NCBI GenBank assembly: GCA_020532545.1
Contig: JAJBAW010000013.1
Coordinates: 1 to 57,635 of the forward strand
DNA length: 57,635 nt
Source: Candidatus Cloacimonadota bacterium
Lineage (GTDB): Bacteria > Cloacimonadota > Cloacimonadia > Cloacimonadales > Cloacimonadaceae
Direction of reading: 5' to 3'
A model generated the notes under the pieces. The model was not told the origin of the DNA, did not search any database, and worked only from the letters and a program-made list of their open reading frames with translations. Shown here piece after piece: positions 1-57,635 of this stretch; the first letter of the stretch is position 1, and the number at the start of each line of letters is the position of its first letter. The position numbers were made by a program, and so were the translations under genes.

Positions 1-2
1 CC

Positions 3-440
3 TTGTCAAACGGACTCAGCCGTCCCCTGGCAGGCTTTATCAGCGATAGGATCGGCATCCTGAAAGTTATGCTGGTGGTTTTTGCCTTGCAAGCCCTGGT
101 GTTTCTGGCTTTCCCCTTTTATGTGCTCAGCTTTTCCACTTTGCTGATTGCGGCCGTAATCGTGGGCTTGGGGCTCGGAACCGCCCTCTCCCTGTATCCG
201 GTGCTCACCTCAGAGTGCTTCGGAGTGGAGCATCTGGGGGTGAATTATGGGCTGGTATTCTCGGCCTATGGCTTTGGCGCCATTGCCATTCAGGGTGGAA
301 GCTGGGTGCGTGATATCACGGGAAGCTACACCGTTCCGCTGCTTTTGGCAGGCCTCTTATCCACCGTCAGCACCCTGCTCGTTTTCTATATGAAACGCCG
401 CCATAAAGTAGGGGCTTTGGGTGGTAGGGGCTTTGGGTGA
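3..440 (+). CDS. MFS transporter, C-terminal part (OFA-like)
   Basis: This is the C-terminal part of a major facilitator superfamily membrane transporter; the gene enters from beyond base 1. The visible 145 residues begin in a loop of the kind NGLSRPLAGFISDRIG, the conserved cytoplasmic motif between helices in the oxalate/formate antiporter (OFA) branch. About four to five hydrophobic helices follow, with a short basic end (MKRRHK). The last 11 or so residues (KVGALGGRGFG) are encoded by a GTAGGGGC-type palindromic repeat that starts at 408, so the native C-terminus was probably replaced or extended by repeat insertion. Substrate cannot be told from this fragment. Confidence 0.8.
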   Translation: MSNGLSRPLAGFISDRIGILKVMLVVFALQALVFLAFPFYVLSFSTLLIAAVIVGLGLGTALSLYPVLTSECFGVEHLGVNYGLVFSAYGFGAIAIQGGSWVRDITGSYTVPLLLAGLLSTVSTLLVFYMKRRHKVGALGGRGFG

Positions 441-576
441 AAGCCCAGATAAGATGATCCTTGTAGGGGCTTTGGCGAAAGCCCCATCCCGCGTAAAGCC
501 CATCTCTGCATAAAGCCCAATCCTGCGCATTGTGATCAGTGGTTTGTGGTTTGGGCGTTAGGCCCAACGCCCCTAC
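408..576. repeat. Cluster of GTAGGGGC REP-like palindromes
   Basis: Four units of one short palindromic repeat lie here: a partial unit at 408-421, a full unit at 424-446, one at 463-485, and one in the opposite orientation at 550-576. Each starts GTAGGGGC and can fold into a small hairpin, for example GGGCTTT pairing with AAAGCCC across a 5-base loop. Related units lie at 4572-4594 and 4690-4716. The first two units encode the end of the upstream transporter; the last one cuts into a transposase remnant. No associated REP transposase (RAYT) is visible in the window. Confidence 0.75.
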
Positions 577-883
577 AAACAGGATTATCTCGGGACAATC
601 GGGCGATTATCTTTTTGGGGCCCCATAGGCTATGCTTTGTCTTACAATCGATTATCTCGTGAATAATCTCCATAGACGTTGTGTTGGGCTGCTTATGTGG
701 AGCACGGCTCCTCTCTTTAAGACCTTCTTCTCCTTCCTTCTCGAATCTTTTGATATACTTGTACGCCGTCTTACGGGATATCGAATACCTGCGCGACAAT
801 TCTGCTATCGAGTAATCTCCACTCTGATAGTCTTTGATGAAGTCTAACTTCTTTTCCATAACACTTTTTTCACTCCAGGGCAT
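536..883 (-). pseudogene. Transposase fragment (IS3/IS481-like N-terminal HTH)
   Basis: The N-terminal part of a transposase. About 88 residues form a helix-turn-helix (YSIAELSRRYSISRKTAYKYIKRFE) followed by a second DNA-binding segment ending SLWGPKKIIARL, the usual start of IS3/IS481-family proteins. The catalytic rve (DDE) domain is absent. The reading frame runs out near 619 into a GTAGGGGC palindrome that supplies the last residues. The start at 883 has a good ribosome site (GGAGG, 9 bases upstream). Expected to be inactive. Confidence 0.75.
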
Positions 884-915
884 GGCTATTTTCCTCCATG
901 CCTTAATGGTTATAA

Positions 916-955
916 AAGTGTTACCGATGTGTCCATACTAAAGTGTAACCGATGT
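916..955. repeat. IS-end-like paired motif
   Basis: Two copies of a 15-base motif, AAGTGTTACCGATGT at 916-930 and AAGTGTAACCGATGT at 941-955, sit just upstream of the truncated transposase start. IS481-type elements often carry repeated motifs of this kind at their ends, so this is probably the surviving terminal region of the element. The other end is gone. Confidence 0.45.
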
Positions 956-980
956 CCCTATATCATACCGTCATTGGATT

Positions 981-1062
981 CCATCTGAAATAACGTCCCT
1001 ACAGGACTCAAGCCCTTGTGTAGCTGTCGTATGCTATCTAAAATACCATCCCTACAGGACTC
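981..1062. repeat. Pair of 29-bp direct repeats, 53-bp period
   Basis: 981-1009 and 1034-1062 match at about 25 of 29 positions and share the block TCCCTACAGGACTC. They lie in non-coding DNA between the IS end and the A+T-rich stretch that follows. No gene is visible in 884-1187, and no function is evident. Confidence 0.6.
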
Positions 1063-1187
1063 GTTTTGGCGCCATCAGATACCCGGATTATGAATTATAT
1101 TCACCCAAAACTCAAATAATATAATAAACAGACATGGATGTGATTTAATGCCTTATCTATAAGACCATTATATATATGATAGCTTGA

Positions 1188-1313
1188 TATTCTGGGGGGA
1201 TGGCTGGTATTATCCCAGATATTTCCCCATTATTCATCAAGACCTGCTTCTACTTTGCCTTAGCTGGTACCCAACCAAACTACACGATCAGTAATGTGGC
1301 TTTGACAAGCTGA
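1188..1313 (+). pseudogene. C-terminal remnant of a CBM-like secreted protein
   Basis: An open stretch of about 40 codons ends GTQPNYTISNVALTS-stop. This beta-strand ending resembles the last strands of CBM4/9-type carbohydrate-binding domains (tentative). No start or upstream body of the gene remains. The same ending (HTISNVAL) occurs at 3107-3199, in the same position relative to an AAA_14 ATPase tail, showing that the two loci share ancestry. Confidence 0.4.
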
Positions 1314-1320
1314 AACGTTT

Positions 1321-1400
1321 TTATAAGCCGGGAGAGTTGGGTCTCTAAATTCGGCATCAAGTAGAGAAAGTAATACTCTGGATGGCCATACAAAACGCTT
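1321..1400 (-). pseudogene. Remnant of an AAA_14 ATPase C-terminus
   Basis: Read on the minus strand, this segment gives HPEYYFLYLMPN, closely matching the last residues of the intact ATPase at 3221-4348 (NPENYFLYLMPG). At DNA level 1321-1383 aligns to 3196-3258 without gaps, 49 of 63 bases identical. The rest of the gene is missing. It is therefore a decayed paralogue or one side of an old duplication flanking the toxin cassette. Confidence 0.6.
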
Positions 1401-1645
1401 AAGGCGAACAGATTGTAGGCCAAGAGTCAATAAATTGATTGACAGATTATAGTCTGAGATTAGATTTGCTCAAAGACTATGTCTATAGCATTAAAAATGT
1501 GAATAGTGATTTAGGGAAACGATAATATAAATGTTCGTAGTCACACGTAGATATAGCTAACGGCGAATAGAGAACTAATAATTCTATTTGAGAGTTTATT
1601 AAAGAAGTCATAGCCCTATGATTAAATACAAGATAAGGAGTGTCC

Positions 1646-2419
1646 ATGTCTAAGATATTACAGCACAAACCATTATTGGAAGCGATTTTCGAAATAAGGT
1701 GGCAGCTCGTGGATTTTAAGACGAAAACTCAATATGAGCCCTCTTATAAGCTTCTGTTGGGAAGATTTTTTGACAGGATACAGTCTGCATATCCAGTTTA
1801 TGAACAATTAGCATCTGCAAATATTCCAGACGAGATAGCTGAATATATAGTCCAGCACAGGTTCAGAGCTGAAAAAGACAAGTGGCCTCTTGTTCAAATA
1901 GGTCCAGGCATCGTTACGGTAAATTCGACCAGTGATTATGTCTGGAATGACTTTAAAACAAGATTGCTATTCGTCCTAAAAGAACTGTTTGAAGCACATC
2001 CTAAGCTTGATGAGCTTAAGATCAACAAACTTTCCCTTAGGTATATTGACGCTGTTGAGATCGACTACACGAGCGAAGATATTCATGAGTTTTTGCGCAA
2101 GTTTATGAAGATTGAGGTCAAGCTGCCCGATGAACTGTTTCGGGACAGCAATGTTGCAAATACCCCCTGCTCAATGTTACAGCATTTTGTATTTGAATCA
2201 AGCTCTCCAAAGGGACGCATTCATCTTAGATTCTCGACAGGATTGAAAGAAGGGAAACCAGCCCTAATTTGGGAAACTAATGTCGAATCAGCAGGTGATG
2301 ATTTACCGGCTATTCCAAAGGATTTTGAAGCATGGCTGGATGCATCACATAATCTTACAGATGATTGGTTCTTTAAAATCATTGAGGGAGACTTGGAAAA
2401 GAGGTTTTCAGGTGAGTGA
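1646..2419 (+). CDS. TIGR04255 family protein
   Basis: A 257-residue soluble protein that opens KILQHKPLLEAIFEIRWQL and contains LVQIGPGIVTVNST and LSLRYIDAVE, the hallmarks of the sporadically distributed TIGR04255 family. Its molecular function is unknown to me. The ATG at 1646 is chosen because AAGGAG lies 5 bases upstream; an in-frame GTG at 1640 overlaps that site. The stop overlaps the next gene's GTG start by 8 bases, so it is translationally coupled to the small gene and MazF toxin downstream. Family members turn up as mobile accessory genes; a role in the toxin locus is inference from the coupling. Confidence 0.75.
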   Translation: MSKILQHKPLLEAIFEIRWQLVDFKTKTQYEPSYKLLLGRFFDRIQSAYPVYEQLASANIPDEIAEYIVQHRFRAEKDKWPLVQIGPGIVTVNSTSDYVWNDFKTRLLFVLKELFEAHPKLDELKINKLSLRYIDAVEIDYTSEDIHEFLRKFMKIEVKLPDELFRDSNVANTPCSMLQHFVFESSSPKGRIHLRFSTGLKEGKPALIWETNVESAGDDLPAIPKDFEAWLDASHNLTDDWFFKIIEGDLEKRFSGE

Positions 2420-2765
2420 ATATTGCCTTTCCCCAGTTGAATCCTATAATGACAGCTACAGATCAGAAACAACCCGCTCAATATCTGACCTTCAAACCAA
2501 TAATAGCTCTATCAGTAGTGTAACAGCACGTTCCCCAAAAATGAGACAGTCATGGTTAGATGGAATAGTATCATCATTATCAGACTTCTGGCGCATTGAC
2601 CAGTTGGAAAGAGAGCATTCAACGACGTATTCTGGGCAAAAGGCTAATCTCTTTATTGATGACTTGCAATGGACGCTTACACAAGTTCTTGAAACCCGGA
2701 TGCGCCTATTGGCCTTTGAAGAGGATTGGGATGCCCCTGGCATGGAGATTTATGATGACATGTAG
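2412..2765 (+). CDS. Small protein upstream of MazF, possible antitoxin
   Basis: A 117-residue protein read from GTG 2412, overlapping the TIGR04255 stop. The first part is rich in Ser/Asn/Thr. The end is acidic and reads LLAFEEDWDAPGMEIYDDM, a conserved-looking tail seen in small uncharacterised proteins encoded beside PemK/MazF toxins. It overlaps the toxin start by about 11 bases. No MazE or AbrB DNA-binding fold is recognisable, so calling it the antitoxin rests on position only. The alternative is a TIGR04255 partner protein. Confidence 0.55.
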   Translation: MSEYCLSPVESYNDSYRSETTRSISDLQTNNSSISSVTARSPKMRQSWLDGIVSSLSDFWRIDQLEREHSTTYSGQKANLFIDDLQWTLTQVLETRMRLLAFEEDWDAPGMEIYDDM

Positions 2766-3099
2766 CAAGGGGGACATAGTGATAGTCCGGTTTCCAAATA
2801 ATGATTTAGTAACATACAAACACAGACCTGCCTTAGTTGTTCAATCTGACACTCTGACAACGGGATATGATCAAAAATTAGTTGCCTGTATTACTTCAAA
2901 CGTTCGCAAAAGGGCTGCGCATAGGATATTTGTCGATATTAACAATGATGAGGGCAAGGAAACAGGACTTTTGGCGGATTCTGTTATTGTTACCGACAAT
3001 TTGGCTACGGTCAAGGAACGTGAAATTCATAAAGTCATCGGGTCACTGTCCGACATTCAATTATTAAATGCTTCCCTTCGAACTGTATTTTCTATATAA
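2755..3099 (+). CDS. PemK/MazF family toxin (endoribonuclease)
   Basis: A 114-residue type II toxin of the PemK/MazF family, expected to cleave mRNA at short sequence motifs. The family core is clear: GDIVIVRFP at the N-terminus, then KHRPALVVQSD, followed by the strand and loop around LLADSVIVTDNLATV and a C-terminal helix. ATG 2755 is preferred because GGAG lies 7 bases upstream; ATG 2752 is possible. It is the last gene of the three-gene cassette begun at 1646. Confidence 0.85.
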   Translation: MTCSKGDIVIVRFPNNDLVTYKHRPALVVQSDTLTTGYDQKLVACITSNVRKRAAHRIFVDINNDEGKETGLLADSVIVTDNLATVKEREIHKVIGSLSDIQLLNASLRTVFSI

Positions 3100-3106
3100 T
3101 CTGTAG

Positions 3107-3199
3107 CGAGGATCTTTCGGCATTCCCAACGAGACTGTTCAAATCGGCCCGCATCATACCATTAGCAATGTCGCTCTAATTGGTGGAGGCATTATTTAA
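3107..3199 (+). pseudogene. Second CBM-like C-terminal remnant
   Basis: An in-frame stretch reading FGIPNETVQIGPHHTISNVAL and ending in a stop at 3197. It matches the TISNVAL ending of the remnant at 1188-1313 and, like it, stands tail-to-tail with an AAA_14 ATPase C-terminus. No upstream body of the gene survives; the MazF gene ends only 8 bases before. The resemblance to CBM4/9 endings is tentative. Confidence 0.4.
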
Positions 3200-3220
3200 A
3201 AGCTGAGAGAGCTGAGTCCC

Positions 3221-4348
3221 CTATCCCGGCATCAAATACAGAAAGTAATTCTCTGGATTGATGAAGTCGAGCTTTGCCTCAGGATAGGCATTGGTGAAGG
3301 CTCGGCTCACCTGTTTCTTTTTGGGATTCCATTTGATCTCATAAGCGGTGATTTGAGCGTTTTCGATTTCCAGATAATCGACTTCAGCGGCAGTTCTCGA
3401 ACGCCAAAAATGGGCTTTAGCCAGCGATTTGTGGTTGTCACGGTGCTTGGCAAGCTCTGAAACCACATAGTTTTCCCACAATTTGCCGATATCGTCTCTC
3501 AGGTCAATAGGCCTGAAATCCGAGAGCAGGCTATTGCGGATGCCATTGTCCCAGAAATATATCTTGCGGGAGCGTTTGATCTCATTGCGTTGATTGGTGC
3601 TGAAGTTTGGCAAACGGAAGATGATGAAGGCGCGTTCCAAAATCCGGATGTAGCGGGCAATGGTCTCCGGATCCGAACTCAGCAATTGGGCCAGCTCATT
3701 ATAGGAGACTTCAGAACTGATTTGAAAGGCCAGGGCTTGCAAGAGTTTCTCGATCAATTCCGGTTTGCGGATGTCATGCAAGGTGAAAATATCTTTGTAG
3801 AGGTAGTCCGAACCCAAGTTGCTGAGGTTTTCTATTTCCTGACCGGGCTTGGTCACCACTTCCGGATATGAGCCGTAAAGCAGGCGCAGCTTAAGGTTAG
3901 CGATTTCGGTGGGCAGGTTTGTGTGCGTAGCCAATTCTTCAAAGGACAGGGGGTAGAGCTGATATTCCCATTTCCGGCCGGTGAGCGGCTCATTCAGCTT
4001 GTCACTGAGTTCAAAGGCGGAAGAGCCGCTGGCCAGGACTTGCACTTCGGGGAAGGTATCTACAATGATCTTGATGGTAAGGCCTATATTGTCAACCCGT
4101 TGCGCTTCGTCCAGGAAGATCAGCTTGCTGGAGCCGATCACGCTTTTCAGCACTGCGGCATTCTGATTTGAGAACAGCCTGCTAATCTCGGTTTCGTCGC
4201 AGTTGTAAAAATCCGCTTGATCTTGATATTCCCGATAAATCTTCTTTAATAACGTGGTTTTGCCACTCTGCCGGGGTCCGATGACCACTATTGCTTTGCC
4301 CTCAAACAATCGCTGTCTGATACTGTGTTCTATCGTGCGCTTTATCAT
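3221..4348 (-). CDS. AAA_14 / DUF4143 ATPase
   Basis: A 375-residue ATP-binding protein with an N-terminal AAA_14 domain (Walker A GPRQSGKTTLL near residue 25, Walker B KLIFLDEAQ near 75-83, sensor-like LASGSSAFEL) and a C-terminal DUF4143 nuclease-like domain (WRSRTAAEVDYLE ... AYEIKWNPKK). The function of this common accessory family is not established. Members are scattered, multicopy and often mobile; a decayed copy of this gene's tail lies at 1321-1400. A GAGG site 8 bases before ATG 4348 and a TTGACA promoter upstream support the start. Confidence 0.9.
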   Translation of the reverse strand: MIKRTIEHSIRQRLFEGKAIVVIGPRQSGKTTLLKKIYREYQDQADFYNCDETEISRLFSNQNAAVLKSVIGSSKLIFLDEAQRVDNIGLTIKIIVDTFPEVQVLASGSSAFELSDKLNEPLTGRKWEYQLYPLSFEELATHTNLPTEIANLKLRLLYGSYPEVVTKPGQEIENLSNLGSDYLYKDIFTLHDIRKPELIEKLLQALAFQISSEVSYNELAQLLSSDPETIARYIRILERAFIIFRLPNFSTNQRNEIKRSRKIYFWDNGIRNSLLSDFRPIDLRDDIGKLWENYVVSELAKHRDNHKSLAKAHFWRSRTAAEVDYLEIENAQITAYEIKWNPKKKQVSRAFTNAYPEAKLDFINPENYFLYLMPG

Positions 4349-4365
4349 ATTCTTACCTCAAGTGC

Positions 4366-4394
4366 TATCTTGCCATGATGCTATAATATGTCAA
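4366..4394 (-). promoter_or_regulatory. Putative sigma-70-type promoter of the AAA_14 ATPase
   Basis: On the minus strand a perfect TTGACA box (4394-4389) is followed after 17 bases by AAGATA (4371-4366). The ATPase start codon lies 18 bases further on. The -10 box is weak, so this is a sequence-only prediction. Confidence 0.4.
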
Positions 4395-4738
4395 GGGAAA
4401 CCTGCGAATTGCGGATCATGATCGGCTAAAGAGCTGTTATATGCCGATTATGATCCGTGAATAACAGCTTGTTTGCCGATTAGGACTGCGGAGCTTGTGC
4501 AAAAAGTCTCTCACAGATCTCACAGATTGCACAGATTATCGGGGAAAGAGTAAATGGAGGATTTCAACGGCGTAGGGGCTTTGGGTGAAAGCCCAGCGGC
4601 TCCGCATTATGGCCAAATTCCCGTTTTGTGGCGCAATCCACCGCGTTGTGATCAACGGAATTCCCGCATTATGATCAATGGGGACGTGTTTTGGGCGTTC
4701 AGCCCAAGGCCCCTACATCATACATTTTAAATTTTACA
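4395..4738. repeat. Intergenic region with two GTAGGGGC palindromes
   Basis: This gene-free stretch holds two further units of the REP-like family: 4572-4594 (plus orientation) and 4690-4716 (opposite orientation, containing TTGGGC pairing with GCCCAA). A CACAGATT-type short repetition (about 4511-4540) also occurs. No gene is supported here. Confidence 0.6.
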
Positions 4739-5632
4739 TTACTTCTTCCCCACCGCTGCCACATAGATGACAAATTCCTGCGTGCCATCGATTCCCAGCA
4801 CATCATTCAGGGCTTCATCCAAATATGCACCGATCATGCAGGCTCCTGCGCCCACAGCTTCAGCGGCCAGGCTCAGGTTTTGCCCGATGTGTCCGGCATC
4901 GATATAGATGTAGCGATAGCCGCGTTGGCCATAGCGCCAGGTGGTGCGGTAGGGCAGGGCTGTATAGATGAAATTTGCGGCGGCACCCTGGATCATTTCC
5001 TGGCCGAAACAGCCTTCCAGGATCCGGGTCTGCACGCCCGGGCTCTCATCTTGGAGTATCAGGCAGTGTTTGATGGGGTGGTAGTAATACAGGCCGGGTT
5101 TGAGTCCGGTGACGCGGCGGACATTCACAAAAGTCTCGATGGGATGGCGGGATCCGGCAGAAGGCACATTGCGGAAGGTGATTTCCATGCGTTCGTTTGA
5201 TCTGAAATCTCTGGACCAGGAGCTGCAATACAGAAGAAAGGAGAGTTCTTCCTGGCTGAGCGGTTCGTCGCTGTACTTTCTGAGGCTGCGACGCTGCACA
5301 ATGGCATCCTGGAGGGAGATCTCACCAAAATCGAGCTTACCCACGGCCGGTAGGGAGAAGATCTCTCCACTGCGCGCTTTGATGGCATCAGGGCGAAGAA
5401 GCCCAAGCTCCTGATCACTTTTTTGGGCATAAACGTTGCTGGTGAGGCGGGCAAAATCTGTGCCGATGCTTTGGGCTTTGGGGCGCTGGGCCTCGATTTC
5501 CTGCAGGATGGGGCGCAGAGTTTGCTGCATAAGCTGGACATCCTCGATGCTGAGTTCGAGTTCTTTGCCAATTTCTTCATCGGAAGCGCCATGGTTCTTG
5601 AGGTAGATATAGTCAAAAGTTCTGGGGTCCAT
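4739..5632 (-). CDS. SagB/ThcOx-type nitroreductase-family oxidoreductase
   Basis: A 297-residue FMN-dependent oxidoreductase of the nitroreductase fold. The core runs from about residue 100: SLQDAIVQRRSLRKYSDEPL (FMN phosphate-binding arginines), NVPSAGSRHPIETFVNV (typical of the SagB/ThcOx branch), GLYYYHP, and IDAGHIGQNLSLAAEAVGAGAC near the C-terminus. The first 60 or so residues form a separate, helical, HTH-like extension (DYIYLKNHGASDEEIGKEL). SagB proteins oxidise azoline rings in peptide natural products, but no precursor, cyclodehydratase or transporter is encoded nearby, so the substrate is unknown. It lies 24 bases downstream of manC. Confidence 0.85.
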   Translation of the reverse strand: MDPRTFDYIYLKNHGASDEEIGKELELSIEDVQLMQQTLRPILQEIEAQRPKAQSIGTDFARLTSNVYAQKSDQELGLLRPDAIKARSGEIFSLPAVGKLDFGEISLQDAIVQRRSLRKYSDEPLSQEELSFLLYCSSWSRDFRSNERMEITFRNVPSAGSRHPIETFVNVRRVTGLKPGLYYYHPIKHCLILQDESPGVQTRILEGCFGQEMIQGAAANFIYTALPYRTTWRYGQRGYRYIYIDAGHIGQNLSLAAEAVGAGACMIGAYLDEALNDVLGIDGTQEFVIYVAAVGKK

Positions 5633-5656
5633 TATTTTCCTCCTGGAAAAGTTTGT

Positions 5657-6712
5657 TTAGAGCAGATCGTCGCGCCCGGTCTGGGAAAGCCTTTCCACGA
5701 TGTGTTTTACTTCTTCAGCGCGGTCTTTGGGGCAGACCAAAATGGCATCTGCGGTTTCGATGATGCACAGGTTTTCCACTCCGATCAGGGCGGTGAATTT
5801 CGAGCTTTGCACGAAGTTGCCCTTGGAATCTATAGTCATGAGTTCAGAATTTGAGACATTGCCTTCTTTATCGGCAGGGCTGATCTCAGCCAGGGCTTTG
5901 AAAGAGCCCACATCGCTCCAGCCGATATTCACCGGGATTACGTAGCGCTGTTCGGCTTTTTCCATGATGCCGATATCGATGGGCAGGCGGGGCATTTGAC
6001 TATAAAGCTCTGATATATCGGCTAAGGTGCCGTGTTCTTGCCAGACTTGGCCGATTTCTTCGCAGATTTGGGCAGCTTGGGGTAGATGCGTCTTAAAAGC
6101 CTCTGAGATCGCGGCCAGGCTCCAGCAAAACATGCCGCTATTCCAATAAAAACTACCCTGTTTCAGAAAGGATGTAGCGGTCCTCAGATCAGGCTTTTCT
6201 TTGAATTTTTGCACTTTGTAGATTCCGGATTCGATCCTGGAGCCTGCTTCGATATAGCCATAGCCGGTAGCGGGGTGGTCCGGAACGATGCCAAAGGTGA
6301 TCAGGGCGCCGCTTCGGGCTGTCTGCTGTGCTTTTCTCAGGCTGCTTAAAAAGGCGTTCGTATCTTTGATCACATGATCCGCCGGCAGCACGATCATGGT
6401 GGTATCCGCGCTGTAAAGAGGCTTCAAATACTCCAGGCTGAGGGCGATGCAAGGAGCGGTATTCATGCCAAAAGGCTCGATGATGATGTTTTCTTCGGGC
6501 AGAGCCGGTAGATGTTCGATCACCAAAGCCACCTGATCGGCAGCGGTTACGATGAAAATATTCTTCATGGGCATGAGGGGCAAAAGGCGGTCCACTGTGA
6601 GTTGGATCATGGAGCGGGAGCCCGCTACCTGTAAAAACTGCTTGGGATGGTCTTTGCGGCTTTGGGGCCAGAATCTGGTTCCGGAGCCTCCGGCCATTAT
6701 GACTGCGATCAT
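5657..6712 (-). CDS. manC: Mannose-1-phosphate guanylyltransferase
   Basis: Makes GDP-mannose from mannose-1-phosphate and GTP for surface glycans. The 351-residue protein starts with the nucleotidyltransferase signature MAGGSGTRFWPQSRKDHPKQFL (split: MAGGSGTRFWPQ, then HPKQFL) and contains LPADHVI, GYGYIEAG, FKEKPD, WNSGMF and VGWSDVGS-like (NIGWSDVGSF) motifs. It has the short form, without the phosphomannose isomerase domain found in bifunctional AlgA-type enzymes. The gene is 40 bases from lolA and precedes the nitroreductase in the same direction. Confidence 0.92.
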   Translation of the reverse strand: MIAVIMAGGSGTRFWPQSRKDHPKQFLQVAGSRSMIQLTVDRLLPLMPMKNIFIVTAADQVALVIEHLPALPEENIIIEPFGMNTAPCIALSLEYLKPLYSADTTMIVLPADHVIKDTNAFLSSLRKAQQTARSGALITFGIVPDHPATGYGYIEAGSRIESGIYKVQKFKEKPDLRTATSFLKQGSFYWNSGMFCWSLAAISEAFKTHLPQAAQICEEIGQVWQEHGTLADISELYSQMPRLPIDIGIMEKAEQRYVIPVNIGWSDVGSFKALAEISPADKEGNVSNSELMTIDSKGNFVQSSKFTALIGVENLCIIETADAILVCPKDRAEEVKHIVERLSQTGRDDLL

Positions 6713-6752
6713 CTTATTCTCCTTTAGTCGCTAAAATCTTGGGTTTGTGGTC

Positions 6753-7364
6753 TTATTGCTCGATAATCTGTGTGTCTTTGGGGTAGCTGAAATTCCAGAC
6801 TTGGGGAGCAATGGGGCGGTTTATTAATATATTACTAAAGCTGTAAGTAACCTTATTGTCAGAGAGATCTGTGTAGCTCAGGGTCTGCACGATGCCGGTT
6901 TTATTGTCGATCTTGGCTTCCAGGGTCTTGACCATGGGGTCGGATTTTGGGCTGAGCTTGACCCAACTGTGCGCTTTGTCCTGAGCGCTGATCTTTACCT
7001 GGCTTTTATTCCAATAGAGCTGCAAGAGTTCCAGAGGATTCATTTGGCTGGCTTGGGGCATGAGATCGCTGCGGTATAAGGTCTTGGAGCTGCCGTCATA
7101 GAGCTCGGCCTTGCCCCCTTGGATGTACATTCTCTGCACCGAGGGTTTGGCAAAAGTCATCAGCATGCGTCCACCGGAGAAGTAAAACTTGCCTTCATAG
7201 CTGATGGTGCGGTCGATGCGGCTAAAGAAATTGACCTGGGTGACTTCCGCCTGAAAACTGGTGAGGCTGGCGTAGCGGCCGTCTAATTTCTTGTACAATT
7301 CCGCGCTGTTCTGAGCCCAAAGCAGGCCGCAGAACATCAGCATCAATAGACTAATCTTCTTCAT
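6753..7364 (-). CDS. lolA: Outer-membrane lipoprotein carrier protein
   Basis: A 203-residue periplasmic chaperone that shuttles lipoproteins from the inner to the outer membrane. It has a signal peptide (MKKISLLMLMFCGLLWAQ) and the LolA fold: LTSFQAEVTQVNF, GKFYFSGGRMLMTF, and the mid-protein SDPMVKTLEAKIDNKTGIV region. Its start overlaps the end of ftsK by 14 bases, so the two are translationally coupled, the same order as in many Gram-negative genomes. It implies lipoprotein traffic to an outer membrane, consistent with the lipoproteins elsewhere in the window. Confidence 0.88.
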   Translation of the reverse strand: MKKISLLMLMFCGLLWAQNSAELYKKLDGRYASLTSFQAEVTQVNFFSRIDRTISYEGKFYFSGGRMLMTFAKPSVQRMYIQGGKAELYDGSSKTLYRSDLMPQASQMNPLELLQLYWNKSQVKISAQDKAHSWVKLSPKSDPMVKTLEAKIDNKTGIVQTLSYTDLSDNKVTYSFSNILINRPIAPQVWNFSYPKDTQIIEQ

Positions 7365-9600
7365 CTAAAACTCCCAAGTGGATGAGATCATCACGGTTTG
7401 CGGTGACATCGCGGGATTTGCTGCCCAGATGGGGCCCCACGACCTGCGCCTGTTCCAAAAGGTCGATCAATCTGCCGGCGCGAGCATAACCGATCTTAAA
7501 ATGTCTTTGCAGCATGGAGACCGAGGCGGTACCAGAGCGCACGATCACCCGTGCTGCTTCCGGGAAAAGCTCATCATCCCACTCAAAGAAACCTTCATGT
7601 TTCTGTTCCAGGTCTTGTTTAAGGCTAAAATCCTGTTTCGGTTTGGGTTGCAGGGCCAAAAAGTCGTTCACGCGGGCAATTTCCTGATCTGAGACATAGG
7701 CGCCATGGATGCGCTCCGAACTGGGCTTGCCCGGAGGCAGAAACAGCATATCACCACTACCCAGAAGGCGCTCTGCACCTATCATATCCAGGATCACGCG
7801 GCTATCCACACGGGAGGAAACCTGGAAGGCGATGCGCGCGGAAAAGTTGGCTTTGATGATGCCGGTGATCACCTTGATGGAAGGACGTTGCGTGGCCAAA
7901 ACCAGATGGATGCCCACGGCGCGCGCCATCTGTGCCAGACGCGTGATGGGCAACTCGATATCCTTGCCGCTGGTCATGATCAGATCGGCAAATTCGTCCA
8001 CTAAAATCACGATGTAAGGCAGCTTTTCGATTGTCTCGTCTCGGCTGCTCTTTTCATTGTAAGTCAAAATATCACGGACCTTGGCATCCTGCAAGAGTTC
8101 ATAGCGCCGCTCCATCTCTTTCACTGCCCAATACATGGTTTCCAGCGCGGTATCCGGATCTGTGACCACATCTCCGATCAGATGGGGGAGATTGGAATAT
8201 CCGGCCAGTTCCACGCGTTTGGGATCGATCAGGATCAGCCGGAGATCGTCCGGGGTGGTGCGCATGATCAAACTCATGATGATGGTATTGATACACACGG
8301 ATTTACCGCTGCCGGTAGCGCCGGCGATCAAAAGGTGAGGCATGCGGGTGAGATCGGCAATGATGGGGCGTCCGGAGATGTCCTTGCCCAGGCCAAAGGC
8401 CAGCTTGGACTTGCTTTTGTGCATGTCTTCACAGAGCAGAAGATCCTTCAGATAGATCATGTCGCGGGTGAGATTGGGGATTTCGATGCCGATCAAACCG
8501 CGTCCGGGAATGGGGGCCTGGATGCGGATGGATTTGGCTTTGATGGCCAGGGCCAGATCATCGGCTAAAGAGGCAAATTTGCTGACTTTCACACCCTTGG
8601 CGGGTTCAAGCTCGTATTGGGTGATGATGGGGCCGATATTCACGTTACGTACTTCGGCCTCAATGCCGAATTCGGCGAGTTTATTCTTCAAAATGGCGCT
8701 GGTTTCCAGGATCTGGGTCTCGATCTCCTTGCGGTCTTTGTCCGAGAGCTTGACCGGGCTTTCCAAAAAGTCTTCCACCGAGGGCATCTGATAGGCGCGA
8801 AAATCCTCCTCATCGGCAATCTTGACTTTGGGCAAGGGCGCCTCTTTCACGATCTTGGGTTCGGTGCGCTGAACGATGGGGACATCGCGCTCCACATGGT
8901 CCGAAATACTGGGTTTGGGCTCGCTGGGCCTGGGTTCTGGCTCAGAGGAGATAGTAGCCTTGTCGATGGTGAGCGGAGGAATAAAGGGCTTTTCTTTGCT
9001 GGCGATTTCGTGTCTCAGCAATCCCAGCCAATGCCGGATACGCGGAAGTTCGATGATGGCAAGCAGGGAAAGCACTATGCTGCCGATCAGGATGATCATG
9101 GCTCCCGTATCCCGGAAAATGGCGGCCAGCAGTCTGTAAAGAGCCAGAGGAATCAGGCTCTGTGAATAGCTGGGCAACTTCGCTGACAAAAGGGATTGCA
9201 GGAAAAAGAGAGCGACGACCAGCAGATAACCCTTCTGGCGGGAAGCTGTAAGCTCTGGATCTACAAAGTATTGGAAAGATACGGCGCCGATGATGACGAA
9301 GCCCAAAAGCGAAAACCAATAGCCAAAGATGTAAATAAAAGCATAGCCAAAGAGGATGCCAAAAACGCCGATGGGATTCGCCGTATCTGCGCTGTGGGAG
9401 CCGAACCAACTGAAGATGTTGCCATTTTCGGTGAGCGTCTGCATGTCCTGAGCGATGCTTTTGTAGCCCATCAATAAAGAGATGATCACAAGCAGCGAAA
9501 TCAGAGAGAGTCCGGCGCTGATCAGCCGTTTCTGATAGTTGCTGAGGCCGGCTTTCGTCTTTGTGCTTTTCTTGGCGGGTTTTCTCTTTGCGCTAGCCAT
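7351..9600 (-). CDS. ftsK: DNA translocase FtsK/SpoIIIE
   Basis: A 749-residue hexameric dsDNA motor that clears chromosome ends from the division septum. The N-terminal 190 residues hold about four membrane helices after a basic Lys/Arg-rich tail. A short linker follows (about 190-270), then the motor: alpha/beta domain with Walker A GATGSGKSVCIN, Walker B YIVILVDEFADL, RLAQMARAVGIHLVLATQRP, and the C-terminal winged-helix gamma domain (SMLQRHFKIGYARAGRLIDLLE) that reads polar KOPS-type sites. The linker is short compared with E. coli FtsK, as in many SpoIIIE-like members. Confidence 0.97.
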   Translation of the reverse strand: MASAKRKPAKKSTKTKAGLSNYQKRLISAGLSLISLLVIISLLMGYKSIAQDMQTLTENGNIFSWFGSHSADTANPIGVFGILFGYAFIYIFGYWFSLLGFVIIGAVSFQYFVDPELTASRQKGYLLVVALFFLQSLLSAKLPSYSQSLIPLALYRLLAAIFRDTGAMIILIGSIVLSLLAIIELPRIRHWLGLLRHEIASKEKPFIPPLTIDKATISSEPEPRPSEPKPSISDHVERDVPIVQRTEPKIVKEAPLPKVKIADEEDFRAYQMPSVEDFLESPVKLSDKDRKEIETQILETSAILKNKLAEFGIEAEVRNVNIGPIITQYELEPAKGVKVSKFASLADDLALAIKAKSIRIQAPIPGRGLIGIEIPNLTRDMIYLKDLLLCEDMHKSKSKLAFGLGKDISGRPIIADLTRMPHLLIAGATGSGKSVCINTIIMSLIMRTTPDDLRLILIDPKRVELAGYSNLPHLIGDVVTDPDTALETMYWAVKEMERRYELLQDAKVRDILTYNEKSSRDETIEKLPYIVILVDEFADLIMTSGKDIELPITRLAQMARAVGIHLVLATQRPSIKVITGIIKANFSARIAFQVSSRVDSRVILDMIGAERLLGSGDMLFLPPGKPSSERIHGAYVSDQEIARVNDFLALQPKPKQDFSLKQDLEQKHEGFFEWDDELFPEAARVIVRSGTASVSMLQRHFKIGYARAGRLIDLLEQAQVVGPHLGSKSRDVTANRDDLIHLGVLDEED

Positions 9601-9608
9601 TCGTCTGC

Positions 9609-10685
9609 CTACACGCTGAAACGGATGTTCAGAATGTCACCGTCTTTCACGATGTATTCTTTGCCTTCCAAGCGGAATAGTCCCTTCTCCTTGAGATGCT
9701 TTTCGCTGCCATATTCCATGATGGCTTCATAGCCGAAACACTCTGCACGGATGAAGCCGCGAGCCAGATCACTGTGGATTTTGCCGGCAGCGTTCACTGC
9801 ATTGGTGCCTTTGGAGATGGTCCAGGCGCGGACTTCATCGCTGCCCACGGTGAAAAAGGAGATGAGGCCAAGTAGCTCGTAACAAAGCATGGTGAGGCGG
9901 TCATTGATCGAAAGAGTCATGCCCATATCTGCCAAAAATAGCTCGGCATCTTCCTCGCTGAGCGAACTGAGTTCCTGTTCAAACTTGCCAGCGATCACTT
10001 CGGCCATAAAACCGCGCTGACGGATGGCGTTGAGCGTTTCTTCCTGATTTTTGAACTCGCTTTCGCTGGTATTCAGGAGGACTAAAAGGGGCTTTGAGCT
10101 GAAGAATTGGAAGCCGCGGACTGCCTTGGCTTCATCCTGGCCCAACTCAAGATCACGGATGCTTTTATTCGCCTGAAGCTGCTCCAGAATGAGGCTGAGC
10201 GCCTTTTCTTCGAGCTGGAGAGCGGGCGTCTTGATTCCGCGTTGGTAGCCGTGAAAGATCCTTTCGAGGCGCTTTTCCACCACGAGCATATCTGCCAGGA
10301 TCATCTCATCTTCAAAGTGAGAGAGCATCTTGAGGGGGTCTGCAGCACTATAGAGCTCGTCCAGCTCTTCATCTTTGAAGGCGCGCAGGATCAGCACAAA
10401 GGCTTCAGAACCCTTGATTTCAGTGTAAATAGCGGTTTCAGGATTGTCGGATTCGCGCGCAAAGATGCCGGGGAAATCGTGAAATTCGACATTGGCATAG
10501 ATCGTCTTTTTGGGTTTATAAAGCTCGCTGAGGCGAGTGATGCGTTCGTCTGTAACTTGCACAAAGCCGATATTGGCTTCTGTGGCGGCGGGGATGTATT
10601 TATCTACTTCGTGATTCGCACCGGTAAGGGCGTTAAAAATAGTGGTCTTTCCGCTCTTGGGCGGGCCTATAAGGGCAATCTTCAT
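9609..10685 (-). CDS. YchF/Obg-like P-loop ATPase
   Basis: A 358-residue P-loop protein with G1 motif GPPKSGKTTIFNALTG, a switch region FHDFPGIF, and VLLNTSE in place of the usual NKxD. That NxxE-type motif is the feature that shifts YchF/OLA1 proteins from GTP to ATP. A coiled-coil insertion follows the G domain, and the C-terminal 85 residues carry the TGS-like (DUF933) fold (GSDEVRAWTISKGTNAVNAAGKIHSDLARGF, shown as separate blocks GSDEVRAWTI and AAGKIHSDLARGF). YchF proteins associate with ribosomes. It ends 9 bases upstream of ftsK and overlaps the pseudouridine synthase by 4 bases. Confidence 0.85.
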   Translation of the reverse strand: MKIALIGPPKSGKTTIFNALTGANHEVDKYIPAATEANIGFVQVTDERITRLSELYKPKKTIYANVEFHDFPGIFARESDNPETAIYTEIKGSEAFVLILRAFKDEELDELYSAADPLKMLSHFEDEMILADMLVVEKRLERIFHGYQRGIKTPALQLEEKALSLILEQLQANKSIRDLELGQDEAKAVRGFQFFSSKPLLVLLNTSESEFKNQEETLNAIRQRGFMAEVIAGKFEQELSSLSEEDAELFLADMGMTLSINDRLTMLCYELLGLISFFTVGSDEVRAWTISKGTNAVNAAGKIHSDLARGFIRAECFGYEAIMEYGSEKHLKEKGLFRLEGKEYIVKDGDILNIRFSV

Positions 10686-11509
10686 GTTTTATCTCTATCT
10701 AATTTTTGGACTGGGGGTTTCTTGCTGATTTCTGTGGCTTCTGAAGCTCTGTACAAAGCCCTGATTTCCATAGGTGAAAGGGGGCGCCATCTTCCTACTG
10801 GCAGATCTTTTATATAAAGAGGGCCAAATTGGACGCGTTTGAGGGCTTTGACTTTGGAGCCCACGTTTTCGATCATGAGGCGAATCTGGCGCTTGCGGCC
10901 TTCTGAGATCACCAGCTTCAGGGTCATGCCGGTCTCGGTCTGGGTTTTGACAAATACTCCGGCGCTTTGGGTGGTTCCGCCTTCGATCAAGACGCCTCTG
11001 CGCAGGCTCTCAATGGCGGCGCGGGACAGCTTGGGCTCAATCTCTACCCGATACACCTTTTCCACCTTGTGGCTGGGATGGGTGAGCTGTTTGACCAGCG
11101 CTCCGTCGTTGCAAAAGAGCAGCAGCCCTTCGGTATTCTTATCCAGCCTTCCGGCATAAGGTATGTGGGAGTATTCCAGGGGCAGGAGGTCATAAACTGT
11201 TTTGCGGCTGAATTCATCCTTTTGCGAGACCACATAGCCCATGGGTTTGTTCAAGATCAGGAAGACCTTCTGCTCTGCGCTGAGCGCCTTGCCCTGGTAG
11301 AATACCTCATCCTGGCTGGGATCGACCTGGCAGGCCAGATCAGTGCAGACGGCTCCATTCACGGAGATCTCGCCAGCGATGATGAGCTCCTCCACTTTAC
11401 GCCTGCTGCCCAGACCGGAGTCTGCCAGAAAGCGGTTTAGCCGCACGGTGCTACCAGGCTTCGAGGCTGGTTTGGATGACTGTTTTGAAGATACTTGTAA
11501 AGATTTCAC
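10682..11509 (-). CDS. rRNA pseudouridine synthase, RsuA/RluB family
   Basis: Isomerises uridine to pseudouridine in ribosomal RNA. An S4 RNA-binding domain (VRLNRFLADSGLGSRRKVEELI) comes first, then the catalytic domain with the active aspartate in YAGRLDKNTEGLLLF and the later HPSHKVEKVYRVEI and EGRKRQIRLM motifs. 275 residues is normal. The GTG at 11509 has GAGGA 8 bases upstream but overlaps the lptE-like gene by 59 bases; a second GTG at 11443 sits exactly at the S4 domain start, so either could be used. Which of RluB, RluE, RluF or RsuA it corresponds to cannot be said. Confidence 0.9.
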   Translation of the reverse strand: MKSLQVSSKQSSKPASKPGSTVRLNRFLADSGLGSRRKVEELIIAGEISVNGAVCTDLACQVDPSQDEVFYQGKALSAEQKVFLILNKPMGYVVSQKDEFSRKTVYDLLPLEYSHIPYAGRLDKNTEGLLLFCNDGALVKQLTHPSHKVEKVYRVEIEPKLSRAAIESLRRGVLIEGGTTQSAGVFVKTQTETGMTLKLVISEGRKRQIRLMIENVGSKVKALKRVQFGPLYIKDLPVGRWRPLSPMEIRALYRASEATEISKKPPVQKLDRDKT

Positions 11510-11951
11510 TTAAGGCTTCCTCTTTGGTCCCGAATCGAGCAGTGCTGTCGTCGGAGACTTTATAGATTTCGGTGATTCTGAGCGCGCTGTTCTCATAAAT
11601 GACCTCATTCTTGATGAGATCTGTAAAGCTCAGGTTTAGCACCATAATCAACTGATAATCCTGTACCTGATTGGCGCTGTCATAGCTATAAATCTTCTCT
11701 TCAAAAGAGACGATTTTCCCTTCCAAACTGCAATCTGGGTTTTGGGTCACCAATTTTAACCGTCCGTCATTTCGCACGGATAAAGAAAGCCCATTCAGGG
11801 CTTTATCTGCTAATCCAAACTCGGCAGATTGATTCTCAAACGGCTCCACCCGAACTTTTTTTAAATGCGGGTAAGCATTTGAATAAACTGAGTAGTAGCA
11901 ACCACCAAGTAGTGCTAAAATCAGACTCGCTAAAATAAATCTCTTGACCAT
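11451..11951 (-). CDS. LptE-like lipoprotein
   Basis: A 166-residue lipoprotein: signal peptide VKRFILASLILALLGGC with the lipidated cysteine, followed by YYSVYSNAYPHLKKVRVEPFENQSAEFGLADKAL in pieces (HLKKVRVEPFEN, GLADKALNGL), the layout of LptE, the outer-membrane plug for the LPS transporter LptD. No lptD is in the window. ATG 11951 is chosen over the in-frame TTG at 11987, because that TTG is part of a TTGACA promoter box. Predicted outer-membrane lipoprotein; the exact assignment is moderate. Confidence 0.7.
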   Translation of the reverse strand: MVKRFILASLILALLGGCYYSVYSNAYPHLKKVRVEPFENQSAEFGLADKALNGLSLSVRNDGRLKLVTQNPDCSLEGKIVSFEEKIYSYDSANQVQDYQLIMVLNLSFTDLIKNEVIYENSALRITEIYKVSDDSTARFGTKEEALSEIFTSIFKTVIQTSLEAW

Positions 11952-11959
11952 TATGCCAT

Positions 11960-11987
11960 ATCCTAGAAAATCTCGTATCCTTGTCAA
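11960..11987 (-). promoter_or_regulatory. Putative promoter of the lptE-like gene, near leaderless
   Basis: TTGACA at 11987-11982, a 16-base spacer, then TAGGAT at 11965-11960. The first base of the ATG (11951) lies only 36 bases from the start of the -35 box, so transcription would begin within a few bases of the start codon. Confidence 0.4.
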
Positions 11988-12047
11988 GTTAAACCTTGCA
12001 TCAAAGAGTAAAAATATGAAATTGCTACCTAAACAGGAGGTAAACCG

Positions 12048-12722
12048 ATGGCTAAGAAGTATATTTCAAAAGCCGAAGCTGCCAAGAAACTGAAGGTTTC
12101 AGATCGCGTGATTCATGAGATGATCAATAGTGAGATCTTTGAAACCAAAGTTGTCGGCAAAAATGAGAAAATCGACGAAGATTCTCTCAATGAATGGCTC
12201 GAAAACCTGAACGAAAACGAAGAAAAGATGCTGGCCTTAAAGCGTGTAATCTGTCACTTTGAAGAATACATGCGTCCAGACCACATTTTCCTGGATTTTC
12301 ATGCCGAAAACAAGTACGATGCGATCCGCGTCCTCAGCGAAAAGGCCAAGGATTTGAAGCTCGTGCGCGACGCCCGCTGGCTCTATGAAGTAGTGGTAGC
12401 GCGTGAAGAGCTGATCTCCACCGCTATCGGAAACGGCGTGGCTTTGCTGCATCCGCGGCATCTGCACCCTTCCAAAATCAAGGCCCCGTCCATTCTCTTC
12501 GGTCGTTCCGATGAGGGAGTGGATTTTGACGCACCGGACAACAAACCGGTGAACATCTTCTTTATGCTGCTGTTGCACAACGACAAACAGCACCTGTTCT
12601 CACTTTCTTATATCTCCAAACTGATCATGAACCCCGAGGTGCTGGAAAGCTTCCTCTCGGCTACCTGTGAAGAAGACATCCACAAAGCCCTGACCGTGAC
12701 CATGGAAGATAAGAATAAATGA
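12048..12722 (+). CDS. HTH (excisionase-type) - PTS EIIA domain fusion
   Basis: A 224-residue two-domain protein. Residues 1-55 are an excisionase/MerR-like winged helix (YISKAEAAKKLKVSDRVIHEMI ... KIDEDSLNEWL). Residues 75-215 are a PTS IIA domain of the fructose/PtsN type, with the phosphorylatable histidine expected in TAIGNGVALLHPRH. This suggests DNA binding linked to phosphotransfer state, though no EI, HPr or sugar permease is visible in the window. A very strong AGGAGG site precedes ATG 12048. Its stop overlaps purE by 4 bases. Confidence 0.85.
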   Translation: MAKKYISKAEAAKKLKVSDRVIHEMINSEIFETKVVGKNEKIDEDSLNEWLENLNENEEKMLALKRVICHFEEYMRPDHIFLDFHAENKYDAIRVLSEKAKDLKLVRDARWLYEVVVAREELISTAIGNGVALLHPRHLHPSKIKAPSILFGRSDEGVDFDAPDNKPVNIFFMLLLHNDKQHLFSLSYISKLIMNPEVLESFLSATCEEDIHKALTVTMEDKNK

Positions 12723-13168
12723 GCAAAGTAAGGATCATTATCGGCAGTAAGAGTGATCTTGAGATCTGTCAGCCGATCAGAGAAGTTCTGGATGATTTTG
12801 GGGTATTGTTCGATTTCCATATCAGCAGTGCCCACAGGAGTCCTGAAAAGACCGTGAAGCTAGCGCAGGATGCTGAGGCAGAAGGATATTCTGTCATCAT
12901 CGCCTGTGCCGGCATGGCTGCACATCTGCCCGGAGTGATCGCCTCGCACACATGCTTACCCGTGATCGGCGTGCCCATTCAGAGCGGTGCTTTGGGTGGG
13001 ATAGACGCCTTATACGCCATCGTGCAAATGCCAACCGGAGTGCCAGTGGCCACAGTTGCCATAAACGGTGTGAAAAACGCCGCTTTATTGGCTATCCAAA
13101 TCCTGGCTACGGCCGATGAAACACTTAAGCTTAAATTACGGGAATATAAGCAGAGTCTGAAAGGATAA
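12719..13168 (+). CDS. purE: N5-carboxyaminoimidazole ribonucleotide mutase
   Basis: Catalyses the N5-CAIR to CAIR step of purine synthesis. The 149-residue protein shows the family motifs IIGSKSDLEI, ISSAHRSPEKT, VIIACAGMAAHLPGV and PIQSGALGGIDALYAIVQMP. It is coupled (ATGA overlap) to the HTH-EIIA gene. A class I (purK-dependent) or class II (CO2-using) role cannot be decided here: no purK is in the window. purB lies separately at 23774. Confidence 0.95.
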   Translation: MSKVRIIIGSKSDLEICQPIREVLDDFGVLFDFHISSAHRSPEKTVKLAQDAEAEGYSVIIACAGMAAHLPGVIASHTCLPVIGVPIQSGALGGIDALYAIVQMPTGVPVATVAINGVKNAALLAIQILATADETLKLKLREYKQSLKG

Positions 13169-13204
13169 AGACATATAGATCAGCGTATTAACTAAGATAA
13201 AAGT

Positions 13205-13240
13205 ACAGATTGTCTGCGTTTCTTTGGCATGACAATCTGT
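13205..13240. terminator. Hairpin between convergent purE and fumarase genes
   Basis: ACAGATTGTC at 13205-13214 pairs perfectly with GACAATCTGT at 13231-13240, with a 16-base loop. On the minus strand it is followed by ACTTTTATC, a short T stretch, so it may end the fumarase operon transcript. On the plus strand no T run follows. Confidence 0.5.
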
Positions 13241-13287
13241 TGCAATCAAGAATGGCAATTGAAGAGCTGTGCTACGGCTTTATCGGT

Positions 13288-13791
13288 TCAGACTATTCCC
13301 ACATAACAGGGGAAGTCTTTCAGCTCCATCTTATATACCGCTTCCGCACCCAGATGCTCCCAGAGGAATGTTTCACATGAAACAATGCTCTGACTCAGCA
13401 CAGCAGAGATCCCGCCGATAGCGATCAAATAGAGCGCTCCAGCGGCCTTGATCTCTTGCTGAGTTTCCACAGAACGATCACCCTTGCCAATCATGACTTT
13501 TAGTCCGGCTTTCAACATATCGGGAGTATAAGGATCCATGCGGGAACTGGTGGTGGGACCGATTGCCCCACAGATTTTTCCAGGTGCGGCTGGACTGGGA
13601 CCGCAATAGAATATCGCCGTCTCGGCTAAATCGAAGGGCAGCGTTTCACCCTTTTTCAGAATTGCGATCATCCGCTTGTGTGCTTCATCTCTTGCGGTAT
13701 AGACAGTGCCACTAAGCAGCACCTTATCATTCAGGTTTAAGGCGCTGATCTCTTCCGAATATATAGGTAGAATTAGACGAATCTCTTTCAT
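13288..13791 (-). CDS. Fumarate hydratase class I, beta subunit
   Basis: The smaller (C-terminal-type) subunit of the oxygen-sensitive [4Fe-4S] fumarase that interconverts fumarate and malate. The 167-residue protein carries LSGTVYTARDEAHKRM, YCGPSPA, GAIGPTTSSRMDPYTP and the late MIGKGDRS motif. ATG 13791 is used: it lies one base beyond the alpha-subunit stop, whereas the longer frame would start inside the alpha gene. Together with the alpha subunit it equals one single-chain FumA. Confidence 0.93.
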   Translation of the reverse strand: MKEIRLILPIYSEEISALNLNDKVLLSGTVYTARDEAHKRMIAILKKGETLPFDLAETAIFYCGPSPAAPGKICGAIGPTTSSRMDPYTPDMLKAGLKVMIGKGDRSVETQQEIKAAGALYLIAIGGISAVLSQSIVSCETFLWEHLGAEAVYKMELKDFPCYVGIV

Positions 13792-13792
13792 A

Positions 13793-14638
13793 TTAGATGA
13801 TGACCTCAATATGGCGGTGCGCATGACACTCGATATTTACTGCCACTGGTAAACTGGCAATATGGCAGGGAGCATACAGAATATGCGTGGCCAGTACTGT
13901 GCAGCCTCCACCAAATCCTTGAACTCCGCAACCCAGGGAATTGATCCTCTGAGTAATCTCACATTCCATTTCACGATATCTGGTATCCGGATGTGGACGG
14001 CCTAGCGGTTCAAATAGTGCTTTCTTAGCCAAAAGTGGAGCACCCTCAAAGTTGCTGCCAATCCCAATACCCAGAATCAAAGGTGGACAAGGACGAGAGC
14101 CAGCAGCCAAGACGTTTTCACAAACAAAGTCAATGATGCCTTGAGTGCCCGCAGCCGGACTCAGCATCTTCATAAAACTCATATTCTCTGCCCCACCGCC
14201 TTTTTGGGCGAGCAGAAGCTTGATTTTATCACCTTCTACAAATTCGATGTGGATGATAGCCGGGGTATTATCGTTCATATTGTTGCGTTCAAAGAGGGGT
14301 TCAGCCACAGTACTTGCTCTCAAAGGACAATCCTTTTGTGCTCGTCTTACTGCTTCGTTAATTAGCTCTGGCAGAGTCTGCCCTACAACATGCATATCAG
14401 TCCCGATCTCTGCAAAAACAACAGTGCTTCCAGTATCCTGACATAAGGGGATATTACTCTCAGGTGAGACCCTATGGTTGAGTAAAATGCTATTCAAAGC
14501 ATCCTTCGCCAGTTCACTGCTTTCCTTTTTCAGTGCTACTTCCAAAGCAGAAGTCACACAAGGATCGCAGTGATAGGATATCTTGGTTATTGCCCGATAA
14601 ACTGCTTCTTGGATGGTGTCCGAGGATATCTCCCGCAT
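13793..14638 (-). CDS. Fumarate hydratase class I, alpha subunit
   Basis: The larger N-terminal-type subunit (281 residues), which binds the [4Fe-4S] cluster. Visible signatures include PLCQDTGSTVVFAEIG (one cluster cysteine), NMNDNTPAIIHIEFV, the glycine-rich KGGGAENMS, and CPPLILGIGIGSNFEGAP. ATG 14638 overlaps the TGA of the upstream DUF58 gene by one base (TGATG). In anaerobes the enzyme serves the reductive or oxidative C4 branch between malate and fumarate. Confidence 0.95.
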   Translation of the reverse strand: MREISSDTIQEAVYRAITKISYHCDPCVTSALEVALKKESSELAKDALNSILLNHRVSPESNIPLCQDTGSTVVFAEIGTDMHVVGQTLPELINEAVRRAQKDCPLRASTVAEPLFERNNMNDNTPAIIHIEFVEGDKIKLLLAQKGGGAENMSFMKMLSPAAGTQGIIDFVCENVLAAGSRPCPPLILGIGIGSNFEGAPLLAKKALFEPLGRPHPDTRYREMECEITQRINSLGCGVQGFGGGCTVLATHILYAPCHIASLPVAVNIECHAHRHIEVII

Positions 14639-15519
14639 CACAGCCCCTTCTTGCGTTTGATCAGATACTTAAGCAGCAGTTCGCTGATATCTTGATCTAT
14701 GGGCACAGGATTGTATTCCACTTGCAATTGGTGACAGGAATCCTTCAGTGCCTTATAGAAACTATCATAGCGCGCCCTATAATCCTTACGGATTTGCCAG
14801 GGGTTAACCGTAATCTTCTCGCCGGTTTCGCTATCGATAAATTGCGTTTCGCGTTTGAACTCCAGGCTTTGTTCTTTGGGATCGTAGATGTGGAAGACCA
14901 GCAGTTCATGGCGATGGTTGCGGAAGTGCTTGAAGGCCTGTATGATCTTCTCTTCATCTTCCATAAGGTCTGAGATCAGCACGATGAGGCTGCGTTTCTT
15001 AATGCTTTCGGCAATCTCATGCAGAGGGGTAAGGATATCGGTGCTTTCTTCGGCTTTGAGCTGCACCAGACGTCCGAAGATCTGCGCAGTATAAGAGCGG
15101 AAGGCCTTCGGGCTGAGCATCGAAGTGATCTTATTATTAAAGGTAAAGAGTCCCGCAGCGTCTTTTTGGGCGATCATTAGCCAGCTCAGGGAAGCTGCGA
15201 GCTTCTTGGCATATTCTATCTTCGTAATATCACCGGAGCTGTAAAACATGGATTTGCTATGGTCCAGCAAGATATAGCAGCGCAGATTGGTCTCTTCTTC
15301 GTAGCGTTTTACATAATAACGCCCTGTACGTGCCACGATCTTCCAATCCACATTCTTCAGAGATTCCCCTGGATTATATTGGCGATGATCGGCGAATTCA
15401 ACACTAAAGCCGTGATAGGGAGACTTGTGTAGCCCTACCAGAAAACCTTCAACTATCTGCCGGGCATTGAGTTGCAGCCGGCTTAGCTGAGCCAGGTCAT
15501 GTTCACTAAGCAGTGCCAT
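14638..15519 (-). CDS. DUF58 domain protein (VWA-like)
   Basis: A 293-residue cytoplasmic protein with the DUF58 signature RQYNPGESLKNVDWKIVARTG followed by a von Willebrand A-like domain whose MIDAS motif reads LLDHSKSMFY (DxSxS type). DUF58 proteins commonly neighbour MoxR ATPases and act in metal-dependent protein assembly; no MoxR gene is beside this one within the window. It is tightly coupled to the fumarase alpha gene and preceded by a small membrane protein gene, so the three probably share a transcript. Confidence 0.85.
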   Translation of the reverse strand: MALLSEHDLAQLSRLQLNARQIVEGFLVGLHKSPYHGFSVEFADHRQYNPGESLKNVDWKIVARTGRYYVKRYEEETNLRCYILLDHSKSMFYSSGDITKIEYAKKLAASLSWLMIAQKDAAGLFTFNNKITSMLSPKAFRSYTAQIFGRLVQLKAEESTDILTPLHEIAESIKKRSLIVLISDLMEDEEKIIQAFKHFRNHRHELLVFHIYDPKEQSLEFKRETQFIDSETGEKITVNPWQIRKDYRARYDSFYKALKDSCHQLQVEYNPVPIDQDISELLLKYLIKRKKGL

Positions 15520-15714
15520 TTATTTCTTTTTGGGGTGCCACAAGAGCGCAAAGGGGATGATAATAACGTAGGCAATCATCAGAATGATGGGAGAGATCGT
15601 GATCTCGTTGAAACTCATGATCACATATCCCAAGATCAATACAAGTGCACTGATGATCAGTATGAGGTAATTCGCTTTACCCAGGTGCAATCTTTCTTCT
15701 TCCTTTTTTGACAT
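15520..15714 (-). CDS. Small two-helix membrane protein (DUF3098-like)
   Basis: A 64-residue protein with a charged N-terminus (KKEEERLHLGKANY), two transmembrane helices around residues 17-35 and 41-58, and a HPKKK tail. The layout GKANY, helix, MSF..SP, helix, WHPKK resembles DUF3098 proteins of Bacteroidota. ATG 15714 is preferred over 15717 because AAGGAG lies 5 bases upstream. Immediately abuts the DUF58 gene. Function unknown. Confidence 0.6.
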   Translation of the reverse strand: MSKKEEERLHLGKANYLILIISALVLILGYVIMSFNEITISPIILMIAYVIIIPFALLWHPKKK

Positions 15715-15811
15715 CATAGCTCCTTCATAGTTTTAAGTATTTATATCACATTGATCGCAGAATCTATCAGGCGATCAGCACAGTTTCATTTAAGAGATGG
15801 TGATGATTCTG

Positions 15812-16594
15812 TCAAACCTTATTTGCAGTTTTGTGATAACAATCGTGAATTTGCGTATAAACGGCCTCAGAGAGCTCTGTGCGAGTTTTGCTTGTCGGCT
15901 GGACTATGGACTCCAAAATTGTGATTTCCACCTCTATTTTGCGTCCTAAGAGAGCCCAAAAATGGGGGCCAAAAGTCATATCCCCATACCAACAGACCAA
16001 ATCCCGGTTATTTTCGTTGATCGCCTGGCCATCTATTGTCTTATATTTGATACATACTGGCAAAACGGGGCAATTTACATTGAGGGCGATCTGGAATAGC
16101 GAACGCTTAAAATCCTGAACGGTGCTCCCATTGGTAGAAGTGCCTTCCGGAAAGAGCACCACTTTGAAACCCTGAGCGATGGCATCGCTAAAATTCTGAA
16201 TCTCATTTTTAAGGCTCACCGGTTTTTTGCGATCGGTATAAAGTGAACCGCCCAATCTGGTGGCTTTACCCAAAAAAGGATCATTGCCCATTTCGATCGA
16301 GGTGATAAAGACCAGCTTTTCGATGCTGGCCAAAAGGATGATATCGATATATGAAAGGTGATTGGAGACCAAAAGATAGGCTGAATCGCGCAAGGCCAAA
16401 AGGCGTTCCGGATGATTTATTGTAAGCGTAATGTTAAAAGCTTTGAGAAATCCTTTGCAGTGCCGGTTTGTATTGCGGGTTTTGCGCTGGCGTTTTAGGA
16501 TCGGATCTTTGGTATTCAGTTCTATCCACCAGCCCGAAATAAAGATGGAGCACAGCAGATAGAAGTGATGGAAAGCGGCGCGGATTCGGCTCAC
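15812..16594 (-). CDS. Lysophospholipid acyltransferase (PlsC/OlsA-like)
   Basis: A 260-residue membrane-associated acyltransferase of the PlsC family. The catalytic HX4D motif is in VSNHLSYIDIILL, and the phosphate-binding motif is LFPEGTSTNG. The GTG at 16594 is chosen because the longer frame would overlap the upstream gene; no closer ATG exists. The gene directly follows an OlsB-like N-acyltransferase gene with a 10-base gap. In ornithine-lipid synthesis OlsB makes the lyso-lipid and an OlsA (PlsC-type) enzyme adds the second acyl chain, so this is a plausible OlsA; general lysophosphatidic acid acylation is the alternative. Confidence 0.85.
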   Translation of the reverse strand: MSRIRAAFHHFYLLCSIFISGWWIELNTKDPILKRQRKTRNTNRHCKGFLKAFNITLTINHPERLLALRDSAYLLVSNHLSYIDIILLASIEKLVFITSIEMGNDPFLGKATRLGGSLYTDRKKPVSLKNEIQNFSDAIAQGFKVVLFPEGTSTNGSTVQDFKRSLFQIALNVNCPVLPVCIKYKTIDGQAINENNRDLVCWYGDMTFGPHFWALLGRKIEVEITILESIVQPTSKTRTELSEAVYTQIHDCYHKTANKV

Positions 16595-16604
16595 GATTTT
16601 CCGA

Positions 16605-17450
16605 TCAGCTATCTCTGGGTTTACGGATACGCTGCGTCTGCAGACTGCTGACATCCAGCAGCGTGAGGAAATCAATACACTTGAAATTGCGATCCAGCGC
16701 GGGAGAGCCACAGACCTTGGCGCCTACCTTGAGGTACGAGGCCAGGAGCGAGGGGATCATATCTTTCATGGTGACATTCGTCATAATCTCGGATACGGGC
16801 TGGGCCCGGAGTTGGCGTTTCATGCCTGGAACCAGGAATTTCCCTTTGGGGCGAACCCGGTGTTCGTGGCTGAGGTGGCCGTTTTGATTCAGGTAATAAT
16901 AGATCTGTTTTATTTCATTGCGATCGGTGGTTTTGATGCTGGAGCAACCGAAGAGGTAAGCAGTACCGCTGGCTTCTATATAGGCGGTGATGCCTTCCCA
17001 GAGCAGGGCGATGGTTACGCCGTTACGATGATCCGGATGCACACAAGCCCGTCCCAGTTCCAATTTGGTCCCCGGCAGCTTTTTGATATGTTTCATGTGA
17101 AACTCTGTGGCCGTGTACCATTTTCGGGTATATAAGGAAGACTGCAAGCGGTATGTACCGATCATCGTGTCGGTTCTTTTGTCGATGATGATCAGGTGGT
17201 CACAAAGTTTGTCAAATTTATCCATATCCAATCCGGAACGCCGGCGTTTTTTGAGCAGCTCCTCCAGGAAGATGTCGTGACGCATTTTCAAAGCTGCGTA
17301 AAGCTCATCTTTGGAATCCGCAGTTTTGACGATGAAATTCTTCTTCTCGATTATCAGCGGAATGTGGGCGCGGAAGTTCTTCATCCGGTTCCTGCCGAGC
17401 TTGTTTACGATCGTGGCCATACTGGTTTTTGGATTCATGGAAAACGTCAA
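16605..17450 (-). CDS. OlsB-like acyl-ACP N-acyltransferase (GNAT fold)
   Basis: A protein of about 281 residues of the Acetyltransf_5 / hemolysin-like GNAT family, related to ornithine lipid synthase OlsB. Visible marks are MRHDIFLEEL near the N-terminus, MIGTYRLQSS, LELGRACVHPDHRNG (the acyl-donor-binding loop) and LFGCSSI. It probably transfers a hydroxy-acyl chain from ACP to an amino-acid amine. The start is uncertain: TTG 17450 has GAGG 9 bases upstream; ATG 17438 and ATG 17384 (AGGA upstream) are alternatives. Pairs with the PlsC-like gene downstream. Confidence 0.8.
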   Translation of the reverse strand: MTFSMNPKTSMATIVNKLGRNRMKNFRAHIPLIIEKKNFIVKTADSKDELYAALKMRHDIFLEELLKKRRRSGLDMDKFDKLCDHLIIIDKRTDTMIGTYRLQSSLYTRKWYTATEFHMKHIKKLPGTKLELGRACVHPDHRNGVTIALLWEGITAYIEASGTAYLFGCSSIKTTDRNEIKQIYYYLNQNGHLSHEHRVRPKGKFLVPGMKRQLRAQPVSEIMTNVTMKDMIPSLLASYLKVGAKVCGSPALDRNFKCIDFLTLLDVSSLQTQRIRKPRDS

Positions 17451-17552
17451 CGGGATTTACCTCATTTATTTATTAGTCTAACTTCCACATTCCAGCACAG
17501 GGGAAAAGCTGTCAAGCGCTAACTGCATTTGGTTCTGCACTGGGTGGGATAA

Positions 17553-17595
17553 TGGTCACACGGATTTTACAGATTGAGCGGATTAACACGGATTT
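17553..17595. repeat. TGGTCACACG dispersed repeat, copy 1
   Basis: Aligns without gaps over 43 bases to 35117-35159. Both begin TGGTCACACG and end with ACACGGATT, with roughly three quarters of positions identical. Both lie just upstream of plus-strand surface-polysaccharide genes, in otherwise unremarkable intergenic DNA. Confidence 0.55.
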
Positions 17596-17754
17596 CAGTA
17601 TAAGATAAAACAGGGGAGTTTGAGGAACTTAGGGTTTTATCTTAGCAGTAAACCCCCGTTAATCTACGTACTGGCTTACTTGCTTTAGAAGGTATAGAAT
17701 CTTGCTGGGATCTCCTAATCCAAGCCCAAGCTTTGCTCTTGATTTTAAGGCGTC

Positions 17755-17799
17755 TTCGACTCGAATTCACACGAATATTCGAGTCATCTCGACTCGAAG
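17755..17799. repeat. ACTCGAA hairpin family, copy 1
   Basis: GACTCGAAT (17758-17766) pairs with ATTCGAGTC (17777-17785). An alternative outer pairing joins CTTCGACTCGA (17754-17764) to TCGACTCGAAG (17789-17799). It shares TTCGAGTCATCTCG with the copy at 32875-32904 and TTCGACTCGAATT with the copy at 48582-48649. Confidence 0.6.
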
Positions 17800-17924
17800 G
17801 CATGTTAAAACCGAATTAAATCCCCAAGGGTGAAGACGGCGTGGAGCAGGCTATTTTGTGGAGCTTTGAGAGTGTGAAGAATTGGGGATTCATCTGAGGA
17901 GCACAAACAGACGATGGTTTTTTG

Positions 17925-17953
17925 TTGACAGAATCACCATTGGCAGATAATGT
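17925..17953 (+). promoter_or_regulatory. Promoter of the epimerase/SLBB operon
   Basis: TTGACA at 17925-17930, a 17-base spacer, then TAATGT at 17948-17953. This is the best sigma-70-type promoter match upstream of the plus-strand run that begins at 18011, leaving a leader of about 50 bases. Confidence 0.55.
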
Positions 17954-18010
17954 TACCTTCACTGGAAATATGCTTAAAAAGCAGTTCCAATAATGTCTTA
18001 CGGAGCTAAA

Positions 18011-18970
18011 ATGAAAATATTAATTACAGGTGGCGCGGGCTTCATTGGTTCGCATTTGGCCGAACGTCTTCTAAAAGAAGGCAATGAAGTGTACGCGATA
18101 GATAACCTTTCTACCGGGAGTCTCGCCAATATAGAATCGTTCAAGGATCATCCCAAGTTCCATTTTTGCACAGGGAGCATCCTGGATCGTGAACTGATGG
18201 ACGAGCTGGTCTCGAAATGCAAGCAGGTCTATCACCTGGCGGCTGCGGTGGGAGTGAAATACATCATAGAAAACCCCTTGCTTTCGCTGAAAACGAATAT
18301 TGTGGGCACAGACAACGTGCTGGAATTGTGCAACAAATATAAGTCCAAAGCTTTGATCACCTCCACCAGCGAGATTTATGGTAAGAGCGAAAAAATGCCT
18401 TTTTCGGAGCATGACGACCGGCTTTTGGGTTCCACTCATATCAGCCGCTGGGGCTATAGCTGCTCCAAGGCCATCGACGAATTTATGGCTCTGGCCTTTT
18501 ATCGCGAAAAGAAGCTGCCAGTGGTGATCGTGCGCTGTTTCAACACCGTGGGTCCCCGGCAATCCGGACAGTATGGCATGGTCTTGCCGAAATTCATCAA
18601 AGCGGCCTTATTGGATCAGCCCATTGTGATCTTTGGCACAGGCAAACAAACCCGCTGTTTTGCAGATGTTTCCGATGTGGTGGGCGCTTTTCTGAAGCTC
18701 ATGAACAGCCCCGAATGCGAGGGCGAGATCCTCAATGTGGGCACCACGGAATCGATCAGCATAGAAGATCTGGCCAAGAAGGTCAAAACCATGTGCAAGA
18801 GCAAATCCAAGATCGAATATATGAGCTATGAAGCCGCTTATGAAGAAGGATTTGAGGACATGATGAACCGCAAGCCGGATTTGGACAAAATAAAAAAGTA
18901 CATCGGCTATGAGCCAGAGTACAAACTGGATGACATCATCACACGCATGATACATTACTATGAAAACTAA
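18011..18970 (+). CDS. NAD-dependent nucleotide-sugar epimerase/dehydratase
   Basis: A 319-residue extended short-chain dehydrogenase. The Rossmann motif ITGGAGFIGSHLAERLL is at the N-terminus, the catalytic Ser/Thr-Tyr-Lys set appears as STSEIYG and YSCSKAIDE, and RCFNTVGPRQSGQYGMVLP forms the substrate loop. It acts on an NDP-sugar (epimerase or dehydratase/decarboxylase type; the exact reaction is not decidable). ATG 18011 is preferred: GGAG lies 5 bases upstream. The 3' end overlaps the SLBB gene by 11 bases, tying it to surface polysaccharide production. Confidence 0.9.
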   Translation: MKILITGGAGFIGSHLAERLLKEGNEVYAIDNLSTGSLANIESFKDHPKFHFCTGSILDRELMDELVSKCKQVYHLAAAVGVKYIIENPLLSLKTNIVGTDNVLELCNKYKSKALITSTSEIYGKSEKMPFSEHDDRLLGSTHISRWGYSCSKAIDEFMALAFYREKKLPVVIVRCFNTVGPRQSGQYGMVLPKFIKAALLDQPIVIFGTGKQTRCFADVSDVVGAFLKLMNSPECEGEILNVGTTESISIEDLAKKVKTMCKSKSKIEYMSYEAAYEEGFEDMMNRKPDLDKIKKYIGYEPEYKLDDIITRMIHYYEN

Positions 18971-20339
18971 ATACATATTCAGCATAGCTTTGCTGCTGCT
19001 GATCCAGTTCAGTTTTGCGCTGGATATTCCTGTGGCTGCGATCCCGCAGTACAGCATCAGCATCAGCGGCTATGTGGAAAATCCAGGTACCTACAAGGTC
19101 TATCCCACAGACCGGCTTTCTGATGCCCTCTTGCAGACCCAAACTTTGCAGGAAATGAAGCTAAGGCAGCCCACCCTACTCCAGCCAGAGGCAGATCCCT
19201 TGCTGAAACTCAATCCCATTCCAGAGCTCAGAGCAGAAGAGACGGAAACCCGTGATTTTACCAAGGGTCAGGCTCTGCGCCATATCCGTTTGATGCGGAA
19301 TGGCAAAGAGGAAATCTACGATCTGCTGCGGTTTTTCCGCACTGGCGAGATCTCGCAAAATCCTTTGCTGCGGGATGGAGATCTCATCCACATTCCGGTG
19401 ATAGAGGAATATGTCAGCATCTCTGGAGCAGTGGCCTATTCCGGAGATTTGGAATATAAAGAAGGCGACACCGTGGGACAGATGATCGAGCTGGCTTTGG
19501 GCACTTTGCCCGGAGCAGAGCTCTCTGCAGTACGTCTCAGTGTATATCAGGAAGCAGATAAGTCCTATCAGGTGCGGATTTTGAACTTGAAAGATCAGCC
19601 CCAGCTTAAGGAAACCGTCATGCATCCCGGAGACCAAGTTATGATCCCCTTAAATAGCCGTTTTCAAGAGAAGAAGCTGGTGAGCTTAAGCGGAGAAATC
19701 GTGCAAGAGGGTGAGTACATCCTGTTCGAAGATGCCAGCTTGTGGGACGCAATTCAGATGGCCGGTGGAATTACCAAAGAAGCTGATCTGGCCAATGCTG
19801 TGGTCTTGAACCGGGCTTACAATGCCGAATTGGATCCCGAATTTGAACGCCTCAAGCTCAGCTCCTCGATGGAGATGAGCCCCATCGAATACGCCTATTT
19901 CCGTAGCAAATTGCGTCATGCCAAGGGAAGATACAGCGTTGATTTTGAGAAGCTGATGGACAGTGAAGGCAAAGAAGGCAATATCACCCTGAACAATGGT
20001 GATTACATATATATACCCGAAAAGCTGAATATGGTGAGGGTGAGTGGCCAGCTCAAGAATCCCGGACTGCTGCCCTATAAGGCAGGTGAAGACTACAAGT
20101 ATTACCTTCGGCAAGCTGGAGGATATGCCAATAATTACAATAATATGGGGGTCAGAATCCTGCGCGCCAGCAGCGGAAATTGGGAAAAAGCCAAAAGAAA
20201 TCAGCCCCTGAAACCGGGGGATATGATCTTCGTACCAGATAAATTGGATCGCAGTGCTTGGACGGATCTGAAAGATATTGTAGGCATTACAGCCTCAGCC
20301 ATCACGATTTTAATAGGCTTTAGAAGCCTGACCAAATAA
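18960..20339 (+). CDS. SLBB-domain polysaccharide export protein
   Basis: A 459-residue exported protein: signal peptide (residues 1-20), then four SLBB beta-grasp repeats beginning near residues 31 (ISISGYVENPGTY), 151 (VSISGAVAYSGDL), 240 (VSLSGEIVQEGEY) and 358 (VRVSGQLKNPGLL), each with a DALLQT or DAIQMAGG helix. A C-terminal hydrophobic segment is at 440-456. It resembles Wza/SLBB proteins that form or gate the outer-membrane polysaccharide channel, but the N-terminal Poly_export domain is not recognisable. The overlap with the epimerase and the closeness of the DegT gene suggest a glycan export role. Confidence 0.85.
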   Translation: MKTKYIFSIALLLLIQFSFALDIPVAAIPQYSISISGYVENPGTYKVYPTDRLSDALLQTQTLQEMKLRQPTLLQPEADPLLKLNPIPELRAEETETRDFTKGQALRHIRLMRNGKEEIYDLLRFFRTGEISQNPLLRDGDLIHIPVIEEYVSISGAVAYSGDLEYKEGDTVGQMIELALGTLPGAELSAVRLSVYQEADKSYQVRILNLKDQPQLKETVMHPGDQVMIPLNSRFQEKKLVSLSGEIVQEGEYILFEDASLWDAIQMAGGITKEADLANAVVLNRAYNAELDPEFERLKLSSSMEMSPIEYAYFRSKLRHAKGRYSVDFEKLMDSEGKEGNITLNNGDYIYIPEKLNMVRVSGQLKNPGLLPYKAGEDYKYYLRQAGGYANNYNNMGVRILRASSGNWEKAKRNQPLKPGDMIFVPDKLDRSAWTDLKDIVGITASAITILIGFRSLTK

Positions 20340-20353
20340 GGAGTTTAGAAACG

Positions 20354-21457
20354 ATGAACGTACCTATGTTAGATTTACACGCACAATACGAAGAGCTGAT
20401 GCCCGAGATTAGGGTGCAGCTTGACAAGGTCTTTGCCAGTCATCATTACATTATGGGCGATCAGGTAAAAGAATTTGAGACCAAGATGCAAGATTATCTG
20501 GGCATCAAACACGCCATTGGCTGCGCTTCCGGCACAGATGCTTTGGTGCTGGCGGTCAAGGCTTTGGAGATCGGAGAGGGCGATGAGATCATCACCACTC
20601 CCTTCACCTTTTTTGCCACCGCTTCCTCGATCTGGCGCAATCATGCCAAGCCCGTCTTTGTGGATATCGATCCCAAAACTTTCAATCTGGACCCCAGCAA
20701 AATAGAGGCGGCGATCACTCCTAAGACCAAGGCCATCATGCCGGTACACCTTTTTGGACAGTGCTCGGATATGCAGGCCATCATGGAAATTGCCAAAAAG
20801 CACAATCTGAAAGTGATCGAAGATAATGCTCAGGGCATCGGCTCCACCTGGGATGGCCAAATGAGCTGTTCCTATGGCGATATCGGCACTCTGTCTTTCT
20901 TCCCCAGCAAAAATCTGGGCGCAATGGGCGATGCCGGAATGTGCCTGACCAATGATGACGAACTGGCCAAAGCGCTGAGACAGCTCCGCGTTCATGGCGA
21001 AGGCCCCAAATACTATCACAAGTGTGTAGGGCTGAATAGCCGTTTGGATACTGTGCAAGCTGCGGTGCTTTTGGTGAAGCTGGATCATCTGGCTGCCTGG
21101 AGCAAAGCGCGTCGTGCCAATGCCGCTTTTTACGATTCCCATCTGGGAGATATCGAGGGACTGATTACTCCTTACATAGATCCCAAAGCGCTCACTATCT
21201 ATAATCAATATACTTTGATCACAGCCCAGCGGGATCTTCTGATGAAGCATCTGCAAGAAAGAGGCATCGGCTGTGCGGTTTACTATCCTCTGCCCCTGCA
21301 TCTGCAAGAGTGTTTTCTGGATTTGGGCTACAAAAAGGGCGATATGCCCGTGGCCGAAGAGATGGCAAATAAGGTAGTCTCCATTCCCATCTACCCGGAA
21401 TTGACCGGGGAAATGAAACAATATGTGGTGGATAGCATCCAGGAATTTTATAACTAA
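20354..21457 (+). CDS. DegT/DnrJ/EryC1/StrS aminotransferase
   Basis: A 367-residue PLP-dependent sugar aminotransferase that adds an amino group to a keto-sugar nucleotide. The family landmarks are all present: YIMGDQVKEFE, CASGTDALVLAVKAL, EDNAQGIGS, the PLP lysine in LSFFPSKNLGAMGDAG, and GLNSRLDTVQAAVLLVKL. A ribosome site (AAGGAG) precedes the start by 8 bases. With the upstream epimerase it could make an amino sugar for a surface polymer. Confidence 0.93.
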   Translation: MNVPMLDLHAQYEELMPEIRVQLDKVFASHHYIMGDQVKEFETKMQDYLGIKHAIGCASGTDALVLAVKALEIGEGDEIITTPFTFFATASSIWRNHAKPVFVDIDPKTFNLDPSKIEAAITPKTKAIMPVHLFGQCSDMQAIMEIAKKHNLKVIEDNAQGIGSTWDGQMSCSYGDIGTLSFFPSKNLGAMGDAGMCLTNDDELAKALRQLRVHGEGPKYYHKCVGLNSRLDTVQAAVLLVKLDHLAAWSKARRANAAFYDSHLGDIEGLITPYIDPKALTIYNQYTLITAQRDLLMKHLQERGIGCAVYYPLPLHLQECFLDLGYKKGDMPVAEEMANKVVSIPIYPELTGEMKQYVVDSIQEFYN

Positions 21458-21467
21458 GGAGCAATGT

Positions 21468-22253
21468 GTGCGCTATATCGTATGTATCAAGCAGGTCCCC
21501 AATACCACTGAGATCAGGATAGATCCGGTGACCAATACTTTGATCCGTGAGGGAGTGGAGAGCATTCTCAATCCCTTCGACGCTTATGCCATCGAAGAAG
21601 CGGTGCGGCTGAAAGAAGCTCATGGTGGCACAGTGATCGCCATCAGCATGGGGCCTCCGCAAACTGAAGCTACTTTGAGAGAAGCGGTCTCTCTGGGTGT
21701 AGATGAGATCTATCTGCTCTGCGATCGCAAATTCGCCGGAGCGGATACCTGGGCCACCAGCTACACTTTGGCCGCTGCGATCAAACATCTGGGGGAATAT
21801 ACCCTTATCCTCACAGGTCAGCAGGCCATCGATGGAGATACGGCTCAGGTAGGGCCTGGCATCGCTGCTCATCTGGATATTCCGCAGACCTGTTTTGTGC
21901 GCAAGATCGAGAGTATCGATTGCCACAAAGCCACGGTGCAGCGCCTCATGGAAGATGGCTATGACACGGTGGAAATGCAGCTTCCCGGCCTTATTTCTGT
22001 GGTCAAGGAGATCAATACCCCCCGGCTGCCATCACTCCGGGGCAAACGCAGTGCCCGTAATGCGGAGCTCAAGATTTTGACTGCAGAGGATCTGAATCTG
22101 GATGAAGCCAAGATCGGGCTCAATGGCTCCCCCACTCAGGTGCTGAATATCTTTAGTCCCAAACACGAAAAACAGGTGGAGAAGTTTGAGGGTGATCCCG
22201 ATGAAGCCGTCGCTCTGATCGTAAAACGCCTGGATGAAATCACCAAGAGATGA
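21468..22253 (+). CDS. Electron transfer flavoprotein, beta subunit (FixA/EtfB)
   Basis: A 261-residue EtfB-type protein with VCIKQVPNTTEIRID at the N-terminus, NPFDAYAIEEAVRLKE, the nucleotide-binding GQQAIDGDTAQVGPGIA block and the PRLPSLRGKRSAR tail. The start is GTG 21468, with AAGGAG 6 bases before it; an out-of-frame ATG sits 4 bases upstream. EtfB normally pairs with EtfA, but the next gene is lgt and no etfA lies anywhere in the window. The partner must be encoded elsewhere or this subunit works alone. Confidence 0.9.
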   Translation: MRYIVCIKQVPNTTEIRIDPVTNTLIREGVESILNPFDAYAIEEAVRLKEAHGGTVIAISMGPPQTEATLREAVSLGVDEIYLLCDRKFAGADTWATSYTLAAAIKHLGEYTLILTGQQAIDGDTAQVGPGIAAHLDIPQTCFVRKIESIDCHKATVQRLMEDGYDTVEMQLPGLISVVKEINTPRLPSLRGKRSARNAELKILTAEDLNLDEAKIGLNGSPTQVLNIFSPKHEKQVEKFEGDPDEAVALIVKRLDEITKR

Positions 22254-22256
22254 CTT

Positions 22257-23063
22257 ATGATACAGTTTCCAAACATCAGTCCTGAGATCGCCAGCTTTTC
22301 GCTGCTTGGTCTCGATCTGCATATCCGCTGGTATGGCTTTTTGTACGTGCTCAGCTTTGTGCTGGCCTACTTTCTTTATCGTCCGCTTTTGCGCCTCAAA
22401 GGCATAGAGCTGAAGCGGGATAATTATGAGTCCGCCATCTTTTATGTGATGCTGGGAGTGATTCTGGGCGGGCGTTTGGGCTATGTGCTCTTTTACAACT
22501 TCATGGATTATCTTGCCCATCCTCTGTCCATCTTTGCCGTCTGGGAAGGAGGCATGAGCTTCCACGGTGGTGCTTTGGGCGTGATCATCGCGGGCATCAT
22601 ATTTTGCCGGCAAAACAAGCTGTCTTTTCTGGCCATGGCAGATGCTGCTATGCCGATAGTAGGCATAGGTTTGGCCTTGGGACGCCTGGGCAATTTCATC
22701 AATGCCGAGCTCTGGGGTAAAGTGACTACTTTGCCCTGGGGAGTGATATTTCCAGGAGCCGGCGGTCTGCCCCGCCATCCCACTCAGATCTATGAATTGC
22801 TCTTGGAAGGTGTGCTTTTGGGGCTTATCGCTTATATTATCCTTAGGAAAAACCTGAAGGAAGGTTTGGGTTTCTGGACTTTCATCGGTGGCTATGGCAT
22901 TGTGCGCTTCCTGATAGAATTCGTGCGCGTGCCGGATGAGCTCAGCTTTTATGATAAGTTTGGCTTCATCTTTGGTTTTATGAGCATCGGCCAATTCCTT
23001 TCACTGCTGATGATTATCGCCTCCATCATTGGAATATGGTTCTTGTATAGGAGAAAAACATGA
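22257..23063 (+). CDS. lgt: Prolipoprotein diacylglyceryl transferase
   Basis: Moves a diacylglyceryl group onto the lipobox cysteine of prolipoproteins, the first step of lipoprotein maturation. The 268-residue membrane protein shows IRWYGFLYVLSFVLAY, GGRLGYVLFYN, WEGGMSFHGGALG, and GRLGNFINAELWG, the Lgt signature region. About seven helices. It overlaps the following lipoprotein gene by 4 bases. Confidence 0.96.
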   Translation: MIQFPNISPEIASFSLLGLDLHIRWYGFLYVLSFVLAYFLYRPLLRLKGIELKRDNYESAIFYVMLGVILGGRLGYVLFYNFMDYLAHPLSIFAVWEGGMSFHGGALGVIIAGIIFCRQNKLSFLAMADAAMPIVGIGLALGRLGNFINAELWGKVTTLPWGVIFPGAGGLPRHPTQIYELLLEGVLLGLIAYIILRKNLKEGLGFWTFIGGYGIVRFLIEFVRVPDELSFYDKFGFIFGFMSIGQFLSLLMIIASIIGIWFLYRRKT

Positions 23064-23773
23064 ACAGAATACTTATCATTGGTCTTATCGCCCTTAGCTT
23101 GCTTTTGGCTTCCTGCGCTGCCTTCCAGCTCACCGACGAAGCTCTGCTGAGATCAGAGCTTAAGAAATGGGAAAGCTTTACCGGAGATGGCATCATCGAA
23201 GTCGCTGCCTTTGGTTTTACTCTGCGCAAGCCCTTTGTGGTAGCCAAAAGTGAAAAGCAAATGCGGCTGGACGTGATCGAAGGCGGAATCTTTGGAGCGG
23301 GCGCCTCTCCTCTCATCAGTATGTATTTGGGGGACTATTTCTCCATGCTGGCACCCACCATGCCCGTCCTGGAAGCCCTCAATCTGCAGGATAGACTTCC
23401 TCTGGGAGCCCTGGCTTTGTTCTCTTCATCGGACTTTCTCTATCAAAAATACGGTGCTGAGATCATCCGGGAAAAGGCCATCGTGCGTGATAGCATGACC
23501 ATCAATTTTACTCCGAAATATAAGCTGGATTCTGTGGTGGACCGCAAGTCCGGAGCCACTGTGACCATGACTTATACGACCCGTGGCGATCTGGATAAGA
23601 TGGAAATCAAAGCCGGACGTGGTATGTCTGCCAAATTTCTGTTTGACAACGTGAAGTATCAGGTGCCGGTAATAGTGCCTTTGCCCAAGGGCAAGGGTAC
23701 GCAGCAAGGTGTCATGGATCTCTTGGAGCAAGGAGGAATGTTTCAGATGTTTAAAGGGCTTTTGGATAAATAG
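23060..23773 (+). CDS. Lipoprotein, LolA/DUF4292-like beta fold
   Basis: A 237-residue lipoprotein with signal LIALSLLLASC. The mature part contains KWESFTGDGIIEVAAFGFTL, LRKPFVVAKSEKQMRLDVIEG and a C-terminal beta-rich half with VTMTYTTRGDLDKMEIKAG. The alternating strand pattern resembles the LolA/LppX-like fold of lipoproteins that bind lipids, but no family can be named with certainty. Coupled to lgt (ATGA overlap) and immediately followed by purB. Confidence 0.7.
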   Translation: MNRILIIGLIALSLLLASCAAFQLTDEALLRSELKKWESFTGDGIIEVAAFGFTLRKPFVVAKSEKQMRLDVIEGGIFGAGASPLISMYLGDYFSMLAPTMPVLEALNLQDRLPLGALALFSSSDFLYQKYGAEIIREKAIVRDSMTINFTPKYKLDSVVDRKSGATVTMTYTTRGDLDKMEIKAGRGMSAKFLFDNVKYQVPVIVPLPKGKGTQQGVMDLLEQGGMFQMFKGLLDK

Positions 23774-25069
23774 ATGATTCCACGTTATTCTTTGGCAGAA
23801 ATGGAGCGTATCTGGACGCTCGAAAATCGCTATCGCTGCTGGCTGGAAGTAGAATTGGCCGCAGCTCAGGCTATGCATGAAATGGGCATGATTCCCACCC
23901 AGGAATACAAGGCTATTTCTGAAAAAGCAGATTTTGATGTAGAACGCATCACCGAGATCGAGCAAGAGACCCGGCACGACGTGATTGCCTTTTTGACCAA
24001 TGTGGCAGAATATGTGGGGCCTGCTTCCCACTGGATTCATTATGGGATGACCTCTTCTGATGTCCTGGATACCGCCACTGCCTTGCAGCTCAAACAGGCA
24101 GGGGAACTGATCCTCTCCGAGCTCTACCGCCTGGCCGAGACTCTCAAGCTGAAAGCGCGTGAGCACCGTCATACTCTGTGTATGGGGCGCAGCCATGGCA
24201 TCCATGCCGAGCCTACCTCTTTTGGTCTCAAATTTGCCCTCTGGTTTGATGAAACGAACCGCAATATCAGACGCCTGCAGGAAGCGATACAGATCGTGAG
24301 CGTGGGACAATTCTCCGGCGCCGTGGGAAATTATGCCCATCTGGATCCGGAAGTGGAAGAACGCGCCTGCAAGCACCTGGAACTGAGGCCGGTAAATATC
24401 TCCACCCAGGTGATCCAGCGCGATCGCCATGCCCAATTTCTGTTTACCATCGCCCAGATCGGCTCCACCTTGGAAAAGATCGCTCTGGAAATCCGCCATC
24501 TGCAACGCACCGAAGTGAACGAAGCAGAAGAGAACTTTAGCCGGGGACAAAAAGGCAGCTCTGCCATGCCGCACAAACGCAATCCCATCCTCAGCGAACA
24601 GCTTTGTGGCCTGAGCCGCATTCTGAGAGCCAATGCCGCTGTCGCCCTGGAAAATAACCCGCTTTGGCATGAAAGAGACATCTCACACAGCAGTGTGGAG
24701 CGCATCATCCTGCCGGATAGCTGCATTCTGATCCACTATATGCTGGTCAAAAGCTCTGCCATGATCGAATCCCTGGTCGTGTATCCGCAGAATATGATGA
24801 AGAATATCGAGCTCACCCATGGGCTGGTCTTCTCGCAAGCCTTGCTCTTGCACCTCACCAATACCGGAATGAGCCGGGAAGAATCCTATGCTTTGGTTCA
24901 AACCATCGCCATGAAGTCCATAAACGACGGGGAAGACTTTAAAAAGCTCATCCTCGCCAGTACAGAGATCACTGCTGCCCTGGGCGAAAGCGCGATCAAA
25001 GAGATCTTCTCTTACCAGCGCTATCTGAAGAATGTAGATCAGATCTTCCGCCGCTGTGGCATCATCTAA
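23774..25069 (+). CDS. purB: Adenylosuccinate lyase
   Basis: Cleaves SAICAR and adenylosuccinate, releasing fumarate, in purine synthesis. The 431-residue protein has RYSLAEMERIW at the start, TRHDVIAFL, HYGMTSSDVLDTA, the signature GSSAMPHKRNP, and WHERDISHSSVER. Length is normal for the family. The start codon follows the previous stop directly. Confidence 0.97.
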   Translation: MIPRYSLAEMERIWTLENRYRCWLEVELAAAQAMHEMGMIPTQEYKAISEKADFDVERITEIEQETRHDVIAFLTNVAEYVGPASHWIHYGMTSSDVLDTATALQLKQAGELILSELYRLAETLKLKAREHRHTLCMGRSHGIHAEPTSFGLKFALWFDETNRNIRRLQEAIQIVSVGQFSGAVGNYAHLDPEVEERACKHLELRPVNISTQVIQRDRHAQFLFTIAQIGSTLEKIALEIRHLQRTEVNEAEENFSRGQKGSSAMPHKRNPILSEQLCGLSRILRANAAVALENNPLWHERDISHSSVERIILPDSCILIHYMLVKSSAMIESLVVYPQNMMKNIELTHGLVFSQALLLHLTNTGMSREESYALVQTIAMKSINDGEDFKKLILASTEITAALGESAIKEIFSYQRYLKNVDQIFRRCGII

Positions 25070-25082
25070 ATAAGGAAGAAAC

Positions 25083-25526
25083 ATGAAAAAGATTATATTT
25101 ATCCTTGTCGCCCTTAGCCTTATCCTCCCCATCTTTGCCCAAAATGCACAGCGCATCACCGGAGTGTGGTTCAATGGGGAAAAGACCAGTAAGATTGAGA
25201 TTACCCAAACCGAAGACGGACTCTTTGTGGGCCATATAGTCTGGCTCAAAGAGCCCACTACCAAAGATGGCAAAGCCAAAACTGATACGAAGAATTCTGT
25301 GGACAAGCTCAAACAAAGGCCTCTGCTCGGTCTGCAGATACTCTCCGATCTGAAATATGACGGAAAAGACAAATACAGCGGGGGCAAGATCTATGACCCT
25401 CAAGCTGGTAAGACCTATTCCTCCAAAGCAGAGATGGTGAATAACAATACCCTTTCCCTGCGTGGCTACATAGGCATCCCTATGGCCGGAAGGACGGACA
25501 CCTGGACACGCACCAAAATTGAATAA
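25083..25526 (+). CDS. DUF2147 secreted protein
   Basis: A 147-residue exported protein with a signal peptide (KKIIFILVALSLILPIFAQ) and the DUF2147 pattern: ITGVWFNGEKTSKIEI, IVWLKEP, GLQILSDLKYDGKDKYSGGKIYDPQAGKTY in parts, and LSLRGYIGIPMAGRTDTWTR (a block near the end). It is a small beta-barrel-like periplasmic or outer-membrane-associated domain of unknown function. AAGGA lies just upstream of the ATG. Confidence 0.88.
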   Translation: MKKIIFILVALSLILPIFAQNAQRITGVWFNGEKTSKIEITQTEDGLFVGHIVWLKEPTTKDGKAKTDTKNSVDKLKQRPLLGLQILSDLKYDGKDKYSGGKIYDPQAGKTYSSKAEMVNNNTLSLRGYIGIPMAGRTDTWTRTKIE

Positions 25527-26112
25527 ACACCTCATTTCCGAAGGGGATGTCCTGGAAAGAATCAAGAAGTTTCAGATTCGCTCCCAAGCCATCCCCCTGA
25601 CTTTAGTCATTGTCTGTTTCATCCTGGCACTGGGCTTTCGCACTAATATCTACCTGCTTTTGGGTGCCGTAGCGGGGGCAGTGCTATATGCCATTGCTTT
25701 CAAGACCCATCGCTATCGCCAGAAGATCCTCATGCCCGAAGCTGGCAGCATTTACGCGCCCATCTCTGGCAAGGTGGAATCGCTCCAGGAACAGGGAGAT
25801 TCCCTGAAGATCACCATCCACAAAGGGACTTATGACCTTGTGGAAATCCGTTGCCCCTTCGATGGTTGCTACTGGGAAAACAGGGAGCTGATTTTAAACG
25901 ATCCCCAGCTGAGGCTTGCCTTTTCCGGTAAACGCATCGTCCGCATCACCCAGGCCCGTATGAAAGTAGGCGAAGTGATCGCCCTGATGATCGGAAGTGG
26001 CTCTTGCGAAATGGAGCTGCCACAATCTCTGAGCCTGTTGATTCAGGAAAAGAGCGTGTGTGAGGCCGGAGAAACCAGAATCAGCATCCTGGATAACATC
26101 GCCCAAGACTGA
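25519..26112 (+). CDS. Two-helix membrane protein with PSD/EIIA-like beta domain
   Basis: A 197-residue protein starting at TTG 25519, overlapping the DUF2147 stop by 8 bases. Two transmembrane helices occupy about residues 25-41 and 45-62. The rest is a beta-rich domain: MPEAGSIYAPISGKVESLQEQGDSL in parts (YAPISGKV, DSLKITIHKGTYDLVEIRCPFDG in parts, ending CPFDG). The paired APxxG and PxDG turns recall phosphatidylserine decarboxylase, glucose-type EIIA and biotinyl-lipoyl sandwiches. The catalytic GS processing motif of PSD and the EIIA histidines are not evident, so no enzyme is assigned. Confidence 0.6.
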   Translation: MNKHLISEGDVLERIKKFQIRSQAIPLTLVIVCFILALGFRTNIYLLLGAVAGAVLYAIAFKTHRYRQKILMPEAGSIYAPISGKVESLQEQGDSLKITIHKGTYDLVEIRCPFDGCYWENRELILNDPQLRLAFSGKRIVRITQARMKVGEVIALMIGSGSCEMELPQSLSLLIQEKSVCEAGETRISILDNIAQD

Positions 26113-26164
26113 GTTTGAAAACAACAGATTCATCCCAAGAAGAAATAAACACGAGGAGTTCGAT

Positions 26165-27115
26165 ATGGAAAAGCTCAAATTAGGTATCTCATCCTGCCTC
26201 TTAGGCAACGAAGTACGCTACGATGGCGGACACAAATACGATAACTGGATCGCCAACACCCTGGGCAGCTATGCAGAATATGTCGTGCTCTGTCCGGAGC
26301 ATGAATGCGGCCTTTCCATCCCCCGTGAAGCCATGAATCTCAAAGGCAACAAGGATGAATACCGCATGCTCACCGCCAAAACCTTGATCGATCATACCCA
26401 GAAGATGTTGGACTGGAGTGCAGGTGCCATAGACAGGCTGAAAGAAGAGCAACTCTGCGGCTATATCCTGAAGAGCAAATCTCCCTCCTGCGGCATGGAA
26501 AGAGTGAAGATCTACCCTCTGCATGGTGGAGCTGCCGGCAAGACCGGAGTGGGCATCTTTGCCCGCGAACTCTTATCCACTTTTCCGCTACTGCCCATCG
26601 AAGAAGAAGGCAGATTGCACGATCCCGCTATCCGCGAGAACTTCATCGAACGGGTGTTCATCATGCGGCGCTGGCACGATCTACTTTCGCGCAAAGTCAC
26701 TGCAGCCGAGGTGATTTGGTTCCACAGAATCCATAAATACCTGATCATGGCGCACAGCCCCCAGCACTATCGCGAGATGGGTAAACTGGTGGCGGTGGTG
26801 AAACAGTACGCCATGCCCGACTTTTTGAATGAGTATCTGCAGCTACTGATGACGGCCACCGCCAGACACGCTACTCCCAGCAAGCACCAAAACGTGATGC
26901 TACACCTTCTGGGCTACTTCAAAGACGATCTGGATAGCTTTGAAAAGCAGGAATTGATCCAGCTCATCAAGCAATACAAAGACGGGCTCATCCCCCTCAT
27001 CGTGCCCATCACCCTCATCAACCACTATGTGCGCAAATACGACAAAGAATATCTGGCGACTCAGGTCTATCTCTCGCCTCATCCCATGGAGCTGAAACTG
27101 CGGAATCACGCGTAG
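26165..27115 (+). CDS. DUF523-DUF1722 (YbgA-type) protein
   Basis: A 316-residue fusion of DUF523 (residues 1-150; GISSCLLGNEVRYDGGHK, CPEHECGLSIPREAM, KSKSPSCGMERV, a conserved cysteine set) and DUF1722/YbgA (residues 185-300; RWHDLLSRKVTAAEVIWFHRIHKYLIMAHSP in parts). The cysteines suggest metal or cluster binding; the family has been linked to DNA damage responses and tRNA thiolation-like chemistry without firm proof. ATG 26165 is set by GAGGAG 6 bases upstream. Confidence 0.9.
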   Translation: MEKLKLGISSCLLGNEVRYDGGHKYDNWIANTLGSYAEYVVLCPEHECGLSIPREAMNLKGNKDEYRMLTAKTLIDHTQKMLDWSAGAIDRLKEEQLCGYILKSKSPSCGMERVKIYPLHGGAAGKTGVGIFARELLSTFPLLPIEEEGRLHDPAIRENFIERVFIMRRWHDLLSRKVTAAEVIWFHRIHKYLIMAHSPQHYREMGKLVAVVKQYAMPDFLNEYLQLLMTATARHATPSKHQNVMLHLLGYFKDDLDSFEKQELIQLIKQYKDGLIPLIVPITLINHYVRKYDKEYLATQVYLSPHPMELKLRNHA

Positions 27116-27179
27116 GCTATATTCTTAGCAATATTTACTGCCACGATGTTCAGGCAAAATCTGGACAGGCATTTTTCAA

Positions 27180-27208
27180 TTGACAATTCGCCCCAGTTGT
27201 GGGCTTAT
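27180..27208 (+). promoter_or_regulatory. Putative promoter of the NuoEF/GltD operon
   Basis: TTGACA at 27180-27185, a 17-base spacer, then GCTTAT at 27203-27208; a TATAAT also occurs at 27212-27217. It lies about 75 bases before the NuoE-type start, in the only sizeable gap in this stretch. Confidence 0.4.
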
Positions 27209-27282
27209 CACTATAATTTGATTTAAACACTATAACTGTGTGTGCGATGGGCTTTTACCATGCGCCATGCACAAAGGAATAC

Positions 27283-27762
27283 ATGATGGAAAAGGATTTT
27301 TCCCAACTTGATACAATCATCCAGGCTTATCAAACGAAGCCCGGAATCCTGATCCCCTTATTGCAAGAGGTACAAAATCTGCTTGGCTATCTTTCCAAAG
27401 ACGCCATGCGTTATATAGCGGACAAGATGCAAGTCCCCGCCGCGGATATCTATGGAGTTGCCACTTTTTACTCCATGTTCAAGCTCAAGCCTCAGGGCAA
27501 GCACATCGTTCGTGTCTGCAAAGGCACTGCCTGTCACGTCTCGGATGCCGATGAGATCAAAGACGCGCTCAAAAGCGCTTTGAGATTGCAGGGTGATGAA
27601 GATACTACCATGGATATGAAGTTTACCCTGGTGGAAGTGGCCTGTTTGGGCTGTTGCTCACTGGCTCCGGTGATTATGATCGACGACACCACTTTTGGCA
27701 AGCTCACTCCAGAGCTGATTCCCGGCATTCTGCAGCGCTACGCTTTTGGAGATGAGCAATGA
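27283..27762 (+). CDS. NuoE/HydC-type [2Fe-2S] thioredoxin-like subunit
   Basis: A 159-residue NADH dehydrogenase 24-kDa-type subunit. The helical N-terminal half (LIPLLQEVQNLLGYLSKDAM, VPAADIYGVATFYSMF) precedes a thioredoxin-like domain with four cluster cysteines in VCKGTACHV and VACLGCCSLAP. It passes electrons between the FMN subunit and other clusters in NADH-linked hydrogenases, formate dehydrogenases and transhydrogenases. ATG 27283 or 27286 (AAGGA upstream) is the start. Overlaps the NuoF-type gene by 4 bases. Confidence 0.93.
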   Translation: MMEKDFSQLDTIIQAYQTKPGILIPLLQEVQNLLGYLSKDAMRYIADKMQVPAADIYGVATFYSMFKLKPQGKHIVRVCKGTACHVSDADEIKDALKSALRLQGDEDTTMDMKFTLVEVACLGCCSLAPVIMIDDTTFGKLTPELIPGILQRYAFGDEQ

Positions 27763-29525
27763 GCAAGATCACGGTAAAAGTAGGAGTTGCCAGTTGCGGT
27801 GTGGCCGCAGGAGCCATGGAAGTATTTGAGCTTTTGGAACAGAATCGCAAGACAGGAGCAGGTTTCCGCCTCATGCGCACTGCCTGCATTGGTATGTGCT
27901 TTGAAGAGCCCATTGTGGAGCTCAGCGGAGGCAAGCTGGGCAATATCAGCCTGGGCAAGGTCCTGCCTGAGGATATCCTGAACAATATCGAAGAATACCG
28001 CCAGGGGAAGATGCCCACTGCCAATGTGATCCTCACCGAAAAGCATGAAGGCAGCCGTGATAGCCTGCTGGGTGAACAAACCCGGATCGTGCTGAAAAAC
28101 TGCGGTGTGATAGACCCCACCTCCATCGATGATTATGAGGCGCATGGCGGCTATACTGCACTGAAGAAAGTCATGAAAATGTCTCCCGAAAAGGTAATAG
28201 AAATCATCAAAGACTCCGGCCTGCGTGGCCGGGGTGGAGCCGGATTCCCCACTGGCCTCAAATGGAGCTTTGCCGCTCAAGCCAAAGGCGCCAAGAAGTA
28301 TGTGATCTGCAATGCCGATGAAGGCGATCCCGGAGCCTTCATGGACCGCAGCACCCTGGAAGGAGACCCGCACAATGTGATCGAAGGTATGATCATCGGT
28401 GCCTATGCCATGGGCGCGGATGAAGGCTATGTCTATTGCCGGGCCGAATATCCGATGGCGGTGAAGCATCTCAAGCTGGCCATTGCAGATGCCCAAAGAA
28501 AAGGCTATCTGGGCAGAAGCATCCTGGGCACCAATTTTTACTTTACCCTCCATATCAAGGAAGGCGCTGGCGCTTTCGTTTGTGGAGAAGAAACTGCCCT
28601 AATCCAATCCATCGAAGGCAAACGCGGTATGCCTGTGATTCGCCCACCCTTCCCTGCCGAAAGCGGGCTTTGGGGCTGTCCTACCAATATTAACAACGTG
28701 GAAACCTGGGCAAATATCACCTGGATCATCAATCATGGTGCGGAAGAATTCAAGAAGATCGGCACCCAGGAATCCCCTGGTACCAAGGTCTTTGCCCTGG
28801 CCGGAAAGATCGCCGGCAGTGGCCTCATCGAAGTGCCGATGGGTATTTCGCTGCGTGATATCATCTACAAAGTTGGCGGAGGCATGAAGAGCGAGAAGCC
28901 CTTCAAAGCAGTGCAGATGGGAGGCCCTTCCGGGGGCTGCATCCCGGCCTCACTCTTGGATACCACCGTGGATTACGATTCCATCAATGCTACCGGTGCG
29001 ATTATGGGCTCCGGAGGCATGGTGGTGATGGACTCCTCTACCTGCATGGTGGATGTGGCGCGTTTCTTCCTGAATTTCACCCAAAACGAATCCTGTGGGA
29101 AATGCACATTTTGCCGGATCGGCACCCGCCGTATGCTGGAGATTCTCACCCGCATCACCAAAGGGCAGGGAGCTATGGAAGACATCCAAAAGCTGCGCGA
29201 TCTGGCCGCCAATATCACCAAAGGTTCACTGTGCGGGCTGGGGCAGACAGCTCCCAATCCAGTGCTTACCACCCTGCGCTATTTTGAAGATGAATATCTG
29301 GCGCACATTCAGGACAAGCGCTGTCCCGCCAAGGTTTGCGCCCCACTCTTAAAATATGAAATCATCCCGGATCACTGCATCGGCTGCACCGCCTGTGCAC
29401 GTGTGTGCCCGGTTTCCTGCATCTCTGGAAAGGTGAAGGAAATACATTTAATCAATCAGGACCAATGCATTCACTGCGGTGCATGCTACTCCGCCTGCAA
29501 ATTTAACGCGATCAGTAAAGGATAA
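27759..29525 (+). CDS. NuoF/HydB-type NADH-binding flavoprotein subunit
   Basis: A 588-residue FMN- and NADH-binding subunit. In order: an N-terminal thioredoxin-like ferredoxin domain (about 1-90; RTACIGMCFEEP), the NuoF core with FMN/NADH site RGRGGAGFPTGLKW and NADEGDPGAFMDR, the SLBB segment, a [4Fe-4S] motif ESCGKCTFCRIGTRRM, and two C-terminal [4Fe-4S] sites CIGCTACARVCPVSC and CIHCGACYSACKF. This is the HydB/StnB-type layout found in electron-bifurcating complexes, with extra ferredoxin clusters absent from plain NuoF. Confidence 0.95.
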   Translation: MSKITVKVGVASCGVAAGAMEVFELLEQNRKTGAGFRLMRTACIGMCFEEPIVELSGGKLGNISLGKVLPEDILNNIEEYRQGKMPTANVILTEKHEGSRDSLLGEQTRIVLKNCGVIDPTSIDDYEAHGGYTALKKVMKMSPEKVIEIIKDSGLRGRGGAGFPTGLKWSFAAQAKGAKKYVICNADEGDPGAFMDRSTLEGDPHNVIEGMIIGAYAMGADEGYVYCRAEYPMAVKHLKLAIADAQRKGYLGRSILGTNFYFTLHIKEGAGAFVCGEETALIQSIEGKRGMPVIRPPFPAESGLWGCPTNINNVETWANITWIINHGAEEFKKIGTQESPGTKVFALAGKIAGSGLIEVPMGISLRDIIYKVGGGMKSEKPFKAVQMGGPSGGCIPASLLDTTVDYDSINATGAIMGSGGMVVMDSSTCMVDVARFFLNFTQNESCGKCTFCRIGTRRMLEILTRITKGQGAMEDIQKLRDLAANITKGSLCGLGQTAPNPVLTTLRYFEDEYLAHIQDKRCPAKVCAPLLKYEIIPDHCIGCTACARVCPVSCISGKVKEIHLINQDQCIHCGACYSACKFNAISKG

Positions 29526-29530
29526 AGTCA

Positions 29531-32500
29531 ATGCAAGTAGTGTTGAATGGGAAAACCATAGAAGCCCTTGAAGGAATGACAATATTGGACCTCGCAAACC
29601 GCGAAGGCATAGCCATTCCCACCCTCTGTCATGATAAAGAACTGGTGCCCAATGGCTCCTGCTGGGTCTGTGCCGTCAAGGTGGCAGGCCGCCGCGGATT
29701 TGTGACTTCCTGCGGCACCAAGCTCACGCCGGGCATGAAAATAACCACAGATGATACAGAGATTCATGCTGCGCGCAAGATGGCTCTAGAATTGCTGATC
29801 AGCGATCACTATGCGGATTGCGAAGCCCCTTGCAAGCTGGCCTGTCCGGATCAAGTGGATGTGCAGACCTATGTGTCCCTGATCGCCAATGGCAAGTATC
29901 ACGAAGCGGTGAAGGTCATCAAAGACACCCTGCCCATGCCGCTTTCCATCGGGCGTGTCTGCCCCGCTTTTTGCGAAGTGGAATGCCGCCGCAAGATCGT
30001 GGAAGAGCCCATCGCCATCCGTCAGCTCAAACGCTTTGCCGCCGATGAGGATCTGGAAGACTTTTGGCAATATATTCCCGAAATCAAGCCGGCTAATGGC
30101 AAAAAGATCGCCATCATCGGAGGCGGTCCCAGTGGACTCACCTGCGGCTATTACCTGAGTTTTGAAGGCTTTGAAGTACATCTTTTTGAAGCGGAAGAAG
30201 CCTGTGGGGGCTGGCTCAGATACGGCATTCCGGAATATCGCCTGCCCAAGGATATCCTGGATCGTGAGATCGAACTGATGTGCATGGGCGGAATGCAGAT
30301 TCACTATGGCATGGCTTTGGGAGACCAGCTTGCCCTGAGTGATCTTAGCCGTGACTATGATGCCGTGTATCTGGCTGTGGGCGCGCAAAATGCCGTGCCG
30401 ATGCCGGTGCAGGGCAGTGATCTTTGCGGCTGCTATCTGGGGGTGGATTTTCTGAAGAGCCACGCCAAGGGGCAGACCCCGGATTTGGGGAAAAAGGTCG
30501 CCGTCGTGGGTGGGGGAAATACCGCCATAGATTGCGCCAGAACCGCCATCCGGATGGGCTGCGACGTGAGCATCATCTATCGCCGCACCAAAGACGAAAT
30601 GCCCGCAGAACTTTTTGAGATCGATGCCGCCATGCAGGAAGGGGTGAAATTCCATTTCCTGTGCAATCCTGTGGAATACAGCGGGATAGATTGCAAGCTC
30701 AATACAGTAAGAATCGAGAAGATGACCCTGGGAGAGCCCGATAAGAGCGGCAGAAGACGCCCCGAGCCCACAGGACAGTGTTTCATCGAAGAATACGACA
30801 GCATCATTGCCGCCATCTCACAGGTGCCGGAAGTGGAGCCTTTTAGCAGAGCCGAAAACCAGGTCGGGGGCGAAATGCTGCCCATTTCCCGCTGGCAAAC
30901 CGCCATTGTGGATAATGCCACCATGTACAGCGGGATGGCCAATATCTTTGCGGGTGGCGATTTCCAGAGGGGCCCAGCCACCGCCATTGAAGCTATTGCC
31001 GATGGACGCAAGGCCGCTGAGGCCATTCAGAGCTATATCCTCACGGGAGAGCTGCCCAAAGCTAAATTTGTGTTTGATTCCAAGCGGGCACAGAAGCTGG
31101 AAGACGTTTCCCCGGAAGAATATGAGATGTTTATCAAAGCACCCCGCATCAAAATGTCGGAAATTCCTCTGGAAAAAGCGATCAGCACTTTTAAGGAAGT
31201 GGAGACGGGCTTTTCCGAGATTCAGGCGCGCCGGGAAGCCGCCCGCTGTCTGGAATGCGGCTGTCAGGTCAACGACACCTGTACTTTGAGATCATATTGC
31301 AGCCAATACGAAGTGGAGATGGACCGTTTTATGGGCTCCATTTCTCGCCATCCCATAGATTACTCGCATCCTTTCATCGTGCGTAATGCCAATAAATGTA
31401 TCAACTGTGGCCGCTGTATCAGGACTTGTGCCGAGATTCAGGGCGCCAATGTGCTGGGCTTCATATATCGTGGATTTTCCGCGATTGTAGCCCCGGAATT
31501 TGGCGAATCCCTCACCCAAACCAGTTGTCTGGCTTGTGGCAAATGCACAGACGTCTGCCCTGTGGGAGCCTTGGTGGAGCGCAATCTGAATTACAAACTC
31601 AATCCCCGCCCCAAAGAAGATATTCTGCAAAACTGCGGACTCTGCGGCGTGGGTTGCAAGATCCAGGTGGAGATGCAGGCCGGAGAAGTGGTGCGCATCA
31701 CCACTCCGGAGCAGGATCCTGGCTTCAACGGTAAAAACCTCTGCTTCAAAGGGCGCTTTGGCTGGCAATCTTTTGCCGGTAAACTCAGCCTGCCCCTGAT
31801 CAAGCAAGATGATAAATATCAAGCAATTAGCTGGAAAGACGCCATCCAGGTAATCCAGAACAGACTGGAACTGGCCAAGAGCCACAGCATCGAAATCACC
31901 CCTCATATCACCTGTGAAGAGATGCTGATCGCCCAGAGAATCGCCAATACCCTCGGGGTGGATCTGCGCGCAAACCGCCGCTATTTTGCCTTTAGCGACT
32001 ATTGGCTGGATCTGGTGCCCAAGGAATATGCCTTCGGACCCTTGGAAGATCACAACGAATTTGTGGTGATTGGCAATCTGAATTGTACCCTGCGCAGCAT
32101 GATCAGGCTGGAGCAGCGCCAGGGCAAAAAGCTCACTTTGGTCGCCTATCCGGATGAACCTTTTGCCAAATTTGCCGATCTCAAGCTCTCCAAGCTGAGG
32201 GATCTGCCAGAAGGCGGAAACAAACTCTTTATCTACAATCAAAACCGCATTACGGAAGCCGAGGCCGGCGAGATCTGGCAATTGGCCGGTAGTAATCAGC
32301 ATGTTTTGGTGACCACAGATTATACGAACCATGGTGCTTTTTTGAGTGTGGGAGTGAGGCCGGTGCGTACCCGTAAGGTGGATTTTGCCCTCTGCTTTGG
32401 CCAGGTCCCCGCTTCCAAAGCGGATTTCAAAGTGGCCATCACACCTTATATGCCGGATGGCTTTGAGGCGGATCTCATCCTGCCCGGTCCCAACTATCTG

Positions 32501-32812
32501 GAAATCGAAGGCCTCGCCATCGGCGATAATGGAGAAATCTCCCGCTTTGACAATCCTGCCAAGTCCATGATCATCAACGAACTGATGCGTGTATTCTATA
32601 CGCTCAATTGGATCTCCCCTGCCACGGCAGATTTGCCGCATTGGAACAATCTGGCTTTGGGCCTAATCGCCAGAATGAGCCACTACGTTCCTGTGCCTTT
32701 TGAAGCTTTGCCGGATAAGGTTTTGCGGGAGACCGTGGTGCCCTCAGATGCGCCGATTGAGCAGTATCTGGAATCCCTGTACATACTCAGGAAAACTCCC
32801 GTACAATTCTGA
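29531..32812 (+). CDS. Ferredoxin-GltD-NuoG fusion subunit (StnA-like)
   Basis: A 1093-residue multidomain subunit. Residues 1-75: plant-type [2Fe-2S] domain, cysteines near 33, 44, 47 and 61. Residues 90-520: GltD-like FAD/NAD(P) oxidoreductase, with cluster cysteines in DHYADCEAPCKLACP, an FAD Rossmann motif IIGGGPSGL at 193 and an NAD(P) motif VVGGGNTA at 323. Residues 580-700: cysteine-rich blocks CLECGCQ, CINCGRC (623) and CLACGKC (667). Residues 702-1093: NuoG/formate dehydrogenase-like domain starting CGLCGVGC, too short and lacking the molybdenum-ligand region. No hydrogenase H-cluster motifs occur. With the two upstream genes it matches the Sporomusa-type Nfn (Stn) transhydrogenase plan. 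Confidence 0.9.
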   Translation: MQVVLNGKTIEALEGMTILDLANREGIAIPTLCHDKELVPNGSCWVCAVKVAGRRGFVTSCGTKLTPGMKITTDDTEIHAARKMALELLISDHYADCEAPCKLACPDQVDVQTYVSLIANGKYHEAVKVIKDTLPMPLSIGRVCPAFCEVECRRKIVEEPIAIRQLKRFAADEDLEDFWQYIPEIKPANGKKIAIIGGGPSGLTCGYYLSFEGFEVHLFEAEEACGGWLRYGIPEYRLPKDILDREIELMCMGGMQIHYGMALGDQLALSDLSRDYDAVYLAVGAQNAVPMPVQGSDLCGCYLGVDFLKSHAKGQTPDLGKKVAVVGGGNTAIDCARTAIRMGCDVSIIYRRTKDEMPAELFEIDAAMQEGVKFHFLCNPVEYSGIDCKLNTVRIEKMTLGEPDKSGRRRPEPTGQCFIEEYDSIIAAISQVPEVEPFSRAENQVGGEMLPISRWQTAIVDNATMYSGMANIFAGGDFQRGPATAIEAIADGRKAAEAIQSYILTGELPKAKFVFDSKRAQKLEDVSPEEYEMFIKAPRIKMSEIPLEKAISTFKEVETGFSEIQARREAARCLECGCQVNDTCTLRSYCSQYEVEMDRFMGSISRHPIDYSHPFIVRNANKCINCGRCIRTCAEIQGANVLGFIYRGFSAIVAPEFGESLTQTSCLACGKCTDVCPVGALVERNLNYKLNPRPKEDILQNCGLCGVGCKIQVEMQAGEVVRITTPEQDPGFNGKNLCFKGRFGWQSFAGKLSLPLIKQDDKYQAISWKDAIQVIQNRLELAKSHSIEITPHITCEEMLIAQRIANTLGVDLRANRRYFAFSDYWLDLVPKEYAFGPLEDHNEFVVIGNLNCTLRSMIRLEQRQGKKLTLVAYPDEPFAKFADLKLSKLRDLPEGGNKLFIYNQNRITEAEAGEIWQLAGSNQHVLVTTDYTNHGAFLSVGVRPVRTRKVDFALCFGQVPASKADFKVAITPYMPDGFEADLILPGPNYLEIEGLAIGDNGEISRFDNPAKSMIINELMRVFYTLNWISPATADLPHWNNLALGLIARMSHYVPVPFEALPDKVLRETVVPSDAPIEQYLESLYILRKTPVQF

Positions 32813-32874
32813 TTTCAGGCACAAGAGTCCCGCCTCCCTGGAGCCATGGACTTGGGTTTAACGGAGTTTCCATT

Positions 32875-32904
32875 CGAGATGACTCGGAAGTTCGAGTCAT
32901 CTCG
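32875..32904. repeat. ACTCGAA hairpin family, copy 2
   Basis: CGAGATGACTCG (32875-32886) pairs perfectly with CGAGTCATCTCG (32893-32904) across a 6-base loop. Its right arm is the same 14-base string TTCGAGTCATCTCG found at 17778-17791. No T run follows, so it is not an obvious terminator for the NuoEF operon. Confidence 0.65.
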
Positions 32905-33141
32905 TGTTCAAGACATATGCAAGGCAAGTTCGGCGAGCAAGGATGCATTGAGCGGATATCCTGCGCTCTGTTTATGGACGGAAAGCGAGCTTTGGAGCCC
33001 CCGGATTTCCAGAATAATCTGAGTTCTGCTCCGGATTTAGCCTCAGGCCAGAAGATTTTATTGAGCGCCCTTGAATGCAGGTATTGAAGGCGCTGGAAGG
33101 CACTTTTCCCGATAGCAGATTAATCCTGATTAAGAATCAGC

Positions 33142-33170
33142 TTGACAAAATTTCCATTCCCAAATTAAAG
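33142..33170 (+). promoter_or_regulatory. Promoter of the tRNA cluster
   Basis: TTGACA at 33142-33147, a 17-base spacer and TTAAAG at 33165-33170, 13 bases before the first tRNA base. The short distance fits a stable-RNA promoter. Confidence 0.5.
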
Positions 33171-33183
33171 GATAAGACCACAT

Positions 33184-33269
33184 GGAGGATTAGTCCTAAT
33201 TGGTAAGGCAGCGGTCTTGAAAACCGCCGGGTTCTGCCCATGGGGGTTCGAGTCCCTCATCCTCCGCCA
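33184..33269 (+). tRNA. tRNA-Ser(UGA)
   Basis: The acceptor arms GGAGGAT and ATCCTCC pair fully, the anticodon stem GCGGT/ACCGC holds loop CTTGAAA with anticodon TGA, and a long variable arm (GGGTTCTGCCC) marks a class II tRNA. The discriminator is G and CCA is encoded. It reads UCA and related Ser codons. Confidence 0.95.
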
Positions 33270-33306
33270 GTGTATAGTAGTGATACCATAATATAGAAAA
33301 ATGTAT

Positions 33307-33398
<92 letters not shown>

Positions 33399-33413
33399 CA
33401 TTTTAGTTTTAGT

Positions 33414-33488
33414 TGGGCAGTCGCCAAGCGGTAAGGCACCAGGTTTTGGTCCTGGCATCCGGGGGTTCAAATCCTCCCTGCCCAGCCA
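33414..33488 (+). tRNA. tRNA-Gln(UUG)
   Basis: Acceptor TGGGCAG pairs with CTGCCCA. The anticodon stem CCAGG/CCTGG holds loop TTTTGGT with anticodon TTG. Encoded CCA ends at 33488. Together with the next gene it covers both Gln codons. Confidence 0.95.
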
Positions 33489-33500
33489 ATTAAATTTTAA

Positions 33501-33574
33501 TGGGATGTCGTCTAATGGTAGGACAGCGGATTCTGGTTCCGTACGTGGGGGTTCAAGTCCTCCCATCCCAGCCA
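33501..33574 (+). tRNA. tRNA-Gln(CUG)
   Basis: Acceptor TGGGATG pairs with CATCCCA. The anticodon stem GCGGA/TCCGT holds loop TTCTGGT with anticodon CTG. Encoded CCA ends at 33574, immediately before the terminator. Confidence 0.95.
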
Positions 33575-33577
33575 TTT

Positions 33578-33615
33578 ACCGATCGAGGTGGATTTCCGCC
33601 CCGATCGGTTTTTTT
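33578..33615 (+). terminator. Rho-independent terminator of the tRNA cluster
   Basis: ACCGATCG pairs with CGATCGGT, continued after one mismatch by GGTGG with CCGCC around an ATTT loop, then seven T residues (33609-33615). It begins 4 bases after the last tRNA. Confidence 0.9.
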
Positions 33616-33685
33616 GTGTCCCAAAGTAAAGTGAAGAGGGAATGGGCGAGTGCTCTGGTCTGTCTCTATGCGCAAGCAGATAAGC

Positions 33686-35020
33686 TCAGACGATGCGGGA
33701 TTTGGGCTTTTCCCCTTTGATAATCGCAATCGCGTTATCCGCTGCCATGGTGCCCATCGCAGCTCGCGTGGCAAAACTGGCTGAGCCGATATGCGGCAGT
33801 AGCACCACATTTTCCAGATCCAGGAGTTCCTGGGGGATATAGGGCTCTTCTTCATAGACATCGAAGCCGGCGGCAAAGATGCGCTGCTCTTGCAGAGCCT
33901 TGATCAGCTCCTTTTCATCTACGATAGCGCCTCTGCCGGTGTTGATCAAAACGGCAGTTTCCTTCATCATCGCCAGTTCTTTCTTCCCGATCAGATGGCG
34001 GGTCTCAGGGGTCAAAGGTGCGTGGATGCTGAGGATGTCGGATTCTTTCAGCAAGGTCTCCAAATCCACTCTGGTGGCCTCATAATCCGGGGATTTCTCG
34101 CTTCTGCTGTGATACAGGATCTTCATGCCAAAGCCGGTGGCTCTTTTGCCCACAGCTTCGCCGATCCTGCCCAGGCCCAGGATTCCCAGGGTGCGAGCGT
34201 GCAGATCCTGCCCCAAAAACAAGAGCGGTTCCCAGCCCACAAATTCACCGCGGCGCACGAATTTATCGCTTTCCACGATGCGGCGGGAGGCGGCCATAAT
34301 CAAGGCCCAAGCCAGATCTGCAGTGCTTTCAGTAAGCACGCCGGGGGTATTGCACACGGCAATATTTTTGGATTTGGCATAGTCGATATCGATGTTGTTG
34401 TAGCCCACGGCATAGTTTGAGACCACACGCAATTTGGGGGCGGCATCGAGCAGCTCACGATCGATGGTATCTCCCAAAAGACAGAGCAGGGCATCCATCT
34501 GGGGAATGTGGCTGGCAAGCTCGGCTTTGCTGAGGTTGCGGGGTTCGGTATTGACATGCACTTCAAAGGTCTGCTGCAATTGATCCACAGCATTTTGGGG
34601 AATCATGCGGGTGAGCAGCAATTTGGATTTGGCTTCATCCGGATTGAGGATGGCGATTTCTGCTTTGGTTTGGGCTTTCTGTTCAGGCTGCATAAAGTAT
34701 TGAAATTCCAGATTTCTCCCCTCGAAATCTCGAGCCCAAAAATGGTAGATTTGGTAGTATTCGCTGGTCTCCGGTTTGCCGGTAGCGATCTTCTTTAGGC
34801 GGGCATAGCGTGCATCCACTTCTGCAGGGCTGTCATAGACAAAAGTGATGATGCCGTTTGTTTCGCTGGCCTCACCTTCACAAAATCCCAGCTTCAGGGT
34901 TCCATGGTTAAAGATCAGGCATTTGCCTTGATCCTTCCATAGCTTTAGGCCCAGTTCCCCTTCATAAAACTCTCTGATTCCAGTCAAATTGGCGGTCTTA
35001 AAAAAGATGATGCCAGACAT
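33686..35020 (-). CDS. VOC domain - D-2-hydroxyacid dehydrogenase fusion
   Basis: A 444-residue two-domain protein. Residues 1-115 are a vicinal-oxygen-chelate (glyoxalase/bleomycin-resistance) domain: IIFFKTANLTGIREFYEGELGLKL in parts, ending RDFEGRNLEFQYF with the conserved glutamate. Residues 130-444 are an NAD(P)-dependent D-2-hydroxyacid dehydrogenase of the glyoxylate/hydroxypyruvate reductase type: LGILGLGRIGEAVGKRA, the Arg region INTGRGAIVDE, catalytic Glu in VYEEEP and His in LLPHIGSASF. The fusion is in one uninterrupted frame. It stands alone, transcribed towards the tRNA terminator. Confidence 0.92.
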   Translation of the reverse strand: MSGIIFFKTANLTGIREFYEGELGLKLWKDQGKCLIFNHGTLKLGFCEGEASETNGIITFVYDSPAEVDARYARLKKIATGKPETSEYYQIYHFWARDFEGRNLEFQYFMQPEQKAQTKAEIAILNPDEAKSKLLLTRMIPQNAVDQLQQTFEVHVNTEPRNLSKAELASHIPQMDALLCLLGDTIDRELLDAAPKLRVVSNYAVGYNNIDIDYAKSKNIAVCNTPGVLTESTADLAWALIMAASRRIVESDKFVRRGEFVGWEPLLFLGQDLHARTLGILGLGRIGEAVGKRATGFGMKILYHSRSEKSPDYEATRVDLETLLKESDILSIHAPLTPETRHLIGKKELAMMKETAVLINTGRGAIVDEKELIKALQEQRIFAAGFDVYEEEPYIPQELLDLENVVLLPHIGSASFATRAAMGTMAADNAIAIIKGEKPKSRIV

Positions 35021-35398
35021 ATTTCGCTCCTATTTTGCTTTTATAGATATGATAAGTCAGATGGCGCTGCCTCCAAAGACTATCTAAGCCGGCTGGGATT
35101 GAATAAAAGAGAGAAGTGGTCACACGTATAGGACGGATCAAACGGATTTACACGGATTATGGCTATCAATAAGCATATATCTGGCATATACTTTAAAAGC
35201 TACTAAGACCAATGGATCATATAAACTTAGCCACCTAATCCGTCTCATCCGTTTTCTCCATATAACTCGTGTAACTATCAGAAAATCATAGGACCAGGAT
35301 CTAAACAAAGTATTAAGAGAGGCCGAATCTGAAAATACATTGACAAAATCCACAGGCAATTGAGTGTGGCGATTAGAGAATATTACATGGAGAACTTG
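35021..35398. other. Intergenic region with second TGGTCACACG repeat
   Basis: Divergent spacer between the fusion dehydrogenase and the WecA-like gene. It holds the 43-bp repeat at 35117-35159 and a TTGACA box at 35340-35345 with no convincing -10 partner. No gene is supported. Confidence 0.55.
35117..35159. repeat. TGGTCACACG dispersed repeat, copy 2
   Basis: Gap-free match to 17553-17595, sharing TGGTCACACG and ACACGGATT. A short inverted echo, AATCCGTCTCATCCGTT, follows at 35238-35254. Confidence 0.55.
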
Positions 35399-36490
35399 AT
35401 GAACTTTCGCATCTATGAGTATCTTAGCGTATTCATAATGTCCTGGCTATTTGTATATGGGCTCACGCCTTTTATGATCAAACTAGCCTATAAGATAAAC
35501 TTTGTGGATAAGCCCGAAGCCCGGAAAATGCACCTCAAAAGCGTACCGCTGATGGGGGGGCTGGTCGTGGCCTTAGGCTTCATCCTGCTCTGTGTGTATG
35601 ATGTGGTGATGTCCCCTGGTCGGTACTTTGACCGGCCCATGCTTGGCTATCTGGCTGGCAGCGTGATCATTGTGATCATTGGTGTGGTCGATGACCGGCG
35701 CGGTATGAAGCCCCTGATCAAGCTGGGTGGGCAATTTCTGGTAAGTGCGACCTTCATCTTCACAAACTTCACCTTTCCTGAGCTGCAGCGCATGTTTGGC
35801 AGTATCTATATCACTCTCCCACTTCTGCTGCTGTGGATGGTGGGGCTGATGAATGCGATGAACTTTTTGGACAACATGGACGGCATCATCAGTGGCATGG
35901 CAGGGATCTTGGGGCTGGGCTTTTTTGCCTTTGCGCTCACCAATGCCACTTCTTCGAATCCCGGTGCCATGGCCCTCATCGCTTTGATCTCACTTAGTTT
36001 TGCCGGTTCCACTTTTGGCTTTTTGCCTTATAACTTCAATCCTGCCAAGATCTTTTTGGGAGATGCCGGCAGTATGTTTATCGGCTATTTCCTGTCCTCA
36101 ATGGGCATCATGATGGCGCAATATGCCGGCATAAAATACAACGACAAAATCTTTTACCTCTTGCCAGTACTGCTGCTGAGCTATGCCATCTTCGATATCT
36201 CGCTGGTGAGCTTTACCCGCAGGCGCGATGGCCGGCATGTGATGCAAGGTGGTAAAGACCACTCCACCCATCGCATCAATACCGTGCTGGGCTCCGTAAA
36301 GGTCACGGCTGCCATCATCTATACGATCAATGTGCTTATCGTGCTCACTTCTATCATCGTCTTCAGGATCGGCTCACGGGAGCTGCTCATTTTCAGCACA
36401 ATTCTCTTTGCCATCTTCTTTTTGATCTTTGGACGCAAGCTGGATCAGGTGCCGATCGTGGTGCCCGCCAATCAAAAGAAGGTCAAGTAA
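35399..36490 (+). CDS. Undecaprenyl-phosphate sugar-1-phosphate transferase (WecA/MraY family)
   Basis: A 363-residue polytopic membrane enzyme that loads a sugar-1-phosphate on undecaprenyl phosphate, starting a surface or cell-wall polymer. Motifs: VDKPEARKMHLKSVPLMGGL, VVDDRRGMKPLIK (catalytic DD), NAMNFLDNMDGI, FLGDAGSMFIGY and GGKDHSTHRI. The sequence order is that of WecA/TagO rather than MraY. ATG 35399 is favoured (GGAGA 6 bases upstream); ATG 35387 is possible. Confidence 0.92.
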   Translation: MNFRIYEYLSVFIMSWLFVYGLTPFMIKLAYKINFVDKPEARKMHLKSVPLMGGLVVALGFILLCVYDVVMSPGRYFDRPMLGYLAGSVIIVIIGVVDDRRGMKPLIKLGGQFLVSATFIFTNFTFPELQRMFGSIYITLPLLLLWMVGLMNAMNFLDNMDGIISGMAGILGLGFFAFALTNATSSNPGAMALIALISLSFAGSTFGFLPYNFNPAKIFLGDAGSMFIGYFLSSMGIMMAQYAGIKYNDKIFYLLPVLLLSYAIFDISLVSFTRRRDGRHVMQGGKDHSTHRINTVLGSVKVTAAIIYTINVLIVLTSIIVFRIGSRELLIFSTILFAIFFLIFGRKLDQVPIVVPANQKKVK

Positions 36491-37228
36491 ATGCAAATCA
36501 GAATCTTGGGTACCGGATCCGGCATGCCCAATCAGGAGCTGAACAACTCCTGTGTACTGGTTCAGACGGACAGCAGGACTTTCCTGTGGGACGCTGGAGA
36601 AGGATGCTCACGCAGTCTGCTCGATATCCAAATGCCGGAAAATGAGCTGGATGCAGTACTCATCACCCACTTTCATCCGGATCACATCAGCGGCATACTC
36701 ATGCTGATACAGATGCTCTATTTGCAGGGGCGAAAAAGGGAACTGAGGCTGTATCTGCCGGAGCGGGAAAACGAATTCCGCGCTATGCTGCAGTTCTTTT
36801 ATATCTTTCCCAAACGCTTTGATTTCGATCTGCAGATACTTCCCCTGAGCAGAGTCTCAGAGGAATTTCCCGAAATCAGCATCTGCAAAAACGACCATCT
36901 TCTGGGCTATAAGGACTTGATTGAGAGTCACAATCTGCCCAATGAGCTCAGAGCATTTTCGCTGAAGCTGAGCTCTCCCCAGGGCGATTTTGTCTATAGT
37001 TCGGATCTGCAGACTACCGATAGCATTGCGGATTTTGCCCGGGGCGCACACACTCTGCTGGTGGATTCCGGACACCCGGAACTGCAGCAGATCCAAAAGC
37101 TGAGGGATTATGGCATCAAGCGCATCCTGCTCACCCACGAATGCCGGCCCGAAACCAAAAAGTGGCTGAGCGAGAATCCCGACAGCCGCTATCAAGAGGC
37201 CATTCAAGGTCATAAATATGTTATTTGA
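36491..37228 (+). CDS. MBL-fold metal-dependent hydrolase (RNase Z-like)
   Basis: A 245-residue metallo-beta-lactamase-fold protein with ILGTGSGMPN, the metal site ITHFHPDHISG, VYSSDLQTTDSI and ILLTHECRP. The arrangement resembles RNase Z and related hydrolases, but the RNase Z exosite arm is absent, so tRNA 3'-end processing is not assured. It starts directly after the WecA-like stop codon. Confidence 0.87.
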   Translation: MQIRILGTGSGMPNQELNNSCVLVQTDSRTFLWDAGEGCSRSLLDIQMPENELDAVLITHFHPDHISGILMLIQMLYLQGRKRELRLYLPERENEFRAMLQFFYIFPKRFDFDLQILPLSRVSEEFPEISICKNDHLLGYKDLIESHNLPNELRAFSLKLSSPQGDFVYSSDLQTTDSIADFARGAHTLLVDSGHPELQQIQKLRDYGIKRILLTHECRPETKKWLSENPDSRYQEAIQGHKYVI

Positions 37229-37255
37229 AATACACTTTGAGGTTATTCTTTGAAC

Positions 37256-38680
37256 ATGCAGATCAAAAAAGTATTGAAAACGGCGCTTTTGCTGCTGTGT
37301 CTGTCTTTGTGGCTGGTGCTGAGCAGCGGTTGTGAGATCAACCGTCTGAAAAGCGCACAGAAACTCTATGACGAAGGGCGCTATGCCGGATCGATCCAGG
37401 AGCTCGACGACCTGGTCCGGATCGGCAAAAATGGCGCAATCGTCACCCGGGCGGAACTGCTGCGGGGAAATTGCTATCTGGAACTGGGTAAGACAGCTCT
37501 GGAGCGCAATAGTCGCGCTCTGGGCATCCGCTTCTTAAAACTGGCCAATAACGAACTGGCGGACGATGAACTGGCAAAGCTCTACCTGCGGATGGCCGAA
37601 GAAGCTTTTCAGGCGGGAGATCTGCCTGTGGCCAAGACCTATCTGGACGACATCATTCGCGAAGTTCCCGCCTCACCACTGATCCCACAGGTGATGCTCC
37701 GCCGCATCAGCATCTATATGGAAGAGTATCAGGATCGCAATTCTACCTGGCGGGATTACACCTATCTCTATGACAACTTTCCCAATAATCCCTTTGAAAT
37801 ACAGGCCCGGCGCTACGTGATGCAATTCATCGATACGAAGACGGATTATGCTCAGCATCTACTCCAGCAGGGCTATTATGATGCGGCTTTGAGAGAGCTT
37901 TTTGAACTCTCGCGCTATCCTGTGGTAAAATCCGAGACGATCAACCGCTTGATCTCCGATGTCTATCAGGCTCAGGCGGAGGACTTTATCGATGATCAGG
38001 ATTACCTGGAAGCAGACCGGCTCTTCCGCATTGCCCTGCAGTACGATCCCAGCAAGCAAGCTGAGGTGGATGCCCGCTTGGAAGGCATCACTTCGCTGTA
38101 TGTGCGCAAGGGCAACAGTCTCCTGGACGATCGGGATTTTGAAGCTGCTTTGTTACATTACAATAAGACCTTTGAGATTATTCCGGGCTATCCTCCAGCG
38201 TTAGAGGCGATTGCCAGACTGGAGAGAATCAAAGCGAATATCCGCCAGGCTGAGTATCTCTATGCCCAGGGCGATATGCAAGAGGATCTGCAAAAACACG
38301 CAGAGGCTCTGAAGTATTACAATCAGGCTATCGCGCTGGATCCCAAAGAGGAATACAAGGCGCGGGCTGCCATCATGCGCAATATGGTGGAAGCGGAAAG
38401 CAACCCCACGGCCTTTGCCCGCAGAATCATCAATGAATATCGCGGTGGTCTGCTGCTCAAACGCATCGATGCAAAACGCGCTGAGATCCTGCAAGGGCTG
38501 GAACCCAAAGATATCCGGGATAGCGGCTGGAAGATTCTGCTCTCCACCGGACAGTATAAATACGAGGCCAGATACGACCTTATGACCCCCACCCAGACCT
38601 TTTTGTATATCTGGCAGATCAACTTGCGGGATCGCTCTGTGATCCCTCTGAATAAGCTCTCTGAAGCGCTGATGCAATAA
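37256..38680 (+). CDS. TPR-repeat lipoprotein
   Basis: A 474-residue lipoprotein: signal and lipobox LSLWLVLSSGC, followed by about ten tetratricopeptide-type helix pairs (SAQKLYDEGRYAGSIQELDDL near 30-50, QGDLPVAKTYLDDIIREVP around 120-140, HAEALKYYNQAIALDPKEEY near 360 in parts). It probably acts as a scaffold at the periplasmic face of the envelope. The start could also be TTG 37250, which is better spaced (7 bases) from a GAGG site. First of three envelope genes ahead of uvrD. Confidence 0.85.
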   Translation: MQIKKVLKTALLLLCLSLWLVLSSGCEINRLKSAQKLYDEGRYAGSIQELDDLVRIGKNGAIVTRAELLRGNCYLELGKTALERNSRALGIRFLKLANNELADDELAKLYLRMAEEAFQAGDLPVAKTYLDDIIREVPASPLIPQVMLRRISIYMEEYQDRNSTWRDYTYLYDNFPNNPFEIQARRYVMQFIDTKTDYAQHLLQQGYYDAALRELFELSRYPVVKSETINRLISDVYQAQAEDFIDDQDYLEADRLFRIALQYDPSKQAEVDARLEGITSLYVRKGNSLLDDRDFEAALLHYNKTFEIIPGYPPALEAIARLERIKANIRQAEYLYAQGDMQEDLQKHAEALKYYNQAIALDPKEEYKARAAIMRNMVEAESNPTAFARRIINEYRGGLLLKRIDAKRAEILQGLEPKDIRDSGWKILLSTGQYKYEARYDLMTPTQTFLYIWQINLRDRSVIPLNKLSEALMQ

Positions 38681-38690
38681 GGATATGAAG

Positions 38691-39281
38691 ATGAGATCTA
38701 ACTTTATGAAACCGGTGCTGCTGCTACTCCTGCTCTGCTTTGGCCTCCTCTCGGCAAAACCCTTTGATATCCAGGCTTTTTCGGATAGCACCAAATACAA
38801 CTGGCAGGACTATCAGGATCGCGCTGAATTCCGCGAAGATCTGCTCACCAGGCAAAACCGCCTGCAACTCTATGAACTGGAATCGGTGGCCTTTAATGCC
38901 AACATTCTCAAAAGCGCGGTGATGCCGGGCTGGGGACAGCTTTCCACGAAAAACAACACGAAAGGCACATTGATCCTGAGTCTGGAGCTGGTCTCGGCCA
39001 TCGGAGCCCTGTATTTCCATGATCAGGCTAAAAAGAACTATGATAAATACTATGCAGCACATCAGATCGATGATATCAACAACTACTGGGGTAAGGCCGA
39101 AAAACCTTACCACTATTCGCTGATGCTGATGGGCTTGGGCTCCATCATCTGGGCCTACAATATTTACGACGTGGTGATCTCAACCAACGAATACAACGCC
39201 AATCTCTGGCAAGACATCATCCAGCGCGGGAGCAGCTCTCCTTTGCAGGTCACTCCCACTGGCGTGGAATTCAGGTTTTAG
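38691..39281 (+). CDS. DUF5683 membrane protein
   Basis: A 196-residue exported protein: signal peptide ending LLSAKP, a charged segment, then AVMPGWGQLSTKNNTKGTLI in parts, the typical PGWGQ turn of DUF5683, with two membrane helices near 100 and 145. The function of this family, common in Bacteroidota and relatives, is unknown. ATG 38691 (AAGGA 7 bases upstream) is used rather than 38685. Confidence 0.85.
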   Translation: MRSNFMKPVLLLLLLCFGLLSAKPFDIQAFSDSTKYNWQDYQDRAEFREDLLTRQNRLQLYELESVAFNANILKSAVMPGWGQLSTKNNTKGTLILSLELVSAIGALYFHDQAKKNYDKYYAAHQIDDINNYWGKAEKPYHYSLMLMGLGSIIWAYNIYDVVISTNEYNANLWQDIIQRGSSSPLQVTPTGVEFRF

Positions 39282-39289
39282 GAGGAATT

Positions 39290-39730
39290 ATGATCCGCAA
39301 ATTGATCCCCATCATCCTGATCGCTCTGGCTTTGGGCGCCTGTGGCATCAAGCGTGACAATCCTCTGGACCCTTATGAAAACAACAGTATCATCGTACCC
39401 GGAGATGTGACCGGTCTGCAACACACGGTTTTGGGCTCAGGAAGCCCCACGCCTTACATTCTCTTTGAATGGAATAGCAACAATGCCTACAATACAGATG
39501 GCTACTATATCTATCGCAGCTTGGGCTATTTCAGTGCTTATGCTGTGGTGGACACCGTGTTGCACATCACTGGCGAGTCGCTGCAAAGCTATGTGCACAG
39601 CTCTGCCAACGACCCCACCGTGGGCCCGGGAGATTTCTGGTACCGCATCTCCGCCTACAAGAATTTCCCTGCCGGTAGATTGGAGGGCAGGCCGAGCTCG
39701 CCGCATTTTGTCCGTATCAGCAATCGATGA
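39290..39730 (+). CDS. Small lipoprotein with fibronectin III-like fold
   Basis: A 146-residue lipoprotein with the lipobox LALGAC. The mature part has the pattern of one FnIII-like beta domain: YILFEWNSNNAYNTDGYYIYRS in parts, then DFWYRISAYKNFPAGRLEGRPSSP. No specific function can be given. An AGGAGG site precedes the ATG; its stop overlaps the uvrD start by 4 bases. Confidence 0.75.
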   Translation: MIRKLIPIILIALALGACGIKRDNPLDPYENNSIIVPGDVTGLQHTVLGSGSPTPYILFEWNSNNAYNTDGYYIYRSLGYFSAYAVVDTVLHITGESLQSYVHSSANDPTVGPGDFWYRISAYKNFPAGRLEGRPSSPHFVRISNR

Positions 39731-41898
39731 TAGACTATCTCAGCCGGCTGAATGACCGCCAGCGGGAAGTGGTCACGGATCTTGATCACCCGATTCTGGT
39801 TTTGGCCGGAGCCGGGAGCGGCAAGACCCGCTGCATCATCTATCGCGCTGCCTATCTGATCAAAGAAAAGCGGGTCCCGCCCTGGCAGATCCTGATCGTT
39901 ACCTTCACCAATAAAGCGGCCAGAGAGCTGCAAACCCGGCTGGAACAACTACTCAATATCCCAGTGCGCTCGCTGTGGGTAGGCACTTTCCACTCCATCT
40001 GTCTGCGCATTCTGCGCTTTGAAGCCAGCCATCTGCCTTACAACGCCAATTTCTCCATCTACGGCACAGACGAACAGAAATCTGTGCTCAAAAAGATCTA
40101 TAAGACGCATGGCTTTGACGTGCAGAAGTATCCCTTGAACAGAGTCCTGGGGCGCATTGGCCGCTACAAAAACCAGCTCATGCTACCAGAGGATATCGAT
40201 AAGGCCGAATTTGAAGACAGCGCCTTCCTTTCCGGATTCGTGAGCATCTACCACCATTATCAACAGACTCTGCTGATGAATCAGGCCATGGATTTTGACG
40301 ACATCCTGCTGTATACAGCGCGCTTGCTTCAGGAAAGCGATGAACTGCGCGCCAAGTACCAGGGCATCTTTCAATACATCATGATCGATGAATATCAGGA
40401 CACCAATAAAGCCCAGTTTGAGATCATCCACCAATTGGCCAAAGAGCACCAGAGGGTCTGCGTGGTGGGCGATGACGACCAGGCTATATACAGTTTTCGC
40501 GGGGCCACACTGCGCAATATCCTGGAGTTTGAACGCGACTACAAAGAGGTCAAATCCATCCGCCTGGAGCAGAATTACCGTAGCACCACTGCGATCCTGG
40601 ATCTGGCCAATCAGGTGATCAAAAGCAACAAAAACCGCCATCCCAAAGAACTCTGGAGTGAGCTGGGAGTAGGGATAAAGCCCTTATTGAGAGTTTACCC
40701 TGATGCCAATGCCGAAGCCGAGCAGATCGCCTCTGAGATCCAAGGCTTTTGGGAAGCAGGCTGCGACCTCAGAGACCTCACCATCTTGTACCGTACAAAC
40801 GCCCAATCCCGCCTTTTTGAGAATGCCCTGATGCAGAAGAAGATACCTTACAGCATCGTGGGTAGTCTGCAATTTTACCAGCGCAAGGAGATCAAAGACC
40901 TGATCGCCTATTTGAGTACACTGAGCAATCCTGCCGACAATGAAAGCCTGCTGAGGATCATCAATGAACCTCCCCGCGGGATCGGACAAACCACTGTCAC
41001 CAGACTCCTGGGCTTTGCCGTAAAGACGCGCATCTCCCTGTATCAGACCATCCTGAACCCCGGTGCGGTGAAGGAACTGAAATCTGCCGCTCTCAAACGG
41101 GTAAGCGATTTTGCCGAAATGATGCAAGTCTGGAGTAAGGCTGCCAAAGCCCAGCCTGTGGCCGATCTGGTGAAAGAAATCGTGGAAGAGCTGGGCATGA
41201 TCAGCTTGTATCGCAAAAGCAGCGATCCCAAAGACATAGCCCGCGCTGAGAACTTGATCGAATTTGTGGCCTCGGTGAATGAATTTGCCGAACGCTTTGC
41301 CCAGGACACCCAGAAGACCGCCTATTTGGAGGACTTCTTGCCCTTCATCGCCTTGCAGACAGATCTGGACATGGTTTCGGACGATCTGCAAAGTGTGCGT
41401 CTGATGACTCTGCACAATGCCAAGGGATTGGAATTTGAAACAGTATATATCGCCGGAATGGAGAATGAATTGCTCCCGCATCGCATGAGTATGGAGACCC
41501 GCGAGGAAGTCGAAGAAGAACGCCGCCTGTTTTATGTGGGCATCACCCGTGCCAAACGCCGCTTGGTGCTCAGTCTGGCTTTGTCCCGCCGGCTTTACGA
41601 TCGCTATGAAATCACCAAACCCAGCATGTTTCTCAGCGGTCTGGATGATGTTCTGGAGAGCGAAGACTACGATCTACAGCGGCCGCGCAGCACTTACCAA
41701 AAGCCCAAACACAAGGTCCGGGATAACCAGAAGTTCTTCCGCATCGGCCAAAAGGTCTGGCACGATGAGCATCTGGAAGGTGTGGTGCTCTCCGTGAATG
41801 GCACGGATCAGGATGCTGTCTTGGTGGTCTCCTTCAAAAACGGCAAATTGCTGAAAATAATAGGAAGCTATCTGAAGACAGAGCCTGCAACGCTATAG
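39727..41898 (+). CDS. UvrD/PcrA-type DNA helicase
   Basis: A 723-residue superfamily 1A 3'-5' helicase. Motifs in order: Q-motif LNDRQREVV, Walker A AGAGSGKTR, Ia TFTNKAARELQ, Walker B IDEYQD, III VGDDDQAIYSFRGA, IV LEQNYRS, V LMTLHNAKGLEF, VI VGITRAKRRL. It acts in nucleotide excision and mismatch repair or as a PcrA-type recombination antagonist. The C-terminal region (after about 660) is a PcrA-like RNA polymerase or DNA-contact tail (FRIGQKVWHDEHLEGVVLSV). Convergent with the hlyIII gene, 13 bases apart. Confidence 0.97.
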   Translation: MIDYLSRLNDRQREVVTDLDHPILVLAGAGSGKTRCIIYRAAYLIKEKRVPPWQILIVTFTNKAARELQTRLEQLLNIPVRSLWVGTFHSICLRILRFEASHLPYNANFSIYGTDEQKSVLKKIYKTHGFDVQKYPLNRVLGRIGRYKNQLMLPEDIDKAEFEDSAFLSGFVSIYHHYQQTLLMNQAMDFDDILLYTARLLQESDELRAKYQGIFQYIMIDEYQDTNKAQFEIIHQLAKEHQRVCVVGDDDQAIYSFRGATLRNILEFERDYKEVKSIRLEQNYRSTTAILDLANQVIKSNKNRHPKELWSELGVGIKPLLRVYPDANAEAEQIASEIQGFWEAGCDLRDLTILYRTNAQSRLFENALMQKKIPYSIVGSLQFYQRKEIKDLIAYLSTLSNPADNESLLRIINEPPRGIGQTTVTRLLGFAVKTRISLYQTILNPGAVKELKSAALKRVSDFAEMMQVWSKAAKAQPVADLVKEIVEELGMISLYRKSSDPKDIARAENLIEFVASVNEFAERFAQDTQKTAYLEDFLPFIALQTDLDMVSDDLQSVRLMTLHNAKGLEFETVYIAGMENELLPHRMSMETREEVEEERRLFYVGITRAKRRLVLSLALSRRLYDRYEITKPSMFLSGLDDVLESEDYDLQRPRSTYQKPKHKVRDNQKFFRIGQKVWHDEHLEGVVLSVNGTDQDAVLVVSFKNGKLLKIIGSYLKTEPATL

Positions 41899-41911
41899 TT
41901 TAGATCTCAAT

Positions 41912-42577
41912 TCAATGAATCAAATGCAACATCGCAACGAAGTGACAGGCACAGCCTATCAGCACAAATAGATGCCAGATGGCGTGATGATAGGGCATTT
42001 TACGCGCGGTATAAAAGATCACTCCCATAGAGTAGAAGAAGCCTCCGATCAGCACCCAGATCAGGAACTTTGTCGATACACAGGCCAAAAGCGGCCTCAG
42101 CGCAATGATCAGAATCCAGCCCATGAGCAGGTAAATCACTAAAGACACCCACTTTGGTATGCGCATGGCAAAGACCTTCAGGCAGATACCGGCAATAGTG
42201 AGTCCCCAGATGATACCGAACATGGTCCAGCCCCAGCCTCCACGCATGGTGCCGATGGTCACCGGGGTATAGGTTCCGGCGATTAGCAGAAAGATGGAAG
42301 AGTGGTCCAGTATCCTGAAAAAGCGCTTCACATAGGGCTGAGGAAAGGCGTGATACAGGGTAGATGACAAGAAGAGGATGATCATGGTAGCGCCATAGAT
42401 GCTGAAGGATACGATCTTCCAGGTATCGCTGATGCGGGCTGCATAGACCACCAGAACCACCAGAGCAGCGATGGACAGCCCCACTCCGATACCATGGGTG
42501 ATGGCATTGGCGATCTCTTCCCTGGGGCTTTGTTTTGGGCTCAGGGGGATGCGGTCTAAAAACCTTTTCTTAGTCAA
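41912..42577 (-). CDS. Hemolysin III family (PAQR) membrane protein
   Basis: A 221-residue protein with seven predicted helices. The family signature lies in PREEIANAITHGIGVGLSI, SSTLYHAFP and RILDHSSIFLLIAGTYTPV, whose His and Asp residues form the metal site of PAQR proteins; HAIWHLFVLIGCACHFVAM in parts completes it. Often called hemolysin III, though a hydrolase activity on ceramide-like substrates is more likely by fold. Overlaps nadD by 4 bases. Confidence 0.9.
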   Translation of the reverse strand: MTKKRFLDRIPLSPKQSPREEIANAITHGIGVGLSIAALVVLVVYAARISDTWKIVSFSIYGATMIILFLSSTLYHAFPQPYVKRFFRILDHSSIFLLIAGTYTPVTIGTMRGGWGWTMFGIIWGLTIAGICLKVFAMRIPKWVSLVIYLLMGWILIIALRPLLACVSTKFLIWVLIGGFFYSMGVIFYTARKMPYHHAIWHLFVLIGCACHFVAMLHLIH

Positions 42578-43212
42578 GCCTTGGCCAAATACAGATCACG
42601 GATGCGCAGTTCTAGCTCTTCCGGAACGAGGCCGGAGATGCTTTCTCCCGCCTTGATCTTAGCTCTGATCGCCGAAGAAGATATATCGCAGAGCGGCATA
42701 TCCAGGATGGTGTATCCCACCTGAGACAGCACATCACAGGGCATAGTGCAATCCGGACGCGGGAGTACGATAAAATGCAGATTCTCTTTGAGCCAGGGAA
42801 AGTCATGCCAATTGGGCAGGTTTTCCAGATTATCCGCTCCGATGATGAAGGCAAAGCTTTGCTCCGGATGCAGCTTGATCAATTTGCGCACCAGATCGCT
42901 GGTATATCCGCTTTCTCCACGTTCGGCATCCCAGACTTCGATGGGTGTGCGAAAATCCGCTGCGGGTTGAGAGATAAAGTGCACGGGGTTAAAGCTATTC
43001 ACCGCTTCTTGCGCCAGGGCCAACCGGCTGTCATAATCCAGGGCTATCCCTTCGCCTTTGAAATTGTGCTTGAAACTGGGCACCAAAATCACCTTGTGGA
43101 TGGGGCTCAGGCTCAGCACTTCTTTGGCCAGATACAGATGTCCATTGTGGATGGGATCAAAGCTTCCGCCCAAGATGGCATAAGCGCCTGTCAGGATTTC
43201 ACATTTAGCCAT
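42574..43212 (-). CDS. nadD: Nicotinate-nucleotide adenylyltransferase
   Basis: Converts nicotinate mononucleotide plus ATP to deamido-NAD in NAD synthesis. The 212-residue protein has the nucleotidyltransferase site LGGSFDPIHNGHLYLA and the late ISSSAIRAKIKAG block, with GADNLENLPNWHDF in the middle. The first 12 residues precede the fold. Sits one base from bamD. Confidence 0.95.
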   Translation of the reverse strand: MAKCEILTGAYAILGGSFDPIHNGHLYLAKEVLSLSPIHKVILVPSFKHNFKGEGIALDYDSRLALAQEAVNSFNPVHFISQPAADFRTPIEVWDAERGESGYTSDLVRKLIKLHPEQSFAFIIGADNLENLPNWHDFPWLKENLHFIVLPRPDCTMPCDVLSQVGYTILDMPLCDISSSAIRAKIKAGESISGLVPEELELRIRDLYLAKA

Positions 43213-43213
43213 G

Positions 43214-43936
43214 TCAATCGAACTTTTTATCCAATTTATGCGCTTCCTTGCTTCCCGGATAGCGGGATTTCAGGCGTGAATAGGAGGCAGAGGCAGCCTC
43301 TTTGTTTTTCTGACGCAGATGCAAAAGGGCCGAATAGTATAGCGATTTGCGATCCAGGGTATCGGTATTACCCAAGGCGATCACTTCATCAAAATACATC
43401 AGGGCAGCGCTATAATCTCTCATTTTGTAATAGATATAGCCATTTTCATATTTCTTTTCGATGAGTTTATACTGGGCACGGCGGATGTATTCCAGGCTTC
43501 TTTCATAGCGGCTGTCTTTGGGAAAGCGCTCCATGAAAATCCCGAAAGCTTCGATGGCCGAAACCGTCTCAGTTTGATCACGATCGGAATTCAGGGATTC
43601 CTCAAAGAAGCACAGGGCTGTGCGGAAATAGGCATCCGCAGCATTGGGATGATCCGGAAAGCCATCGATAAACTGCTGATATTTCAGCCGGGCATCGGTA
43701 AATTTGTTCTGGGCATAATAGCTGTCTGCCAGGCGCATGGTGGCATAAGCCGTGGCTGCAGATTTGCGTTCAAATGAAATCTCGTCATAGAGCACGGCAG
43801 CTTTGGAGTATTTGCGATTTGCATAAAGCTCATCGGCCTTAGCCAGCTTTTGCTCGGTGCTGATCTCCACTTTATTCTTGCTACAAGCGCCGAAAAGTAG
43901 TATGATCAGCATTAAAAAACTAAGGTATCTTTTCAT
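43214..43936 (-). CDS. bamD: Outer-membrane assembly lipoprotein BamD
   Basis: A 240-residue lipoprotein of the beta-barrel assembly machinery. Lipobox LLFGAC, then five tetratricopeptide pairs: LAKADELYANRKYSKAAVLYDEI in parts, RLADSYYAQNKFTDARLKYQQFIDGFPDHP in parts, and FMERFPKDSRY. BamD binds BamA; no bamA is in the window. It precedes nadD in the same transcript direction. Confidence 0.92.
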   Translation of the reverse strand: MKRYLSFLMLIILLFGACSKNKVEISTEQKLAKADELYANRKYSKAAVLYDEISFERKSAATAYATMRLADSYYAQNKFTDARLKYQQFIDGFPDHPNAADAYFRTALCFFEESLNSDRDQTETVSAIEAFGIFMERFPKDSRYERSLEYIRRAQYKLIEKKYENGYIYYKMRDYSAALMYFDEVIALGNTDTLDRKSLYYSALLHLRQKNKEAASASYSRLKSRYPGSKEAHKLDKKFD

Positions 43937-43946
43937 CAGATGTCCT

Positions 43947-44534
43947 TTATTCGATAGTCCACAATAAGAATATGATCGAAGCGATAGCAGTGGTGGCTAT
44001 CAACGGCTCAAACCAACGCAAGTGAGGGGCGGACATGGTGCTTTCTGCACTGTTTGGCTGCAGATAGTCAAAGCTATCTATAGCGATGAGCTGACGCCCC
44101 GGAAGCTGAACTTGCTTTACTTCAAAACTATGCACCGCTTTACGTTCGGTGCGGTAGGACAGGAAGCTTTTATGCTCCTTTGTCACCCATTTGATATTCA
44201 TCTGCACCTGCACCAGGAGCGCCTGCTGAAGGCCATATTCGTCCAGCGAAATGCTCTCGGATTCGGGGTCAAATTCGGTGTAAAAAGAGTGGGCAGTACT
44301 TTGCCTGATATCCGCATCTCGCTTTAGCAAGAGCTGGCTGAGGTTCCTCGACAAGGCAGGGCTGAATTCCCCACAGCGCAGATCCAAAAACAAGGGTTGA
44401 TCCAAGCTAATGGCAGCAGCGATATCCAGGGCCACAGCCCTCAGCTCATCATCGAGCTGCTCTGCCCACACCAAGCTGGCGTGGGCCATTAGCAGCATTA
44501 TAATAAGGAGCCCAAGGGCACGATATCTGGTCAT
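43947..44534 (-). CDS. Uncharacterised secreted protein with C-terminal anchor
   Basis: A 195-residue protein with a signal peptide (LLIIMLLMAHASLVWA), a mature domain of mixed alpha/beta pattern and a single hydrophobic segment at the C-terminus (PLIATTAIASIIFLLWTIE). No family is recognised. It lies between the CpoB-like gene and bamD with gaps of 6 and 10 bases, so it is probably an envelope component of that operon. Confidence 0.6.
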   Translation of the reverse strand: MTRYRALGLLIIMLLMAHASLVWAEQLDDELRAVALDIAAAISLDQPLFLDLRCGEFSPALSRNLSQLLLKRDADIRQSTAHSFYTEFDPESESISLDEYGLQQALLVQVQMNIKWVTKEHKSFLSYRTERKAVHSFEVKQVQLPGRQLIAIDSFDYLQPNSAESTMSAPHLRWFEPLIATTAIASIIFLLWTIE

Positions 44535-44540
44535 TACTCT

Positions 44541-45437
44541 CTATTTGAGTTCGTTCAGATAGCGGTTGAGCAAATCGTTTCTGTAATAATTTGGGGAGTC
44601 GTTTTTGAGCTTATTCAGCTCTCTTTTTGCGGCCTCAAGCTCTCCCAGATTTTTGTAACACATGCCGATCTTGAGCTGAGCGTCTTCCACTTTCCAGGAT
44701 TTGGGATAGCGTGAAATCACGGTCTGAAATTCCTTCAAAGCACTTTGCATTTCGCCCATGGCATAATGGCTTTCGCCTTTCCAGTACACGGCATGACCAG
44801 CGTATTTGCTATTTGGATAATTCGCCAGATACTTGTCGAGATCGACGATCGCCTTGCTGAATTTACCATCGTAATACACGTCGCGGGCTTTTTTGTAAGC
44901 AGCCCATTCATCGGCAGAAACGATATCTGTGGAAGTAGTGCCTTTGGCGACGGCTTCTTTCATGATTTCCAGTTCATACCGGGCATCCCGTACATCTTCT
45001 GTGAGGCGGGCTATCTGAGTATTGAGATCGCCGCAAGCGCAGTCTTCGCCTTCTGAGCCCTGCCCTGCTTTCGATCCGCCTTCAAGAGCCATGATTCTGG
45101 CCACAATGGCCCGATCCGAATCTTGCACGCTGTTTGAGAGCTCTCTTAAGGACACCGTGAGCTTGGATTGTTCCGAAATGAGGGATTTCATATCTTGCTC
45201 ATTTTGCACAAGTTGCATATTGAGTTGTGATATGTCCGTAGCATCTGCCGTACCTTCGATGTTTCTGCGGGTTTGCATGATTTCTTTGCGCAAAACCACG
45301 AGTTCTTCGCTGTTTTGCCTGAGATCAGCTTCCAGAGTTTGCAGCTTTTTTTGCTCGCTACGGAAGGCTTTGTTACTTACGCATCCGGTGAAGACGATCA
45401 TAAGCAGGGTCAGTGTCAGCAATAATGTTCTTTTCAT
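44541..45437 (-). CDS. CpoB/YbgF-like coiled-coil TPR protein
   Basis: A 298-residue lipoprotein (lipobox VFTGC) with a long coiled coil at about 25-120 (rich in heptad Leu/Glu/Gln) followed by a TPR block (KFSKAIVDLDKYLANYPNSKYAGHAVYWKGESHYAMGEM in parts). This is the layout of YbgF/CpoB, which coordinates Tol-Pal with peptidoglycan synthesis. Its lipid anchor distinguishes it from periplasmic E. coli CpoB. Tol and Pal genes are not in the window. Confidence 0.82.
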   Translation of the reverse strand: MKRTLLLTLTLLMIVFTGCVSNKAFRSEQKKLQTLEADLRQNSEELVVLRKEIMQTRRNIEGTADATDISQLNMQLVQNEQDMKSLISEQSKLTVSLRELSNSVQDSDRAIVARIMALEGGSKAGQGSEGEDCACGDLNTQIARLTEDVRDARYELEIMKEAVAKGTTSTDIVSADEWAAYKKARDVYYDGKFSKAIVDLDKYLANYPNSKYAGHAVYWKGESHYAMGEMQSALKEFQTVISRYPKSWKVEDAQLKIGMCYKNLGELEAAKRELNKLKNDSPNYYRNDLLNRYLNELK

Positions 45438-45461
45438 AATATTCTCCTGTTTTAATGGTTA

Positions 45462-46874
45462 CTAATTGGCCAAAAAGGCCTTGTATCCTTTGTATGTAGA
45501 ATAGATGTCGGCTTTGGAGCTGAGCTCGTAAAGAGAGTGCATTCCCATGATGCCCACTCCACAATCGATTACCTGAGCGCCGAGATTGGCCAGGATGTAC
45601 GCGATGGTACCACCGCCGCCTTCATCCACTTTACCCAGTTCTCCGGTCTGCCAGAAAACGCCGGCTGCGGTGAAGATCTTGAGTACTTTTGCAGAGAATT
45701 CCGCATCAGCGTCGTTGCAGCCAGATTTTCCGCGGGAACCGGTGAATTTGGAGACACCGATGCCGTAATTAAACAGAACTGCGTTCTCTTTTTCATGCAC
45801 ATTGGGATAATTGGGGTTCAGGGCAGCGCAGACGTCTGCACTGAGGATGTGGGAATTGATAAAGGCTTTACGCAGGTTTGAGCTGGAATTATCTTCCCCT
45901 TTGTATGCCATCAAATCGGCCACAAAATCCTGAATAAAGATGGACTGTGCACCTGTGGCGCCCATGCTGCCCACTTCTTCTTTGTCCGATAGATACACTA
46001 TCATGCTCTTTTCGGGCTTAGTATCCTGATTTGCCAACAGCGCGGTAAGGCCGGTGTAGGCGCAGACGCGATCGTCCTGGCCATATCCCACTACCATAGA
46101 ACCGTCGATTCCGGCATCTCGGGCTTTGGTGGCAGGCACCAATTGCAATTCAGCCGAAAGGAAATCCGCTTCAGTGATGCCATAGGCTGTATTCAAAGCC
46201 TGTAGAACAAAGGCTTTGGCAGCTTCTTTTTCTTCGCCACCAGGCTGCATCATCCCGCTGAACACGAGATTGAGTTTGGAGGCATCGATAGCCTCATTAA
46301 GGTTTTTAGAATACTGCTCTTTAGCAGCCAGATGAGGTAAAAGATCCGGAATCACGAACACGGGCTCATTTTCTTTTTCACCGATGCTGATGTTCAGCAA
46401 GCTGCCATCCTGCTTCACAATCACGCCATGCAAGGACAGAGGAGTGGAAACCCATTGATATTTCTTGATGCCACCATAGTAATGTGTGCGCATGCAGGTC
46501 ATTTTGGTATTGCTGTCTTCATAGAGTGGATTCTGCTTGAGATCGATCCTGGGGGAATCGATGTGTGCAGCCACCATATTAAAGCCTTTATTGAGGGGCT
46601 CAGTGCCCAGGATCGCCACGGCCATGGTCTTGCCTCTAAAGATGCTATAGACCTTTTTGGCGCCGGCTTTGCTGTGCATATCCACAAATTTATGTTTTTT
46701 GAGTAGTTTTTCCATCCAGACTGCCACTTCACGTTCGGTTTTGGCTTGATTCAGGAATTCTTTGTAATCCACGGCATAATCCATGGCAGCTTTTTGTTCA
46801 GCTACAGGAGCGTCTTTCCAAAAGTTCTTACGTTCGTAAGCGAATTCGCTTTTCTTGGGTTTGGTGTTCTTCAT
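45462..46874 (-). CDS. M18 family aminopeptidase
   Basis: A 470-residue zinc aminopeptidase of the M18 family (aspartyl aminopeptidase type). Motifs include VAAHIDSPRIDLKQNP (first metal His/Asp), the middle ELQLVPATKARDAGIDGSMVVGYGQDDRVCAYTGL in parts (second metal Asp), SDKEEVGSMGATGAQS (catalytic and metal Glu), and the C-terminal GIMGMHSLYELSSKADI (metal His). It removes N-terminal acidic or other residues from peptides in the cytoplasm, fitting a peptide-fermenting lifestyle. Confidence 0.93.
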   Translation of the reverse strand: MKNTKPKKSEFAYERKNFWKDAPVAEQKAAMDYAVDYKEFLNQAKTEREVAVWMEKLLKKHKFVDMHSKAGAKKVYSIFRGKTMAVAILGTEPLNKGFNMVAAHIDSPRIDLKQNPLYEDSNTKMTCMRTHYYGGIKKYQWVSTPLSLHGVIVKQDGSLLNISIGEKENEPVFVIPDLLPHLAAKEQYSKNLNEAIDASKLNLVFSGMMQPGGEEKEAAKAFVLQALNTAYGITEADFLSAELQLVPATKARDAGIDGSMVVGYGQDDRVCAYTGLTALLANQDTKPEKSMIVYLSDKEEVGSMGATGAQSIFIQDFVADLMAYKGEDNSSSNLRKAFINSHILSADVCAALNPNYPNVHEKENAVLFNYGIGVSKFTGSRGKSGCNDADAEFSAKVLKIFTAAGVFWQTGELGKVDEGGGGTIAYILANLGAQVIDCGVGIMGMHSLYELSSKADIYSTYKGYKAFLAN

Positions 46875-46900
46875 TTGTTCTCCAGTTATCTTTTATTTTA

Positions 46901-47383
46901 TCATAATATTTCAAGTATTTTGAGCCGGCGTTCACCCATTGGTGCGCTGATCTTGGCTATTTCCTGCGGCTTTTTGCCCAGCAATCCTTTCCCGATGGGA
47001 GAAACCACTGAGACCACCTGCAGGTCGTGCTCGTCTTCATAAAAATTCAATTCTGCAGCTCCCACCACTTTGAAGGTAGTTTCTTCTGCTGTGTCGAGAT
47101 CGCTGGCCCGGCAGGAACTGCCAAAGCGAACCACATCTTTGGGAAAACCGCTGGGATCGATCACTTTCAATTGGGCGGATCTGCGTCTGAGATAATCTAT
47201 CTCAGAATCTATGGCGCGCTGTCTTTCTCTGGCGGCCTTGTATTCCGCATTCTCGCTCAAATCACCAAATTCACGGGCAATTGTAATAGCTGTAATCACT
47301 TCGGGACGCTCTGTCATGAGATCGTTTATGCGCTTTTGCAAACGCTCCATGCCGATCGTGGTAATAAATACACTCAAATCCAC
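46901..47383 (-). CDS. greA: Transcription elongation factor GreA/GreB family
   Basis: A 160-residue factor that rescues backtracked RNA polymerase by stimulating transcript cleavage. The N-terminal coiled coil ends in the acidic tip region SENAEYKAARERQ, with DLSEN before it; the C-terminal FKBP-like domain includes VVSPIGKGLLGKKPQEIA. GTG 47383 is chosen because it overlaps the stop of the upstream gene by one base (TAGTG), has AAGGAG 10 bases upstream, and starts the protein at the usual position relative to the coiled coil. Confidence 0.9.
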   Translation of the reverse strand: MDLSVFITTIGMERLQKRINDLMTERPEVITAITIAREFGDLSENAEYKAARERQRAIDSEIDYLRRRSAQLKVIDPSGFPKDVVRFGSSCRASDLDTAEETTFKVVGAAELNFYEDEHDLQVVSVVSPIGKGLLGKKPQEIAKISAPMGERRLKILEIL

Positions 47384-48198
47384 TAAGCCTTGGCTCCTTT
47401 CTTTCTTTTCAGCACTTTCATCGCGGAAAGGCTGGCTTTCTTCACTCTGGCATTGCCACTTTTGGTCCAAAGCTCAACTTCTTTGTAGATCTCGGGATCG
47501 TAATCCACGATGGCAGCGCAAAGCAGCTCCACGATCTGAGGATCGCGGGAGATGCCAAATTCCTTCCAGGTAGCCTGATAGGCCTCTGGATTCAGCTTGG
47601 CAATGGCTTTCAGCAAGAGCACATGGAGGCCCAAAGTTTCTCCCAAAGGATAGGCCCATTGATTTTGAAAATGACTAAGCACCTGGGGAATCAGCTCTTC
47701 GCTGCGCTTGATCAATTTCAAGCAAAGATTGGTGGCTGCCCAGGCGATCTCTTCTTTCTCACTTTTGGTCCATTGCAGTACTTTTTCCAGATATAATTCG
47801 GGTTTTTTCCGGGTCAATGAAAGCATCACTTTATCCAGCAGAGCATTGATCTCAGAGGTATTGCCATGGTGCATCATCTCTTCCAAAAGCGGGAGGTAGA
47901 CCTCAGGCTTTTTATTGATGAGCTTGGAGACGATAGTACCAAAAGCAAGCTTGCCGTAATCCTCATTCTTCAGCCACAAATGCCGGTAAAACGGGATGTA
48001 GTCAAGGTGTTTCTTGCCGATATTCCTGACCAATATTCCGCTGACAAAGGTGATAACTTCGGAGGGTATCTTACCATTGACCCGTTCCGGATATGCGATA
48101 AATATGATCTCAAAATCATAATCTTTCTTGGGCAGTTTGTGCATTAGATAATCTTCTGTATCTAAGGTTAGCCGTTCTTTCCAGTCTATGGTAAGCAT
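47383..48198 (-). CDS. HEAT-like helical repeat protein
   Basis: A 271-residue all-helical protein of repeated pairs (VYLPLLEEMMHHGNTSEINAL, ELYLEKVLQWTKSEKEEIAWAATNLCLKLI in parts), suggesting HEAT/ARM or DNA alkylation repeat (AlkD-like) folds, with a basic end RKKGAKA. Catalytic residues of AlkD cannot be confirmed. AGGAG 7 bases upstream supports ATG 48198. Coupled to greA. Confidence 0.65.
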   Translation of the reverse strand: MLTIDWKERLTLDTEDYLMHKLPKKDYDFEIIFIAYPERVNGKIPSEVITFVSGILVRNIGKKHLDYIPFYRHLWLKNEDYGKLAFGTIVSKLINKKPEVYLPLLEEMMHHGNTSEINALLDKVMLSLTRKKPELYLEKVLQWTKSEKEEIAWAATNLCLKLIKRSEELIPQVLSHFQNQWAYPLGETLGLHVLLLKAIAKLNPEAYQATWKEFGISRDPQIVELLCAAIVDYDPEIYKEVELWTKSGNARVKKASLSAMKVLKRKKGAKA

Positions 48199-48237
48199 CT
48201 ATATCTCCTATAATTACATAATTTTTCTATTTTCTGC

Positions 48238-48266
48238 ATAATCGCATAAGACTACAATACTGTCAA
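48238..48266 (-). promoter_or_regulatory. Promoter of the HEAT-greA operon
   Basis: TTGACA at 48266-48261, an exact 17-base spacer and GATTAT at 48243-48238 on the minus strand, about 40 bases before the start codon at 48198. One of the two best promoter matches in the window. Confidence 0.6.
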
Positions 48267-48581
48267 GCGAAATATGTAAAAGTGCATAGATTCGCCGTAT
48301 CTTTTGTGACGCTACAAGTTTTGGGGCTGTGAGGTCTCAGCCAAAATGCTAGCCATAAAAGCTTTCCATGGCGTTGGCCTCAGCCGGCGGTGCCGTTGAA
48401 TATGATGGGCAGAGGAGCTTGTATTATTTGCGGTATTCTGTTCTCTCAAAATCGGCTAAAGCCAGTGCAACGACCGGATAAATCCAGCAGTACTCTTGTG
48501 CACGCGCCGGCTGAAACCAGCGCCACGGTGGTGCAACGGCCTTGAATGCAAACTGTAGTCTTACTTGTCTGTTTAACTTGC

Positions 48582-48649
48582 TTTTAACGGGTGTTCGACT
48601 CGAATTGACTCGAAATCTCAAGTCAACTCGAGTCGAACACCCGTTAAAA
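48582..48649. repeat. ACTCGAA hairpin family, copy 3 (29-bp stem)
   Basis: 48582-48610 pairs with 48621-48649 over 29 bases with a single A.C mismatch, across the 10-base loop CGAAATCTCA. The stem contains TTCGACTCGAATT, shared with 17755-17767, and the element ends GTTAAAAC, as copy 1 does at 17804-17811. No T run follows on either strand beyond the stem ends. Confidence 0.75.
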
Positions 48650-48722
48650 CCGTGTGGATGTATCAGCTAAGAACCCGGCAAGTCAGGGCGGAACGGAGTC
48701 CGCCCCAACGATAATCGATAAA

Positions 48723-48754
48723 CGTTAAAACGTTAAAACGCTAAAACGTTAAAA
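48723..48754. repeat. Four tandem CGTTAAAA octamers
   Basis: CGTTAAAA, CGTTAAAA, CGCTAAAA and CGTTAAAA occur back to back, eight bases before the stop codon of the secreted-protein gene. The octamer echoes the CGTTAAAA end of the hairpin at 48582-48649. Confidence 0.8.
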
Positions 48755-48761
48755 CCCCAAG

Positions 48762-51515
48762 CTACTTGATTCTAAGTATCTTGGTAATCTTGGTGGTTTC
48801 GGCATCGGCAATCCTGGCGAAGTAAACACCTTGTGCCACAGACTGACCTTTCTCATCATTACCGTTCCAGGTGACTTGGCCGAAGCCGCTATTGGCATAA
48901 AGCTGCAGGCTCTTAACTTTCTGTCCTTTGACATTATAGATGTCGATCTTTACATGCTGATTCACGGGTGATTTCACCTTGAGCGAGATTGTATCAGTAA
49001 AGGGATTGGGGTAGCAGCTTATAGACAGCGCTGCTGGCACGATCACAGGGTCATCGGTGGAAATGGGAGCTATGCTGCCCTGAAGATGCCAGAAGGCAGT
49101 CCCCAAGGGCGAAGTCTTGGCCCATAGCACTGCATGCAGGATGCCGGGCTCGGGGTTGCTGAGCACGATTCGGGAGTCAGACAAGGAGTCTGAGGCAAAA
49201 TCGGCAGGCAGAGGCAGGGTGTCTGTATTGGAAAGGAAATTGCCATTTTCATCCAGGCGGATCAAAGTGGCGGCATTGCCGTTGGCTCCCGGAATCACAT
49301 AGAGAAATCCATCCAGGATGCGATGCAGAGAGATATAATCCGGGGCATGTGTGTAGGGCGTTTGATGGATGACGTTTGTGCTGCTATGCTCCAGGTTTGA
49401 AATCAACAGAGCGTGGGATTGGCCACCTTCATTGTCCTCTCTTTGCAGGGTGATTAAGTGGTCATTGGGCAGGAGCTTGGCCTGGACTATCTCCCAATCA
49501 TCCGGTAGATCTTGAGGATAGGCTGCCTCATCTGTAAACAGGGTATTGTTCAAATGATAGAGAAACTCCCCGCCATAGTAGTCCATGGATTTATAGATTA
49601 CCGGTTCATTGAGTTTGTGCCATTTGACCACTGAGCCAGGGTTATCAAAGCTCACAGATTCAGAGATCAGAGCACCCAAGCCCCACACATCATTGCTGGG
49701 CATATTATCAAAGCTGCGAGGATCATAGCGATGCGCTCTTTTGTAGCCCACTCCGGCTCCGGCAGCTCCTGGGTAATTTCTGGGTTGAAGACCTAACTGT
49801 AAGCCAAACACGGGATCTGTAAGCGGATTGGGGCTCACAGGACCTCCGCACTTATCCAGATCTATATCCCAGATGCCGCTGGGGTATTCACCATCGCTAT
49901 ACGATCTGTGCATGAAGCCTGCTCGTTCCTGGTATAGTGAACCCCAAAGATTCATGGTTCCTCTTTCCAGGTAAGGTGCTGCTTCCGGCCAGAGGGGGTT
50001 GTACCAGGGATAGTCTATTTGGGAAGGCCAGGGATTTATTGCGGTCTGAGGATAATGTCTGCGATGCAGGTCTATATTGTCAAAATAGTGGGATTCACCC
50101 GCAATATCCATATTCACAGCGGGCACGGATGGATGCGGATGCTGGTATTCAAAGCTGAACATTCCGGAGCGACGCGCATTCGCAGCATCTTTATGCAGTG
50201 CGATGAGATCCGCATAGATGAAAATGCCGCCACCGAAGGGTTCCATATAATCGCTATCACTTCCCAGATTTGGATGTATTCTCAGAGAATCTGCCGGATT
50301 CTTATAGCCATATTTGATGATGATTTGCTTATCGCTGATCAGGGTCACCTTGTCCGCAGCGTTATAGGGATCAAGAGGTGATGATCCGACTGGTGTGCCA
50401 CTGAGCAAGATATCTCCGATCAGATAGATATCAGAATCGCAATAGATGCTCCTCTGGCCAGAGAAAGTGCCTTTGAGCCAGAGCGTTCCTTTCACGTGGA
50501 GCTTTTCGGGCAATAGCCCTCCCGAGATGGGGGTCCAGATAGTATCCCGGACGGTGAAACTATTGCGGTACAAGAGTGTGCCTCCTAAACTGGGATAGGG
50601 ATCATACACATCTGCATAAACACGGCGAGGCACGGAAAGGGTGCCCAGCCAGCCAGAGTAAGAGCCTCCCTCGACCTCCAGCAGCAGTATGTAATCATCG
50701 TTGTCCAAGGGGCCAAGAGACTCCGCCTGAGCCATAAAATCTTGTTTAAACAGAGTTAGATTGGGCCGGAATAGTGCCGGATCCGCATTTTCGATCAGTC
50801 CGCCTTGGAAAACCTGATCCACGGGAAAGTTACTGGGAGTGCTGAGCACCTGTCCGGAGATTGTAACAGGCCCCAGGAACGTAGGCCACCCGCCATTGTT
50901 CCCACCGCCAATTTGTTTAATGTACATATCGGAGTTTATCAGCACAGGTCCCTCAATCACATCATAGCTAGAATAATAAATGTTTGTGTCATTCATTGAT
51001 TTGTGTTTGTTCGTAAAACTTTCGTAAACGGCGTTATCCTGGGATTTCACAGTGAAATTTCTAATCCCTGCATCTGTGAGTGACATCAAAGGATAGGGGT
51101 CATTGCTATTGATCAAGCTTGCGGCCAGCACATTAGAAGTCCACGTGCTCCCGCAATTTTCCGAGATACATTGATACATATAATCGATGCCTTTTACCAG
51201 AATGGTGATCTTGGGCAGATCAACCACCAGGCTGGGGGCTCCGGGATCCGAGCTGATGAAGAAATCAACATAGCCTAGCACTACGGAACTGTGGGTATCG
51301 CCATGGCTTGATTTTGTGAAGTTCAATAAAGAATAATTATCGTCTGCCCTGGATAGATAGGCGATGTAGATGGTGTCTCCCACCGCCTGGGTGGCAGGTT
51401 CACCAGCGAAGCTGACAGCAGCATTGCCGATAGGATTTGGGGTGTCCTCCCAAGTAATGGCAAAGACACTGCAAAACATTAGCGTCAGAACGACGAAACT
51501 AAATACATGCTTCAT
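48762..51515 (-). CDS. Large secreted protein with T9SS/FlgD-type C-terminal domain
   Basis: A 917-residue exported protein. Signal peptide KHVFSFVVLTLMFCSVFA, a large beta-rich body with parallel-beta-like passages (LHVKGTLWLKGTFSGQ, IYCDSDIYLIGDILLSG) and a C-terminal 85-residue domain: SISCYPNPFTDTISLKV, VKIDIYNVKGQKVKSL, QVTWNGNDEKGQSVAQGVYFARI. That ending is the FlgD-Ig / type A T9SS sorting pattern used for secretion and surface attachment. No T9SS machinery gene is in the window. ATG 51515 has AAGGAGG 6 bases upstream. Confidence 0.85.
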   Translation of the reverse strand: MKHVFSFVVLTLMFCSVFAITWEDTPNPIGNAAVSFAGEPATQAVGDTIYIAYLSRADDNYSLLNFTKSSHGDTHSSVVLGYVDFFISSDPGAPSLVVDLPKITILVKGIDYMYQCISENCGSTWTSNVLAASLINSNDPYPLMSLTDAGIRNFTVKSQDNAVYESFTNKHKSMNDTNIYYSSYDVIEGPVLINSDMYIKQIGGGNNGGWPTFLGPVTISGQVLSTPSNFPVDQVFQGGLIENADPALFRPNLTLFKQDFMAQAESLGPLDNDDYILLLEVEGGSYSGWLGTLSVPRRVYADVYDPYPSLGGTLLYRNSFTVRDTIWTPISGGLLPEKLHVKGTLWLKGTFSGQRSIYCDSDIYLIGDILLSGTPVGSSPLDPYNAADKVTLISDKQIIIKYGYKNPADSLRIHPNLGSDSDYMEPFGGGIFIYADLIALHKDAANARRSGMFSFEYQHPHPSVPAVNMDIAGESHYFDNIDLHRRHYPQTAINPWPSQIDYPWYNPLWPEAAPYLERGTMNLWGSLYQERAGFMHRSYSDGEYPSGIWDIDLDKCGGPVSPNPLTDPVFGLQLGLQPRNYPGAAGAGVGYKRAHRYDPRSFDNMPSNDVWGLGALISESVSFDNPGSVVKWHKLNEPVIYKSMDYYGGEFLYHLNNTLFTDEAAYPQDLPDDWEIVQAKLLPNDHLITLQREDNEGGQSHALLISNLEHSSTNVIHQTPYTHAPDYISLHRILDGFLYVIPGANGNAATLIRLDENGNFLSNTDTLPLPADFASDSLSDSRIVLSNPEPGILHAVLWAKTSPLGTAFWHLQGSIAPISTDDPVIVPAALSISCYPNPFTDTISLKVKSPVNQHVKIDIYNVKGQKVKSLQLYANSGFGQVTWNGNDEKGQSVAQGVYFARIADAETTKITKILRIK

Positions 51516-51828
51516 AATAAACCTCCTTATTCGAAGCTTCAAAGCCACGACTGACATAATATTATCGTGTGGATATAGTGAATTGCAATATTCGTTCCAT
51601 AAGTGAGGAAGCTTTCCGTCCTATAACTTGTTTTATAACACCAATCTGGCTTGGGCAGAGGGATTGCAGGCAATTGAACTTGAATATAAGTATATTAAAA
51701 AAGTAAGAGCAGGTTTAAATATCTAATAATTCAGATAACAAGCCCCTGCTATCCGAATCCGGATCAGCGACTTTGCAAAACTATCCGGATTGGATGCGTC
51801 TCGCGTCCAGTCAACCAAAGTTACCCTA
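51516..51828. promoter_or_regulatory. Intergenic region with putative promoter of the secreted-protein gene
   Basis: On the minus strand TTGCAA (51588-51583) is followed after 17 bases by ATAATA (51565-51560), about 45 bases before the start codon. Nothing else is recognisable in these 313 bases. Confidence 0.4.
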
Positions 51829-52587
51829 TCAGGCTTCTTTTGTGGCCACCCAACCCTGGAAATCCAGAGGTAACTTGCTAAAGCCACCCTTCTCTACGAC
51901 TTTGGTGGTGCCGGGATCGTCCGAAAAGAGATAGAGATAGTTTTGAGAGAGGCCGCGATGGTAATCTACCAGATGGTTTATCATGGCGCCACCAAAGCCT
52001 TTGCCCCGGAATTTCTCTCGGGTAAAGATGTCCGAAGCCCTGCTGTAGCCCGCATAGGTGCTCACCGAGGCCAAAGCTGCCAATTCGCCGTTACAGAATC
52101 CAGCCAAAAGATGGTAGGAAGGATGTTGCAGATGGCGCTCCACCACTTTGATGGTGGAATCTGTGCCGTATTCCAGGACGATGGTTTCCATCATATCGAT
52201 ATCCAGATGTCTCACGCGCTGAATGATGAGTTCACTTGCCGAACGCAGACTGCCTTCATGATCATGGAGGAGATACTCCTCCTGCATGATTTGAATATTA
52301 AAACCATGGTTTTCCAGGCTGGGGCTAAGCTTGGTGAGTTCATCCGGATCCAGTGCCGAAAAGATGCAAGGATTGATGCCCTTGGCTTTGTAAAATGATT
52401 CAATGTCGCGGATGCTGCTTTCAATGCCGATAAAATCTTTGATCACAGCATGGTTACTTTCTTGGGAGTTTTTGTTACCTTCATTGAAAAAGATCAGACC
52501 GTAGTCTTTCTGTTGCATACTGGCAAAACGTTGGGGATAGAGTAATTCCGTCTCTTTCAAACGGTTCATGTTAAAAGGTATCGCCAT
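51829..52587 (-). CDS. GNAT family N-acetyltransferase
   Basis: A 252-residue acetyl-CoA-dependent transferase. The N-terminal half is a degenerate GNAT-like or lead-in domain. The C-terminal half has the acetyl-CoA loop in FTREKFRGKGFGGAMINHLV, preceded by LLAGFCNGELAALASVS, and a final strand FSKLPLDFQGWVA. The substrate is unknown. ATG 52587 is chosen: AGAGG lies 8 bases upstream. It is downstream of the ECF transporter operon with a 96-base gap. Confidence 0.8.
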   Translation of the reverse strand: MAIPFNMNRLKETELLYPQRFASMQQKDYGLIFFNEGNKNSQESNHAVIKDFIGIESSIRDIESFYKAKGINPCIFSALDPDELTKLSPSLENHGFNIQIMQEEYLLHDHEGSLRSASELIIQRVRHLDIDMMETIVLEYGTDSTIKVVERHLQHPSYHLLAGFCNGELAALASVSTYAGYSRASDIFTREKFRGKGFGGAMINHLVDYHRGLSQNYLYLFSDDPGTTKVVEKGGFSKLPLDFQGWVATKEA

Positions 52588-52683
52588 CTTGTCCACCTCT
52601 TGATTTTATTTGCAGCTTATGATAGTATAAGCTGTTTAATGTCAAGGGCAAGCTCAGCTTGCAGGGCTGGGAATTCAGAGGGT

Positions 52684-53154
52684 TTAAGAGAGTTCCTCGA
52701 TCTTGGTATAAGCGGCAAAGAGCAATCTTCCGCCCACAAAGCCAAAACCGGCCTGCAAGAGATTGGCAGGAAGCTCGGCCAAAGCCACTGCCTTGCCAAA
52801 GCTGGGCATGATCCAGGTGCCTGCAAAATACACCGTGACCATCAGCACTGCACCGATCATAGGCCAGATACTGCGCATCCATTTGCCTGCGGATTTGCCC
52901 ATGCCGGCAAAAAGTCCCAATAGAGCCTTCGCCACCAGGGTGATGGGTGCAAAGAGCGGAAAGCCGATAAGATCTGCCAGGGCAGAGCCCAAGCCACCTG
53001 CGATCAAGGCACTTTTGCGGCCTGCATAGAGTCCACAAAACACGATCACGACATCCCCAAAATTAAAGTAGCCGCCTCCGGGGATGGGAATGCGGATGAG
53101 CAGAGTGGTGACCATCACCAGGATGGTGAATCCGACCGTAAAATACCATTTCAT
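52684..53154 (-). CDS. ECF transporter S component (substrate-binding)
   Basis: A 156-residue integral membrane protein with about five to six helices: IRIPIPGGGYFNFGDVVIVFCGLYAG in parts, followed by GGLGSALADLIGFPLFAPITLVAK and a C-terminal FVGGRLLFAAY helix. This is the layout of ECF S components that bind vitamins or related micronutrients. The identity of the ligand cannot be read. AAGGAG 5 bases upstream sets the start; it overlaps the T-component stop by 4 bases. Confidence 0.85.
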   Translation of the reverse strand: MKWYFTVGFTILVMVTTLLIRIPIPGGGYFNFGDVVIVFCGLYAGRKSALIAGGLGSALADLIGFPLFAPITLVAKALLGLFAGMGKSAGKWMRSIWPMIGAVLMVTVYFAGTWIMPSFGKAVALAELPANLLQAGFGFVGGRLLFAAYTKIEELS

Positions 53155-53765
53155 TTGAGCTCCTTATGACAGTTTTCAATGAGATTATCGATTCTTTCGC
53201 CTTTGCTTTCGGCTTCGGCGAGCGTGAATAGCACCAAGCCTAAGGTGCTGGCCAGGGCACGTTTGAAGCGCTCTCTAAAGCCCTTTGGCTTTTGCCTCAT
53301 GCCGGGGCTGAGCTCCTGCCACATTTTGATCTGGGCATAGGAGTGAAAGGCCGCATCATACAGAATCTTGCCCAGAATCAGATACTTGGTCTTGTGAATA
53401 CCCAAGCCCGAACGGATGAGATCATCTACACAGACATAGGCGAAACACAGGCGAAAAGCCAAAATCGAACTGAGTAAAAGCAGCACCCGGGGCAGTCCAT
53501 ACTGCAGCCAATAATCCAGAGGCACAGTAGCTTGCGGGCTGATGCCAAAGAGGATAAAGATGGCATAAACCGCAGACAGCATCAGCACAAAGGGCAAGAG
53601 AATCTTTAGCTGCTGCCCAACTTTGCGGATGCCCAAGAGAGCCAGGGAAAGCAGCAGAGTAATGCCCAAAGCTGCGCCTTGCAAAGGGATATTGTGCAGC
53701 CACAGAATGCCAAAGAGGATGCAGTACACAAGGAAGACCAATGAAGCTAAAATCAGCTTAAGCAT
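53151..53765 (-). CDS. ECF transporter T component (EcfT)
   Basis: A 204-residue transmembrane coupling protein with about five helices in the first 150 residues and a cytoplasmic C-terminal part (KMWQELSPGMRQKPKGFRERFKRAL) that carries the coupling helices gripping the ATPases. It joins the S component to the ATPase pair. The C-terminal RIDNLIENCHKELK tail is short. It overlaps the upstream ATPase gene by 8 bases and the S gene by 4. Confidence 0.85.
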   Translation of the reverse strand: MLKLILASLVFLVYCILFGILWLHNIPLQGAALGITLLLSLALLGIRKVGQQLKILLPFVLMLSAVYAIFILFGISPQATVPLDYWLQYGLPRVLLLLSSILAFRLCFAYVCVDDLIRSGLGIHKTKYLILGKILYDAAFHSYAQIKMWQELSPGMRQKPKGFRERFKRALASTLGLVLFTLAEAESKGERIDNLIENCHKELK

Positions 53766-54246
53766 GGATCACAGTCTCCTGAGTACTCACCTGGACAAAC
53801 TCCAGAATCTGCGCCGCTTCCAATTGATAGCGGTGAGAGCTGTAGATCAAACAGAGGGGTCTCTGCAGGTCTTGGGGAATATCCAAATTGTAAGCCTCAT
53901 CCGCGATCACATAGACCGGCAGCTCGTCCTGCCTTTCGGCCAAATCCTGCCACAGATAGCGCCAGACATCGCCTTCCTCACGGATCGCAAAACCCGGTTT
54001 GAAGATCGCCGCCTGAGCCTTCAAAGCATAGAGTTGCAAGTGCATCTGCTGCTGCAAACACAGCACATAGAGGTCTTTTCTACCGTTAAGCTCGGGAAGC
54101 AAAACGCGGTGGATAAAGCTGCTTTTCCCGCTGCCATTGGCACCTTTGAGATAGTAGCTTGCACCGGGCTGGAAAAGGAGGGGTTTGTCTATAGCAAGGG
54201 TAAATCCCGGCCAGATCTCTCTTTTCCCTGCGGGCAGAGTGATCAT
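53758..54246 (-). CDS. ECF ATPase with Walker A/B but no LSGGQ signature
   Basis: A 162-residue ABC ATPase, much shorter than the usual 220-280. Present: Walker A GANGSGKS (35-42), Q-loop glutamines (65-67), Walker B with catalytic Glu VYVIADEA (111-118) and an H-switch histidine in IYSSHRY (138). Absent: the LSGGQ signature and most of the helical subdomain. Its operon partner has the signature but no Walker A, so together they could build one working ATP site. Overlaps both neighbours (8 and 4 bases). Confidence 0.8.
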   Translation of the reverse strand: MITLPAGKREIWPGFTLAIDKPLLFQPGASYYLKGANGSGKSSFIHRVLLPELNGRKDLYVLCLQQQMHLQLYALKAQAAIFKPGFAIREEGDVWRYLWQDLAERQDELPVYVIADEAYNLDIPQDLQRPLCLIYSSHRYQLEAAQILEFVQVSTQETVIHA

Positions 54247-54599
54247 GAGGGGTCCCTCAGCAAAATCTCTTTGTCACACTGTTTGATTAAGTCCAGGATT
54301 TGCAGGGCTATAGCTTCATCCAGGGAGTGAGTCAGGTGCCGGAATTCTATTCTGGGAGCAGGTGAATACAGCGCCAGGAGCGCCATCAAGACCACTTTCT
54401 GGCCTCCGGACAAGGCGTCCAATTTGTCGTCCTGGTTTAGCTTTTTAGCAGTGATACGTTCAAATTCGGCAAAGAGCCGGGCACTTTCCTTTGCGCCCAG
54501 ATTGTACAGAATGATCTCATCGCGCACAGCGTCTGTGCACACCAGGGGATGCTGACCATCTGCAATTAAATAGCTCTTTTTTGAATCCATAAAAATCAT
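54243..54599 (-). CDS. ECF ATPase half with LSGGQ but no Walker A
   Basis: A 118-residue partial ABC ATPase, read from ATG 54599. It begins near the Q-loop and keeps TDAVRDEIILYNLG, the signature DALSGGQKVVLMALLAL and a D-loop-like HSLDEA, but the residues that should form Walker B read RIEFRHLT, and there is no Walker A and no H-switch. It cannot bind ATP like a normal NBD by itself but could supply LSGGQ to the partner encoded next. TTG 54626 is an alternative start; that TTG is inside a TTGACA. ATG 54590 lies 36 bases from the TTGACA start, as for the lptE-like gene. Confidence 0.75.
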   Translation of the reverse strand: MIFMDSKKSYLIADGQHPLVCTDAVRDEIILYNLGAKESARLFAEFERITAKKLNQDDKLDALSGGQKVVLMALLALYSPAPRIEFRHLTHSLDEAIALQILDLIKQCDKEILLRDPS

Positions 54600-54620
54600 C
54601 TGCCCAGAAAGAGGAGCTTT

Positions 54621-54626
54621 TGTCAA
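54621..54626 (-). promoter_or_regulatory. TTGACA box before the ECF operon
   Basis: A perfect TTGACA on the minus strand precedes the first ECF gene by 21 bases to ATG 54599 and 30 bases to ATG 54590 (gap counts). No good -10 match lies at the right spacing, so promoter status is uncertain. No riboswitch is recognised upstream. Confidence 0.25.
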
Positions 54627-54696
54627 GCGAATCTGTAAAAATCGGCATTCATCCAGTGTACCCAGGACTTGATTCCGGGTTCTTGCCGCATGAGAT

Positions 54697-54759
54697 GTCG
54701 TGGAGATGACGTGGAGATAAGAGGATTTTATCCTGCTATCTGCACGTCATCTTCACGAC
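54697..54759. repeat. Long hairpin upstream of the ECF operon
   Basis: 54697-54719 pairs with 54737-54759 over 23 bases with two mismatches (stem contains AGATGACGTG). The loop includes AGGAT and ATCCT, which can pair again. It lies in the 250-base gap between the pentapeptide gene and the ECF operon. No T run follows, so a terminator is not obvious. Confidence 0.6.
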
Positions 54760-54878
54760 AACAAACGGGGATCAATGGAGAATGGGGTACGTGGCGCTGT
54801 CTTCAGACGGCGCGTGTCGGAGTAATTACTTGATAATTAAGGATTTAGTGTAAGATCGGACTCCATCTGCGGTCCAAT

Positions 54879-55448
54879 CTACACCAGCTTAATCCCCATA
54901 CATTCCAGCAGGGCCACTGCATCCGGCAGGCTAAAGCTGGCATTCTTGATGTTGTTATTCAGCGGATTGATCGCATAGCCATGGGCACCGTTGAACTTGG
55001 CTTTGCTGAGATTGGTATTATTGAAGCTGACGCTGCTGAAGCTCGTGCCGATGAAATTGCTTTCGGCAAGGTTGGACCCAATGAAGTCCGTTTCAATGAT
55101 TTCGCAGTCTTTAAAGCGGGTTTTCTTCAGTTCCAGGAAGTTAAAATTGCAGCTACGCAGCAGGCATCCGGAAAAGCCAATGCCGAAGCCCAGGGTATTG
55201 CAGCGCGTGAAATCCACCCCCACCAGCTTAGAAGTTTCGAACTTTACCCCTTGCAGCTTGGCGTCCTGAAAGGAGGTCAGCGAGAGATTGCAATCCTTAA
55301 ACACACAGCTATCCAGGATACCATCAAAGCGAAGACCAGAGAAATCACAGCTTTCAAAGCGGATATGGGTGAAATTGCGCCCCATCAGGCACAGTTCATC
55401 CAGGTCCTTTATCGTTTGGTTTTCAATATCTTCCAGATAATCTGTCAT
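54879..55448 (-). CDS. Pentapeptide repeat protein
   Basis: A 189-residue protein built of A(D/N)Lxx-type pentapeptides: FESCDFSGLRFDGILDSCVFKDCNL in parts, then DFIGSNLAESNFIGTSF and NTNLSKAKFNGAHG, forming a right-handed quadrilateral beta-helix. Some family members (Qnr, MfpA) mimic DNA and bind gyrase; no such role can be claimed here. ATG 55448 is preferred, with AGGAG 9 bases upstream; ATG 55457 and 55454 are crowded by it. Confidence 0.85.
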   Translation of the reverse strand: MTDYLEDIENQTIKDLDELCLMGRNFTHIRFESCDFSGLRFDGILDSCVFKDCNLSLTSFQDAKLQGVKFETSKLVGVDFTRCNTLGFGIGFSGCLLRSCNFNFLELKKTRFKDCEIIETDFIGSNLAESNFIGTSFSSVSFNNTNLSKAKFNGAHGYAINPLNNNIKNASFSLPDAVALLECMGIKLV

Positions 55449-55529
55449 GCTCATCATCTCCTGCTTAATCTTTACAAAGCATATTTATCAGGCAGGGCTA
55501 CAGGTCAAGCAGATTATTATCCGGGTGTT

Positions 55530-55934
55530 GAAGCACTGGACTATTTCAGGATCATAGCCCTGATAAACCGGCCTTTCGCCTCATTCAACCCGGATACCCC
55601 AGGGGTTATGGTGGGGAATGTCGTCAGCATTGGCCAGCCCTCCCAAAGCCTGCATTTGGGCATGGCGTACGGATGGCAAAAAGCAGAGAACTTTGATGCA
55701 CCCTTGTTCTTTGTGGGAGGCCGGAAAAATCTGAGCAGCAAAGTGGCTATGATGGCAGAATACGGAAGCCCGATCGGCTCGAATGATGGCACGGTGAAAT
55801 CCCTGGCCAGTTTTGGTATCCGCTTTAGCAGCGATACGATGAGCTGGGATCTGGGTGGAGTCCGTCCTGAAGGCGTGGACATGGGTAATATGAACTTTTT
55901 CCCAGTGCTCAAGGCTACGTTCGAATTCAATTAG
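55530..55934 (+). pseudogene. C-terminal fragment of a barrel-like outer-membrane protein
   Basis: An open frame ends with strands that look like an outer-membrane beta-barrel terminus: SLHLGMAYGWQKAENFDAPL, VAMMAEYGSP, SLASFGIRFSSDTMSWDLGG and the final FFPVLKATFEFN, with the last aromatic residue one before the end. No start with a ribosome site is present (an ATG occurs at 55608), and the frame runs back into the antisense of the pentapeptide gene. Interpreted as a 5'-truncated gene. Confidence 0.55.
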
Positions 55935-56010
55935 TTTTATTTAGCCCAGAGCTGCCCTGCTCAAATTGCTGACGTAACGGATAATCTGAGAAAGTTTTTT
56001 GCGATTTCGC

Positions 56011-56037
56011 TTGACATAGATTTGGACTTAATAAATA
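56011..56037 (+). promoter_or_regulatory. Putative promoter of the tandem secreted-protein genes
   Basis: TTGACA at 56011-56016 and TAAATA at 56032-56037 with a 15-base spacer, 39 bases before the start codon at 56077. The spacer is short, so confidence is limited. Confidence 0.4.
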
Positions 56038-56076
56038 GATGGTTTAATGATAATATTACTACTTGGGAGTAGCAAG

Positions 56077-56682
56077 ATGAAACGTATCTTCGGTCTTATG
56101 TTTATTGTCACACTATGCTCGATGCTCAATGCCGTGGGTGGTCGCTTAGCTTTTGGTATGGATACTTTTGGAGAACTATATACAATTAACGCAGCTCTCC
56201 GCATTGGTCAGGTAGATCCCATGGCGCCCACTGTATCAATTCAAGTAATGCAGCAGATCAAAAACCTCAGCTTGGGAGCTGGTGCAGATTACCATTTTAA
56301 CCGGAATGCCAATCTTCCCGAAGGGTTTGAATCCGTTTGGGGGAAGCACAGTTTTCTACCCATATATGGAAGCTTTGCCTACAATATACCCACCTATGGC
56401 AGCCTGAAACCTCAATTGATAGCAAAGCTTGGGCATAGTTTTCCAAAATTCAGCTTTCCTTTTAATGATGAGGATGAAAAGTATAGCTCTTCGGGCGGAG
56501 CGTTTTATGGAGCCGGGATAGGCCTGGATTATAGACAATCTTCTTTACAAGTGATGTATCAGACTCATGAAATGAAAGTAAAGAATTCTGAGTATTATGA
56601 TGGAAGCTGGGAAGATGACTACGAGAATTTTATGGTAGCACGCCAGCTCAACATATCCCTTGGCTTTAAGTTTGGAAACTAA
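56077..56682 (+). CDS. Barrel-like secreted protein, paralogue 1
   Basis: A 201-residue exported protein: signal KRIFGLMFIVTLCSMLNA, then a beta-strand-rich body including GRLAFGMDTFGELY, LGAGADYHFN, FLPIYGSFAYNIPTYG, AFYGAGIGLDYRQSSLQVMYQ in parts and the end RQLNISLGFKFGN. Predicted outer-membrane beta-barrel. ATG 56077 has GGGAG 7 bases upstream. It is the first of a tandem pair with 56720-57337, sharing the same strand order and ending. No family can be named. Confidence 0.75.
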   Translation: MKRIFGLMFIVTLCSMLNAVGGRLAFGMDTFGELYTINAALRIGQVDPMAPTVSIQVMQQIKNLSLGAGADYHFNRNANLPEGFESVWGKHSFLPIYGSFAYNIPTYGSLKPQLIAKLGHSFPKFSFPFNDEDEKYSSSGGAFYGAGIGLDYRQSSLQVMYQTHEMKVKNSEYYDGSWEDDYENFMVARQLNISLGFKFGN

Positions 56683-56719
56683 ACAGATAGTAAATATATA
56701 ATATATTTAGGAGTTTACA

Positions 56720-57337
56720 ATGAGATACTTTGCCAGTCTTACTTTGCTAATCATGTTTTGCACCTGCCTGAGCGCGGTAGGCTTCCGTGTGGCTGTGGGC
56801 GTAGATGCTTTGGGCGAATTCCAGAGTACAACGTCACATTTTCAAGCGGGAGTCAAAAACCAGGAGGCACCCACGGTCTCGGCACAGATAGTCAATGACT
56901 TCAAGCATTTGTCTTATGGGCTGGGGGCGGATTACCAATTTCCGCGCAGCAATAAAAAGCTACCCGAAGGTTGGAGGAGCGATCTTAAGGAAATGTCCTT
57001 CATCCCGATCTATGCTACTGTGCTATACAAGATCCCCACGAAAGAGCAAGTCTCGCACGATTTTATCGGCCAATATGGCTACAGCATTGCCAGGATGGAT
57101 TTCGATCCTGAAGATCCTGAATTTCCTGACGAACGCTACTCTTACAAGGGCGGCTGGTTCATGGGACTGGGGACAAGCGTGAATTATAAGGGAGGTTTCT
57201 TCAGCCTGCTATTCAAGGTCAATCAAGTGGAGATTACTAACGAAGAGTTTGAGGATGGTGTTTGGGTGAATGAAGGCACGTACCATTCCTATATCCGCCA
57301 ATTAAACGCCTCCATAGGTTATAGGTTTGGGATTTAA
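56720..57337 (+). CDS. Barrel-like secreted protein, paralogue 2
   Basis: A 205-residue homologue of the previous gene: signal RYFASLTLLIMFCTCLSA, then RVAVGVDALGEFQS, LSYGLGADYQFPRS, MSFIPIYATVLYKIPT, WFMGLGTSVNYKGGFFSLLFKVNQVEI in parts and RQLNASIGYRFGI. The shared blocks (V/M-D-x-x-GE, GLGADY, PIY...Y-IPT, RQLN-S-G-xFG) show tandem duplication followed by strong divergence. The stop is at 57337; no further gene is visible to the end of the window (57338-57635). Confidence 0.75.
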   Translation: MRYFASLTLLIMFCTCLSAVGFRVAVGVDALGEFQSTTSHFQAGVKNQEAPTVSAQIVNDFKHLSYGLGADYQFPRSNKKLPEGWRSDLKEMSFIPIYATVLYKIPTKEQVSHDFIGQYGYSIARMDFDPEDPEFPDERYSYKGGWFMGLGTSVNYKGGFFSLLFKVNQVEITNEEFEDGVWVNEGTYHSYIRQLNASIGYRFGI

Positions 57338-57635
57338 GTCTTTCCCTGCATAAGAAAGCTAGCCGGAGCTTCACCATCGTCACTAATAGTACATCATTGC
57401 TGGCGCAGTGTTTTACCTGGACAGGGCACTTATAGCCCTACGGCATTTTATATGCAAATTGAAAGGACAGCAGGTATTCGCTATATTCCAGAGCTGAACT
57501 CAAAAGCACTTTTCACGCATCCCCCCGAAATTTTCCAAGCCAACCTTGTAGATGCTTGATAGGAGCGGTTTGGCACCCGATAAGTGCTTGAAAAAGTAGT
57601 TACGAATATTGGCAACATCTTGGTATATATGTAGA

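Follow-up and report, generated by a model that had tools for sequence, protein, structure and literature searches.

A four-gene operon, carried by 36 of the 124 Cloacimonadota genomes searched (33 belong to family f1 and three to another), encodes two short ATPases, P1 and P2, that divide the motifs of one ABC ATP site strictly between them, together with a putative membrane scaffold (T) and an S component. On the strength of these sequences we consider it probable that the operon specifies a dedicated, ECF-derived importer, driven by a 1:1 P1-P2 motor with one ATP site and descended from full-length ECF ATPases. The operon was analysed in a window of 57,635 nt, positions 1 to 57,635 of contig JAJBAW010000013.1 (GCA_020532545.1) of a Candidatus Cloacimonadota bacterium. 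Its genes lie on the minus strand in the order P1, P2, T, S, and all four overlap, as the first-pass annotation had stated: by 4 nt (P1/P2), 8 nt (P2/T) and 4 nt (T/S).

Partition of the ATP-site motifs between P1 and P2

Both short ORFs are found where they had first been placed, on the minus strand and with open reading frames. P1 (54243..54599, 118 aa) was recognised as an ORF and, by profile comparison, as a truncated NBD of ECF type that carries the LSGGQ half of a site. It extends from about the Q-loop strand through the helical region and the signature to a dead Walker B strand and the D-loop; the 118 residues are counted from the ATG at 54599, and the start used by a close relative corresponds to 54590. 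P2 (53758..54246, 162 aa), recognised in the same way, is an NBD core that carries the Walker A half and is without recognisable signature or D-loop. A scan of genome contigs for relatives returned only L040, a close relative of the window locus with 83% identity in P2.

In the window, P1 carries LSGGQ (residues 63-67, 54399..54413) and the D-loop SLD (residues 92-94, 54318..54326), both on the minus strand; it has no Walker A, and alignment to canonical ATPases puts R87-H88 in the place of the Walker B Asp-Glu. P2, on the same strand, carries the Walker A GANGSGKSS (residues 35-43, 54118..54144), LQQQ at the Q-loop (Gln66, 54049..54051), VIADE with Walker B Asp116 and catalytic Glu117 (53896..53901) and SSH with the switch His138 (53833..53835), and an LSGGQ-like motif is absent from it. 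These inventories agree with the initial description of both proteins, in which P2 had kept Walker A, the Q-loop, the Walker B Glu and the H-switch and had no LSGGQ, and P1 had kept LSGGQ and a D-loop and had neither Walker A nor a Walker B acid. Pfam gave no match for window P1 at E up to 1, and window P2 reached 13.6 bits against ABC_tran, where the cut-off is 25, with sub-threshold P-loop matches only.

The same partition is seen in every relative aligned. Motifs were counted over 36 rows (L009-L037 and L072-L078), leaving out L038 because it comes from the same genome (G048) as L075 and its P1 lacks a start at a contig end. P2 residues G35, N37, G38, G40, K41, Q66, D116, E117 and H138 are invariant (36/36), and a motif script run on the 36 loci found a signature pattern in P2 in a single case, ISSGS upstream of Walker A in L031. 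P1 has LSGG in 36/36, followed by Gln in 33 and Glu in three, and a Walker A pattern in 0/36. Its Walker B Asp column is acidic in none of the 36; its catalytic Glu column holds Asp (14), Asn (17), His (four) or Ala (one) and never Glu, and its Q-loop position, which was placed by eye, holds Asp (24), Asn (eight), Ser (two) or Glu (two) and never Gln. The D-loop is kept in P1 (L93 in 36/36, D94 in 32/36), and no conserved D-loop was seen among the P2 residues that follow Asp-Glu in the 36 aligned loci. Nor is there a conserved His at the C-terminal end of P1, where some His occurs in the last 15 residues in 14/36 loci, unaligned to the switch; this absence across the 36 loci suggests that P1 has lost the switch His.

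Each ATP in an ABC dimer lies between two chains, one of which supplies Walker A, the Q-loop, Walker B and the His while its partner contributes the signature and the D-loop, and the motifs of P1 and P2 are thus divided as one composite site requires. Between them the two proteins supply Walker A, Q, signature, Walker B, D-loop and His once each (D94 in 32/36), and two A units that each have Walker A, Walker B and signature are absent, all 36 loci being partitioned. The first-pass annotation had proposed checking whether LSGGQ and Walker A remain separate in relatives, and they do so in 36/36 loci. Its argument that the losses are complementary holds as well: P1 has given up the Q-loop Gln and the Walker B acids that P2 retains, and P2 shows no sign of the P1 D-loop. 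Its larger claim, that the pair could form exactly one working site, stands as far as complementary halves are concerned, which are partitioned in 36/36 and kept by selection; that such a site would form and be active is what we infer from them.

TAP and CFTR are heterodimeric ABC transporters with one degenerate site, and in transporters of this kind both NBDs are full length. Across the 36 loci the operon has, as far as sequence goes, an extreme form of this asymmetry, with one consensus site and one site without catalytic residues. TM287/288 and BmrCD (PMC5216877) similarly have two unlike NBDs with one consensus site, and the degenerate site of such transporters still binds nucleotide (PMC5216877); the operon differs in that its sequence is without the second-site parts.

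There is also a likeness to SMC/Rad50 heads, whose Walker A and LSGGQ are likewise set apart in the sequence, and the P1 profile matches SMC C-lobes and the P2 profile Rad50 N-lobes. In SMC/Rad50, however, the signature lobe also carries Walker B and joins the other lobe in a single complete head, whereas in the operon Walker B goes with Walker A, on a different protein from the signature.

Relation to canonical ECF ATPases and to a fused double NBD

Profile comparison makes P1 and P2 homologues of ECF ATPases and of opposite halves of a degenerate double NBD. The canonical reference comprised 14 full-length Cloacimonadota ECF ATPases, and the hhalign E-values, which come from single comparisons, are rough. 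P1 aligned with the C-terminal part of canonical EcfA, from the pre-helical region to beyond the D-loop (E 8e-8, 94 columns), and the P2 alignment runs through the NBD (E 3e-11, 148 columns): Walker A, Q, Walker B and His coincide with those of EcfA, and the EcfA signature has no counterpart in P2.

The degenerate double NBD came to light through the S profile, which matched in 38 of 124 genomes, including G102 and G103 of a third family (f11). In G102, T and S are preceded by one fused 461-aa double NBD with both halves full length (L092, reverse complement 195-1577); the copy in G103 (L093) is cut by the contig end. As judged by eye, the first half keeps LSGGE and the D-loop WLD but no longer has Walker A, the Q-loop Gln or the His, and HG stands where Walker B would have DE; the second half keeps the P-loop, Q, LDEP, D-loop and SH, with LSFAE in place of the signature. 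In the P-loop of this second half, the first Gly of Walker A is replaced by Ala in G102 and present in G103. P1 matches the first half (E 1.5e-8, 104 columns, against 0.13 for the second) and P2 the second half (6e-6 over 35 columns around Walker A only, against 0.2 for the first). Both halves match canonical ECF ATPases better than they match P1 and P2 (E 6e-16 and 3e-21).

Like the operon, then, the f11 locus has an LSGG-containing half and next a Walker A half ahead of T and a related S; unlike P1 and P2, its NBDs are full length and fused. Its T has no detectable relation to the operon T (hhalign E 0.12), and so has either been replaced or diverged past detection. Close matches of the G102 protein (E up to 1e-25, 124 genomes) were two further fused double NBDs, in G052 and G088, which by contrast, read by eye, have lost none of Walker A, Walker B and His from either half. 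In the S tree, 31 of the 36 operon S rows together with G102 and G103 are split from ten non-phylum S proteins by a branch of 97/91, although branches are long and the order inside the operon/G102/G103 side is unsure. We read G102 as a stage at which point changes had already killed one site while the parts no longer needed had not yet been removed; it is also possible that complementary degeneration arose independently in G102 and in the operon. Full-length EcfA at this locus, which the first-pass annotation had held to count against its reading, was found in none of the carrier loci examined (mostly with 1.5 kb flanks), and the only full-length version found next to a related S, that of G102, is itself complementarily degenerate.

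The same parts could be assembled differently, with P1 as helical lobe and P2 as core of one NBD, two of which would give a two-site motor, (P1P2)2. P1 and P2 together do hold one of each motif, the stoichiometry is not fixed by sequence alone, and BioMNY uses a single kind of A unit (PMC3246461). However, P1 keeps its own strand in the Walker B place, its D-loop and the next strand (F86 in 31/36, L93 in 36/36, I112 in 33/36); since P2 also has these retained parts, the two proteins overlap and do not complete one fold. The likely counterparts in G102, moreover, are two full NBDs in one chain. We therefore think it unlikely that P1 and P2 are pieces of a split NBD.

The one-site arrangement that we prefer would work as follows. 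The four genes would encode a dedicated, group I-like, ECF-derived importer in which S would bind a small nutrient, T would serve as membrane scaffold, and P1 and P2 would pair 1:1 as a heterodimeric motor that has a single composite ATP site. Mg-ATP would be bound by P2 through Walker A, the Q-loop Gln, the Walker B Asp, the catalytic Glu and the His, P1 would close onto P2 via LSGGQ and the D-loop, and closure and hydrolysis would be transmitted to T and then to S, as in ECF transporters. One account of ECF transporters (PMC10368641) describes how ATP binding closes the ATPase dimer, reshapes the coupling helices and expels S, in 1:1:1:1 complexes, and mentions earlier reports of other stoichiometries; the most economical reading is that the same cycle would run with one ATP between the Walker A of P2 and the LSGGQ of P1. 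The ancestor would have had two full-length ECF ATPases, one site of which would first have died by point changes, the state of G102, and the parts serving only the dead site would have been deleted afterwards. We infer the complex, its stoichiometry, hydrolysis, transport and this direction of evolution from the motifs and homologies described here. AlphaFold2 models built on two-sequence alignments (window and L040) were unusable, with mean pLDDT of 44.4 for P1 and 45.5 for P2.

On balance we lean towards seeing here an ABC motor with half-NBDs of about 118 and 162 residues, its second site deleted and a full-length relative recording the prior step. If this is true, an ECF importer can be powered from a single ATP site, and a natural one-site ECF motor would reveal what an NBD can do without after a site has been abandoned. 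The f11 fused relative may then point to a route by which a two-site motor became a one-site motor and finally a pair of half-NBDs. In what seems to be a vitamin-type importer of little-studied bacteria, P1 and P2 may provide a naturally occurring, exceptionally compact form of a motor that is widespread in biology. We recognised no description of half-site or split ECF ATPases in the literature when judging by titles and the start of abstracts, in a search covering few subscription papers and no preprints.

Separately, the signature varies among canonical ECF ATPases of the phylum. The canonical second ECF ATPase of the window's own genome (L041 3299-3871) is short, at 191 aa, and has LSQGS for LSGGQ, and other canonical first ATPases have LSFGQ, LSYGQ, LSEGW or LSIGW. 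Signature drift may be common in these proteins.

Membrane components and other ECF modules

The first-pass annotation had placed the two ATPases in one operon with S and T components, and the S label is the firmer of the two. The S component (52684..53154, minus strand, 156 aa) matches PF07155, a known ECF S family (E 1.6e-21), and a profile of 21 S rows matches chain S of 4hzu (E 4.2e-13), which was deposited under the name "predicted membrane protein" and which we take to be the hydroxymethylpyrimidine S unit. T (53151..53765, minus strand, 204 aa) is assigned as a candidate EcfT-like membrane scaffold from its position, its co-occurrence with the other genes, T-S fusions and a weak EcfT profile match. 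Its label is weaker: the CbiQ/EcfT model PF02361 matched 0 of 22 T rows at E up to 1, in a scan that omitted the fusions, three f10 rows and L024. Compared with 13 canonical EcfT, a 36-row T profile scored 38.1 (E 7e-5), a value reached by none of 40 column shuffles (maximum 18.2) nor by the reversed alignment (13.8); S, P1 and P2 scored 17.0, 12.8 and 10.9 against the same EcfT profile. The confident part of the match is confined to 74 columns in the first half of T, and weakly suggests that T is EcfT-like.

Near its C-terminal end T carries (K/R/Q)-G throughout family f1: a pattern found it in 32 of the 33 rows, and in L018 it was seen by eye. In the window it reads SKG (53199..53207, minus strand). 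This motif, Lys-Gly in most rows, may be a remnant of one X-Arg-X anchor, although the alignment is poor there, and the first of the two anchors was recognised in none of the T rows. According to the BioMNY study (PMC3246461), BioN-BioM crosslinks lie in the region after the Q-loop. P2 is without most of that region, and the loss of one T anchor would therefore fit an asymmetric motor.

In ten loci (L018-L021, L027, L030, L032-L035) T and S are a single protein of 363-366 aa, a natural EcfT-S-like fusion, and the S parts of these fusions cluster in the S tree. Outside the phylum, S homologues were found in 12 of 386 genomes searched, and ten of the 12 loci were taken further. An ORF with a P-loop pattern stood in three of the ten, and because P-loop and signature occurred together in none, these S proteins are probably of the shared type, as judged with a crude motif script whose own S pattern found no S genes and with one locus reaching 1.9 kb on one side.

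CbiMNQO is a dedicated-module (group I) ECF transporter. The operon resembles group I in keeping A, A, T and S genes together, as the BioMNY study describes (PMC3246461), and it resembles ECF transporters in its S, a PF07155 protein similar to 4hzu chain S, and in P1 and P2, each of which is homologous to part of an ECF ATPase. It differs from group I in that each ATPase is without the half-site of the other, and in a T that misses the CbiQ model and has one possible anchor motif recognised. Because it has neither a CbiQ-type T nor complete motifs in each A unit, the operon is best described from its sequences as ECF-derived and not as an ordinary ECF member.

A second ECF module is present in the window's own genome, where the one CbiQ match lies beside two full ATPases and another S-like gene, and CbiQ matches occur in 25 of the 33 f1 genomes that carry the operon. 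P1 and P2 might then be regulatory, or a non-hydrolysing scaffold, and the full-length ATPases of the other module might power the operon's T and S. A second complete ATPase pair had been named at the outset as a possible objection; such a pair exists in the window's own genome, but it has its own T and S, and the operon too has its own T. Eight of the 33 carriers have no CbiQ match, five of them at least 90% complete, and borrowed ATPases are therefore unlikely as a general solution, with the qualification that the CbiQ count would miss any T that, like the operon T, escapes the CbiQ model. Furthermore, none of the 36 loci departs from the Walker A, Walker B Asp-Glu or His of P2, which is unlike a dead scaffold. 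We regard a regulatory or scaffold role as improbable. TIGR04520, tried as a marker for canonical ECF ATPases, was not discriminating, with 0 of 8 genomes over the cut-off.

Distribution and purifying selection

Strong matches to the P1 profile (29 rows) were found in 33 of the 124 genomes (E 3.9e-31 or better), and the same 33 gave strong matches to the P2 profile (30 rows; 1.1e-39 or better) and the T profile (22 rows). All belong to the window's own family, f1, of which 49 genomes were sampled; the remaining 16, several of them incomplete, gave no match to P1, P2 (strong) or T. A diverged four-gene operon is found in G086-G088, of another family, where P2 (E 1.4e-9 to 9e-11) and T match their profiles and P1, missed by the P1 profile, was placed by position and then by profile comparison. 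With hhalign, this operon matches that of family f1 with E-values of 2e-7 (P1), 1.7e-12 (P2) and 6e-16 (T), and homologues of T are confined to exactly the 36 carriers among the 124 genomes. Another 23 genomes gave weak matches to the P1 profile (E 6e-6 at best) and another 49 to the P2 profile (9e-6 at best); these were taken for ordinary ABC or other P-loop proteins, most of them lying in longer frames. The sole P2-profile match outside the phylum (G150; 289 genomes, E up to 1e-6) proved to be an ordinary 311-aa ABC ATPase, and of 599 and 47 pattern-matching stretches in viral contigs none codes a relative.

The window's own genome is rich in ABC ATPases, with 44 matches to PF00005, and P1 and P2 might be unpaired and each complete its site with some other ABC protein. 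The P1 and P2 matches adjoin in each of the 33 genomes, however, and among the 124 no strong P1 match occurs without P2, or the reverse, which makes such separate partnerships very improbable.

P1 and P2 are under purifying selection. An in-house Nei-Gojobori script gave dN/dS of 0.05-0.32 in 14 comparisons, seven pairs for each protein, and the operon is accordingly not decaying; its conservation in 36 genomes excludes chance and decay. The proposal in the first-pass annotation that selection rather than decay had shaped the losses is thus borne out by these ratios and by the same motifs and frames across the 36 genomes. Pseudogenes, frameshift or assembly error, which short ORFs with missing motifs might bring to mind, can be dismissed, as gene order, motifs and open frames are alike in 36 genomes, G001 is a single contig and dN/dS lies at 0.05-0.32.

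Some features of the surrounding DNA may be recorded. An Rfam scan of 48000-57635 at E up to 1 found no riboswitch and only six sub-threshold matches of miRNA type. Two intergenic inverted repeats were seen by eye at 48573-48659 and 54696-54760, with no further 14-mer copies in the window. Directly upstream of the operon, 54879-55457 encodes a pentapeptide-repeat protein, and two ORFs next to each other, 56047-56682 and 56720-57337, of similar length and sequence and with signal-like starts, are, judged by eye, probably paralogous envelope proteins.
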